Origin: a virus
DNA: 37,761 nucleotides
Direction: 5' to 3' (one strand)
IMG/VR virus record: IMGVR_UViG_3300027648_000001
Span: 64,001-101,761 of that record
Positions 1 to 37,761 of this stretch are shown here, piece by piece. The notes under the pieces were generated by a model, which was not told the DNA's origin, did not search any database, and worked only from the letters and a program-made list of their open reading frames with translations. How positions within the stretch are numbered: the first letter of the stretch is position 1; every line of letters begins with the position of its first letter. A program made the position numbers and the translations under genes.

Positions 1-2
1 CG

Positions 3-632
3 GACGCGCCGCTGTTCTATCAAAACGAAATGATTTTGTACTTGTCCGAAGTACAGAACGATTTCCTTCTGAAGGTTCGGCCAATTTATGCGGTAAGTAA
101 TCAAAACACGACCGTAGGTCAGCAAGTGTACCCCCAACCGATACGGTGTATCCGCATGGAAAGGATTGCCATCAATCCGAACCCCACCGGCAACGGCGTG
201 ACGATGGATTTATATGAGACTTCCCAAGCCAGCCTGGACCTTTCTAATCCGTCTTGGCAGGGAACGCAGGGCATTCCGCAGCAATGGTTCCGCGACCGTG
301 TGGACACTGGAAATTTTGGGGTGTATCCAATCCCCTCGGCAACGTTTTCCATGGAGCAATGGTATTCCTATCGTGGTTCAGTTACAGGAAATACCTTGAC
401 GACGACCTTATTGGTGCCTGATGTTTTTAGGCAGTTTATGGATTTCGGAGTATTAGCGCGTTGCTTTTCGAAAGATGGTGAGACTAGGAGTCCAGACAGG
501 GCGATATATTTCCAGAAAAGGTATGACCTGGGAGTGGTTTTAGCTCAAAAATTAATGACATCATTGGGCGTTAATATGGAGCAAGGCTTTGCGCACGATC
601 AAGACTTTTCGCCGATGCCAGTACAGGCTTAA
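3..632 (+). CDS. Probable head-tail adaptor/connector protein (5' truncated)
   Basis: The frame is open from the window edge (reads DAPLFYQNEMILYLSEVQ), so the true start lies upstream and the Met at 30 is probably internal. No catalytic motif or membrane segment is visible. The N-terminal part looks helical and the middle is beta-rich with many Gly, Pro and aromatic residues, as in phage connector proteins. It lies directly before the large tail protein at 1239, where connector/adaptor genes sit in podovirus-like genomes. The role is inferred from position and composition; another minor virion protein is possible. Confidence 0.5.
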   Translation, partial: DAPLFYQNEMILYLSEVQNDFLLKVRPIYAVSNQNTTVGQQVYPQPIRCIRMERIAINPNPTGNGVTMDLYETSQASLDLSNPSWQGTQGIPQQWFRDRVDTGNFGVYPIPSATFSMEQWYSYRGSVTGNTLTTTLLVPDVFRQFMDFGVLARCFSKDGETRSPDRAIYFQKRYDLGVVLAQKLMTSLGVNMEQGFAHDQDFSPMPVQA

Positions 633-634
633 TC

Positions 635-1246
635 ATGAAAGCAGAACGCGCTTACAAAACATCTGAATCTTCGAGACTAGCAAGCAAACGGTACTACGCG
701 AAACATGGCGCGAAGAAGCGGGCCTATCACAGGGAGTGGAATGCCAAAAATCAAGAGCACGTCAAATCTTATAGGCAGGAGTACAACCTAAGAAACAAGG
801 ACGAGATTCTGGAAGGGCAACGTAAATATCGACTAGCCAATAAAGAAAAACGCAAGGCCGCAACCAATTCTTGGCGGAAAAGAAACGCAGAACATATTCG
901 TGCCTATAGAAGAAGGTACAGCGTCGAAAAACACGATCTAGTTATGGCTCAAAAGCGTCGTTACCGGGAGCGCTACGGCCCAGAAATTCGTGCTTGGCTT
1001 AGATACTACCAGAAAACAAAAAGAGAAAATATCGTAGCCGAATTGTTCGGCGAAGCTAATGGTGTCTGTTATTTGTGTAATCTTCCTATGGTAATTGGCT
1101 CGCAAACACTAGAAATAGATCACTTTATTCCACGGTGTGCTGGAGGAAGTGATAATCGCTCGAACCTTCGGCTCACACACTTAACTTGTAACAGAAAGAA
1201 GTCTGGAAAGCATCCGGATGAGATTGGAGTAGGTGCCAGTGCCTAA
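635..1246 (+). CDS. HNH endonuclease (free-standing homing-type)
   Basis: Residues about 145-195 form an HNH module: CYLC, then LEIDHFIPRCAGG, then NLRLTHLTCNRKK. The DH pair, the central Asn and the zinc-binding CxxC/C pattern are all present. Residues 1-140 are very basic, with repeated KxRYRxxNKE-like heptads, presumably helical DNA-binding repeats. It starts 2 nt after the adaptor gene and its last codons overlap the tail-protein start, so it is wedged between two virion genes. That placement is typical of mobile HNH genes that spread in phage genomes. Nuclease activity is inferred from the motif; target unknown. Confidence 0.85.
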   Translation: MKAERAYKTSESSRLASKRYYAKHGAKKRAYHREWNAKNQEHVKSYRQEYNLRNKDEILEGQRKYRLANKEKRKAATNSWRKRNAEHIRAYRRRYSVEKHDLVMAQKRRYRERYGPEIRAWLRYYQKTKRENIVAELFGEANGVCYLCNLPMVIGSQTLEIDHFIPRCAGGSDNRSNLRLTHLTCNRKKSGKHPDEIGVGASA

Positions 1247-4200
1247 CAATACCTACAAAAGCTTTCCATATATTTATTCAGATAAGGGCCTTGTTGCTAG
1301 ATATGCAATAGATCGTGCCCCGGCCTATTCGTTCTGGAACCACGATAATGCCGAAGTTCGTATAGAAAATTCCGTTTCTTCTCGCCTTGGATTTGGACCG
1401 ATCACGGTGGCCGGTACCGCCAATACTCCGCTTTCCGGATCAGTGCAGACATTAGCTCGCCTGAAAGGACTAAACAATACTTATCGATACGCTGGCGCTG
1501 GCACGAGTATTTATCGACGCGCAGGAGATACCAACGGCGCTTACTCTGCCATCAATGGCAGTTTTGTCCTGAGTGGAAACAGGTTTTTCTCATCTCCCTA
1601 TCGGCCCAACCTAAGTGCCCAGCCGTATATTTTCTTTGCCGACGCTAATTGTATGACCAAAGATAATGGCCAGCTAGGCACGGTGCAACAGTGGGGCATT
1701 TTTCCGCCCACCGCGCCATGTGTCGCTGCGCTCGACAGCTTTGCCATCTCGAATATTTTCGATTTCCAATCAGCACCGTCAGTGGTTAGTGGTTATACCT
1801 CTACCAGTCGCATTGCGGTCGTAGGTACCAACTTTGGGACATCAACGGTCACCGGAGCGCCAGGAATATTTACCATTACTCCGGCGAGCATGAACAATAT
1901 TATCCCTTACATTCAGCTAACTTGCGGCCCGGAAGAAGTAGCTGTTATCTCTACGACCGAAACTACCTTTACCGCGTTTTTTGCCTTGGACCACCCGGAT
2001 ACAACTACGATCATAAACGATGGTTGGGTAGGAACCATCGCTGCCGCAGGGGTAGGTACCCTTCAAGGACCAGTACCCGGAGGTTTGGGTAATCTTGGTG
2101 ATGGAACGACGGACAACACCGACTATATCAACTTGGGGGTTAGGGTTTCGGCGCAGTACGGAAGCACATTCGCCATCGCATTCGACGTTGGAGACGGAAC
2201 GTTCACAGAGTCCTATTATTCTGCTTCGTTTACTGATTTTGTTCCGACCGTTCCAAGGAATCCAAATACTCCAGGTGGTATCGGACCGCCTCCAGGCAGC
2301 CCACCGGGAACGCCGCCAGCACCACCACCTGCGCCTGGCAATCCCACGACTCCAGCACCTAGTGGAACGGCCTGGTTAGAAGTTCAGATTCCTATCAGTC
2401 AATTTGTTGCTAATGGACAGGCTGGGTTACCAGGACATACTTGGGCCAATGTAAATTCTTGGCAAATCCTAACTACCAACGGTTCTCAGACAAATGCTTT
2501 GACGGTTGGATATAACTGTTTCTATCTGTTTGGTGGGTCCGGCCCAGATTCCAGCGTGGGATATGCGTACGATTATCGCATCACTTTTTATAATGCGAAC
2601 ACAGGAGACGAATCAGGGCCATCTGTAACGATGGTTACCGGCATCAACCCGGTTGCTCAGCCCGTGCTTGTGGAATGGCCCGATGCGGTCACGCCGCCAC
2701 CGCCTATCGATCCGCAAATAACGCACACGCGCGTTTACCGACGTGGCGGCACACTGGAAGGTCAGTGGCTTCAGATAGCCCAAGTCCCAATTGGGACAAC
2801 TTTCGTTGTCGATATCTTGTCCGACGAAGATATTGCTGCCAACAATATCTTGGATTATGACACTGCACCGCCCGTGACGTCTGCCCTGCCAGTCCCCGTC
2901 GCCACAACTCTAACTGAAGCGGTAACCGGGGAAGGCGAATTTTCTATCACGGTTGACTCGACAGCCAATATGTATGTCTATCAGAACCTTACCATCGACC
3001 CGTTTACCACCGAGGCCGAGATCGTGGTAATCCAGTCGATCAATACGAGTACTAACACTATTAGGGGATATTTCCAGTACGAACACTCAGTCGGGGCTAT
3101 TGTTCAGGCCACTACCCGCACTGGACAGCCATGCAGTGTTGCCGCTATTGCTTTTGACCAGGCGTGGATTGCCGGTGATCCAAACAATCCCAATATTCTT
3201 TACTACTCTGACCGGTTTAATCCGGAGTCGTTTCCACTGGAAAACACGCTGGAAATCGGAGTTCCGTCCGATCCAATTATGGCCATCGTGGAGTGGAATG
3301 GGCAGCTTTATGTTTTTACGCAGAATACTGTTTGGAACGTGTTAACCGCTGCCGTTACTGGCAGCGTGCCACTTCCTTATAAAACCGCCGCGCAGCACGG
3401 ACTAAATTGCAACTTTGGCTGGATAGTCACGGAAGGGGAAATTTGGTACCAGTCCTACGGCGGAATCTATGCCTTCCAAGGGTCTGAATCTAGGTATGTA
3501 AGTGAGCCGATTGAATGGATTTTTACCGATCAATTTATAGACGACGATGTTTCTAGGCCAGTACAGCCGGTAAATCCGACACAGGTTAGCCAAACCTTGA
3601 TGTCCTACTACCAGAACGAAATCTACATTTCCTACATCGGACTTGACGGCAACCGGCACCGGGTAATCTGGCACCGCATATATAACCGCTGGAGAAACGA
3701 TGACGTTCCGGCCAACGCTATGATGGTCGAGGAAGATACCTATAAGCTTGTCTTTGGTACGGCCACTGGAATGATTTATCAAGACCGCCTAGCGCAAAAT
3801 TACGATCTTCTTGGCTATACCACGGGCGTAGCACAGTACAACCCGCTAAATTTCGATCTGCAAACCGTTGCTTTGGACTTAGGAACTCCAAAGAACTTCA
3901 AGAACTTCAATGAATTTACGTTGGATATCGATCCTGGCGGGAATGCCATAACGGTGATTTTATCGTTTGACCAAGGCGCTACCAATCTAACACTTGGAAT
4001 AATTGATTTCACTGGCCGTCAACAGGCCGATTTCCAAATAAATGCCGGGGCTGGCTATCTGTCACTTGATGTGTCGGTTTTGCTCCAGTGTACGATCAAT
4101 TCCGCTGCTGCTGCACCCCTAACCGTTTACGAAGCTCATATCCGGGCTGAAGTTGAAGCAGAATTACGCACATCTGCTGACACGTATATCATGGATTTCA

Positions 4201-4535
4201 GTGGCCCGGACTACAAAATAGTTAAACAGGCATGGATTGAATATATGGCGGAAGATCGTGCCGGGATTACGTTCAATGTTTATGTAGGTCCGAACACGGC
4301 TGTATCTGCGCCGAACAATCAAGTGGAATTTACTTTCACCTTGCCACAGTCGCTAACTAGGTCATCTAGGCGTGTTCGTTTTCCCGCTACCAAGGCGCGT
4401 GTGTGGCGCTGGATTGCAACGAGTAATAGCGATTTCAGGCTTTACTCAGATAGCCGGATTGAATACAACCCAATCACAAAAGATAAAGGCTACGCACCGT
4501 TACCGTTCCAGCCAGCGGAGCCGACGCAGCCGTAG
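1239..4535 (+). CDS. Large tail hub/nozzle-like virion protein
   Basis: About 1098 residues, beta-rich, with many short Gly/Thr/Asn loops, a Pro-rich linker near residues 345-380 (PGTPPAPPPAPGNP) and no signal peptide. The opening segment on a source/display theme (SSRLGFGPITVAGT, SVQTLARLKGL) resembles podoviral tail-nozzle proteins such as P22 gp10; this is a recollection of family style, not an alignment. A GTG at 1233 is also possible, but GTG 1239 sits 9 nt from the GGAG at 1226-1229, so I prefer it; either start overlaps the HNH gene. A perfect copy of the 14-bp palindrome lies inside at 2784. Confidence 0.6.
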   Translation: MPNNTYKSFPYIYSDKGLVARYAIDRAPAYSFWNHDNAEVRIENSVSSRLGFGPITVAGTANTPLSGSVQTLARLKGLNNTYRYAGAGTSIYRRAGDTNGAYSAINGSFVLSGNRFFSSPYRPNLSAQPYIFFADANCMTKDNGQLGTVQQWGIFPPTAPCVAALDSFAISNIFDFQSAPSVVSGYTSTSRIAVVGTNFGTSTVTGAPGIFTITPASMNNIIPYIQLTCGPEEVAVISTTETTFTAFFALDHPDTTTIINDGWVGTIAAAGVGTLQGPVPGGLGNLGDGTTDNTDYINLGVRVSAQYGSTFAIAFDVGDGTFTESYYSASFTDFVPTVPRNPNTPGGIGPPPGSPPGTPPAPPPAPGNPTTPAPSGTAWLEVQIPISQFVANGQAGLPGHTWANVNSWQILTTNGSQTNALTVGYNCFYLFGGSGPDSSVGYAYDYRITFYNANTGDESGPSVTMVTGINPVAQPVLVEWPDAVTPPPPIDPQITHTRVYRRGGTLEGQWLQIAQVPIGTTFVVDILSDEDIAANNILDYDTAPPVTSALPVPVATTLTEAVTGEGEFSITVDSTANMYVYQNLTIDPFTTEAEIVVIQSINTSTNTIRGYFQYEHSVGAIVQATTRTGQPCSVAAIAFDQAWIAGDPNNPNILYYSDRFNPESFPLENTLEIGVPSDPIMAIVEWNGQLYVFTQNTVWNVLTAAVTGSVPLPYKTAAQHGLNCNFGWIVTEGEIWYQSYGGIYAFQGSESRYVSEPIEWIFTDQFIDDDVSRPVQPVNPTQVSQTLMSYYQNEIYISYIGLDGNRHRVIWHRIYNRWRNDDVPANAMMVEEDTYKLVFGTATGMIYQDRLAQNYDLLGYTTGVAQYNPLNFDLQTVALDLGTPKNFKNFNEFTLDIDPGGNAITVILSFDQGATNLTLGIIDFTGRQQADFQINAGAGYLSLDVSVLLQCTINSAAAAPLTVYEAHIRAEVEAELRTSADTYIMDFSGPDYKIVKQAWIEYMAEDRAGITFNVYVGPNTAVSAPNNQVEFTFTLPQSLTRSSRRVRFPATKARVWRWIATSNSDFRLYSDSRIEYNPITKDKGYAPLPFQPAEPTQP
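2784..2797. repeat. Palindrome copy, perfect
   Basis: GTCCCAATTGGGAC, inside the tail-hub gene. Identical to the copy at 7961. Confidence 0.85.
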
Positions 4536-4543
4536 GAGACTAA

Positions 4544-5038
4544 ATGCCGGTCAGCTATCAGAACTTAAACGAAACAGACCTTAAAGACCCACGCGGCACA
4601 AACATTAATAAGCGCAACCGCGAGCTTGTGAACGAAGTTAACCGTCTCGGTGGCCTGAACGGCCCAGTAGCCATTCTAAACGGCGTTGTTCTTGGCATGG
4701 GCAAGGGAACGCTCAGCACTGGCTCAGCTACGGTGTCTGGAGCCGTCACGGCGGCCTCTGGGACCGTTTCTGGGGCTTTGACTGCTGGTTCTATAGCAAC
4801 CAACGGGGATATTGATGCTACCGGCGACGTTACCGCGACTGGGGCCGTGGTAGCTGCCTCAGTCACGTTAGGAATAGCACCAAATATCGTACAAATTATC
4901 GTTGGTTCTGGTTTTCCAGAAGGCATTATTGCCGCCCCAGTGGGCAGTCTATATTTGAACGTAGGGCCTAGCGGAGCTAATACGCTCTACGTAAAACAAG
5001 GTGGCGGTGCGACGAATCAAGGGTGGAGCGGCAAATGA
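4544..5038 (+). CDS. Small fibre/spike-like virion protein with beta-repeat core
   Basis: 164 residues. After a charged N-terminus, residues about 55-115 are repeated short Ala/Val/Thr/Gly blocks (TVSGAVTAASGTVSGALTAG and similar), the composition of beta-solenoid or collar-type tail fibres. The end (GSLYLNVGPSGANTLYVKQG...NQGWSGK) resembles the C-terminal sandwich motif common in phage appendage proteins. TAGGAGA, containing the previous gene's stop, provides the ribosome site for ATG 4544. The stop overlaps the next start by 4 nt. Virion role inferred from composition and position. Confidence 0.6.
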   Translation: MPVSYQNLNETDLKDPRGTNINKRNRELVNEVNRLGGLNGPVAILNGVVLGMGKGTLSTGSATVSGAVTAASGTVSGALTAGSIATNGDIDATGDVTATGAVVAASVTLGIAPNIVQIIVGSGFPEGIIAAPVGSLYLNVGPSGANTLYVKQGGGATNQGWSGK

Positions 5039-5607
5039 GTTCAGCGGTCATGCAGAAGGAAGAAACTTGGGCCTACCAGAGCGAAACTGCGCTCTTAGTG
5101 CCTACCGTGGGGAATGTAGTCACAGAATTATTCCCTGAAGATTTCTTGGTGCAGCTATATTTCAGGATGAAAAAGGACGGCAGCTTACGCAGGACTCTGC
5201 CCAATGTCAGTAAGCACAGCTTAGCAAATTTCATTGCGTACTTTTATAACAAATCGATTCTAGCCTGCGTGGCTAGACCTGGCGGCTTGGCGGGGTTTGT
5301 TTGGGTTTATGACGTAGAAGGCGCTGGGAAGTTTAAAAGGGCGTCAGTTGGAGTCTGTTTCTTTAAAGAGTTCTGGGGCCAGCCGGTGATTTACGAGCTT
5401 GGCAGAATGGCGCTCGACTGGATATTCAAGAAATTAGACCTGTGTATGGTCTTGGGCACTATCGCATCGTGGAATCGGGCTTCGGTGCGCTTTGGGAAGG
5501 CTATGGGCTTTGAATACTGCGGTACGGTCCCGATGTTTTTCTTGAAAGAAGACTCTGCAACTAGTATGGATATGTTGAGCTTATCGAAGGAGTCTTTCTA
5601 TGGGTAA
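5035..5607 (+). CDS. GNAT-fold acetyltransferase-like protein
   Basis: About 190 residues. The central segment FVWVYDVEGAGKFKRASVGV followed by IYELGRMALDWIFKKLDL and a late NRASVRFGKAMGFEYCGT has the order of GNAT domains: beta strand, acyl-CoA-binding helix, then the conserved Asn-x-x-Ser/Ala...GF-x-x-x-G end. Start ATG 5035 is in an ATGA overlap with the preceding stop and has GGAG upstream; an in-frame ATG at 5023 is less well served. GNAT-like genes often sit among phage tail genes, where their substrate is unknown. Confidence 0.6.
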   Translation: MSSAVMQKEETWAYQSETALLVPTVGNVVTELFPEDFLVQLYFRMKKDGSLRRTLPNVSKHSLANFIAYFYNKSILACVARPGGLAGFVWVYDVEGAGKFKRASVGVCFFKEFWGQPVIYELGRMALDWIFKKLDLCMVLGTIASWNRASVRFGKAMGFEYCGTVPMFFLKEDSATSMDMLSLSKESFYG

Positions 5608-6163
5608 GGGTGGCGGAGCACAGCAAACGCAAGGCAATATTACCCAGGCCGAAATGGGACTTTTGAATACGGCTAGTGGACAGAGCCAGCAATTATTTAA
5701 TACTTCTTTCCCCGGACTCCAGACAGCCGAAAACTATTACAACCAACTCGCCAGTGGCAACCAGCAACAAATCTTCAACGCTATCGCTCCGGCTGTGGGC
5801 CAAATCAATACCGCTAGCCAAGGCGCGGCCCAGAATATCGCCCAAAACATGCCGCGCGGAGGCGCTGAGCAGTTAGCTCAAGCACAAAATCAGAATCAGC
5901 GTGCCGGGCAAATTGGCAACCTGGCTACCTCTGCTTATACCGGATCGTTTCCGGCGCTAGCCAGTCTATCTCAGGGCGGTCTTGGACTTGCAAACAATAC
6001 CGCGTCCAATGCTATTTCGGCAGGTTCTTCTGCCGGACAGAGCAATGCGGCGTTAATGCAAGCACAAGCTGAAGGAAAAGGCGCGGAAATGGGCTTTGGC
6101 GGATCTTTGGCCAGTGCGGGCGGCCAATTAGGCTCGGCTGCTAAGTTTGCCGCAGCAATGTAA
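5600..6163 (+). CDS. Gln/Ala/Gly-rich ejection (internal virion)-like protein
   Basis: 187 residues, starting MGKGGGAQQTQG and dominated by Gln, Ala, Gly, Asn and Ser with few charges and no Cys. The C-terminal half is low-complexity small residues. This composition and the position after the tail hub and before two long charged helical proteins fit small DNA-ejection proteins of podoviruses. It overlaps the GNAT gene by 8 nt. Its stop is followed at once by an A/G homopolymer tract that leads, in the same frame, into the next gene. Confidence 0.5.
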   Translation: MGKGGGAQQTQGNITQAEMGLLNTASGQSQQLFNTSFPGLQTAENYYNQLASGNQQQIFNAIAPAVGQINTASQGAAQNIAQNMPRGGAEQLAQAQNQNQRAGQIGNLATSAYTGSFPALASLSQGGLGLANNTASNAISAGSSAGQSNAALMQAQAEGKGAEMGFGGSLASAGGQLGSAAKFAAAM

Positions 6164-6177
6164 AAAAAGGGGGGGGG
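6162..6177 (+). promoter_or_regulatory. A7G9 homopolymer tract serving as ribosome site
   Basis: Seven A then nine G lie between the TAA of the gene ending at 6163 and the GTG at 6179. The G run is the only purine-rich ribosome-binding candidate for the next gene. The genes on both sides are in the same frame, so the run also marks a stop-separated continuous frame. Homopolymers of this size invite polymerase slippage and sequencing error. Confidence 0.5.
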
Positions 6178-6178
6178 A

Positions 6179-7855
6179 GTGGGAAATTTCCGTCCGGTTC
6201 CACTAGACGATCTTCCAATGCCACAGGCGGCTGCGCCCGTTCAGTACCAGCCTGCCCAGTTGGCCGAACCACCGGCCCGTAACCCGAACGATAATCCGGG
6301 CGTTGGATACATGGGGACTGGTGGAAAGATTGCCGACGTAGCCTCGAACTTCTTGAACGGCTGGATGCGCGGCAAGCAGCAGGCCGAGGAAAAGAAAGTA
6401 GCTATGGCTACACAGCAAATGCAAGGTCTGCACTACGGATTCCAGATTGCACAAGCCAACGCGCAGCAAGTGCAAAACGATCCGAAATCTACCCCAGAAC
6501 AAAAGCAACAGGCCGAACAAGCGCGGCAAGCAGCATGGAAAGCTTACCTCGACGGCGCGGAGCAGTTCACTACGCAGCCAAAGGGTAGCGGTAAGTCTGG
6601 TTCGGGCGGGAAAAAGGACGGCGGCGGTATTAAGGCCCATCTAAAACAGGCTTTCGGTGCGGAAGATCCTCACCTATATGCAGCGGCCGGGTTGGGGCTA
6701 TTGCGTAAGACTGGACCGCCACCACTTGCGCAGCCATCGCCACAGGATCAAACGGCACAGCGTGATTATGATGACCAGAAAAAGCGCGATGATGCTGTAG
6801 AAGCCGAAGCTAACGCCTTCAAAAAGTACAGTGATCTTCAGGGTAAGGGTGCGCCTCCGGAAGAAATCTCCAAGGCTAAAAAAGCGTACGATGATGCTCG
6901 CGAAAATACACGTATTCAGACCGAACGTAAGGGCGGAATGGAACGTGAGCCTAAGCCCCAGACAGCAAAAGAGCACTATGAAGCCGCCTACGCCGCCGAC
7001 ATAGAGGCCGGAAGAGATCCGGCGAAAAGCCCTGAAACTCAGAAGTGGAAAGCAGCAATGAAGGAAGAGGCCGACGCTACCAGGAAAGCTAGTGGCGACG
7101 ACAAGCCAGAAACTCGCGATTTTGACGGTTATCTGCATCAATACGATCCGGAAAATAAGTTAAAGGGAGAGCACGATAAAAATGGCTGGGTAAAGATCGG
7201 AAAGTCAAAACAGGATTCGGCTCAACCAAAAGAAGAGGGGAACTGGGAGCTAATCGACAACGGATTCGAAAGAAATTCCAAGACCGGGCAAGTAAGGCCA
7301 GCAGATCCAAGAGCTAAACCGAAAGGCTATGACGAAAAACAGCAGGCACAGCGCGATAAGTACGTTGAGCCACGGCAAGACACAATGGATACAATCGATT
7401 CATCTATAAAATATGTCGGAGACACTGAACATCAGAGCGGTCCCGGCGACTACAGCTTGATGCTTGATTTTCAGCAAGCGATAACATCTGGCAAGAAATC
7501 TGGAATCAGATTCACTGGGCGAGAACAGGATATGTTAACTAAGGCGCGGTCATGGTATGACAGCGCCGAGGCTAGAGCGCACCATCTGCTTTATGGAACT
7601 TATTTTTCGGATAAGCAACGTAAGCAAATCGGTGAGCAACTTCAGTCAATAAAAGATAATGCCCAAAAAGAAATCGACAGATATGACAAAGAACATCCAA
7701 GCGATAGGCCGCAATCGATGGATGAAACGCCAAAAGAACAGCCAAAATACAGCGCGGGCGACATCGTAACCGGCCCGGACGGCAAGAACCACAAAGTTAT
7801 CGGCCAAAACAAAGACGGCACGTTGAAGTTGGATAAAAAAGTAGAGCCTGATTAA
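6179..7855 (+). CDS. Charged, helical ejection-like virion protein
   Basis: 558 residues from GTG 6179. The N-terminus is Pro/Gln-rich, residues about 55-120 are Gln/Ala/Lys coiled-coil-like, then comes a Gly/Lys linker, and the rest is highly charged (Lys, Glu, Asp) and helical. The end carries a small beta motif (GDIVTGPDGKNHKVIGQNKD). No enzymatic motif seen. Long hydrophilic proteins after the tail hub are usually injected internal proteins; the function here is inferred only from that. Overlaps the next start by 1 nt (TAATG). Confidence 0.5.
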   Translation: MGNFRPVPLDDLPMPQAAAPVQYQPAQLAEPPARNPNDNPGVGYMGTGGKIADVASNFLNGWMRGKQQAEEKKVAMATQQMQGLHYGFQIAQANAQQVQNDPKSTPEQKQQAEQARQAAWKAYLDGAEQFTTQPKGSGKSGSGGKKDGGGIKAHLKQAFGAEDPHLYAAAGLGLLRKTGPPPLAQPSPQDQTAQRDYDDQKKRDDAVEAEANAFKKYSDLQGKGAPPEEISKAKKAYDDARENTRIQTERKGGMEREPKPQTAKEHYEAAYAADIEAGRDPAKSPETQKWKAAMKEEADATRKASGDDKPETRDFDGYLHQYDPENKLKGEHDKNGWVKIGKSKQDSAQPKEEGNWELIDNGFERNSKTGQVRPADPRAKPKGYDEKQQAQRDKYVEPRQDTMDTIDSSIKYVGDTEHQSGPGDYSLMLDFQQAITSGKKSGIRFTGREQDMLTKARSWYDSAEARAHHLLYGTYFSDKQRKQIGEQLQSIKDNAQKEIDRYDKEHPSDRPQSMDETPKEQPKYSAGDIVTGPDGKNHKVIGQNKDGTLKLDKKVEPD

Positions 7856-10050
7856 TGAGCGAGGACCAGGACACCCTAACAGTCGATCCTTCCAAGGTTA
7901 AGCTCGTATCTAAGGCTAAGCCTACGCTGATGTCTGCCTCTCCTGATAAGAAATCAGGAAGTCCCAATTGGGACAGTGTGGACCCATCCAAAGTCAAGCT
8001 TGTTCAGCGTAAACCAGAACCGCTTTCTGCTCCCGAACGCTTTGCCAGTAGCTACACTGAATCGTTTGGCCTGCCCGCTTATATTACTAAGTGGCCCCAA
8101 GCACTGAAGGACCTAACCGAAGGTCCGTTAGGGAAGGCTGATCCGACTGGCGGTGCGCTGAATGCCGCGTACAACGTTGGCAAAGGTGCAATCCAAGCTT
8201 CTGGTCAAGCTGCACAAGTTGGCCTTGACCGCATGAAACAGCCAGGCTGGGTTAATAAGCTGGCAGGTGGAACGGAATACCTTATAAGTGGGATACCGAT
8301 TCTTGGCCCCTCTGTGGTTAGATCGCAGGAGCAATTTGGTAGGGGCGACTATGCTGGCGGCCTTGGAACCATGACCGGTGTAGCCACACAAATTCTCATG
8401 GGCGACCCGGCGTTCAAAGAAAAACTCGCCGGGGCACCCGCCGCACTGGCAGAAAAAGTAAAATCTATCGTTCGTACAAAAACGAATATCGGTGACGCTG
8501 CCGTTCAGGATGCCCATGCCGCACAGACGGCCAAGAACACAGAGCTTACATCCGAACATCAAGAAGCCGTTAATAAGTGGGCCAAAGAAACACTGAAGGC
8601 TCAAGCTAAACATGAAACGAAAGTGCTTGAAATCATCAATAACAATAAAGATGAAACCCTGGAAGGTTATCTAAAAACGGCCGACGAACTAAAGAAACTT
8701 AACGAGAAACATGCCAAAAAAGTGGCAGAAATGACTCAAGGCCATGCTGAAAAATTAGAACAGGTCCGGAGTAAAAACGCTGAAGCTAAATCTTCCTACG
8801 AAATGGGAAAAGCGGCAACTAAGGCTGCTGGCGAGCAGAGTCAACAGATTTCAGAAAAGCTCCCAGCGGTTCGCGATAGTGCCCTGAAAGCCGCTAAGGA
8901 AGCATATCCAAAGGTCGAGGGCAGCGCTGACGCCGGAGAAGTGTACTCCGACCTCCAAAAATCGCTCGATAGTAAGCTGAAGGGCACTGATAAAGCGCCG
9001 TCTTCGCTAAAGAGCGTGATGGCAGAAATTCAGCCAAAAGAAGGTGAAGGCGAATTCCCGCAAGTAATGGGAGAAAAGCCCGGCCCGGAGTTAGCGGCAA
9101 AGCTGAAAGAGCAGGGCGTTCCTGGGTTTGGTGAAGCTGGTGCTGGCGAGAAGTTAACTTTCGACAAACTCCATGGTTATTACAGCGAAATCGGCCGCCA
9201 GTTGTACGACCGCGACCTACCGGGCGATGAAGCCGCCGCACTGAAGGATGCTCGTGGAAAGATACTTGCCCAGATGGAAAAGTTAGCTAAAGCCGAAGGC
9301 AAGCTAGAGCAATTCCAGGCCGCGCAAAGAAAGTGGATGGAACTGGAAAACACGTTTTATAACACCGCCTCTTCAGCGAAGGGCGGTTCACCCATTGCAC
9401 GAGCATTACAGGCCCGCGATCCCATCACCGGCAAACTGCGTCCGGATTATGTTCAGCAAATTCTGGCTGAACCGAAATCTAATAAGTTGGCCGCTGAACT
9501 ATTGTCACGCTACGGAGAACACGGCGCACCGGTAGCAGAAGTTGGCAGACTACGCAGCGCCACAGATATAGCTAAAGAGGCACCAAAGAAACTTCAACTA
9601 ACCCCGGAGCCGGAATCTCCAGAGTTGCCAGAAAAACCCGAAGCGCCGGAATTTACGCCGCCACCCCTGGACGCGGAAAAAGCTCCGAACGCTCCGGAGT
9701 TAAAACCAAGACCAGAAGCTCCAGAGATAGAAACGTTCGATGCGGAAAAATATCGCCTAGAGCAATTGAAAAAGTTTGCCGAGAGGATGGGTAAGACGTC
9801 ACCATGGGCGCTCGCTTCTTGGGGTATGGGTATTGCAGAAATGTTTATGGGCCAGTTACCGTATGCTTGGATCTATCCAGGATCGAGAGAGTTAATTGCT
9901 GGGGCACTTCGAAATCCAAGGATAGCAAATTGGCTGGCAGAAGGACGTATTTATGGAACCCTTCCGGAAGAAGGTCGCTCGCCTACAGTTTCACCTCTAA
10001 CGCATAGACCACTTAGTCCCACGCCAGAGAAGTCCGACGATTCGCAATAA
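7855..10050 (+). CDS. Large coiled-coil ejection-like virion protein
   Basis: 731 residues. The N-terminus contains the octamer DPSKVKLV twice (about residues 11 and 43). Residues about 215-340 are long Lys/Glu/Ala coiled coil, residues 570-640 are Pro/Glu-rich, and a late aromatic hydrophobic stretch (WALASWGMGIAEMFMGQLPY) may insert in a membrane. This layout suits a phage protein that enters the cell with the DNA. The start overlaps the previous stop as TAATG. A perfect palindrome copy lies at 7961, inside the codons for SPNWD. Confidence 0.5.
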   Translation: MSEDQDTLTVDPSKVKLVSKAKPTLMSASPDKKSGSPNWDSVDPSKVKLVQRKPEPLSAPERFASSYTESFGLPAYITKWPQALKDLTEGPLGKADPTGGALNAAYNVGKGAIQASGQAAQVGLDRMKQPGWVNKLAGGTEYLISGIPILGPSVVRSQEQFGRGDYAGGLGTMTGVATQILMGDPAFKEKLAGAPAALAEKVKSIVRTKTNIGDAAVQDAHAAQTAKNTELTSEHQEAVNKWAKETLKAQAKHETKVLEIINNNKDETLEGYLKTADELKKLNEKHAKKVAEMTQGHAEKLEQVRSKNAEAKSSYEMGKAATKAAGEQSQQISEKLPAVRDSALKAAKEAYPKVEGSADAGEVYSDLQKSLDSKLKGTDKAPSSLKSVMAEIQPKEGEGEFPQVMGEKPGPELAAKLKEQGVPGFGEAGAGEKLTFDKLHGYYSEIGRQLYDRDLPGDEAAALKDARGKILAQMEKLAKAEGKLEQFQAAQRKWMELENTFYNTASSAKGGSPIARALQARDPITGKLRPDYVQQILAEPKSNKLAAELLSRYGEHGAPVAEVGRLRSATDIAKEAPKKLQLTPEPESPELPEKPEAPEFTPPPLDAEKAPNAPELKPRPEAPEIETFDAEKYRLEQLKKFAERMGKTSPWALASWGMGIAEMFMGQLPYAWIYPGSRELIAGALRNPRIANWLAEGRIYGTLPEEGRSPTVSPLTHRPLSPTPEKSDDSQ
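7961..7974. repeat. Palindrome copy, perfect
   Basis: GTCCCAATTGGGAC, inside the large ejection-like gene. Confidence 0.85.
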
Positions 10051-10113
10051 CTACCACTCGTCTTTGTCGAAAAACATGAAGATGATGAAGGCTACAAATA
10101 TAAGGAATTGCAT
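10051..10113 (-). CDS. 20-residue hydrophobic membrane peptide
   Basis: Reads MQFLIFVAFIIFMFFDKDEW: one hydrophobic helix followed by an acidic tail. Its ATG directly follows the TAA of the SprT-like gene (no spacer), and GAGGGG lies about 8 nt upstream, so it could be translated by coupling. The stop abuts the end of the convergent virion gene at 10050. A one-helix phage peptide could disturb the membrane or guide the protease; this is inference, and a chance frame remains possible. Confidence 0.4.
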   Translation of the reverse strand: MQFLIFVAFIIFMFFDKDEW

Positions 10114-10494
10114 TTACAGAAGCCCCTCGTACGCCCCGGCCTTTATTAGACGGCGAATCTCCCTCTTAAATATTTCCCCATGGCCCCGGACAGGATGAAC
10201 TTTTGAGTGGACCATTTCATGAAGGATCGTTTGCCTCACCGAGGTAGCAAATCTACGAGTGTCCCAATTAATTTTTATTGAATGGCAAGGACGGCACAAG
10301 TAGTCCTGGCCAGGCGCAAATTCGCCCATTAGCTCTTCTCCCTTATACGGGCCATCATCGCCCATTTGAGTTGGTAGGGCGTAGCAAATGTCTACCACTG
10401 GTAGATTGTTGTAGAAATAGAGGCGATTGTAGCGATGGAACCAGTACCTAAGCTCTTTATTCCAGTCCATCTTGTGCAGTTTTAACTTAGCCAT
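10114..10494 (-). CDS. SprT-like zinc metalloprotease
   Basis: 126 residues. Residues about 90-100 read ILHEMVHSK, an HExxH zinc/catalytic motif, followed by HGEIFKREIRRLI, where the His of HG is the likely third ligand, as in SprT/Spartan (SprT-like) proteins. The N-terminal KLHKMDWNKELRYWFHRYNRLYFYNNLP is the usual helical cap of the family. Eukaryotic Spartan cuts DNA-protein crosslinks; the role in phages is not established. It lies alone on the minus strand between late and lysis genes. The ribosome site GGGAC is part of a GTCCCAAC half-palindrome 4 nt before the ATG. Confidence 0.85.
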   Translation of the reverse strand: MAKLKLHKMDWNKELRYWFHRYNRLYFYNNLPVVDICYALPTQMGDDGPYKGEELMGEFAPGQDYLCRPCHSIKINWDTRRFATSVRQTILHEMVHSKVHPVRGHGEIFKREIRRLIKAGAYEGLL

Positions 10495-10497
10495 TTT

Positions 10498-10529
10498 GTC
10501 CCAACATTATACACCAAAACAGCAAGCGG
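10498..10529 (-). promoter_or_regulatory. Promoter of the SprT-like gene with half-palindrome
   Basis: On the minus strand a TATAAT (10504-10509) follows the shared element CCGCTTGCTGTT (10518-10529) by 8 nt. Downstream lies the half-site GTTGGGAC (10498-10505), which also gives the Shine-Dalgarno. There is no convincing -35 hexamer at the usual distance, so the shared element may replace it. Confidence 0.55.
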
Positions 10530-10600
10530 CGCAGCCTAAATATTTCTGGTAATCACAGTCTCCAAGTTGATAGAAATGGGGCAGTTCTAAAAGGAAAACT

Positions 10601-10948
10601 ATGAGCGTCGTATCAAATATGTCTCATTATAACTGGAGCGATTGGCTATTGGGGATATTGAAGTCACTTCTCAGTGGCGGATCGTCAGCCATGGTATCGG
10701 GGCTTGGCAGCATGGGCATTGCTCCGGACAAGTTCAATCTGACTAGTTCCATCGGCAACACGTTCAAGTTGATGGGCGTGATGTTTCTGTTCCAAGGGCT
10801 ATACCGCATGTTCGAGTTCCTATCTTTGCATGGGAGTCCTGATCCTATCGCGCTCCAAGTGGCCCTAGACAAGGCCGCCGTGGCTACCAAGGAAGCGCAA
10901 GGTGCGGTGCAGCAAGCAAAAGAAGCTGCTCCGCCTATGGATAAATAA
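10601..10948 (+). CDS. Small membrane protein, holin candidate
   Basis: 115 residues with an amphipathic N-terminus (NWSDWLLGILKSLLSGG), one clear membrane segment near residues 55-76 (FKLMGVMFLFQGLYRMFEFL) and an Ala/Lys/Glu helical tail. AAAGGAAAACT precedes the ATG. It opens the plus-strand cassette that ends in a cell-wall hydrolase, so a holin or other lysis role is the natural reading, but no named holin family was recognised. Confidence 0.5.
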   Translation: MSVVSNMSHYNWSDWLLGILKSLLSGGSSAMVSGLGSMGIAPDKFNLTSSIGNTFKLMGVMFLFQGLYRMFEFLSLHGSPDPIALQVALDKAAVATKEAQGAVQQAKEAAPPMDK

Positions 10949-10965
10949 CCATGCGAGGGGATTCT

Positions 10966-11400
10966 GTGATTCAGCAGTCGCGTACCGAGGCGGACAAGAC
11001 CTCTTCGGTGTCCATTCCGGTTATCAATTTCGTGGACCGGGCGCTGGAGACTGAACGCAGGCTCACGGACTCTGAATCGTTCCGCGTCGAGCGCGAGGTG
11101 GCACATTTAAAGGAACTGCACGCACTGGAGATTAAGATGCTGGGAATACAGCGCGACAAGGATTATGAGGAACTTCAGCGTAGACTCTCGGATCTCAACC
11201 ACGCGCATGCGCAGAACGCCATCGATAAGGGGGGATTCGTACCTTATGCGCTATACAACCAGTTTGTCGATGGGAATGCCAAGTGGCGTGAGGAAGTGAA
11301 CAAGACGCTGAGCGTGACAGCGGGGAAGTCCAGCCAGACTGTGCTCATAATCGGATTCATATTTGCGGTGATCCAGATAGCGTTACACTTCTGGCACTGA
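10966..11400 (+). CDS. Coiled-coil protein with C-terminal membrane anchor
   Basis: About 144 residues: charged helical heptads (ERRLTDSESFRVEREVAHLK...QRRLSDLNHAHAQN), then a C-terminal membrane helix (TVLIIGFIFAVIQIALHF). GTG 10966 has GAGGGG at a good distance; an in-frame ATG at 10951 lacks a ribosome site. Tail-anchored coiled-coil proteins are common next to phage endolysin genes and may act in lysis (holin or spanin-like). It follows the holin candidate closely. Confidence 0.55.
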   Translation: MIQQSRTEADKTSSVSIPVINFVDRALETERRLTDSESFRVEREVAHLKELHALEIKMLGIQRDKDYEELQRRLSDLNHAHAQNAIDKGGFVPYALYNQFVDGNAKWREEVNKTLSVTAGKSSQTVLIIGFIFAVIQIALHFWH

Positions 11401-11401
11401 C

Positions 11402-11593
11402 ATGATGCCTGCACGCACTGAAACAACCACTTGGCTGCACAACACTACCGCAACGCACATGAAAGCCTTACAAGAACCGATCACCATAGTGAATCACGGT
11501 GAGCCAATAGCGGTACTGGTGCCCTATAATTTATTTCTGATTATCCAGAAATCCTTGGTCGCGGGACGGAAGGTTGATGAATCCACTCGATAG
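11402..11593 (+). CDS. Phd/YefM-like antitoxin domain protein (orphan, short)
   Basis: 63 residues. The segment THMKALQEPITIVNHGEPIA followed by VLVPYNLFLII matches the Phd/YefM antitoxin N-terminal fold: helix, then 'EPI.IVNHG.P.AVLVPY', then helix. The C-terminal toxin-binding tail is very short. No partner toxin gene adjoins: the next gene is a wall hydrolase, overlapping by 17 nt. There is no clear Shine-Dalgarno, so translation may be coupled to the previous stop. It may be a repressor, an anti-toxin defence protein or a relic. Confidence 0.6.
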   Translation: MMPARTETTTWLHNTTATHMKALQEPITIVNHGEPIAVLVPYNLFLIIQKSLVAGRKVDESTR

Positions 11594-11993
11594 CTACCGT
11601 CTTGTGCTGGCCGCACTGTGCATCTGGCGCGAGGCTCGCAATCAATCCTATTCAGCGATGCTCGGCGTGGCATTTGTGCTCTACAATCGCATTACTCCTA
11701 CGCATGACCTCATCCACGTAATCACCCAGCGGATGCAATTCTCGTCTATGACCGCAGCGGGCGATACTAATCTTATACTGTGGCCGCAAACTGGCGATGC
11801 CGCTTTTGGCGCGTGCTGTACAGCGGTGGAAACGGTACTTGGAGGCGAAGAGATTACTGTGCCAGACCCTACGAACGGGGCTACGTTCTACTACTCGCCA
11901 CCGCTGACCGCCGCGCCCGCCGCATGGGGGCCTACCGTGGTGAGCGCGGTGATCGATCAGTTGACATTTTGCAAGCCCAGTAGTCCCACTTAG
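11577..11993 (+). CDS. SleB/CwlJ-type cell-wall hydrolase (endolysin candidate)
   Basis: About 138 residues. Residues 8-35 read LVLAALCIWREARNQSYSAM, the Hydrolase_2 (SleB/CwlJ) hallmark with the conserved Glu of REA, followed by AFVLYNR, an 'FSSM' segment and ATFYYSPP near the C-terminus. Family members cleave peptidoglycan glycan strands. No signal peptide is visible, so export would depend on a holin, in line with the membrane proteins just upstream. ATG 11577 follows GGACGGAAGG; the TTG before it is less likely. The stop codon lies inside a palindrome copy. Confidence 0.8.
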   Translation: MNPLDSYRLVLAALCIWREARNQSYSAMLGVAFVLYNRITPTHDLIHVITQRMQFSSMTAAGDTNLILWPQTGDAAFGACCTAVETVLGGEEITVPDPTNGATFYYSPPLTAAPAAWGPTVVSAVIDQLTFCKPSSPT

Positions 11994-11996
11994 GAC
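11983..11996. repeat. Palindrome copy, two mismatches
   Basis: GTCCCACTTAGGAC, overlapping the stop of the wall-hydrolase gene at a convergent junction. Confidence 0.7.
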
Positions 11997-12000
11997 TTCC

Positions 12001-12156
12001 TTACCGGCGTATGAAACCTAAGAGGTACAAAATTAGAACGATAATTAGCACCGTTCCGAGGATACCTAAGCCGCCCCCGGTACCCCATTGACTGTAGCCC
12101 CAGTACCCGCCGCCAAGGCCGAAAATAAGGATAAGCAGGACGATAAGTAGCAGCAT
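12001..12156 (-). CDS. 51-residue Gly-rich double-helix membrane protein (DUF3309-like)
   Basis: Reads as hydrophobic helix (MLLLIVLLILIFGLGGG), a WGYSQWGTGGG turn, a second helix (ILGTVLIIVLILYLLGF) and RR end. This is the pattern of the small DUF3309-type proteins found in many soil bacteria. It follows the stop of the upstream minus gene by 3 nt, so it is probably co-translated. Its stop is 7 nt from that of the convergent hydrolase gene. Function unknown. Confidence 0.7.
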   Translation of the reverse strand: MLLLIVLLILIFGLGGGYWGYSQWGTGGGLGILGTVLIIVLILYLLGFIRR

Positions 12157-12159
12157 GGC

Positions 12160-12447
12160 TTATCCCTTTGTACCCTTCATGGCTCCGCCCGCTGGCGGAT
12201 TAGCGCCAGTGATGGTTACGATCTGCTTGGCGGTCAGGCGTCCGATAACGGTAACGATGAATCCTATTCCTACCAAAATATCCGATACTACCGTGGCCTG
12301 CGGCGTAGTCACGCCGAACAGTTTCCCATACAGCGAAGGGGCAAAAGAGAAAAACAAACTCACCACCGCACCCCAGAAAGTGGTTGACTGGAAAATCGAC
12401 TTGGCCTGTACTAAGTTAAATCCTTCCAGATGTCCCGATGAAGCCAT
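12160..12447 (-). CDS. Two-helix membrane protein, holin-like
   Basis: 95 residues from the ATG at 12447, which has AAGGAG at good spacing; an ATG further upstream would overlap the preceding gene more. Two membrane segments: about residues 21-42 (TTFWGAVVSLFFSFAPSLYG) and 56-76 (VVSDILVGIGFIVTVIGRL), then GRLTAKQ and a Pro/Gly tail. Many phage small holin-like proteins share the order K-S..FWG..., GIGF...GR.TAK. Its neighbour is a papain-like gene. Confidence 0.6.
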   Translation of the reverse strand: MASSGHLEGFNLVQAKSIFQSTTFWGAVVSLFFSFAPSLYGKLFGVTTPQATVVSDILVGIGFIVTVIGRLTAKQIVTITGANPPAGGAMKGTKG

Positions 12448-12457
12448 ATTTTCTCCT

Positions 12458-13252
12458 TTAAGCTGCATTCAATGCTTGTAAGTCGGCGGTCAACGCTTCG
12501 AGATTTAGTAGATTTGGAGCAAGCCCGGAAGACTTGACCAGCCAATCGTTGGTGATTACTGCATAAACCTCATCGCAATACTTCAAGAACCAAGACCAAG
12601 TTAATTCTTGCCGCTCGCCCCAAGTAATGCAGTTGGTTCCGTCCGCGCCGTATCCGAACAGCGGGACAGAATGTCCGCCAGCGATTCCACCATCATCGGC
12701 AATCACTGCCCATGTTTCATTGGCATTCGTTTGATCCATAGCCGAGTTGGGAAGATTAACGCCCAAATCCACGCCGCCAAAGATGTAGATGGCCTGCTTG
12801 ACCGCGTTGATGTTGGTTTGGTCAATCTGCGCCCAGCCGAGGATGTTGTGGCCAGCCAGCCCATTCTTTTGCCAGTAGGCTAGAACGTCCGTGATGGCAC
12901 AGCCGGTATCGGTAGGATTGTTACCACTCGCATCGGTCTGCGATGGGTCGTATCCGGAGATCGCTTCGTACATCGCCAGAACTTCTTCATCGGTTGGTAC
13001 CACCATTGTTCCGGTGTGCGCCGTTACCAGCATGAGCGTGTGAGCGACTTCGGCAATCGTGCAGTCGCCTATCTGGTCGTTAAGGTACATATTCCAAGCA
13101 CCTAGCGGAGGTACTTTCCATTCGCGCCAGGTCTTTTCTGGCGGAACAGGCAGTGTACTTGGATCGGCCTTCAGATAATCAGAGAAGCGAAGAGTTTTCA
13201 GGTTTTTCTTTGGTGCTAGCTTTCCAAGGCGCATTCCTGGTATTCCATTCAT
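12458..13252 (-). CDS. Papain-like cysteine peptidase-fold protein
   Basis: 264 residues. NDQIGDCTIAEVAHTL (about 58-73) carries the Gln and Cys placement of papain-like enzymes, and GGHSVPLFGYGADG (about 197-210) supplies the His, with a late TWG/TWSWFLKY. Together these suggest an intact Gln-Cys-His set; the fourth residue could not be assigned. No signal peptide. GGAGCTATAAAA precedes ATG 13252. Similar stand-alone proteins occur in bacteria and phages without known substrate. It might process host proteins or wall peptides; unproven. Confidence 0.6.
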   Translation of the reverse strand: MNGIPGMRLGKLAPKKNLKTLRFSDYLKADPSTLPVPPEKTWREWKVPPLGAWNMYLNDQIGDCTIAEVAHTLMLVTAHTGTMVVPTDEEVLAMYEAISGYDPSQTDASGNNPTDTGCAITDVLAYWQKNGLAGHNILGWAQIDQTNINAVKQAIYIFGGVDLGVNLPNSAMDQTNANETWAVIADDGGIAGGHSVPLFGYGADGTNCITWGERQELTWSWFLKYCDEVYAVITNDWLVKSSGLAPNLLNLEALTADLQALNAA

Positions 13253-13254
13253 TT

Positions 13255-13446
13255 TTATAGCTCCGGTGGAGGATTAAGATCCTCGATGTCGATGCCTTGC
13301 TTCTCTGCGATAGCTTCGAGCAACTTGCGCAAATAATTAACCGTTGCATTCAACGGGGCCAGGTTAGGGCCGAACTTTAGCGGCTCTTCTTTATCAGAGG
13401 CCAACTTGGTTCTCCCGGTCGAAGAGTTTGTCGTGCTCCACCGCAT
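13255..13446 (-). CDS. Small hypothetical protein
   Basis: 63 residues from ATG 13446, or 49 residues from TTG 13404, which has GGGAG 7 nt upstream and would reduce the overlap with the preceding gene to 11 nt. Visible content: a helical segment (APLNATVNYLRKLLEAIAEKQG) and an acidic, Pro-rich end. No known family recognised. It sits 2 nt before the papain-like gene in an operon-like run. Confidence 0.5.
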   Translation of the reverse strand: MRWSTTNSSTGRTKLASDKEEPLKFGPNLAPLNATVNYLRKLLEAIAEKQGIDIEDLNPPPEL

Positions 13447-13762
13447 GACGTAAGCGAGGGGAAAGCGGGATGCCGAGCTTCACTTTATTCAGGCGGCGTT
13501 CCGCGCACCACTGCTCGATTATTTCTTCACAATACCGGCCAGGTTCAGCTTGGCAATCGTGGGCTGCTTCGCGGAGTTCCAATACCAGCGGGGCGCGGAT
13601 GATAACTTCTACCTGCATATCTCCGCGCTTTCGAATGCGGTGATCGACTCTATAATGAAGCATAGGGTCGTCTTTCTTTTTTCGATCCCCTACCATTACC
13701 CGCGTCCCCATTCTCACAGTGATTCGAAGAAGGAAACGCTGAAGTAAGCCGCTGGCGGGCAC
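13394..13762 (-). CDS. Small protein with possible ribbon-helix-helix fold
   Basis: Up to 122 residues from ATG 13762; a shorter form from the Met of MVGDRKKKDD is plausible. MQVEVIIRAPLVLELREAAH followed by GRYCEEIIEQWCAERRLNK gives strand-helix-helix, the outline of a ribbon-helix-helix DNA-binding unit, but the loop glycine is weak. It overlaps both neighbours. It could be a regulator in the same operon as two HTH proteins; low confidence in the function. Confidence 0.45.
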   Translation of the reverse strand: MPASGLLQRFLLRITVRMGTRVMVGDRKKKDDPMLHYRVDHRIRKRGDMQVEVIIRAPLVLELREAAHDCQAEPGRYCEEIIEQWCAERRLNKVKLGIPLSPRLRHAVEHDKLFDRENQVGL

Positions 13763-14352
13763 TGCACACCGATTGCGGGTGCCCCATAACAGGTGTTGTT
13801 CCAGTCCTTCTTGAATCCGCGACGAGTGCGCTTAATCGGCAGGACCGGGACAGTCATTGAACCGGCTTTGAGTCCTGTATGTGCTACAAGCGCTCTGGTT
13901 GCGACAGAAGGAAGCTCATTCATGAATCCGGAAATTGTGGAGAGGATGATCTGCACTAGGGAAGAAATCAGGCTAAGAAGCCCGCCCTTTAGTCCCAATT
14001 GGGTCAAAAAGGTTCCAAAGTTGTTGACAATATCGGTGAATATAGTTTCGATTTTTTGGAGCACTCCAACCGGGGCAGGTGTAGTGGATTGGTATTCCTT
14101 GATAGCCGCTTCCAGTGCGGTGAACCCAGCCTGGATAGTATTGACAATTAGCTGAATCGGCGCGGCGAGCGGAACACCGTTTGCTTCGAGAATGGCGAGG
14201 ATGGAGTTTACCGCAGCTATCCCGAGCGGAATCCAGTTTTCGATGTCGGTCCAGACATTGCATCCGGACATCTCGATTGTAGCGCCGCCAAGTGCAATAG
14301 CTGCCGCACCAGTGGCCAGATGCCCGGCAAACTCACGACGTGTGATTGCCAT
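13714..14352 (-). CDS. Tat-exported lipoprotein, function unknown
   Basis: 212 residues. The N-terminus MAITRREFAGHLATGAAAIA ends at MSGC, combining a twin-arginine motif (TRREF) with a lipobox-like Cys near residue 31. The body (40-155) is a run of hydrophobic amphipathic helices (SILAILEANG, LISSLVQIILSTISGFM), and the C-terminus has basic RTRRGFKKDW and two Cys. Export through Tat and lipid anchoring would put it on the outside of the inner membrane. Phages use such lipoproteins in superinfection exclusion, but that is inference. A near-perfect palindrome lies at 13992. Confidence 0.6.
   Translation of the reverse strand: MAITRREFAGHLATGAAAIALGGATIEMSGCNVWTDIENWIPLGIAAVNSILAILEANGVPLAAPIQLIVNTIQAGFTALEAAIKEYQSTTPAPVGVLQKIETIFTDIVNNFGTFLTQLGLKGGLLSLISSLVQIILSTISGFMNELPSVATRALVAHTGLKAGSMTVPVLPIKRTRRGFKKDWNNTCYGAPAIGVQCPPAAYFSVSFFESL
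13992..14005. repeat. Palindrome copy, one mismatch
   Basis: GTCCCAATTGGGTC, inside the Tat-lipoprotein gene. Confidence 0.75.
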
Positions 14353-14417
14353 TTAATCTCCCTAAGAGGTACTAGTACTTCGAACTTAGGGGAGTGGAAC
14401 AAATCGAACTTCTGTTA

Positions 14418-14873
14418 TCAAGGGTTTTCTTTCAAAACGAGACTTGCGGCCCATTCTATTAAGTACTCCCGTGCTTCTTCTGGGGAAACTTCCGGTACTA
14501 AGTGGCTGTTGTAGGGTATATTCCTGCGGGAATATTTGTAAATGATGTAATTTCTGACATCGAGCGCCGAGTAGCGTCGATGTTTGTTCAACAATCGGAA
14601 ATTTATTTTACCATTGTCACCTAGTTGTCGCAGACGGCGCGGGCTGACTCCTACAAGGTCGCAGACAATGTTGCCGGTGAAGAGCGGGATACGGTCGGGG
14701 TCTTTAAAAGTCGTACGCCGTTGAGGAAGCGTATCGAGATCGCCGGGGTGCTCTACGTAATATTTACCGCCGCGCCGTACGGCGCGAACTTTGCCGACTT
14801 TGATCCATTTGTAGACTGTCTTTTGCTGGACGCCCGCAAGGGCCTGGAAATGTTTTACCGGTATGAATTTCAT
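14418..14873 (-). CDS. DNA-binding protein with two excisionase/MerR-like HTH units
   Basis: 151 residues. Unit 1, residues 1-45: FQALAGVQQKTVYKWIKVGKVR plus a beta wing (RRGGKYYVE). Unit 2, residues about 63-115: FTGNIVCDLVGVSPRRLRQL, then NKHRRYSALDVRNYIIYK, with the Arg-Arg-Tyr wing typical of MerR/excisionase folds. Two tandem units could bind two half-sites, so this is a candidate ligand for the palindromes and control elements nearby. It overlaps the upstream gene by ATGA. Confidence 0.65.
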   Translation of the reverse strand: MKFIPVKHFQALAGVQQKTVYKWIKVGKVRAVRRGGKYYVEHPGDLDTLPQRRTTFKDPDRIPLFTGNIVCDLVGVSPRRLRQLGDNGKINFRLLNKHRRYSALDVRNYIIYKYSRRNIPYNSHLVPEVSPEEAREYLIEWAASLVLKENP

Positions 14874-15028
14874 TCTTCAGTCTTTACCTTACGCGGTCGC
14901 CCACCTTTGAAGCTTTTTCGCATGAGTGATATACTGCGATAGAACTTCGCGCCCTTGCGGCGCTTGGTAGTCTTGCCGCCAATCCTGCCGATCTTCTGTA
15001 AGTGTTCCGTGGTTAAGTGTTTGGCCAT
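14870..15028 (-). CDS. Small basic AT-hook-like protein
   Basis: 52 residues from ATG 15028: MAKHLTTEHLQKIGRIGGKT, a Lys/Arg-rich middle and the end KGGRPRKVKTEE, which contains an AT-hook core (GRPRK). A longer form from ATG 15163 would run through the control region and is unlikely. It is the first gene of the minus-strand operon, 22 nt downstream of one copy of the shared promoter element. Probably binds DNA. Confidence 0.55.
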   Translation of the reverse strand: MAKHLTTEHLQKIGRIGGKTTKRRKGAKFYRSISLMRKSFKGGRPRKVKTEE

Positions 15029-15047
15029 AGTACTAATGCTAATCCAT

Positions 15048-15105
15048 TCAAACAGCAGGCGACAAGCATTTTCTTGTTGCAAACCGCTTGCTGTTTCATT
15101 ATAAG
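15048..15105. promoter_or_regulatory. Divergent control region with nested inverted repeats
   Basis: AAACAGCAGGCG (15050-15061) and CCGCTTGCTGTTT (15084-15096) form an outer inverted repeat with one mismatch; ACAAG/CTTGT is nested within. On the plus strand TTGCAA (15077-15082), 17 bp and TATAAG (15100-15105) make a promoter-like pair with the right arm as its spacer. The left arm faces the minus-strand operon. An operator governing both operons is the simplest reading; an origin is possible. Confidence 0.55.
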
Positions 15106-15204
15106 TAGTTCTCTGTACCGTCATGTAATACGTGTAATTCTCTAAAACACGATGGTCCGCCACTTAAAATGGGGTGTTTTGTAAGTCCTTATTAAAGGGG
15201 AATC

Positions 15205-16401
15205 ATGCCTCCAAAAAAGAAAGAAGAAGTAGTGGACGTAGAATTTGTGGACGAAACGGAAAAGAATCATACTCTTGCACGGTATCAGCATCCCGCCGAA
15301 GACTTGGCCCTCACGCCTGTATTCGATCTAAAAACCGCCAACGAACGGCTCGACAAGCTGAAAGAGTTCGTGAAATCTTACCTCGTGGAAGGCGAAGACT
15401 ACGGAACCATTCCAGGAACCCCCAAGCCAACCCTGTACAAACCGGGAGCAGACAAGCTTTGCGATATCTACGGTTTAGCGGACACGTACAAAGTTACTAG
15501 CAGAACGGAAGATTGGAGCAAGAACCTCTTCGACTATGAAGTCGAATGCACTCTTACGAGCAAAAGAACCGGCCATTTGGTGTCCACGGGCTTGGCATCG
15601 TGCAGTTCTTACGAATCGAAGTACCGTTGGCGCGATCAAAAGCGTGCCTGTCCAAAATGCGGCAAGAACGCCATCATCAAAGGCCGCGACGATTTCGGCG
15701 GCGGCTGGATTTGCTGGAAGAAAGAAGGTAAATCAGACGGCTGCGGAGCTAAGTTCGGTGAAAGCGATACCAGTATTATTGGCCAACCTGTGGGCCGCGT
15801 TGAAAATGAAAATATCCCCGATATTAAAAATACCCTCCTAAAAATGGCCCTCAAGCGTGCCAAAGTTGGAGCGGTGCTTTCCGCGAGCCGCAGCAGCGGC
15901 CTCTTCACGCAAGATATCGAGGACTGGGCTAACGTAGAAGCTCACGAAGAGAAGCCCGCTGCGCCAGCCGCAAAACCGGAACCGGCTAAGCCCGTTGCTC
16001 CAGCGAAGCCACCTGTACCAAAGGCTGCACCTAAACCTGTACCAGAGGTCAAGCCTGCACAGGTTCCCAAAGCGGAGATTCCTAAAGACCTTCCAGGTAC
16101 CGTCCCAACTGAGACTCCTAAGAAACAGCCGACTGAATACGTCAGGTCTATCTGCATGGCCACGGGAGTTTCCAGTACCAACCTGGTTGCATTCATGGCC
16201 AAACACTTAAGTGTCGAGGTAGACGGCTTAGGAAGAGTTAAGCATGCCAGAATTGTTGGAACGCTGTGGGCACTGGAAGAGACGCTCAAAAGGGCTATCG
16301 CGAAAGACGTAGCGGACCTAATCATGGGTACGCCAACTCAGTCAGTCCAGCAGATTTTCATCATGGCCTACGCAAAGAGTCAGAATGACGAGAAAGCTTA
16401 A
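15205..16401 (+). CDS. Putative single-strand annealing/recombination protein with zinc ribbon
   Basis: 398 residues. The N-terminal domain (45-125) contains LVEGEDYGTIPGTPKPTLYK and PGADKLCDIYGL, a pattern shared by a phage/actinobacterial family often placed with recombination genes. A CPKCGKN...CW...GCGAKF zinc ribbon follows (about 150-185), then a basic helix (LLKMALKRAKVGAVLSASR) as in Rad52/Erf-like annealing proteins, then a Pro/Lys/Ala linker and a helical C-terminal domain. AAAGGGGAATC precedes the ATG. An SSB-like protein and a RecB-like nuclease downstream fit an annealing-protein/exonuclease pair. Confidence 0.5.
   Translation: MPPKKKEEVVDVEFVDETEKNHTLARYQHPAEDLALTPVFDLKTANERLDKLKEFVKSYLVEGEDYGTIPGTPKPTLYKPGADKLCDIYGLADTYKVTSRTEDWSKNLFDYEVECTLTSKRTGHLVSTGLASCSSYESKYRWRDQKRACPKCGKNAIIKGRDDFGGGWICWKKEGKSDGCGAKFGESDTSIIGQPVGRVENENIPDIKNTLLKMALKRAKVGAVLSASRSSGLFTQDIEDWANVEAHEEKPAAPAAKPEPAKPVAPAKPPVPKAAPKPVPEVKPAQVPKAEIPKDLPGTVPTETPKKQPTEYVRSICMATGVSSTNLVAFMAKHLSVEVDGLGRVKHARIVGTLWALEETLKRAIAKDVADLIMGTPTQSVQQIFIMAYAKSQNDEKA
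16102..16115. repeat. Palindrome copy, two mismatches
   Basis: GTCCCAACTGAGAC, inside the annealing-protein candidate. Less symmetrical than the others. Confidence 0.45.
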
Positions 16402-16537
16402 GCCGGAAGAAGTTATCGCGATCCGCAAGCTGAACCGGCAGGGCTGGAAGTACGCGCACATTGCTGAGCGGTTTAGTCTTAGGCCGCAAGCGGTAAGCAA
16501 TATTTGCAGGCACAAGACATGGAAGATAGTCGAATGA
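16385..16537 (+). CDS. 50-residue helix-turn-helix protein
   Basis: Reads MTRKLKPEEVIAIRKLNRQG, then WKYAHIAERFSLRPQAVSNI and CRHKTWKIVE. This is a single HTH of the type found at the ends of HNH proteins (compare the C-terminus of the protein at 29553-30239: REIRKLSVDGLTLSEIAVRF...RKTWNHV). It overlaps the end of the annealing-protein gene by 17 nt and the next gene by 4 nt. Probably DNA-binding; could be a relic of an HNH gene. Confidence 0.65.
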   Translation: MTRKLKPEEVIAIRKLNRQGWKYAHIAERFSLRPQAVSNICRHKTWKIVE

Positions 16538-16617
16538 ACGACTGTATGTTGCTTTGCTCTTTGGTGTTATTGATTTGTGGCTGGGCTGTGTATCTTTGGT
16601 GGAGAATCAAAAATTGA
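16534..16617 (+). CDS. 27-residue single-helix membrane peptide
   Basis: Reads MNDCMLLCSLVLLICGWAVY followed by LWWRIKN: one hydrophobic helix with a positive C-terminus. It is held in place by ATGA overlaps with both neighbours, which argues for translation. Function unknown. Confidence 0.45.
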   Translation: MNDCMLLCSLVLLICGWAVYLWWRIKN

Positions 16618-17132
16618 GCGAACAAGAGGATTTCCTTCCAGCCTGGCTGGACGACAAGCCCGCCGAGCTTACGCCGGGGAGCTATATCTGGACGATTCGT
16701 ACGGTCGCGGCCCAGTTCAAGGACCAAGAACGCGAAAAGCCGTACGCACAAATTGATTGTTTGGTACTCGATGGGCAGTTCATTAACTACCAGTTCCCGT
16801 TCCGGCTCTATCTAACCAAGGCCGCGCGTAACTGGGCCACTTATTTCATGCGCAAGTTCGAATACCCAGCCGAATTACTGGAAGCAGCACAACCCGTCGT
16901 GCGCCGGTCGGCGCTGGAAAACCTAACCGGGAAGGTCTTGGTCGAGGTAACGGACGGAGAATATGGGCTAAAGTTCGATGTGAAGGGATTCTCGCGCCCG
17001 AGCGAATCGGAACTGGAAGACAAACTCAAGCCGAAAGAGGAAGTCAAGTTCGAATCATCCGAGCCGAGCGTGGACCTGGAAGCGGACGTCAAAGGGGAGC
17101 CGGACTTGTCGTTCCTGGACTCAACCCAGTGA
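16614..17132 (+). CDS. OB-fold single-strand DNA-binding-like protein (DUF669-type)
   Basis: 172 residues from TTG 16614, with GGAG 10 nt upstream; longer in-frame starts would overlap the membrane peptide. GSYIWTIRTVAAQFKDQE, then PYAQIDCLVLDGQFINYQFP and KVLVEVTDGEYGLKFDVKGF follow the beta-strand order of phage DUF669-like OB proteins. The acidic C-terminal tail ends in DLSFLDSTQ, like the partner-binding tail of SSBs. Its place between the annealing protein and the nuclease supports a recombination role. Confidence 0.6.
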   Translation: MSEQEDFLPAWLDDKPAELTPGSYIWTIRTVAAQFKDQEREKPYAQIDCLVLDGQFINYQFPFRLYLTKAARNWATYFMRKFEYPAELLEAAQPVVRRSALENLTGKVLVEVTDGEYGLKFDVKGFSRPSESELEDKLKPKEEVKFESSEPSVDLEADVKGEPDLSFLDSTQ

Positions 17133-17254
17133 TAAATCTTGAGATGCCGAAGTGCCCGTGGTGTAACGGCAAGTTTGCGACCTGGAATCAGGCAAAGATT
17201 CACGTGAAGAGATGTAGCAAGGCACCAAAACCAAGACGAATAAGGGAGGGGTAG
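17129..17254 (+). CDS. 41-residue zinc-finger mini-protein
   Basis: Contains CPWCNGKFATWNQAKIHVKRC: two Cys, then His and Cys at zinc-finger spacing (CCHC). A basic tail follows. GTG 17129 overlaps the previous stop (GTGA); ATG 17144 is an alternative. GGGAGGGG at the end of this gene is the ribosome site of the next one. Probably a nucleic-acid or protein-binding finger. Confidence 0.55.
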   Translation: MINLEMPKCPWCNGKFATWNQAKIHVKRCSKAPKPRRIREG

Positions 17255-17740
17255 ATGTATTTCTACGAAGCGATAGCGCTTGGCAGGATGATATTGAAAC
17301 CAAAGTTCGGGTACTTTAACGACCGCCAAGGTAACGGTTGTGCTCTTGGAATGGCCGAAGTAGCACTTGGGTACAGCCTGATTCAAAGAGAACTTTTGGA
17401 CGCTACGTATCCGTGGCTCCGTAAAACCGCCGTCCCTCTGCCTTGCCAGTGCGATTCAAGAAGAGGATTTGGTAGTAGTAGACTTTCAGCGGATATCGTG
17501 GTAGCACATATTTTCGACTATCACGTGGTATTAGTAGCGGTAGATCCAAAATGGACTATGGAAGAGCTTATCGATTGGGTAAAACAAATTGACCCAACGA
17601 TTGCTCTTGACTCTCCACAAAAAGAGATTAAATTAACTGCAAACGGAGAGCCGGATGCCGGAAAAGTTTGCACTGATACCGGACGCACCGATTCTGTACA
17701 AGTCTTGGTCGGGGTTTCCAGTCCAGAAATTCAGTTATAG
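17255..17740 (+). CDS. Conserved phage hypothetical with GCALG and Cys-pair motifs
   Basis: 161 residues. The N-terminal part reads FYEAIALGRMILKPKFGYF and GCALGMAEVALG, then PCQCD, then IVVAHIFDYHV and WTMEELIDWVKQIDP. I recognise this as a phage/bacterial hypothetical family that ends at about the Asp-Pro; the following 45 residues run over the next gene and may be filler. The ribosome site GGGAGGGG is close to the ATG. No enzymatic function is assigned. Confidence 0.65.
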   Translation: MYFYEAIALGRMILKPKFGYFNDRQGNGCALGMAEVALGYSLIQRELLDATYPWLRKTAVPLPCQCDSRRGFGSSRLSADIVVAHIFDYHVVLVAVDPKWTMEELIDWVKQIDPTIALDSPQKEIKLTANGEPDAGKVCTDTGRTDSVQVLVGVSSPEIQL

Positions 17741-18551
17741 CATTGCTAAAGACGTTTCATTTTGTGGTCGCTACACAAAGCTTAGCCGGTTTCAGGGCCT
17801 TGCCGCGATTCAAGTTTCGGCGGCCCTGAAATTCGGCATCTGCATCGAAGAATCCATCCGGTCGCATTATCTCCTGGGGACGGATTTAATAGAGCATTTC
17901 GTGCGTAGCTGGGAACCGTTCCAAGAAGTTCCCATGAAGTACAGCAAGAACGATAAAGACTGGGCCAGCCTAAACGCTACCGGGAAGAAAATTATGGTTC
18001 TGTTTGAGCAGGAAAAGGATGCGCTGCCGATCCTGAACCCGGAATTCAATGTAACTCTGCCACGCAAACCCGAACAGATTTGGTATAAAGGTACCCGCCT
18101 AGAATTCCTTGCCGATTTAATCTCCCACTGGTTCGATGGGGAGATTCTCATAGATATCAAAACTGCTGGACAGTCCTATCCGGAGAAGCCGGAAACGGTA
18201 GGCTATGCCGGTTTAGATCCCCAGCTATTGACCGGCGCTTTAGTGTCTGGCATTCGCCGCGTTGCCTTCTTGGTGCTGGTAAAGACGCGCGAGCCAAAGA
18301 TTCAGTTCCACATGGGGACAATCACCGACGCCAACCTAGAAGAAATCGATGAATGGTTAATGGAACAGTACGACCGGCTGATTGAGCGCCGGTTGCCTAT
18401 GCGCACAGGATTCCGGTTCCCGGATAACCACTGCACGCAATGCTCCTACCTTCAGCTTTGCCTTGGCAAAGATAACGCCATGGAAACCCTGTACCAGAAA
18501 TCGTCTAATGAAACTGATAATGTAATAGAGTCTCTGGATATAGAACAATGA
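17655..18551 (+). CDS. Cas4/RecB-like PD-(D/E)XK exonuclease with Fe-S cysteines
   Basis: 298 residues. SFCGRYTKLSR near residue 36 is the N-terminal Cys of the cluster. LEFLADLISHWFDGEILIDI then KTAG supplies Asp...Asp-x-Lys of the PD-(D/E)XK core (about 150-175). QLLTGALVSG is the nuclease helix, and NHCTQCSYLQLC near 260 gives three more Cys. Four Cys framing the core is the pattern of Cas4/AddB-type iron-sulfur nucleases. The start is set by GGAG before ATG 17655, with an 86-nt overlap with the previous gene. Likely resects ends for the annealing protein. Confidence 0.75.
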   Translation: MPEKFALIPDAPILYKSWSGFPVQKFSYSIAKDVSFCGRYTKLSRFQGLAAIQVSAALKFGICIEESIRSHYLLGTDLIEHFVRSWEPFQEVPMKYSKNDKDWASLNATGKKIMVLFEQEKDALPILNPEFNVTLPRKPEQIWYKGTRLEFLADLISHWFDGEILIDIKTAGQSYPEKPETVGYAGLDPQLLTGALVSGIRRVAFLVLVKTREPKIQFHMGTITDANLEEIDEWLMEQYDRLIERRLPMRTGFRFPDNHCTQCSYLQLCLGKDNAMETLYQKSSNETDNVIESLDIEQ

Positions 18552-18621
18552 GTTCTCTGGGCTGGCGTAAAGGAACTCAATACCGCCCCTTTTAGTTTCA
18601 GCAGGAAGCCCAGCAGCAAGA

Positions 18622-18635
18622 GTCCCAATTAGGAC
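18622..18635. repeat. Palindrome copy, one mismatch, at replisome-organiser start
   Basis: GTCCCAATTAGGAC; AGGA is the Shine-Dalgarno of the gene starting at 18641. Confidence 0.8.
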
Positions 18636-18640
18636 AATGC

Positions 18641-19450
18641 ATGCAATCTCGCGACCGACGCTCAATAAAGCGATCTTTGATGCTTCCTGGCTCCAGAAAG
18701 TACTGGAATTTGGAAAATGACACGCAAAGATTGCTCTATATTGTCTTAATTTTGTCCGCAGATGACGCCGGAAGGCTCGAAGGGACGCCAGAAGACGTAA
18801 AAACGTACGCTCCGCGCTCTCAGTGGAGCATTAAGACCATTAAAAAATCTCTAAAAGCGCTCGAAAAGAACGAATTAATTGTGCGTTATGACGGTTACAT
18901 TCAGATCGCAGGATTCGTGGAAAACCAACTGTGGAGTGGAGTTACGGAGAGGGGATCGAATATACCTGCACCACCGGGAGTGGTTTCTACTGGGGTGCTC
19001 AACAGCACTGTGAGGGGTGCTGTACAGCATAGCCAAAACACTCATGATATGCATGATATGCATGCATATCATATCTTATCTTCTCATGAAGAGGGGGAGT
19101 CTGAGGGGGAGACAGAATTTGATTTCCGGCTATTCCGGAAAAAATGGAAGCACATAATCGGGAAGGCAGCGCAGGCGACCACCACGAACCGGAAGCTTTA
19201 CTCGGCGGATTGTAGGCAGTATGGGCAGGATGTTGTCCTGAAGCGAATCGAGTCGTGGAGCGAAGAGCAAGACGAAGACTTTTTGAACGGACCAATTGCA
19301 CCATGGAAATTTTTGAAAGAGGGGGTTCACGATGTTAACGAAAGTGAAAGCGGACCAGTTAAAAGACGGCTTACCAAGGCCGAAAAAATCCAAGCCAGTA
19401 ACGACGAAGTATTCGACGCAGTTCTCGGACGCCCTAAAACATTGCCTTAG
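18641..19450 (+). CDS. Phage replisome organiser (winged-helix, O-like)
   Basis: 269 residues. Residues 20-95 (YWNLENDTQRLLYIVLILSA, then STIKKSLKALEKNELIVRY-like text and a YIQIAGFVENQ wing) form the winged helix of phage replication initiators. A low-complexity linker with HDMHDMHAYH follows, then a DnaD-like helical region (about 150-215, WKHIIGKAAQATTTNRKLYS). The next gene looks like its helicase loader. The Shine-Dalgarno AGGA is the right half of the palindrome at 18622-18635, suggesting direct control of replication onset. Confidence 0.65.
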   Translation: MQSRDRRSIKRSLMLPGSRKYWNLENDTQRLLYIVLILSADDAGRLEGTPEDVKTYAPRSQWSIKTIKKSLKALEKNELIVRYDGYIQIAGFVENQLWSGVTERGSNIPAPPGVVSTGVLNSTVRGAVQHSQNTHDMHDMHAYHILSSHEEGESEGETEFDFRLFRKKWKHIIGKAAQATTTNRKLYSADCRQYGQDVVLKRIESWSEEQDEDFLNGPIAPWKFLKEGVHDVNESESGPVKRRLTKAEKIQASNDEVFDAVLGRPKTLP

Positions 19451-19763
19451 ATTGCTAGGCGCGGTGTTCCATAAGCAGCCCTTCACGCCGCCAGAGATCG
19501 AGGCGTACGCGATGGGACTGTCCGACATTTCACCAAAAAACCTGTACATCGTGACCGAGTACTTGCTTAAAAAGCACTTAGAATTCATGCCTACACCGGC
19601 ACAAATTCGTGAGGGTATGCAAATAGCTTTGGAGAACAGGGCACGCGAACCCTCTCCGGAATGTAACGAATGCGGCGGTACAGGGTTCAAGATCGTCGCG
19701 GCGGACCCGTTCAATCCAGAGAAAGGCAATTATGCCAAAAAATGTGAATGCCGAAAGGTGTAG
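19332..19763 (+). CDS. Putative helicase loader with zinc-binding tail
   Basis: 143 residues. The middle (FSDALKHCLRLLGAVFHKQP, then EYLLKKHLEFMPTPAQIREG) has the helical order and the 'F.P..A.I' ending of small phage helicase loaders. The C-terminus has CNECGGTGF...KKCECRKV, a DnaJ-like zinc site. It overlaps the organiser gene by 119 nt in another frame, with GAGGGGG before the ATG. The pairing of initiator and loader is a standard phage arrangement. Confidence 0.55.
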   Translation: MLTKVKADQLKDGLPRPKKSKPVTTKYSTQFSDALKHCLRLLGAVFHKQPFTPPEIEAYAMGLSDISPKNLYIVTEYLLKKHLEFMPTPAQIREGMQIALENRAREPSPECNECGGTGFKIVAADPFNPEKGNYAKKCECRKV

Positions 19764-19947
19764 CGTGGACAAAAAGGAACGCAACCGACTCTGGATGCGG
19801 GAGCATCGCAAAAAGATTCGCGGCGATAAGCCGAAGAATAAATGCGCAATTTGCAGCAAGTTGTGCGAAAAGAAGTATTGCTGTGTACTACACAGAAAAA
19901 GAGCCGCTTATCGCAGGCATTACCAGAAGTATTTTAAGGCCAACTAG
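19732..19947 (+). CDS. Small basic zinc-ribbon protein
   Basis: 71 residues from ATG 19732 or 61 from GTG 19765; the latter follows GGTG and avoids a 32-nt overlap. CAICSKLCEKKYCCVLHRKR holds five Cys and a His within an Arg/Lys-rich chain, and the N-terminus KERNRLWMREHRKKIRG resembles the basic segment of HNH proteins. It may be a truncated HNH gene or a stand-alone finger. Confidence 0.55.
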   Translation: MPKNVNAERCSVDKKERNRLWMREHRKKIRGDKPKNKCAICSKLCEKKYCCVLHRKRAAYRRHYQKYFKAN

Positions 19948-20183
19948 TGAAAGTTGACGATTGGGTTTTTACTACAGATGGCTTAGACACGGGTGGCCAC
20001 GGGCAGGCGCGTCCGCGACTGCGAATTATCACACACGTATTTCAAAACGGTTGCGCCTGTAGGACTGCGGAGGGAAATAATTCCATGTTTTTTCGCACCG
20101 ACCACCTGCGCCCTGCCACAAAAACAGAAATTAATAATTACAGGAGAATCTATCCCGAAGTCGATTGGTACTTGGAGGATTAA
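19947..20183 (+). CDS. Small hypothetical protein
   Basis: 78 residues from GTG 19947, overlapping the previous TAG. VDDWVFTTDG...RPRLRIITHVFQNGCACRTA then FFRTDHLRPATKTE suggests a small SH3-like beta barrel (a Lys/Asp start, then 'G.....I..V...GC...T...' and 'HLRP'). No known function. It is held between overlapping genes. Confidence 0.5.
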   Translation: MKVDDWVFTTDGLDTGGHGQARPRLRIITHVFQNGCACRTAEGNNSMFFRTDHLRPATKTEINNYRRIYPEVDWYLED

Positions 20184-20291
20184 ATGTGTACATGCGGACA
20201 TCAAATGGAAGACCATGAACCGACTGGCGAATGCGCCGTTGGCGGCTGCGATTGTGAGATGTACATCGAAGATGAAGGCGAAGTCCTGTGA
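20184..20291 (+). CDS. 35-residue Cys-rich zinc mini-protein
   Basis: Reads MCTCGHQMEDHEPTGECAVG then GCDCEMYIEDEGEVL. The CxCGHxxxDH...GECxxxGCDC pattern is a small zinc module seen in phages and actinobacteria. GGAGGATTAA precedes the ATG, and the stop overlaps the next ATG as TGATG. Function unknown; fold assignment is firm from the Cys/His spacing. Confidence 0.7.
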   Translation: MCTCGHQMEDHEPTGECAVGGCDCEMYIEDEGEVL

Positions 20292-21004
20292 TGGCCCTAG
20301 CGAAGCAGGTAGAGCAAGTGGAGCAGGTCGATTCCAAAGCCATCCGCAGGGAGATTCAATTGCTGGCGGATGAATTGCACGATATGCGCGGCAAGGCGGA
20401 TAGGAAGCTGGCCCGCCTGTCCAATTTAGTCGCGACTGTAAGTAAGCTCAAGCTCTTCCGCGAATGGAAAAATCCGAAAGGTAAGTTCTATAAAACTTTC
20501 GATTCCTGGCTCAGTTCTGAGGTTCGAGAGTCGCGGTCTAGCGTCTACCGGTTTATCGGTGTGCGTCAGCACTTAAAATCCCTTTCCGATTCGCGGCTTG
20601 AATCTATTGGAGCCTCACGTTGCTTTGAATTAGTGAAAGTGGCTCGCGATAAACCTAAGATGCTGCCGCGTTTCCTGAAAGAAATCGAAAAGAATCCCGA
20701 ATTGGAAGTGGTAACGCTGCGAGCAATGGTGTCGAACACGCTGGCGGGCGGCGCTTTCGATAGCGGTGAGTACGAATCTATTGAATTTGTGGTGAAAAAG
20801 GAAGATGCTCCGTACGTTCACAAGACTCTCGCAGTGATGCAGGCGGTCGAGCCGGTTAGTAATCCTGACGCTGCGTCTGGGCGCGGCGTGCATTTGATTT
20901 CCATTTGCCAAGAGTATTTGTCGGGCCGCGATCAGGTTGCCATCCTGAAGAGCCTAGAAGAAGCGGGCGCTTTTAATAGGGCTGCATGGAAGATCGAAGA
21001 ATGA
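20291..21004 (+). CDS. Helical hypothetical protein, possible DNA-binding
   Basis: 237 residues from ATG 20291. The N-terminus has heptads (QVEQVEQVDSKAIRREIQLL), followed by LFREWKNPKGKFYKTFDSWL and SSVYRFIGVRQHLKSL, which reads like a plasmid/phage replication-associated HTH region. A helical C-terminal part ends in an acidic tail. No family assigned. It is translationally coupled to both neighbours, within the replication operon. Confidence 0.55.
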   Translation: MALAKQVEQVEQVDSKAIRREIQLLADELHDMRGKADRKLARLSNLVATVSKLKLFREWKNPKGKFYKTFDSWLSSEVRESRSSVYRFIGVRQHLKSLSDSRLESIGASRCFELVKVARDKPKMLPRFLKEIEKNPELEVVTLRAMVSNTLAGGAFDSGEYESIEFVVKKEDAPYVHKTLAVMQAVEPVSNPDAASGRGVHLISICQEYLSGRDQVAILKSLEEAGAFNRAAWKIEE

Positions 21005-21279
21005 GCTACAAAGGAAGCCATCTCGGCAAGAGATACGCCAGGAGACGTATTTTGCAACATAGTTTTCCGAAGAACGAAAGCGTTAAGACTGGCCAAGGAA
21101 TGGTGATGGACAAGGTTATTGTGCAGCTTGATGGCCCCCAAGAAAAGATTGAGTATCAGTGTGACTGGTGTAGGGATGTAGGCTGGCATAACAATTGGTT
21201 AAGTATTCTAATTAGTAAAAACGAAAAAATCTATTTTCCGCAACGTCGAGTTGTTTATGTACGGATATTCGAAGAATGA
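21001..21279 (+). CDS. Small hypothetical protein with CDWC pair
   Basis: 92 residues from ATG 21001, in an ATGA overlap. The N-terminus is basic (KGSHLGKRYARRRILQ), the middle is YQCDWCRDVGWHNNWLSILI and the end is beta-like. One Cys pair only, so a zinc site would need His residues. No family recognised. Confidence 0.5.
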   Translation: MSYKGSHLGKRYARRRILQHSFPKNESVKTGQGMVMDKVIVQLDGPQEKIEYQCDWCRDVGWHNNWLSILISKNEKIYFPQRRVVYVRIFEE

Positions 21280-21714
21280 TAGTAGGCATCGTAGGTAGCG
21301 AGGCCGCAAAGTTTACTTTAATTGGCGAATCTCGCGCAAAGTATCTAATTTATTCAATACTTGCTGAGCCAGGTACCACTGAAATAGTTAGCGGTAATTG
21401 TCATTTAGGTGGCATCGATCAGTGGGCAGCAGAAATTGGAGAAAAATTTGGGGTTGAATGTTACTGAGTTCCCACCAAAAGTTCTCTCCTGGGAGCAAGG
21501 CTACAAGGTTCGGAACTTACAAATAGCGAATCGCAGCGATGTGGTGTACTGCATTACCGTCAATAAGCTGCCCGAAGAATACACTGGGATGCGTTTTCCG
21601 CTGTGCTATCACTGCGGTACGAAAGACCACGTGAAGAGCGGCGGGTGTTGGACCATGAAAGAAGCAATTAAGCTTGGTAAGGGTGGAGAGCTTCGTGTTA
21701 TTAACAATTTCTAA
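21276..21714 (+). pseudogene. SLOG-type (DUF2493-like) nucleotide-binding protein, frameshifted
   Basis: Two adjoining frames encode parts of one protein. Frame A (21276-21467) starts MIVGIVGSEAAKFTLIGE and reaches VSGNCHLGGIDQWAAEIGEK before a stop. Frame B continues with EFPPKVLSWEQGYKVRNLQI, then SDVVYCITVNKLPEEYTGMR and a CYHCG...KSGGCWT Cys site, ending at 21714. Joined, they make the Rossmann-like SLOG layout: GxxG start, GG-D/H loop, C-terminal 'R...I...SD.V'. A single extra base in the A5-T3-G4 run (about 21439-21451) would restore the frame. It may be a pseudogene, a sequencing error or programmed shifting. Confidence 0.7.
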
Positions 21715-21959
21715 TGCTCGTAAAGTTGAGTGCGGAAGAGTACAGGCGGCTGCGCTGGCGGCAGTACGTTTGGCAGGAAGGGCGTTGCGGTGATTGTGGT
21801 AAGCCTGTCCCATTTGGGATGTTTCACTTCCACCACGCGACCGGTAGGGGCATAGGCGGGGGTTATAGGAACGATCTGGACGAAGATAACTACGGAGTTT
21901 GCGAGAAATGTCACCCAGAGGCAGACCGAAACAGGAAAACGAAGTTCAAGCCCCAGTAG
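21714..21959 (+). CDS. Small HNH-family nuclease
   Basis: 81 residues. GRCGDCGKPVPFGMFHFHHA, then TGRGIGGGYRNDLDEDNYGV and CEKCHPEADR follow the HNH order: CxxC, HH, Asn, CxxCH. Small HNH proteins of this type occur in phage replication or packaging blocks. It overlaps RecA by 52 nt in another frame, and its ATG overlaps the previous stop. A palindrome copy lies at 21807. Nuclease role inferred from motif. Confidence 0.7.
   Translation: MLVKLSAEEYRRLRWRQYVWQEGRCGDCGKPVPFGMFHFHHATGRGIGGGYRNDLDEDNYGVCEKCHPEADRNRKTKFKPQ
21807..21820. repeat. Palindrome copy, two mismatches
   Basis: GTCCCATTTGGGAT, inside the small HNH gene before recA. Confidence 0.6.
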
Positions 21960-22978
21960 GAAAGAAAGGCGATTTCGTTGGAACTTTGGGAGATATCAAT
22001 AAAACCTACGGCAAAGGTACGATCATTCAATTAGGAAAGCGTCGGCCGCCCGTTATTTCCTTCTCTACCGGTTGTTTTTCTTTGGATTTAATGCTAAATG
22101 GCGGATTTCCTCGCGGGATGATTACGGAGCTATTCGGTCCAGAAGGCGGCGGCAAGAGTACGATGGCCTTAACGACCACAGGAATCGCTCAGACGCAGGG
22201 TGAAAATGCTGCTTATGTGGACGTTGAGCACGCCCTGAATCCAAAATATGCGGAAGATTTGGGTGTAAACGTCAATACTTTGGCGATTACACAGCCCGAC
22301 AACGGCGAAACTGCTTTGCAAATTGTAGAAACACTCATAGATTCAGGCGATGTTGGTATCATTGTGGTCGATTCCGTAGCTATGTTGGTGCCTCGTGCGG
22401 AGATTGAAGGCGAAATTGGTGATGCCAACGTAGCACTTCTGCCTCGACTTATGGGTCAAGCGCTTAGGAAGTTAACTCCAAAGGTCCGCAAGCAAAACGT
22501 TGCGCTGATTTTCATAAATCAGCTTCGCGAGACGATTGATTCCTTCGGATACGGTGAAAAGACAAAAACCACAGGCGGTCGCGCACTAAAGCACCAAGCC
22601 TCATTGCGACTGGACGTGCGCAGGATCGCCGCGCTCAAGGTTGGCGAGAAGATCGTAGGGGCACGTGTACGGGCCAAGAATCCAAAAAGCCGCATAAGTA
22701 ATCCGTTCCAAGAGGTCGAGTTCGATCTGATTTATGGAAAGGGAATCGACCGCGAAGCTGACATCTTGGATATGGCCGCAAAGATGAAAATTGTAAGCAA
22801 GGACGGGAGTTGGTATAACTTCGGAGACGAACGTATTGGGCAGGGAAGATTTGCAACGTGCAACGCGCTGCGGGGCAACAGGGAACTCTACGGTGCGATT
22901 CGTGGTTTAGTCATCGAGCAGACCGCGAACGGCGCGAGTACGGAGCCGGAAGAGCAAGGGGAGCCGGTCGATCAGTAG
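21908..22978 (+). CDS. recA: RecA recombinase
   Basis: 356 residues. Walker A is GPEGGGKSTMA, YVDVEHALNP carries the catalytic Glu, Walker B is VGIIVVDSVAMLVP, and EGEIGD, then FINQLRETID and TTGGRALKHQASLRLDVRRI are the L1/L2 region and core. Walker A differs from the usual GPESSGKTT. The conserved NPF-type domain and acidic C-terminal tail (ASTEPEEQGEPVDQ) are present, so the protein looks intact. ATG 21908 has GGAG 10 nt upstream; an in-frame TTG at 21899 is weaker. Phage RecA supports recombination-dependent replication, along with RusA and the nuclease nearby. Confidence 0.97.
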   Translation: MSPRGRPKQENEVQAPVGKKGDFVGTLGDINKTYGKGTIIQLGKRRPPVISFSTGCFSLDLMLNGGFPRGMITELFGPEGGGKSTMALTTTGIAQTQGENAAYVDVEHALNPKYAEDLGVNVNTLAITQPDNGETALQIVETLIDSGDVGIIVVDSVAMLVPRAEIEGEIGDANVALLPRLMGQALRKLTPKVRKQNVALIFINQLRETIDSFGYGEKTKTTGGRALKHQASLRLDVRRIAALKVGEKIVGARVRAKNPKSRISNPFQEVEFDLIYGKGIDREADILDMAAKMKIVSKDGSWYNFGDERIGQGRFATCNALRGNRELYGAIRGLVIEQTANGASTEPEEQGEPVDQ

Positions 22979-23165
22979 AAGCGTCTCGGATAAGGATAAG
23001 ATCAAACAGGCCAGCGGTCACCTGACCGAAGCGATTCGCTACCTCAATTCTTGCGAAAATACCGAGATAGTGACCGTCTTGATAGGGCAGACGCGCAAGC
23101 TTCGCGAAAGGTATTTTTATGTAGGGAGTCTATTATTACCGCGCAGGCCGGGCGAGGATTCGTAG
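22971..23165 (+). CDS. Small helical protein with no canonical start
   Basis: The frame 22971-23165 encodes text that reads like a real small protein (KIKQASGHLTEAIRYLNSCE, then EIVTVLIGQTRKLRERYFYV), ending where the next GTG overlaps its TAG. No ATG, GTG or TTG occurs before GTG at about 23076. An ATC at 22971, 7 nt after AGGGGAG, is the best-placed start, inside the end of recA. Rare AUC starts are known but unusual, so the start is uncertain. Confidence 0.35.
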   Translation: MSRSVSDKDKIKQASGHLTEAIRYLNSCENTEIVTVLIGQTRKLRERYFYVGSLLLPRRPGEDS

Positions 23166-23371
23166 TGAAATTCGAGCGCATTCTTAAGAGTACGGTCACT
23201 GAAGCCATGATGTCGGCCATGGAACAGGCTGGCAGGATCAGGCACGTGGTAATTATTTACGAAACAGTTGAAGGCGAGAAGTCAACGCACGGTGTAATCG
23301 CAGACGAAGAATTAACGACCGAAGGCGCAAACTACTTGCTCGACGTGGGCAAGAAATGGATGCTCCGGTGA
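23165..23371 (+). CDS. Small hypothetical protein
   Basis: 68 residues from GTG 23165, overlapping the preceding TAG. MKFERILKSTVTEAMMSAME, then RHVVIIYETVEGEKSTHGVI and a helical end: alpha-beta-alpha outline. Starts further upstream (23051) would cover the small gene before it. Unknown function; the overlaps on both sides support translation. Confidence 0.5.
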   Translation: MKFERILKSTVTEAMMSAMEQAGRIRHVVIIYETVEGEKSTHGVIADEELTTEGANYLLDVGKKWMLR

Positions 23372-23520
23372 ATCTAGAAATCACAATTTCTCTAGAAGAT
23401 ATTGAGTCACTAAGCATTGGAGTGTCCGTAGTGAAGTCCATTCGTGGCGGATTCTTGCGTTTGGTTCCCGATTTGGATATGGAAAAGGAAAAGCTTGAGA
23501 GGCTAACGGAAGAAGAGTGA
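23356..23520 (+). CDS. Small hypothetical protein
   Basis: 54 residues from ATG 23356; GTG 23368, overlapping the previous stop, is an alternative. Reads LEITISLEDIESLSIGVSVV, then a Gly-Gly turn, then PDLDMEKEKLERLTEEE, acidic and helical. It ends 8 nt from the convergent RusA gene. No family recognised. Confidence 0.45.
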   Translation: MDAPVNLEITISLEDIESLSIGVSVVKSIRGGFLRLVPDLDMEKEKLERLTEEE

Positions 23521-23528
23521 TAATGATA

Positions 23529-24434
23529 CTACGCAGGAATAACAGGCACTCCACCTGGCGACCTAAAAACACCGGTTCTAATCCTGCAAGATATGCAGCA
23601 TTTATATTCCTTCTTGCTCATAGTCTTCTCGCCGCAGCTAGGACATACGTAAGCTTGTTTTCTTCTTGGCCTACCTTCCCAGTACTTAGCATGGCATTCT
23701 TCCGAACAAAATTTTTTCTGGTTTGCGCCGCGATTTACGGAGCGGTGCCTTTTGAATGGTTTTTCGCAGTACTTACAAGCCAGTTCGACTGTACCAAAAA
23801 TAGACTTACACTCTCGACTGCAAAAGACGTGCTTCGAATACCGCTCTCCGCCTCTGTAGATCTGCTTTCCGCAGTTGTCGCAATCTTTGAACTGACCGGT
23901 GCGCCTTGCGGTGCCCGAACATTCTCTGGAGCAATATTTTATGCCTTCGGAAGATGGGTACCTAGTGAATTCTTTTCCGCACAGTGCGCACGGGAACAGG
24001 CGATGCGCAGTAGCATTTGGAATGATATAAATAAGAATGTCTGTACCCGGCTCTCTGCAATCTCTAAATACGGCAGAATGCAGTTCTGCAACTTGCGTGT
24101 CATCGCGCCAGATAAATTTGTTACAAGCGTCAAAAACCAGCTTGCACATATTGTCGAGGTCGCGGCGCTGGAAGTTCTTGCAATAGAAAGCCAGTCGTAC
24201 CCCGAACAGGGAATCTCCGTCTTCAACGATTTGGCGATGTGCAACTTTAATAGACCATGCAATGGCCTGTTCGGCCTCTTTGGTGTGCTTAGGTGTGTAA
24301 ACTTTTCCAGATTTATGAACGCAAAATTTTGGACGTTGCTTCGAAATAGGATCGCCTGGCACAAAGGTTGCTACGCGTATGCGTGATTCCGCTAATTTAG
24401 TTGGCCAAGTTAGTAGCTTAATTTCTCTGGTCAT
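23529..24434 (-). CDS. RusA-type Holliday-junction resolvase fused to four zinc modules
   Basis: 301 residues. The first 140 are a RusA domain: GDPISKQRPKF, RRDLDNMCKLVFDACN and WRDDTQVAELHS supply the conserved Asp residues of the family (DxDN, DD). RusA proteins are usually 120-140 residues. Here residues about 148-290 add four Cys modules: CALCGKEF...YCSREC, CDNCGKQ...FCSREC, CKYCEKPF...FCSEEC and CPSCGEK...CCISC. The gene runs against its neighbours and has TATACT before it and no clear Shine-Dalgarno. The fusion could tether the resolvase to DNA or protein; the resolvase call is solid. Confidence 0.85.
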   Translation of the reverse strand: MTREIKLLTWPTKLAESRIRVATFVPGDPISKQRPKFCVHKSGKVYTPKHTKEAEQAIAWSIKVAHRQIVEDGDSLFGVRLAFYCKNFQRRDLDNMCKLVFDACNKFIWRDDTQVAELHSAVFRDCREPGTDILIYIIPNATAHRLFPCALCGKEFTRYPSSEGIKYCSRECSGTARRTGQFKDCDNCGKQIYRGGERYSKHVFCSRECKSIFGTVELACKYCEKPFKRHRSVNRGANQKKFCSEECHAKYWEGRPRRKQAYVCPSCGEKTMSKKEYKCCISCRIRTGVFRSPGGVPVIPA

Positions 24435-24469
24435 GTCGTCGTAATCAGTATAGCAGGAGCATTTAAAAA

Positions 24470-24721
24470 ATGAAATATATTTCTTTCAAAGAGCATGGTA
24501 CAAGTGCTTCGGGCAAAACTAAAATCTGGGACGTGGTTAATACGGGCGGCGTTTTTCTTGGTTATATATCGTGGCACGCTCCGTGGAGGCGATATACTTT
24601 TGCCCCAACCATTTCAAGCGTTTTTGATGCTAACTGCTTGAAGGACATCACAGATTTCGTTCAATTACAAAACGATATTCACAAGAATAAGGTCCCAATT
24701 AGGACTTTGGAGGAAGTATGA
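24470..24721 (+). CDS. Small conserved hypothetical protein
   Basis: 83 residues. KYISFKEHGTSASGKTKIWD, then LGYISWHAPWRRYTFAPTIS and DANCLKDITDFVQLQND match a small bacterial/phage family with 'G.S.SGKT.IW...LG.I.W..PWR.Y.F'. The GKT is not a P-loop in context. GGAG lies 12 nt from the ATG. A palindrome copy lies in its last codons. Function unknown. Confidence 0.65.
   Translation: MKYISFKEHGTSASGKTKIWDVVNTGGVFLGYISWHAPWRRYTFAPTISSVFDANCLKDITDFVQLQNDIHKNKVPIRTLEEV
24692..24705. repeat. Palindrome copy, one mismatch, before zinc-finger gene
   Basis: GTCCCAATTAGGAC, 12 nt before ATG 24718 and just upstream of its GGAGG. Confidence 0.75.
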
Positions 24722-25374
24722 ATATATCCACAACGATTATCTGCGCGGCATGCAAGGAAAATGGCGAGATTCATCGCTTAATGTACACTGCGGAGTCCTT
24801 TCCTAAAATATTTTGCCAGTCTGGACATGAGTTCGATAGTGCAGAGGAAGCTGTGGCCTACGAAGCGATGGCTAGGGCCGCACAGCCCGCGCAGGACACT
24901 GCGCCGTCCCCAGCGCCCGCCAGGCCTCTTATAGAGGCGGTTGTGTTCGAACCGCCGCCAGAGAGGGTGCCGGACCGTATTCTTGCCAGTATTCCGCATG
25001 AGACTCGTCCTCCGGAGCCGGAGCCGAACGAGCGGCTAGTGCCGAGAAAGGTCGAAACCATAGAGAGCCAACAGGACAAGCTTAAGACCATAGCGGCGAC
25101 TATTCAGGCGCAAGAGTCAGAATACATTGAGCGGCATCCGGTTTTTGAATACTTTGAAGTCGCTGAATCGTCCAAGACGCCGCCAAAAAAGAACGGCAAG
25201 TTTGTTCCGCCGCCCGCAAGAAGCGCACCTGGCGGCATTCTGATTATGACCGTGCGGATACCTGACGGCCACACTACAGGGTTACTCGCAGAAGCGGAGG
25301 TACAGAAAGAATCTATCCAGGATTATTTTCAGCGTATGATTGAATACGCTTTAGACTGCCGTTGGCTATATTAA
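24718..25374 (+). CDS. Zinc-finger protein with possible ribbon-helix-helix C-terminus
   Basis: 218 residues. The N-terminus ICAACKENGEIH...FCQSGHEF is a Cys/His site. A Pro/Ala/Glu-rich linker follows, then heptads. The end, LIMTVRIPDGHTTGLLAEAE followed by SIQDYFQRMIEYALDC, has the strand-helix-helix outline of ribbon-helix-helix regulators. The gene starts 12 nt after a palindrome copy (24692-24705), with GGAGGAAGT before the ATG, so autoregulation is a testable idea. Not a recognised family. Confidence 0.5.
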   Translation: MNISTTIICAACKENGEIHRLMYTAESFPKIFCQSGHEFDSAEEAVAYEAMARAAQPAQDTAPSPAPARPLIEAVVFEPPPERVPDRILASIPHETRPPEPEPNERLVPRKVETIESQQDKLKTIAATIQAQESEYIERHPVFEYFEVAESSKTPPKKNGKFVPPPARSAPGGILIMTVRIPDGHTTGLLAEAEVQKESIQDYFQRMIEYALDCRWLY

Positions 25375-25575
25375 ATGAGAGTTTTTACCTCAGAACAGAA
25401 GTTACGGAGACTGGAATACCAGCGTAAATGGAGAGCGCTAAATCCCGGCACCATTGGATGTGTCGGAACTAATGTTTACATACCAAGTTACAGCACTCCC
25501 AATTACTACGTACCGCCGAGTACGTCTGCGCCCGCGACCCTGCCTTGGTCCACGTGGCCCTATTATTTTCAGTAG
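25375..25575 (+). CDS. Small protein with basic N-terminus and Ser/Tyr/Pro tail
   Basis: 66 residues starting directly after the previous stop (TAAATGAG). SEQKLRRLEYQRKWRALNPG resembles the basic lead of HNH proteins; the remainder is Tyr/Ser/Pro-rich with no domain. It may be the remnant of an HNH gene. It is the last plus-strand gene of the replication operon. Confidence 0.4.
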   Translation: MRVFTSEQKLRRLEYQRKWRALNPGTIGCVGTNVYIPSYSTPNYYVPPSTSAPATLPWSTWPYYFQ

Positions 25576-25604
25576 TTAGCAGTCTTTTCATTTTGTCCTC
25601 AAAA

Positions 25605-25637
25605 GGAAATGGCCGATCCGAAGACCGGCCATCCTTG
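25605..25637. terminator. Hairpin, possible bidirectional terminator
   Basis: ATGGCCG at about 25609 pairs with CGGCCAT about 12 nt later, extended by AAGG/CCTT with a bulge. On the minus strand the stem is followed by TTTCCTTTTG, an imperfect T tract. It lies where the plus-strand replication operon and the minus-strand transcripts meet. Strength not calculated. Confidence 0.5.
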
Positions 25638-25710
25638 CTGTGTCATTTGGAGCCGGGAGACGGCAGCTATCAACCGGCCCAGCATCTTCCTGGAGGTGCT
25701 GGGAGTACCA

Positions 25711-25761
25711 CTAGCGGCCCTTCTTACGTCCGCCATGCTTGCGACGGTTAGCCTGGTTCAT
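25711..25761 (-). CDS. 16-residue Arg/Lys-rich micro-ORF (second of pair)
   Basis: Reads MNQANRRKHGGRKKGR. TAGGAGG stands 4-5 nt before the ATG, a stronger ribosome site than most genes in the window have. It repeats the theme of the micro-ORF at 25831-25875 (RRK, G, RK, GR). It may be a leader peptide, an RNA-binding peptide or chance. Confidence 0.4.
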   Translation of the reverse strand: MNQANRRKHGGRKKGR

Positions 25762-25803
25762 AAAGCCTCCTACCTTAGAGTTCGTGATGGAGAAATTTTT
25801 GTA

Positions 25804-25832
25804 AAATCAACTCGGGGGAATCGAATTGATTT
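25804..25832. other. Hairpin between the micro-ORFs
   Basis: AAATCAA and TTGATTT form the outer stem and TCG/CGA the inner stem, with one mismatch on the plus strand that is a G-U pair on the minus strand: about 11 pairs around a 7-nt loop. It sits between the stop of the first micro-ORF and the ribosome site of the second. Without a T tract on either side it is not a typical terminator. Confidence 0.5.
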
Positions 25833-25875
25833 AGCGACCGTGCTTACGGCCTTTACGGCGGCTACGTGCCTCCAT
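25831..25875 (-). CDS. 14-residue Arg/Lys-rich micro-ORF (first of pair)
   Basis: Reads MEARSRRKGRKHGR. AAGGAGGT, a full anti-16S match, stands 7 nt before the ATG. Its stop overlaps the hairpin at 25804-25832. Eight of 14 residues are Arg or Lys (His excluded). Leader-peptide attenuation or an expressed basic micro-protein are both possible. Confidence 0.4.
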   Translation of the reverse strand: MEARSRRKGRKHGR

Positions 25876-25884
25876 ATTATTTGA

Positions 25885-26084
25885 CCTCCTTCTTAGTTTT
25901 TCGTGAAGGAACTCGATTGGACCCGCGCACAGTGAGCCAGGTACTTAGATCGCTTGGGTGTCCAGAGAATCTAGCTATGATATCTAGCTTAATATGCGGG
26001 CGAGTGCTTGTGCTCTCGCCGTCCCATTTGGGAACCTGTGTCATACGAGAGAAGTGTGGGGAATTGAACTTACGGGGTCAAGAT
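25885..26084. other. Gene-free structured region
   Basis: No convincing gene on either strand. Visible structure: TGGACCC (25917-25923) with GGGTGTCCA about 40 nt on, a bulged stem with an inner GCG/CGC; ATCTAGCT twice within 12 nt (about 25970 and 25982); a near-perfect hairpin GGCGAGTGC-loop-GCTCTCGCC (26000-26020); then a palindrome copy (26021-26034). On the minus strand it forms a 200-nt leader to the micro-ORF pair. Confidence 0.45.
26021..26034. repeat. Palindrome copy, two mismatches, in gene-free region
   Basis: GTCCCATTTGGGAA, directly after the hairpin at 26000-26020. Confidence 0.6.
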
Positions 26085-26276
26085 TTATTTCCGAGGATAC
26101 TTGGAGTACATCAATTCGTAGGCACTTGGGCAGTCCGGGCAGCGCGGCCCGTTAATATCTCCGTTCACGTAGCCATACCCACCATTGCAAGTATTATTGC
26201 CGCAGGTCCCACATAGGACCATTTCGCACCGGCACAAATTACAGTAGGACCACGTATGTTTTACTTCTTTTCCCAT
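26085..26276 (-). CDS. Small Cys-rich zinc-ribbon protein
   Basis: 63 residues from ATG 26276. CNLCRCEMVLCGTCGNNTCN then GGYGYVNGDINGPRCPDCPS carries eight Cys in CxxC-type pairs; such 'CGNNxCNGGYG' proteins recur in phages. A longer frame upstream overlaps the preceding membrane-protein gene and lacks a ribosome site. A palindrome-like site lies inside at 26206. Function unknown. Confidence 0.65.
   Translation of the reverse strand: MGKEVKHTWSYCNLCRCEMVLCGTCGNNTCNGGYGYVNGDINGPRCPDCPSAYELMYSKYPRK
26206..26219. repeat. Palindrome-like site, three mismatches
   Basis: GTCCCACATAGGAC: outer arms kept, core changed. Inside the zinc-ribbon gene. The weakest of the listed sites. Confidence 0.35.
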
Positions 26277-26578
26277 CGGACACACTCTGAATCCATTACC
26301 GGACCAAGGGCTTCGCCGCGCCGGTCGGTACAGGTCCATGCGCTTGCATCTAGCGGTATCGTTTTGACCTGTTTTTGCATGTGAATAAGCATGCCACAAA
26401 ACCCAAAATACAATCCGACAAAAGCCAAGAGAGCGCCGAATATAGCTTTCCAATTCTCTGGTTCGCGCGGAGCGTGGCAGTAACACTTACAGCCAGCAGC
26501 AATGCAGGCATCTTCGCGTGCCTGTGCTCGCGCCCGGCGCTCTCTGTTTTCTCGGTTTCTTCGGCTCCAACCAACCAT
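26261..26578 (-). CDS. Small membrane protein with Arg-rich N-terminus
   Basis: 105 residues. Residues 1-25 are Arg/Glu-rich (SRRNRENRERRARAQARED), then CIAAGCKCYCH, a membrane helix at about 45-66 (AIFGALLAFVGLYFGFCGML), and a C-terminal domain with two Cys. GCGGAGAATAAA precedes the ATG and includes the stop of the gene before. Topology: Arg-rich side inside. Function unknown. Confidence 0.6.
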   Translation of the reverse strand: MVGWSRRNRENRERRARAQAREDACIAAGCKCYCHAPREPENWKAIFGALLAFVGLYFGFCGMLIHMQKQVKTIPLDASAWTCTDRRGEALGPVMDSECVRWEKK

Positions 26579-26579
26579 T

Positions 26580-26816
26580 TTATTCTCCGCGCATTACCTC
26601 AAAGCATTTCTTGTGAAAGAGCTTTCCACTAACCGGTCTGAAAGGATTGTACGGTCCTCCAGTGTGAATCCAGTTTTCCCACGCGCTGAACTTTAATCCG
26701 CAACTAGCACATTTCACGGGATCTCTCCGCTTGGGGGCGGGTAGGCCAGGTTCAGATTGACTGACCCAGTTAGCATAGCCGCGCGGCTGTGTGCCTACCC
26801 TACGCTTGTCCAGCAA
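26580..26816 (-). CDS. Small zinc-binding protein
   Basis: 78 residues from TTG 26816, the only start codon before the Cys motif; its upstream G5 run is too close for a normal ribosome site, so the start is unsure. CASCGLKFSAWENWIHTG then GKLFHKKCFEVM gives CxxC...HxxC, a four-ligand zinc site. Unknown role; coupled to the next gene (GAATAAAATG). Confidence 0.5.
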   Translation of the reverse strand: MLDKRRVGTQPRGYANWVSQSEPGLPAPKRRDPVKCASCGLKFSAWENWIHTGGPYNPFRPVSGKLFHKKCFEVMRGE

Positions 26817-26864
26817 CCCCCAAGATCACATAGCTTACTCTATCAACGGTGTAATAATTCTGTT

Positions 26865-27914
26865 TTACGGGATCACTGCGATAGCTTGGCCTGAATAAAC
26901 ACTTTCACTCGGGCTGGCGTTCGGATTATATGCCGTCACAACATAGTAGTACGTTTGCGCAGGTTGGACGGTAGTATCCACGTAGGGAGAGGCCGCTACT
27001 GGTGTTGGTGTTAACTTCGTACCGTACGGGCCGCCCGATGCCGTTCCCCTATAAACGTTATAGCCGGTTACCCCTACACTAACCGACGGCGTCCACTTGA
27101 GCGCGACAGTGGGCGCGGCTACGGTCGTGATGGGAACGATCTGAATGCCATTGACTGGCGCGCGTGGCTGCGCATCGGTCGATGTACCTATCGCTCCAAG
27201 CGTAAAGCCCGTACCTGTTACTGTGAACATAACGTAATTGCCCGCTGAATTGTTGGCTTGGGTGAATGTTCCGCTGAAATTCGTATTGGCCAGGTCAATT
27301 GCCGAGATTTTGGTTGTGCCTACAGTGTAATTCCCAGTTCGCTGCAAGGCTCCATTATCGCCGTCAGCGTAAACGTACACCTGATAGCCGAGAGAGTTGG
27401 CGGGTAATCCAGAAACGGTGATGGTCGTAGGCGTTGCGGAGTTGTTATCGCAGTACCCTTTCATCATGCGAACGTTGCCCGGCGCATCGGTAATCGGCAA
27501 TTGCCACAAATCATCGCAGGACCAGACTATGGTGGCGCTGGTGGCCGCTCCCGTAGAATCCTTCAAGGCCAAGCCTGCCACAGTACTCGCTCCAGTTGCA
27601 TTGTTCCAATTCGTTACCGGCACCACTCCTGCCGTTTCGGTTGCAGCCATCGCAACGTCCAAGCCAACAAAGTTGACACTGATCGGATTCGCCGTCGCCG
27701 GATTGGTCACTACAACCGTTTGTGTCCCAGCCGGGCAACTTGCTGTCAGCGTTGTGGCCGAAACGAATACGACATTGGTGCAATTCGCTACCGTTGCGCC
27801 GGTCACAAAACCCGTTCCGTTGATGGTTACCGGCGTCATTACCGAAGTTACGGTTTGGGAGCGTAGAAGGTTAGCGCTAAATAGTAATAGGGCGCTCAGT
27901 ATCAAGGTTCTCAT
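26865..27914 (-). CDS. Secreted protein with fibronectin type III domain
   Basis: 349 residues. MRTLILSALLLFSANLLRSQ is a Sec signal peptide. Residues 25-70 resemble an IPT/TIG repeat (PVTINGTGFVTGATVANCTN), 75-250 are Thr/Asn/Gly-rich beta text, and 262-349 form an FN3 domain (ALKWTPSVSVGVTGYNVYRG, then QTYYYVVTAYNPNASPSESV). This style is very common in Acidobacteriota exported proteins. It is an odd gene for a phage early region: surface modification, adhesion or acquisition from the host are possible. It overlaps the LuxR-like gene by 38 nt. Confidence 0.7.
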   Translation of the reverse strand: MRTLILSALLLFSANLLRSQTVTSVMTPVTINGTGFVTGATVANCTNVVFVSATTLTASCPAGTQTVVVTNPATANPISVNFVGLDVAMAATETAGVVPVTNWNNATGASTVAGLALKDSTGAATSATIVWSCDDLWQLPITDAPGNVRMMKGYCDNNSATPTTITVSGLPANSLGYQVYVYADGDNGALQRTGNYTVGTTKISAIDLANTNFSGTFTQANNSAGNYVMFTVTGTGFTLGAIGTSTDAQPRAPVNGIQIVPITTVAAPTVALKWTPSVSVGVTGYNVYRGTASGGPYGTKLTPTPVAASPYVDTTVQPAQTYYYVVTAYNPNASPSESVYSGQAIAVIP

Positions 27915-28218
27915 TTTTCTGTACCATCCTTGTAACCCGAAATCGTAAGGCTACGCGGTCTTTTACATGAAAATGTTTCAATAGGCTGGAAACGTGGAAC
28001 TTTGCTGTGCGTACTGAAGTCCGTAGCCTTGCTGCTATCACTGCGTTTGAATTGCCATCGATCACGTACTGCAACACTTGCCGCTCCCTATTAGTGACTC
28101 CTGCCAAGCTGGGAACGAAGATTCTATCCTTCACTTTCTTGGGCAATGTGACAAGTGGAATCTTAATAGTGAGCATATTGCGAACGATTCGGAACTCCCC
28201 TTCGATTGGCTGTTTCAC
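27877..28218 (-). CDS. LuxR-type HTH transcription regulator (no receiver domain)
   Basis: 113 residues from GTG 28218. Residues about 38-95 form a LuxR/GerE HTH: LAGVTNRERQVLQYVIDGNS, NAVIAARLRTSVRTAKFHVS, SLLKHFHVKDR. The Glu-Arg-Glu and 'V..H...L..K' positions are kept. No sensor or receiver domain, only a short N-terminus. Its Shine-Dalgarno AGGA is the half of the palindrome at 28222-28235, so it may be a member of the palindrome regulon. It sits between two exported proteins. Confidence 0.8.
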   Translation of the reverse strand: MKQPIEGEFRIVRNMLTIKIPLVTLPKKVKDRIFVPSLAGVTNRERQVLQYVIDGNSNAVIAARLRTSVRTAKFHVSSLLKHFHVKDRVALRFRVTRMVQKNENLDTERPITI

Positions 28219-28221
28219 GCT

Positions 28222-28235
28222 GTCCTACTTGGGAC
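28222..28235. repeat. Palindrome copy, two mismatches, at LuxR-type gene start
   Basis: GTCCTACTTGGGAC. On the minus strand it holds the TAG stop of one gene and AGGA, the ribosome site of the LuxR-type gene. Confidence 0.7.
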
Positions 28236-28641
28236 TTCCTGCTGGCGGCCCAGTTTTTTGTTCCTGCTTAGGCGGTTCAAGCTCGTATTTGGCTGTAGTA
28301 GGATTCACGATCCAAACTTTACCGTCCACCGTAATTTTTTTGGCGTTGGCCATATCCTTTAGCTTATTGATCTTGTCTGCGTTTTCATTGGTCAATTTAA
28401 CGTAATTCGGATCGTTGTGCATGGCATCATCGTATTGTTTTTTAATCCCCTGCACCTGAGAATCGTTCTGCAAGATGCTATTGAATAACTCCAGCATGTC
28501 GGCGCGATAATTGGAATCGAGTACCGGCGCTTTCGGATCTTCTTTAGGCGGATCTTTTGGTTTTTCCTGCGAGGATAAAATCCCTAAGACGAGAAAAAAC
28601 GCAAAAATTGAAACGGTGACAATTCGAATAGCAGTTTTCAT
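28225..28641 (-). CDS. Exported or membrane-anchored protein, function unknown
   Basis: 138 residues. MKTAIRIVTVSIFAFFLVLG then ILSSQ is a signal peptide or N-terminal anchor. The rest is Lys/Asp/Pro-rich with a helical middle (ADMLELFNSILQNDSQVQGI) and ends PPAGSPK. GGGAG precedes the ATG. Its TAG stop lies within the palindrome at 28222-28235. An inner-membrane spanin-like role is conceivable but there is no outer partner. Confidence 0.6.
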   Translation of the reverse strand: MKTAIRIVTVSIFAFFLVLGILSSQEKPKDPPKEDPKAPVLDSNYRADMLELFNSILQNDSQVQGIKKQYDDAMHNDPNYVKLTNENADKINKLKDMANAKKITVDGKVWIVNPTTAKYELEPPKQEQKTGPPAGSPK

Positions 28642-28844
28642 TTTTTACTCCCTTTGGCCGCCATCTTACCACCACGCAACATCGCGTCAAGATGTAACTG
28701 AAATAGAGGATGGTTTTCTGTTATTCGTGCAGGACAAAGCGTACAGCGACCAAACAATTTTTCGTCGTCTTCTTCGTAAAATTCGACCGCTGTACGATTG
28801 CCTTTTTGGTGATTACATTCTTCCGGCTTGACTTTTTTCTTCAT
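28638..28844 (-). CDS. Small Cys/His zinc-site protein behind the repeat array
   Basis: 68 residues: KPEECNHQKGNRTAVEFYEE, then GRCTLCPARITENHPLFQLH. C-H and CxxC pairs suit a zinc site. Its ATG is 2 nt from the last GGCAGG of the 49-bp repeat array, and AGG of that block is the only Shine-Dalgarno. The array is thus its leader on the minus strand, if it is transcribed. Ends in a TAA overlap with the next gene. Confidence 0.5.
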   Translation of the reverse strand: MKKKVKPEECNHQKGNRTAVEFYEEDDEKLFGRCTLCPARITENHPLFQLHLDAMLRGGKMAAKGSKK

Positions 28845-28846
28845 TG

Positions 28847-29546
28847 CCTGCCGAGCCTAATCTAGCCGTGCCGAGCCTAACCAGACCATGCCGTACCTGC
28901 CGAACCCTACCATGCCACACCGTGCCATGCCTGACCGAACCACACCTGCCCTGCCAGACCCTGCCATGCCGTGCCTCGCCAGGCCGCGCCATAACGTGCC
29001 AAGCCCGACCTGCCAAGCCACGCCTAGCCAAGCCACGCCGAGCCTTACCAGACCATGCCTGCCGTGCCTGGCCTGGCCTGACCCTGCCATGCCGTGCCTT
29101 GCCTCACCTGCCAGACCTAGCCCGACCCCGCCAAGCCGCGCCTCGCCTGACCAAGCCTTACCGTACCTGCCACGCCACGCCTAGTCATGCCTAGCCGCAC
29201 CAAGCCGGACCTCACCGTACCTGCCTTGCCTCTCCGCAACGTGCCGGAACCTGCTGAGCCACACCACACCTGCCGTACCAAGCCGTAACGAGCTGAACCG
29301 CACCATACCGTGCCTTCCTGCCAAACCAAGCCTTGCCTTGCCATACCGAGCCTTGCCGCGCCAGACCCGAACGCGCTTTACCCTGCCAAGCCTGCCGTAA
29401 CTAGCCATGCCAGAACACGCCGAGCCGAGCCTTGACGTGCCTGCCCGACCTCGCCATGCGCGGCCCCACCTGCCCCGCTCTACCTCACCGCACCTTGCCG
29501 AGCCGAGCCTAGCGAAAACGTGCGCTGCCTGCCAAGCCAAGCGCGG
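28847..29546. repeat. Modular array: CCTG + n x CCNNR, modal unit 49 bp
   Basis: On the plus strand CC recurs every 5 nt, almost always as CCNNR (purine last). At intervals a 4-nt module CCTG resets the register, making CCTGCC. CCTGCC starts at 28847, 28896, 28945, 29009, 29058, 29107, 29166, 29220, 29269, 29317, 29391, 29440, 29469 and 29528. Spacings are 49, 49, 64, 49, 49, 59, 54, 49, 48, 74, 49, 29 and 59: with one exception (48) they are 4 + 5n, with n=9 in six of thirteen. The NNR triplets vary freely. 49 is not a multiple of 3, so it is not coding. Flanked by minus-strand genes on both sides. Confidence 0.9.
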
Positions 29547-29552
29547 CCAGTT

Positions 29553-30239
29553 TTAAATAACGTGATTCCATGTCTTTCTTTTTACGACCCTACCAACGGT
29601 GGATTTTGTAATTCTAAATCGTACCGCTATTTCTGACAGAGTTAGCCCATCCACACTAAGCTTTCTAATCTCCCGAACAGAAGCATCGGTCAGCTTGGCA
29701 TGTGTATTACTTTCACCAAGATGAATTGGTGGATTCGTTCTGTTTTCCTTCTGCCAGTACCTATATGGACGCCTATTGTTCATTTGATCGGATCGAGAGG
29801 CCCACTTACAGTTGCCCGGCTCGTAATTGCCGTTGTTATCCTCCCTTTCAATGCTAAAGCCAAGCGGTCTAGGTCCCATATCTTTCATAAAGACCTCAAA
29901 ATCTTCCCACTTGGGACAAACTGTAATTCCTCGTCCGCCATAGTGCTTCCACGCAGTATTTTTAGGATTCGAGCAACGATCTTTCATACCTAGCCATACA
30001 TGATATTCTGGGATGTACCGCATCCCATGTTTTCGTGCTCGAATCCTAGTAACTTCACGGCGCAAGCATCCACAGCTATTGGTTTGGCCCCAACGAAGCC
30101 GCCCTCCGCTAATGGACAGCTTATTGCCGCAATCGCAAATGCAATTCCAATACGTTCTGCCGTTTCTTACCTTATCGAAACTACTTACTAGCCAGCGACC
30201 GAATCTTTTTCCCCTCAATTCCAGTCTTGGCGGCACCAT
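29553..30239 (-). CDS. HNH/AP2-type homing endonuclease-like protein with C-terminal HTH
   Basis: 228 residues from ATG 30239 (GGAGGGCA upstream; an earlier ATG would widen the overlap with the previous gene). N-terminal zinc part: GKRFGRWLVSS...WNCICDCGNK...SCGCLRRE. Middle: WLGMKDRCSNP, HYGGRGITVCPKWEDFEVFM and NNGNYEPGNCKWASRSDQMN, the core of a phage HNH/AP2 homing family. C-terminal HTH: VREIRKLSVDGLTLSEIAVR...STVGRVVKRKTW. The gene is mobile in many phages. A palindrome-like site lies inside at 29904. It borders the repeat array by 3-7 nt. Confidence 0.8.
   Translation of the reverse strand: MVPPRLELRGKRFGRWLVSSFDKVRNGRTYWNCICDCGNKLSISGGRLRWGQTNSCGCLRREVTRIRARKHGMRYIPEYHVWLGMKDRCSNPKNTAWKHYGGRGITVCPKWEDFEVFMKDMGPRPLGFSIEREDNNGNYEPGNCKWASRSDQMNNRRPYRYWQKENRTNPPIHLGESNTHAKLTDASVREIRKLSVDGLTLSEIAVRFRITKSTVGRVVKRKTWNHVI
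29904..29917. repeat. Palindrome copy, two mismatches
   Basis: TTCCCACTTGGGAC, inside the HNH/AP2-type gene. Confidence 0.5.
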
Positions 30240-30462
30240 TGCCCTCCACGCTAATACCGAATTGTTTTCTTTTGTATTCGATATGTTGCCGTACACTTTC
30301 TACGGAAACAATCTCGGAAGAAAACATCGCCAGTGTAGCACGAGGATTGGAAATATCGTTGAACAGAATTATGTTACCGCCCGGCCCAAAGTTTTCCTGA
30401 ACGCCGAAAAATTCGCCGCCCGCTTCGATAAGCATCAACTTAATTGGAGTCAGATCGTTCAT
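30181..30462 (-). CDS. Small hypothetical protein
   Basis: 93 residues. IKLMLIEAGGEFFGVQENFG, then NIILFNDISNPRATLAMFSS, then a helix (ESVRQHIEYKRKQFGI) and a basic end. Strand-rich first half; no family recognised. No clear ribosome site at ATG 30462. The HNH gene overlaps its last 59 nt, perhaps a mark of the mobile gene's insertion. Confidence 0.5.
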   Translation of the reverse strand: MNDLTPIKLMLIEAGGEFFGVQENFGPGGNIILFNDISNPRATLAMFSSEIVSVESVRQHIEYKRKQFGISVEGNGAAKTGIEGKKIRSLASK

Positions 30463-30477
30463 CGGAAACCATTTTAA

Positions 30478-30891
30478 TCATCCAAGATAATCGCTGTAGT
30501 CCAAAGGACTGAACTCTCTACTGCTAGTTCGGAGTTCGATGGCTTTGCGCTGGGCACGGATGTGCTCCAGCCTTTTAACGATTGTTTTGTAATCCTTTTT
30601 GGAGTCTCCGCTCCCAGTTGTATCGAACAGAAAATCCGCTTCCTCTTCTGTTAGACCGGCCAAGTCGCGGGCGGCATCAAGATCGACACTTTCCGCAAAC
30701 GCCTGCCGTTCTTTCTTGGGCTTGGAAAGCAGGACCATCCATACGCCAAAACAGCCGATTGCTCCGCACGGAGTTTTTTTGGTTATTTCGCATTCCGAAG
30801 CAACGGTGTCCTGATCGTAGCTTTCTGGAAAGTCCTTGATGTGTTTGAGGGTCTTTCTAATTAAAGCTTCATTCAACTTCGGTAGATTCAT
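30478..30891 (-). CDS. Conserved hypothetical protein (PCGxxGC family)
   Basis: 137 residues from the second ATG, 30891, which has AAGGA at better spacing than ATG 30900. NLPKLNEALIRKTLKHIKDF, then SYDQDTVA and PCGAIGCFGVWMVLL recall a phage/bacterial family of unknown function with a conserved 'CG..GC..GW'. The second half is helical and charged. Might bind metal via the Cys. Confidence 0.6.
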   Translation of the reverse strand: MNLPKLNEALIRKTLKHIKDFPESYDQDTVASECEITKKTPCGAIGCFGVWMVLLSKPKKERQAFAESVDLDAARDLAGLTEEEADFLFDTTGSGDSKKDYKTIVKRLEHIRAQRKAIELRTSSREFSPLDYSDYLG

Positions 30892-30927
30892 TTTATCCAT
30901 CCTTATGTTCGGCTCAGTGGCCAGCTT

Positions 30928-31281
30928 TTACAGCTTTTCTAGCTCGTGATCCACAAATTCACGAGCATGTGTCGGAAGCGTTTCGTACAGATGGATAATG
31001 GTGTTAATGCTTTCCAGTTCGCGATCTAGCGAGCCATTGACTACCGGATTTGCCGCAACGCGATTCGATCCCCACTTCTTTCTTGGCTTGCCCGACTTCG
31101 TGAGTTTGCCTGTTACTGCCGCCGCTGCCCTGACTGCCGCCGCACCTCTTGGCTTTGTCTTTCTTTCAAAGCCTGGAATTTGCCCGGTTAAGTGGTGTGC
31201 ATTCCAGCGATGGCTGGCCATTCCCTTCCATGTTGCTGTTTGCTTTCCGCAACCTGCTACTTCACAAGTTAATGGGTTCAT
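30928..31281 (-). CDS. C2H2-like zinc-finger protein
   Basis: About 117 residues from ATG 31281 (AGAGGTG upstream; GTG 31290 is alternative). CEVAGCGKQTATWKGMASHR then WNAHH gives C-x4-C...H-x4-H, a classical C2H2 finger. A basic, Ala/Lys-rich linker (KLTKSGKPRKKWGSN) and a helical end follow. Prokaryotic Ros-type proteins use similar fingers to bind DNA, so it is a regulator candidate. Confidence 0.6.
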   Translation of the reverse strand: MNPLTCEVAGCGKQTATWKGMASHRWNAHHLTGQIPGFERKTKPRGAAAVRAAAAVTGKLTKSGKPRKKWGSNRVAANPVVNGSLDRELESINTIIHLYETLPTHAREFVDHELEKL

Positions 31282-31312
31282 GCTCTTCACCTCTTTTAGA
31301 TTTTTACCGCAA

Positions 31313-31807
31313 CTACTCTTCTTCTTGCTCTGTGCCTGGCCGGTCGTAGAAGTTGCGTACGCCAGTTGTTAGATGACGGATTACTTTTACGACTGGTTTT
31401 TTGGGTTTATCGCCGCTGCCGTCGCTATGTTCGCCACCGCCACCGCGACCAATCCTTCTGGTAGCCGGAACTTTGCTCAATTGGTAGGTGCCTGGCTCAA
31501 AACTATGGCTGCGGTCAAAAACTACGACTTCTTTGCTCAGGCTCGGAGGCACGATATAGCGGGTGGCTACTGAGCCTCGAATCAAATAAGCTTTGCTCAG
31601 CGAAATGACCGCTCCGTCCAAGCCTAGTTCACGCTTGCAGGCGCGTGCCATTGCACAGTCGCTTGGATGTTTTGGTGTGCCCCTTCTGTTGTCACGTGCG
31701 CGGACTTCAACTGTCAATGACTCGGTTGCGTCCGTGATCGTTGTGACCTTCGGGAAAAGCTTCTGGATTTTCGTTAAATGGGCCTTGTGTACTTTTGGTT
31801 TTTCCAT
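31313..31807 (-). CDS. Conserved phage hypothetical protein
   Basis: 164 residues. Residues 10-110 read ITDATESLTVEVRARDNRRG, then DCAMARACKRELGLDGAVIS and YIVPPSLSKEVVVFDRSHSF, a family seen in phages of soil bacteria; the rest is a Gly/Lys-rich disordered tail ending in GTEQEEE. GGAGAAAACA precedes the ATG, and the isolated 49-bp repeat unit stands 19 nt before it. Function unknown. Confidence 0.6.
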   Translation of the reverse strand: MEKPKVHKAHLTKIQKLFPKVTTITDATESLTVEVRARDNRRGTPKHPSDCAMARACKRELGLDGAVISLSKAYLIRGSVATRYIVPPSLSKEVVVFDRSHSFEPGTYQLSKVPATRRIGRGGGGEHSDGSGDKPKKPVVKVIRHLTTGVRNFYDRPGTEQEEE

Positions 31808-31826
31808 TGTTTTCTCCGTGAATTTA

Positions 31827-31881
31827 CCTGCCGCACCAAGCCCCGCCAGAACTTACCTCGCCGGGCCGAGCCGTACCTGCC
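31827..31881. repeat. Solitary 49-bp unit of the CCTG(CCNNR)9 repeat
   Basis: CCTGCC starts at 31827 and 31876, exactly 49 bp apart. Between lie nine pentamers, eight of them CCNNR and one (ACTTA) variant. It lies in the 77-bp gap upstream of the minus gene starting at 31807, 2.3 kb from the main array. This isolated copy shows the 49-bp module is a unit in its own right. Confidence 0.85.
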
Positions 31882-31884
31882 GTT

Positions 31885-32238
31885 TCACTGCACGACCAGT
31901 CTGGTACTTGGAGTCTTCGGTGTGTCGTTTTTGATAGCTTCGGCTTTGACAAAGCCCAGTCCTTCACCGAGTACTTCGTCGCCGAACTTCTCAAACTCTT
32001 TGCGCCAAGCTACGTTGGCCCGCCACATTGTGCTCAGTTGCGCCGTCAGTTTCCCTTTTTGAACCGGAACTTGGAGGCCCAACAATTGCATCAGGTTCTT
32101 TTCGGCCTCTTGCCTTTGAGTTTCAAGCATGGCTACTTTATCGGCCAAGTGCTTGTAGGCGCGAAGCTCCCGTTGCCGGATCATCGGCGCTGGCGGAGCG
32201 ATTAGTTCAGTTGGTTTTGCTGTTGTGTGTGTCTTCAT
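31885..32238 (-). CDS. Helical hypothetical protein
   Basis: 117 residues. APPAPMIRQRELRAYKHLAD, then a coiled coil (KVAMLETQRQEAEKNLMQLL), then a mixed domain (MWRANVAWRKEFEKFGDEVL). AGAGAGCTAAAA precedes the ATG. Its promoter region (32263-32322) carries the shared element, a -10 candidate and a palindrome copy, so this gene may be a palindrome-controlled operon start. Function unknown. Confidence 0.55.
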   Translation of the reverse strand: MKTHTTAKPTELIAPPAPMIRQRELRAYKHLADKVAMLETQRQEAEKNLMQLLGLQVPVQKGKLTAQLSTMWRANVAWRKEFEKFGDEVLGEGLGFVKAEAIKNDTPKTPSTRLVVQ

Positions 32239-32262
32239 TTTTAGCTCTCTTTTAAACTACTA

Positions 32263-32322
32263 AAACTGCAAGCGGTGATATATTATCTCATATCGGACAG
32301 AATTGCAAGTCCCAATTGAGAC
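32263..32322 (-). promoter_or_regulatory. Promoter with palindrome adjoining -35
   Basis: Minus strand, in order: GTCTCAATTGGGAC (32309-32322), TTGCAA (32303-32308), 17 bp, TAATAT, then CCGCTTGCAGTTT (32263-32275), then the ATG 25 nt on. The palindrome abuts the -35 hexamer, as a repressor or activator site would. Confidence 0.6.
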
Positions 32323-32327
32323 GTTGT

Positions 32328-32573
32328 TTACTTCTTGGCGACGATCCGAAACTTCAGTATTCGACTTACTAACTCTTCGAGGGCTAGGACCTTGCTAGCC
32401 GCATCGGTAGTCACTTCGTAAGTGGTGAAGTGAAGTTTGCACCTCGCGTTCTTGCATACGCGCCTGCGTCGGACTGTACGGTTCTCCAGAAAGGTAGTAG
32501 CACGGGAGTCCGTAACAAAAGTATCGACGCCGCATTTTGTACAAGGATAACCAGTCTTAATTTGGTCAGTCAT
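32328..32573 (-). CDS. NrdR-like zinc-ribbon protein without ATP-cone
   Basis: 81 residues. CTKCGVDTFVTDSRATTFLE, then TVRRRRVCKNARCKLHFTTY and E, match the NrdR zinc ribbon: CxxC, 'V.DSR', RRRR, CxxxC and FTTYE. NrdR proteins (about 150 residues) carry an ATP-cone after this; here a short helical tail replaces it. Full NrdR represses ribonucleotide-reductase genes, so a phage ribbon alone may occupy or compete for such sites. Overlaps the preceding gene by ATGA. Confidence 0.7.
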   Translation of the reverse strand: MTDQIKTGYPCTKCGVDTFVTDSRATTFLENRTVRRRRVCKNARCKLHFTTYEVTTDAASKVLALEELVSRILKFRIVAKK

Positions 32574-32863
32574 AACTGCTTGAGCCGGTCTGAAAAACCG
32601 GTTAGCTCGAACGTTTTGTCTCGGTCGAGCAACACGTATTCTTTGGGCCGCCAGTCGTCTGGGCTTGTGAATTCCCTAAACTCTTCGGCGTTGTAGGCAA
32701 AACCAGCGGCCTCAAATGCACCATTGTCCACTACGACGATTAGTGCTTTATCGTGCGGAATGTCGGCGAACTCGACCGGCTTTTGGATTCTTTTTCCGCC
32801 GTACAGGCTTTCGATTTGCGCGACTTTGTTTTTGTGTTCTGGAACGTTTACGTAATAGCCCAT
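32570..32863 (-). CDS. Small conserved hypothetical protein
   Basis: 97 residues from ATG 32863 (GGGAGGGAAAG upstream). NVPEHKNKVAQIESLYGGKR, then DKALIVVVDNGAFEAAGFAY and PDDWRPKEYVLLDRDKTFEL: a compact alpha/beta protein. The family is seen in phages, unknown function. It overlaps the preceding gene by 116 nt, unusually long for this genome. Confidence 0.6.
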   Translation of the reverse strand: MGYYVNVPEHKNKVAQIESLYGGKRIQKPVEFADIPHDKALIVVVDNGAFEAAGFAYNAEEFREFTSPDDWRPKEYVLLDRDKTFELTGFSDRLKQL

Positions 32864-33146
32864 CTTTCCCTCCCTCAATTTGAGATACAAGTTTTTTGAT
32901 ATCCGCCACAGAGAAAAGCCTACAGCCGATATGCAATCTGCCTTTGACTAGTTCCGTGGGTGCTGACATCCTCCAAGTTTTTACCGATCCCGAACAGTTA
33001 GGACATTCGCATGCCCACACATGCTCTTCGCCGGACAATACTTTCCGTACTTGTTGAACGGAGCATAATCTGTAATGTCCGCAGGAGTCGATGCCGTACT
33101 CTGCGTCATAGAGTTTTCCATCCTTAATTACTAGTTTGTTTATCAT
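32748..33146 (-). CDS. Zinc-binding protein with long basic tail
   Basis: 132 residues. IDSCGHYRLC...CECPNCSG supplies six Cys in the first 52, then LHIGCRLFSVADIKKL. The last 35 residues (RKRSRTQKQSRANRKPVRRK then KNPKAGRVRRHSAR) are almost pure basic and lie wholly in the overlap with the next gene, so they may be either a nucleic-acid tail or out-of-frame filler before a chance stop. GGAGAGACCAA precedes ATG 33146. Confidence 0.5.
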   Translation of the reverse strand: MINKLVIKDGKLYDAEYGIDSCGHYRLCSVQQVRKVLSGEEHVWACECPNCSGSVKTWRMSAPTELVKGRLHIGCRLFSVADIKKLVSQIEGGKDGLLRKRSRTQKQSRANRKPVRRKKNPKAGRVRRHSAR

Positions 33147-33345
33147 TTGGTCTCTCCAAGGATTTCTTCTTTTTATTTATTTCCCAGCTTTGCAGCCCGT
33201 AGCACATAGAGTAACCAGCGAGGAAAGCGAGGACGTAGACGACCGGTTTCTCTGGCGCAAACCAAGAACCAAGACTTGCAAATACTACTGTCGTGAATGG
33301 CCACCAAGTCGCTTCCCTGTCCGAAGCGGGATAGGCGGGACTCAT
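33124..33345 (-). CDS. Small membrane protein
   Basis: 73 residues with a membrane helix about residues 35-55 (VVYVLAFLAGYSMCYGLQSW) and perhaps a weaker one before it (TVVFASLGSWF). Basic, Lys-rich end. GAAGGAACA precedes the ATG, which overlaps the preceding stop. Function unknown. Confidence 0.55.
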   Translation of the reverse strand: MSPAYPASDREATWWPFTTVVFASLGSWFAPEKPVVYVLAFLAGYSMCYGLQSWEINKKKKSLERPNDKQTSN

Positions 33346-33488
33346 TGTTCCTTCAATGCTTGAATTTTTTGCAGCACGCCTATTAGGATTTGACGTGCTT
33401 CCGCTGGAAGGGAAATTAAATCGAGCACGCTTTTCAAGTCTTCTTCAATGAGCGAAAGTTCTAAATCTGTCGTAAGAATCTCTCTCAT
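33342..33488 (-). CDS. 48-residue helical protein
   Basis: Reads MREILTTDLELSLIEEDLKS, then VLDLISLPAEARQILIGVLQ and KIQALKEQ. Two amphipathic helices, acidic. GGAAGGGCGG stands close to the ATG, and the stop overlaps the next ATG by TGA/ATG. Two copies of the shared promoter element lie 29 and 46 nt upstream. Unknown function; perhaps an operon leader gene. Confidence 0.55.
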   Translation of the reverse strand: MREILTTDLELSLIEEDLKSVLDLISLPAEARQILIGVLQKIQALKEQ

Positions 33489-33516
33489 TTATCCGCCCTT
33501 CCTTTAGACGGAGATT

Positions 33517-33546
33517 AAACAGCAAGCAAGGTCAAATAGCAAGCGA
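33517..33546 (-). promoter_or_regulatory. Tandem shared elements upstream of small-gene operon
   Basis: Two copies 17 bp apart on the minus strand: TTGCTTGCTGTTT (33517-) and CGCTTGCTATTT (33534-33545), in the 62-bp gap before the gene starting at 33488. TTGACC lies between them and TTTAAT follows, giving partial promoter hexamers at short spacing. Confidence 0.45.
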
Positions 33547-33550
33547 GAAA

Positions 33551-33814
33551 TTACAGCGTTGCCTCAATAGTAACGGCGTCCGGCTTGGGCGCTTTCGGAT
33601 CACCGAAACCAGCGATCTCCAGAAAACGCTTGCCGTCAAACTGCTTATCGCTTCGTTGAATTACATCGACAAGCATGAACGATAGCCGCATGAGCCTCTC
33701 GACTTCAATTGGCGTAGCGCCTTGCTGGCATTCACGAATCGTTTTACCGACGATGGTAAAAATTCCGTGCTGTCGTTTTAGACTAGTTTCCTTTGTCAAC
33801 AATCGGGCCATCAT
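33551..33814 (-). CDS. Small hypothetical protein
   Basis: 87 residues from the first ATG of an ATGATG at 33814 with GGGAGGAAA upstream. MMARLLTKETSLKRQHGIFT, then GKTIRECQQGATPIEVERLM and a C-terminal FLEIAGFGDPK. Two helices then a strand; no family. Overlaps the preceding gene by 4 nt. Confidence 0.55.
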   Translation of the reverse strand: MMARLLTKETSLKRQHGIFTIVGKTIRECQQGATPIEVERLMRLSFMLVDVIQRSDKQFDGKRFLEIAGFGDPKAPKPDAVTIEATL

Positions 33815-34059
33815 TTTCCTCCCTTCTCGTTCGCTTCGCGCAGGCGCTTGAGCATGTGCAGCTTTTCCTCTTCGAGTTTGTTCAGATCGATTTCGAAGTA
33901 TCGGGCCAGCCACTCATTGAGCGAACGTCTGTGCCATTTGGCTGGCATGTGAACGCCTTCTGATTCCAGCCAGGTTATGAATTCGCCGACTAATTCGCTT
34001 TTGTCCCTTATTTTTGAAAGCTTCTCATGCTCGGCGTAAACGATTTCCCTTTCAGTCAT
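33811..34059 (-). CDS. Small conserved hypothetical protein
   Basis: 82 residues from ATG 34059, which overlaps the preceding stop (ATGA). TEREIVYAEHEKLSKIRDKS, then GEFITWLESEGVHMPAKWHR and a coiled-coil end: a family seen in phages beginning 'E..I...HE...I...S...G.F..WL'. Unknown function. An ATG 18 nt upstream has no better ribosome site. Confidence 0.6.
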   Translation of the reverse strand: MTEREIVYAEHEKLSKIRDKSELVGEFITWLESEGVHMPAKWHRRSLNEWLARYFEIDLNKLEEEKLHMLKRLREANEKGGK

Positions 34060-34229
34060 ATTGATGATTCCAGCCATTTGCTGTAACGGCGGAATGCTTC
34101 TTTGGAGCGAAAGAAGTTGTAAATCAATGGCGTTAGCCCTCGCAAGGTTAAAGTCATCGTGCTAGTCATTTTGCCGGTCACCACCTTGCGCGGCTTAGGA
34201 TGCTTCTTTGGTCTTTTCTTTTTGGACAT
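34056..34229 (-). CDS. 57-residue basic protein
   Basis: Reads MSKKKRPKKHPKPRKVVTGK, then MTSTMTLTLRGLTPLIYNFF and RSKEAFRRYSKWLESSI. Highly basic N-terminus, then a beta/helix body. AAAGGC precedes the ATG. It may bind nucleic acid. No family recognised. Confidence 0.5.
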   Translation of the reverse strand: MSKKKRPKKHPKPRKVVTGKMTSTMTLTLRGLTPLIYNFFRSKEAFRRYSKWLESSI

Positions 34230-34244
34230 TTTGTTTGCCTTTAG

Positions 34245-34511
34245 TTAGTTTGTTGTTCCGTTGCCGCACTTCTTGCAGCTTGCGGCATGAACCGCTTCCA
34301 TTTGATCCATGAAAGCGTTTATGGCTTTACCCATTTGCTTTTTCACCGCTTGAGTAAATAGCCGGTCTTGATGTTCTCCAGTCCCAGCGGCTACGATTTC
34401 TGCTAGAACCGTTGTTTCTGGCGCAGGAAGAGTAAGATTTTTCAGCCCCTTTACGAACTGTTTAACTTCTTCCGGCGCATCGGGTGGTACTGCTGCTCGT
34501 ATGTCTATCAT
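34245..34511 (-). CDS. Small hypothetical protein
   Basis: 88 residues: IDIRAAVPPDAPEEVKQFVK, then PAPETTVLAEIVAAGTGEHQ and a helical end with CKKCGNG. GGAGG stands close to the ATG. It is the first gene downstream of the strong minus-strand promoter at 34544-34572. Function unknown. Confidence 0.55.
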   Translation of the reverse strand: MIDIRAAVPPDAPEEVKQFVKGLKNLTLPAPETTVLAEIVAAGTGEHQDRLFTQAVKKQMGKAINAFMDQMEAVHAASCKKCGNGTTN

Positions 34512-34543
34512 TTTAGCCCTCCAAGGCTTTGAATTGAGCGACT

Positions 34544-34572
34544 ATGATACCTAATCTCACGTTACAAGTCAA
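34544..34572 (-). promoter_or_regulatory. Sigma70-type promoter for the minus-strand operon
   Basis: Minus strand TTGACT (34567-34572), 17-bp spacer, TATCAT (34544-34549). The start codon follows about 30 nt downstream at 34511 with a good ribosome site. This is the most consensus-like minus-strand promoter I see. Confidence 0.75.
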
Positions 34573-34593
34573 TAATAATTGCTAGCATTGCGC

Positions 34594-34627
34594 TTGAATA
34601 ATTTGGCCGACGAGATATAATCTCGTC
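34594..34627 (+). promoter_or_regulatory. Promoter with -10-centred operator, likely leaderless transcript
   Basis: TTGAAT (34594-34599), 16 bp, TATAAT (34616-34621). GACGAGA and TCTCGTC form a 7-bp inverted repeat around the -10. The ATG starts 6 nt after TATAAT, so the transcript would start at or beside the start codon. A repressor bound to the repeat would block the promoter. Confidence 0.65.
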
Positions 34628-34834
34628 ATGGCCACCCGTTATATTAAGAAGCTCCAATGTACCTGTAACCTTTGCAAGTACAAGTGGATACCGGACGATG
34701 GTAAGCATCCCTGGCGCTGTGCGAATCGCGCCTGCCAGTCTGTTTACTGGAACGTAAGAGCCAAGAAAGTCAAGCTGACGGATAAGCAGCTAGACCGTGC
34801 TACGGAAAAATTTCTTGCGATTCTAAGTTCTTGA
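34628..34834 (+). CDS. Small zinc-ribbon protein
   Basis: 68 residues. CTCNLCKYKWIPDDGKHPWR then CANRACQSVYWN is a four-Cys ribbon with 'KW.P' and 'YWN' edges, resembling rubredoxin-type ribbons of phage regulators; the end is helical and basic. There is no Shine-Dalgarno; the promoter overlap suggests leaderless translation. It might repress its own promoter. Confidence 0.6.
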   Translation: MATRYIKKLQCTCNLCKYKWIPDDGKHPWRCANRACQSVYWNVRAKKVKLTDKQLDRATEKFLAILSS

Positions 34835-34859
34835 CACTGGCCGCACCGTTTTCTACCGT
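34831..34859 (+). promoter_or_regulatory. Possible promoter of the 34970 gene
   Basis: Perfect -35 TTGACA (34831-34836) overlapping the stop of the ribbon gene, 17 bp, and a weak -10, TACCGT (34854-34859). It would give a leader of about 105 nt that contains the palindrome at 34953. Confidence 0.4.
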
Positions 34860-34952
34860 CTAGTTAAGCATCCCTCTCAGCGCGGCAGGGATGAATGAAG
34901 TGGACCGCCCACGCACCACCCTTCATTTATCTCTGCTGCCAATTTACGGGAT

Positions 34953-34966
34953 GTCCTAATTGGGAT
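34953..34966. repeat. Palindrome copy, two mismatches, at start of the 34970 gene
   Basis: GTCCTAATTGGGAT; GGGA serves as Shine-Dalgarno 4 nt before ATG 34970. Confidence 0.7.
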
Positions 34967-34969
34967 AAA

Positions 34970-35317
34970 ATGGCTGACTATCAGATTGGTGATCTTTACA
35001 GGCAGAATCGCGAAGGTTACCCTAAGCCAATCCAGCCAGGCGGACCAGGTACAATTGTGACCCAACCGGCCCAGCCAAGTAATACCCAGTACCAATCATT
35101 CACACCAGCAACGAATCCAATCCCATATAATGAAAAAGCTGCCATGTTCTTTCCGTTGTGCTCGCACGCCATTCGCTGCTATGAGATAATTCAATGTTCG
35201 TGGCAGGGTGCCCCGGCTGCGTTTTTGGTTTGCCCAATGTGCAACATCATACAAGATATTTATCAACCGCCTTCTCTCATACTAGACACGGCCATAACTC
35301 CAATGATATACGGATAG
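34970..35317 (+). CDS. Conserved phage hypothetical with late CPMC motif
   Basis: 115 residues from ATG 34970. ADYQIGDLYRQNREGYPKPI, a Pro/Gln/Thr linker, then FFPLCSHAIRCYEIIQCSWQ and CPMCNIIQDI; the paired Cys/His elements suit a zinc site. A longer frame from 34895 lacks a ribosome site. The Shine-Dalgarno GGGA is the right half of the palindrome at 34953-34966, 4 nt before the ATG. Family of unknown function. Confidence 0.65.
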   Translation: MADYQIGDLYRQNREGYPKPIQPGGPGTIVTQPAQPSNTQYQSFTPATNPIPYNEKAAMFFPLCSHAIRCYEIIQCSWQGAPAAFLVCPMCNIIQDIYQPPSLILDTAITPMIYG

Positions 35318-35318
35318 A

Positions 35319-35774
35319 GTGTCCGGCAAGAAAATACCGCTCGAAATTCGTTTCTGGAAAAAGATAGACAAAAATGGCCAGATCCCCGCGCACAAGCCTG
35401 AGTTAGGCCCGTGCTGGATTTGGCTCGGCTGCAAAAATGATAAAGGCTATGGCCAAATTTCAGTAAATCAAGAAATGGCCTATGCGCATCGCGTAGCATA
35501 CGAAATGCTCGTAGGTCCAATTCCAGACGGTTTAACGCTAGATCATCTGTGTCGTAATACTGGCTGTCCTAACCCAAGCCATACGGAACCAGTTACGCAT
35601 CGAGTAAACTGTTTAAGAGGCATAAGCCCATGGGCCAAAGAAGCAAAGCAAACTCACTGTATTCATGGCCACCTGTTCGATTTGGCGAATACTTATGTTT
35701 CCAAGCTAGGTAAACGTCATTGTAGAAAGTGCCATGCCATCCGAGCTAGTGGTTATTACCACTCACGTCTATGA
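35319..35774 (+). CDS. HNH endonuclease (HNH_3-type)
   Basis: 151 residues from GTG 35319. WIWLGCKNDKGYGQISVNQE, then AHRVAYEMLVGPIPDGLTLD, HLCRNTGCPNPSHTEPVTHR and VNCLRG form the HNH_3 pattern: DH(L)C, CxNPxH, then N. The C-terminus has HCIHGHLF...HCRKCHAIR, the usual zinc tail. The plus-strand orientation in a minus-strand region marks it as a mobile insertion. It overlaps the convergent gene at 35769 by 6 nt. Confidence 0.85.
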   Translation: MSGKKIPLEIRFWKKIDKNGQIPAHKPELGPCWIWLGCKNDKGYGQISVNQEMAYAHRVAYEMLVGPIPDGLTLDHLCRNTGCPNPSHTEPVTHRVNCLRGISPWAKEAKQTHCIHGHLFDLANTYVSKLGKRHCRKCHAIRASGYYHSRL

Positions 35775-35948
35775 TTTACGGGTAATAGTATTGAGTTCAG
35801 TACAGGCCCAGAGGGCAGCCGTATCGCAGACGGTTAGGATGTCGGCGGCCAGAGACGATAGCACCGGCGATTCAGTGAGGTTTTCGTACAGATACACGAT
35901 CTCCCGTAATCTTTGAGCCGCAGCGAGTATTTCTTCAGGTTTTTTCAT
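35769..35948 (-). CDS. 59-residue helical protein
   Basis: Reads MKKPEEILAAAQRLREIVYL, then YENLTESPVLSSLAADILTV and CDTAALWACTELNTITRKS. Two helices, no family. It lacks a clear ribosome site. It follows a possible 10-residue reading frame (GTG start, at 35965-35995) by 3 nt, so coupling is possible. Confidence 0.45.
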   Translation of the reverse strand: MKKPEEILAAAQRLREIVYLYENLTESPVLSSLAADILTVCDTAALWACTELNTITRKS

Positions 35949-36010
35949 GGCTAGTACAAAAACACGATCACGATGCCGATCACTGTTTTTCCTTTGACAA
36001 ATTATTAATT

Positions 36011-36253
36011 TTACCCGCTGGGCATATTAGGGTCCGAATGTATCTTTTCCCAGCTTTTTAGGATGCCTGCACGTCTGGCGAATACTTCGATGTCTACATT
36101 CTCCCTAACCACACCGTACGGAGCAACGAGGTAAAATTTACCAAGCCAGCCATAGCGACTTTTTCTTTTCTTAAGAGAAAGGTTTTTGGCCAAAAGATAG
36201 CGATTAATTCTCTGCGTTAGCGCCCGCTCGCTTACTGGTACCTTTGTGTTCAT
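36011..36253 (-). CDS. Small conserved hypothetical protein
   Basis: 80 residues. ALTQRINRYLLAKNLSLKKR, then YLVAPYGVVRENVDIEVFAR and a late ILKSWEKI: a helix-strand-strand-helix family seen in phages, unknown function. GGGGAGGGAGAAACC precedes the ATG. Confidence 0.6.
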   Translation of the reverse strand: MNTKVPVSERALTQRINRYLLAKNLSLKKRKSRYGWLGKFYLVAPYGVVRENVDIEVFARRAGILKSWEKIHSDPNMPSG

Positions 36254-36281
36254 GGTTTCTCCCTCCCCGTGTCGGCTTCAG

Positions 36282-36956
36282 TCAAGGCTTCTGTCCTAAT
36301 ACAGCCTCCAGCGCAGCGGCGCATGTATCCCATACCTCTGCGCGAATGTAACAGTTCGCTTCTGCTTCAGTCGCTACGTAAACTGTTCTGCGGATACGCC
36401 TTGCTTCCTCTCGCGATTTCTTCGCCTTTTCCTTCCAGTCTGCGGAGAGTGCCCGTAGCTCTGTATGGTCCGCTTCCTTCCCCGCCAACCGCATACATTC
36501 TTTGCAGCGATACCATCCGCCAGTTTCGGTTAGCTGGTAAGTCAAATTGCGATTATCGTGGCCGCATGGAAGTGGAGAGTTCTTGTCCCACCATTTAGGA
36601 ACAAATCGTTCCTTTAGGCTCTCAGCTTCATCCGCTTCCTTCCCCGCCAGAGCGAATTTGCCTTTTAGAGCACGAATATCTCTGCGAGCATCCTCTAGCA
36701 AAACTGCATCACGAGCGTCTTGGACATTGTGTTTGCATGCCAAGGCGCACGCCTCGATTAATTCGTCCGCTTCCTTCCGCTCAGGTTCGATGGGCGGCTC
36801 GCTGGCTGGAGGCTCTGTCTTACGTAAATCGTCTTGACTATTCGATTCGTAATCCATGCTTCGGTTCTTAGCGACAGTCAGCAGCCATTCCATATCCTCT
36901 GCGTTGATAGATGCAGTGCTTCTCCAATGATTAGTTATCTGCGCCAATCGGCTCAT
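36282..36956 (-). CDS. Helical protein with central zinc site
   Basis: 224 residues. Charged helices flank a central CGHDNRNLTYQLTETGGWYR CKEC module, a C-H/CxxC zinc site (about residues 130-155). Arg/Glu/Ala coiled-coil end (KKSREEARRIRRTVYVATEA). The protein seems intact; LAGKEAD occurs twice (about 103 and 157), a small duplication. Family unknown. Confidence 0.55.
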   Translation of the reverse strand: MSRLAQITNHWRSTASINAEDMEWLLTVAKNRSMDYESNSQDDLRKTEPPASEPPIEPERKEADELIEACALACKHNVQDARDAVLLEDARRDIRALKGKFALAGKEADEAESLKERFVPKWWDKNSPLPCGHDNRNLTYQLTETGGWYRCKECMRLAGKEADHTELRALSADWKEKAKKSREEARRIRRTVYVATEAEANCYIRAEVWDTCAAALEAVLGQKP

Positions 36957-36984
36957 TTTCCCTTTTCCCCTTTCTGCCCCGCCC

Positions 36985-37215
36985 TCAGCTAATAATCACG
37001 GTCAGTAGGCTTTGAAATATCTCCACAAGTTCAGGGTCGTCTTTTTGCTCTCCGTAAATTCGCCGCATATCCCGCAACTTTTGAATCAGGGTTTGTTCTG
37101 CGAACAGGGCTGAGTAAATATCCCCGATGTCATCGCCTGTCCAGCCGGACAAATCTCCATCCGTAGTAGCTTCTTCCACCATGCCAACCAACTGGTTCAA
37201 TCGTTCCTCAGTCAT
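36985..37215 (-). CDS. Small acidic hypothetical protein
   Basis: 76 residues, helical and acidic (RLNQLVGMVEEATTDGDLSG, then LFAEQTLIQKLRDMRRIYGE). GAGGAG lies before the ATG, within the preceding gene's end. Function unknown. Confidence 0.55.
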   Translation of the reverse strand: MTEERLNQLVGMVEEATTDGDLSGWTGDDIGDIYSALFAEQTLIQKLRDMRRIYGEQKDDPELVEIFQSLLTVIIS

Positions 37216-37354
37216 TGATAATCTCCTCGTAGCGTTCGCAAACTAGCTGAATGTCGTCCTTTACTGGCTGGGGCAAGTTGAGCCATTCAGTAGCGTTTCT
37301 GGCTATAAACTCGCGCAACCTTTTTACCGCTGCATCTGCTAATTGGTCTTTCAT
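37208..37354 (-). CDS. 48-residue helical protein
   Basis: Reads MKDQLADAAVKRLREFIARN, then ATEWLNLPQPVKDDIQLVCE and RYEEIIND. GGAGG stands 3-4 nt before the ATG, and the stop overlaps the next start by 8 nt. Unknown function; overlap and ribosome site support translation. Confidence 0.6.
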   Translation of the reverse strand: MKDQLADAAVKRLREFIARNATEWLNLPQPVKDDIQLVCERYEEIIND

Positions 37355-37365
37355 ACTGCCTCCTT

Positions 37366-37731
37366 TTAAGATTCCGAAACTTTTTCATCCGCTCCCGTTG
37401 GCTCCGGCGTGGGCGCTGTGCTCTCAACGGCAGCACGGATTTTTTCTGCTGTTTCCCTTATACGCGGGTAGTGGACGTCCCTCCATGCTGCCTCAGTAGA
37501 TGCCTTCTCCTCAGCTTCGGACAAGCGATAGAGAAGACATTCCGCTAAAGCTCTAGGGTGGCACGCTGGCACGTCACCTGTCTGCGTGGCGGGTGGGGCC
37601 GCAGCCTCACCTGTAAATGACCAATGTTCTGTTGCGAATAAACGTTCTACAACGCAGGACGTTGCGAGGGAGTGTTCGGCCAACGCGTCACGGCAATCGA
37701 ATAGCAAGTCTCGAACCTTGTCGTGCTCCAT
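37366..37731 (-). CDS. Helical hypothetical protein
   Basis: 121 residues from ATG 37731, which is 30 nt from the window edge. EHDKVRDLLFDCRDALAEHS, then HPRALAECLLYRLSEAEEKA and an acidic Pro-rich tail ending VSES. No family recognised. No strong ribosome site, so an upstream start beyond the window is possible. Confidence 0.5.
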   Translation of the reverse strand: MEHDKVRDLLFDCRDALAEHSLATSCVVERLFATEHWSFTGEAAAPPATQTGDVPACHPRALAECLLYRLSEAEEKASTEAAWRDVHYPRIRETAEKIRAAVESTAPTPEPTGADEKVSES

Positions 37732-37761
37732 GTGCTCTGGATTGAATAATCCACCAGCTTG

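Follow-up and report, generated by a model that had tools for sequence, protein, structure and literature searches.

The window analysed here is the 37,761-nt stretch from position 64,001 to position 101,761 of the virus record IMGVR_UViG_3300027648_000001, a contig of 101,761 bp that comes without a completeness estimate and carries 31 tRNA genes, all of them in one piece of the record (L176). It contains an intergenic array that reads, on the minus strand and in the direction of the flanking genes, as tandem YNNGG pentamers divided by the tetranucleotide CAGG (Table 1). Most of the blocks between two CAGGs hold 8-14 pentamers, a few are shorter, and some units have decayed and lack the GG. 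The HNH endonuclease encoded directly upstream is presumably of the homing type. Further units of the same kind are present elsewhere in the record: a solo guide, the sense strand of which reads TACGG, CTCGG, CCCGG, CGAGG, TAAGT, TCTGG, CGGGG, CTTGG and TGCGG, and a small array in the tRNA cluster, both largely intact.

Table 1. Features of the array locus and related sequences of the same record (window coordinates unless stated otherwise)
Feature	Position	Strand	Details
Main array, probable VIPR-type guide RNAs	28847..29550	-	(YNNGG)n divided by CAGG; about 13 blocks
CAGG separators (CCTG on the plus strand)	28847..29531	-	n = 14; register breaks
68-aa ORF	28638..28844	-	in the sense direction, start 3 nt past the end of the array; no family
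HNH endonuclease gene	29553..30296	-	phrog_374, E = 3.8e-58; abuts the main array, directly upstream in the sense direction
Solo guide	31827..31881	-	9 pentamers with CAGG at either end; CAGG-to-CAGG spacing exactly 49 nt
Small CAGG-bounded array, outside the window	record about 42.76-42.88 kb (L176 about 8755-8880)	tRNA direction	between tRNA-Thr(ggt) and tRNA-Lys(ctt)
57-codon ORF resembling the Vipr N-terminus only	34056..34229	-	GLTPLIYNFFRSKEA; hmmsearch with family A in all six window frames, E about 0.0015 at model positions 19-57
phrog_1706 match, 'CRISPR/Cas system associated'	17655-18551	+	weak PD-(D/E)XK nuclease match

On the plus strand, the whole array shows a CC every 5 nt, with the 4-nt CCTG resetting the register. 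The CCTG units start at 28847, 28896, 28945, 29009, 29058, 29107, 29166, 29220, 29269, 29317, 29391, 29440, 29469 and 29528, and the gaps between these 14 units are, in order, 49, 49, 64, 49, 49, 59, 54, 49, 48, 74, 49, 29 and 59. All 13 agree exactly with the gaps listed in a preliminary description of this DNA, which also rightly omitted four further CCTGCC strings (at 28950, 28960, 29083 and 29382), these being CCCTG pentamers in register and not separators. At 5 nt, the autocorrelation proposed there as a check was far above every shuffle. The 704 bases have 99 CC pairs at this distance, whereas 500 dinucleotide shuffles of them averaged 27.9 +/- 4.9 (maximum 43); at 49 nt the numbers are 86 and 25.7 +/- 4.6, and the pattern (CCNNR)3CC occurs 55 times against 0.15 (maximum 2). 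The 49-bp quantum that had been described has no status of its own; the pentamer is the quantum, and 49 is the commonest total, produced by nine pentamers and CAGG. The noncoding nature of the region was correctly recognized: a coding repeat was rejected since several frames are open merely because the pattern contains no stops, and 49 is not a multiple of 3. The main array contains no long identical repeats, and the combination of identical palindromic repeats and unique spacers that marks a CRISPR array was not found in it. The earlier statement that the array is not CRISPR was correct; the system is nevertheless a CRISPR relative.

At least 120 IMG/VR stretches share the pattern, as do 44 GTDB contigs of many phyla, which answers the proposal to look for it elsewhere. 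The exact scan searched for the pattern around one CCTG, so that at least one CCTG of each fetched stretch is selected and the rest are not. GTDB isolates with the pattern include Aureimonas ureilytica DSM 18598, Bradyrhizobium lablabi and Mycobacterium szulgai. The 183 arrays that were parsed contain 9478 five-mers and 959 four-mers, 858 of the latter being CCTG, a share slightly inflated by the CCTG-bearing search pattern. The five-mer is nearly unconstrained at its third and fourth letters; the fifth is G in 73% and A in 20%. Consecutive four-mers are separated mainly by 7-12 pentamers, nine being the mode (125), with eight (112) and ten (102) close to it. In regularity, the window array stands 35th from the bottom of these 183, below their median. 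Two clusters of supposed proteins beside the arrays (clusters 0 and 1) turned out to be the translated repeat itself and were discarded. Relatives of the window sought via the gene at 31316-31807 were not found.

The low-complexity look of the array, of which tandem repeat finders pick up only fragments, could arise from a neutral degenerate microsatellite or from an assembly artefact. This explanation is extremely improbable: one and the same grammar, with CAGG and on one strand only, is present in independent assemblies of more than 100 contigs of unrelated phages and bacteria, among them the A. ureilytica isolate and Mycobacterium phage Saal. The preliminary description, which had denied a simple microsatellite, is borne out on this point, and the assembly artefact that it had regarded as a possible refutation is contradicted by independent assemblies that include isolates.

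Two protein families accompany the arrays. Family A (~210 aa, RAMP/Csm3 fold) is encoded in 92 of the 153 array loci and family B (~160 aa) in 92 loci; one or both were found in 113 of the 153, on the GG strand and mostly adjacent to the array. The typical orders are A-B-array, A-array-B-array and array-A-array-B. Among the loci with neither family, 37 have less than 3 kb of DNA on one side, and three of the 153 are true exceptions, the window included. The converse also holds. When 80 loci were fetched by the family A protein alone, using a 20-sequence subset of its alignment, a sense GG array lay within 2.5 kb in 61 and an antisense one in none, and family B was present in 73 of the same 80. 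The earlier view was right in taking the minus strand as the meaningful one, read as YNNGG with CAGG as a separate unit.

Both families correspond to PHROGs of unknown function (phrog_4652 for A and phrog_15946 for B), and neither had a convincing match in Pfam or NCBIfam. A Cas7-like protein was first inferred from a glycine-rich C-terminus encoded beside the arrays, and the fold and a PDB sequence search then confirmed it. The AlphaFold model of family A (pLDDT 92.8) has its best Foldseek matches among Csm3/Cas7 subunits (E about 5e-5), and at the sequence level the family matches PDB chain 36pp, 'SUSP1 Vipr protein' (E = 3.7e-18). Judged by sequence and predicted fold, family A is the Vipr protein. 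The family is large, with at least 566 relatives confirmed in the scan. The named phages Mycobacterium phage Saal (L261), Cyanophage Cy-LDV1 (L262) and Gordonia phage UmaThurman (L263) carry CAGG-divided arrays beside vipr, annotated in all three as 'hypothetical protein'. Family B shows no sequence resemblance to the SUSP1 accessory gene, and its model resembles forkhead winged-helix DNA-binding domains only weakly. Many of the loci (L057, L132, L138, L152 and many others) lie in what we take, from recognition of the neighbouring genes, to be phage recombination modules with RecT, a YqaJ-type exonuclease, a Sak4-like ATPase and SSB. At another locus (L076) the array starts right beside a tRNA-like sequence.

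According to a preprint dated April-June 2026 (PMC13142463), VIPR is made up of Vipr, a RAMP protein with a G-loop that phages carry, together with small accessory vap genes (vap1-6) and guide RNAs (vrRNAs) of ~100 nt that co-purify with Vipr. The vrRNAs are built of YNNGG repeats, and their NN pairs are reported to recognize double-stranded DNA, passing over one base of the target at each unit. RNP formation, DNA binding, gene repression and phage control are reported there for this system (PMC13142463), which overtakes the preliminary description's view of the array as the sign of an undescribed system. The region at 28847-29550 is very probably a tandem array of such vrRNA genes, with one CAGG-to-CAGG block per guide, because its repeat grammar is identical to the YNNGG with hypervariable NN set out in the preprint (PMC13142463). 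The same assignment follows from the association with Vipr and family B in both directions, the identity of Vipr, and the skip-1 excess and CAGG boundary described below. The array has the tandem YNNGG units with conserved GGY and hypervariable NN that characterize vrRNAs, and the 9-16 repeats per vrRNA guide are in line with the 8-14 pentamers of most window blocks and with the mode of nine over all arrays. The filament protein taking one pentamer per subunit that had been postulated earlier exists in the form of Vipr, a Cas7/Csm3-like RAMP.

The closest described systems are those of Escherichia phage SUSP1 and a Pseudomonas fulva prophage (type II; PMC13142463, PDB 36pp). They share with the window the YNNGG repeat with hypervariable NN and the phage-borne, intergenic location, and a Vipr of the same family adjoins such arrays in the surveyed loci. 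The vrRNAs of the SUSP1 and P. fulva clades have, according to the preprint, a conserved structured 3' tail, and other types vary (PMC13142463). In contrast, the guides of the window and of the surveyed loci follow one another in tandem, separated by nothing but CAGG; no structured 3' tail like that of SUSP1 was recognized, and the main array had no match in Rfam. The surveyed loci also differ from SUSP1 in their family B, and the window's record differs from both systems in lacking vipr and vap. Staggered arrays with overlapping vrRNAs are mentioned for other VIPR types (fig. S18 of PMC13142463) and may correspond to the CAGG-divided architecture seen here. The Csm3/Cas7 backbone of type III-A CRISPR has the fold of the Vipr family and likewise forms a filament on RNA with one subunit per fixed number of nucleotides. 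Unlike it, the locus has no CRISPR repeats, spacers or cas genes, the repeat implies about 5 nt per subunit instead of 6, and the guide letters are interrupted. The phrog_1706 match in the window was dropped as a CRISPR lead because of its weakness.

The guide code was examined independently. The NN strings of 916 distinct decoded blocks were compared with 1.5 Mb of fetched DNA with the arrays masked, at a cut-off of fewer than 0.01 expected chance hits. With one base skipped, 19 guides had matches, against 2, 2 and 6 with skips of 0, 2 and 3 and 2-10 in eight order-shuffled controls. In a 2.4-Mb set, which overlaps the first, 15 of 1141 guides had matches at the same cut-off with skip 1; the corresponding numbers for the other three skips were 0, 3 and 2, and four shuffled sets had 2-7. 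The excess is modest yet always falls on the published rule, which suggests that the 1-nt-skip code is favoured for this class of arrays. The earlier claim that spacing is under selection and not sequence is wrong: as the base-pairing dinucleotides of the guide, the free NN letters carry the information.

The skip-1 matches were found in the vipr genes of other phages (L046, L153, L076, L166 and L148) and in a Sak4-like ATPase (L074 and L040). From their target letters, we take two others to be a RecT-like gene (EPNTVLGHAY, L144) and a gene with a DPPY methyltransferase-like motif (DPPYN, L047). The skipped base mostly occupies codon position 3 (wobble). It appears, from these sequence matches, that VIPR and recombination genes of one phage may be targeted by the guides of another. 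In other arrays, guide-target matching drops to chance level once CAGG is crossed, at both ends of the block. Since the matches end at CAGG, this tetranucleotide bounds the guides, and 49 nt represents a nine-unit guide with its separator; these observations point to one complete guide per CAGG-to-CAGG block.

A 5-nt spacing with a fixed GG would suit any protein that takes one pentamer per subunit, and the array could accordingly bind another filament or ring protein (TRAP-like or CsrA-like) or serve as a decoy or sponge, with no guide function. TRAP, the trp RNA-binding attenuation protein, binds triplets about 5 nt apart. It resembles the present case in spacing only, being a different protein with no guide function, and it was not found here. 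The fixed genetic partner of the arrays is Vipr, their NN letters match genes of other phages by the 1-nt-skip rule above controls, and guide function of this repeat is shown biochemically in the preprint (PMC13142463). Binding of this other kind is accordingly very unlikely, and nothing in the analysis calls for either the TRAP or the G-quadruplex reading that had been put forward earlier.

For the guides of this phage, no target is established. Five window guides were scanned through IMG/VR as 18-base patterns, and three of them had no exact match there. Guide 8 matched one IMG/VR contig in nine units and failed in the last two, and it is not claimed as having a target. Guide 12 (nine units) had one 18/18 match. 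It lies in a phage contig of 202 kb, antisense to the gene of a P-loop protein, and all the skipped bases fall on third codon positions. This match is a candidate target only, because two matches in five scans are near chance. A self-target in the record was not found for ten window guides, the best expected values being 0.075 and 0.08.

No vipr was detected within 8 kb of the array or in the 101.8-kb record by PHROG, profile and single-protein searches (hmmsearch outside the window), and PHROG models, profiles and single proteins likewise found no vap or family B in the record. A complete VIPR system is thus not shown at this locus; the record may be partial, so the missing vipr is not proof of its absence. 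These absences, which place the window among the three exceptional loci, count against the guide-array interpretation, as do the lower regularity of the array, the lack of a confirmed target of its own, the small size of the skip-1 excess and the missing tail.

Some of these points would fit a former VIPR locus that has lost vipr and vap and whose array drifts without function. Besides the missing genes, the below-median regularity with several broken units is as would be expected of a decaying array, and the ORF at 34056..34229, a possible vipr remnant by its faint sequence similarity, resembles the N-terminus of Vipr. The match of this fragment is, however, weak, and the record has no completeness estimate. 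Moreover, most GG pairs and nearly all CAGGs are intact, whereas drift should soon erase a 5-nt register, and the solo and tRNA-cluster guides have also been largely preserved. Such a relic is possible but on balance unlikely. Less probable still, though worth considering, is a phage equipped with guides but with no vipr of its own. Its guides, about fifteen at three sites, would load onto the Vipr of a resident prophage or a co-infecting phage and redirect it, and CAGG would be the only signal that bounds or processes contiguous guides.

Taking the region as a vrRNA array, we infer that it is transcribed and used. Transcription of the minus strand would proceed together with the neighbouring genes. 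In a Cas7-like Vipr filament, each subunit would hold the GGY of one YNNGG, and the NN dinucleotide would pair with the target DNA; with one base of the target passed over at each unit, a guide of nine pentamers would cover about 26 bp. The complex would act as a repressor of the competitor's gene to which it binds. As the record has no complete vipr or vap of its own, the Vipr might be encoded beyond the sequenced part or supplied by another element, or else the array might be a relic.

The kind of array found here is real, widespread and already described (2026, PMC13142463), and what is unusual in this phage record is the presence of guides without a recognizable gene for the partner protein. 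VIPR is a proposed ancestor of Class 1 CRISPR with a new, interrupted guide code. The same system was reached here from raw sequence, its CAGG-delimited form is common in metagenomic phages, and the skip code was tested on our own data. Because Saal and UmaThurman are recorded on cultured hosts, this form is testable in the laboratory. The rule that one block between two CAGGs is one guide would allow guide decoding and target prediction across many viromes.
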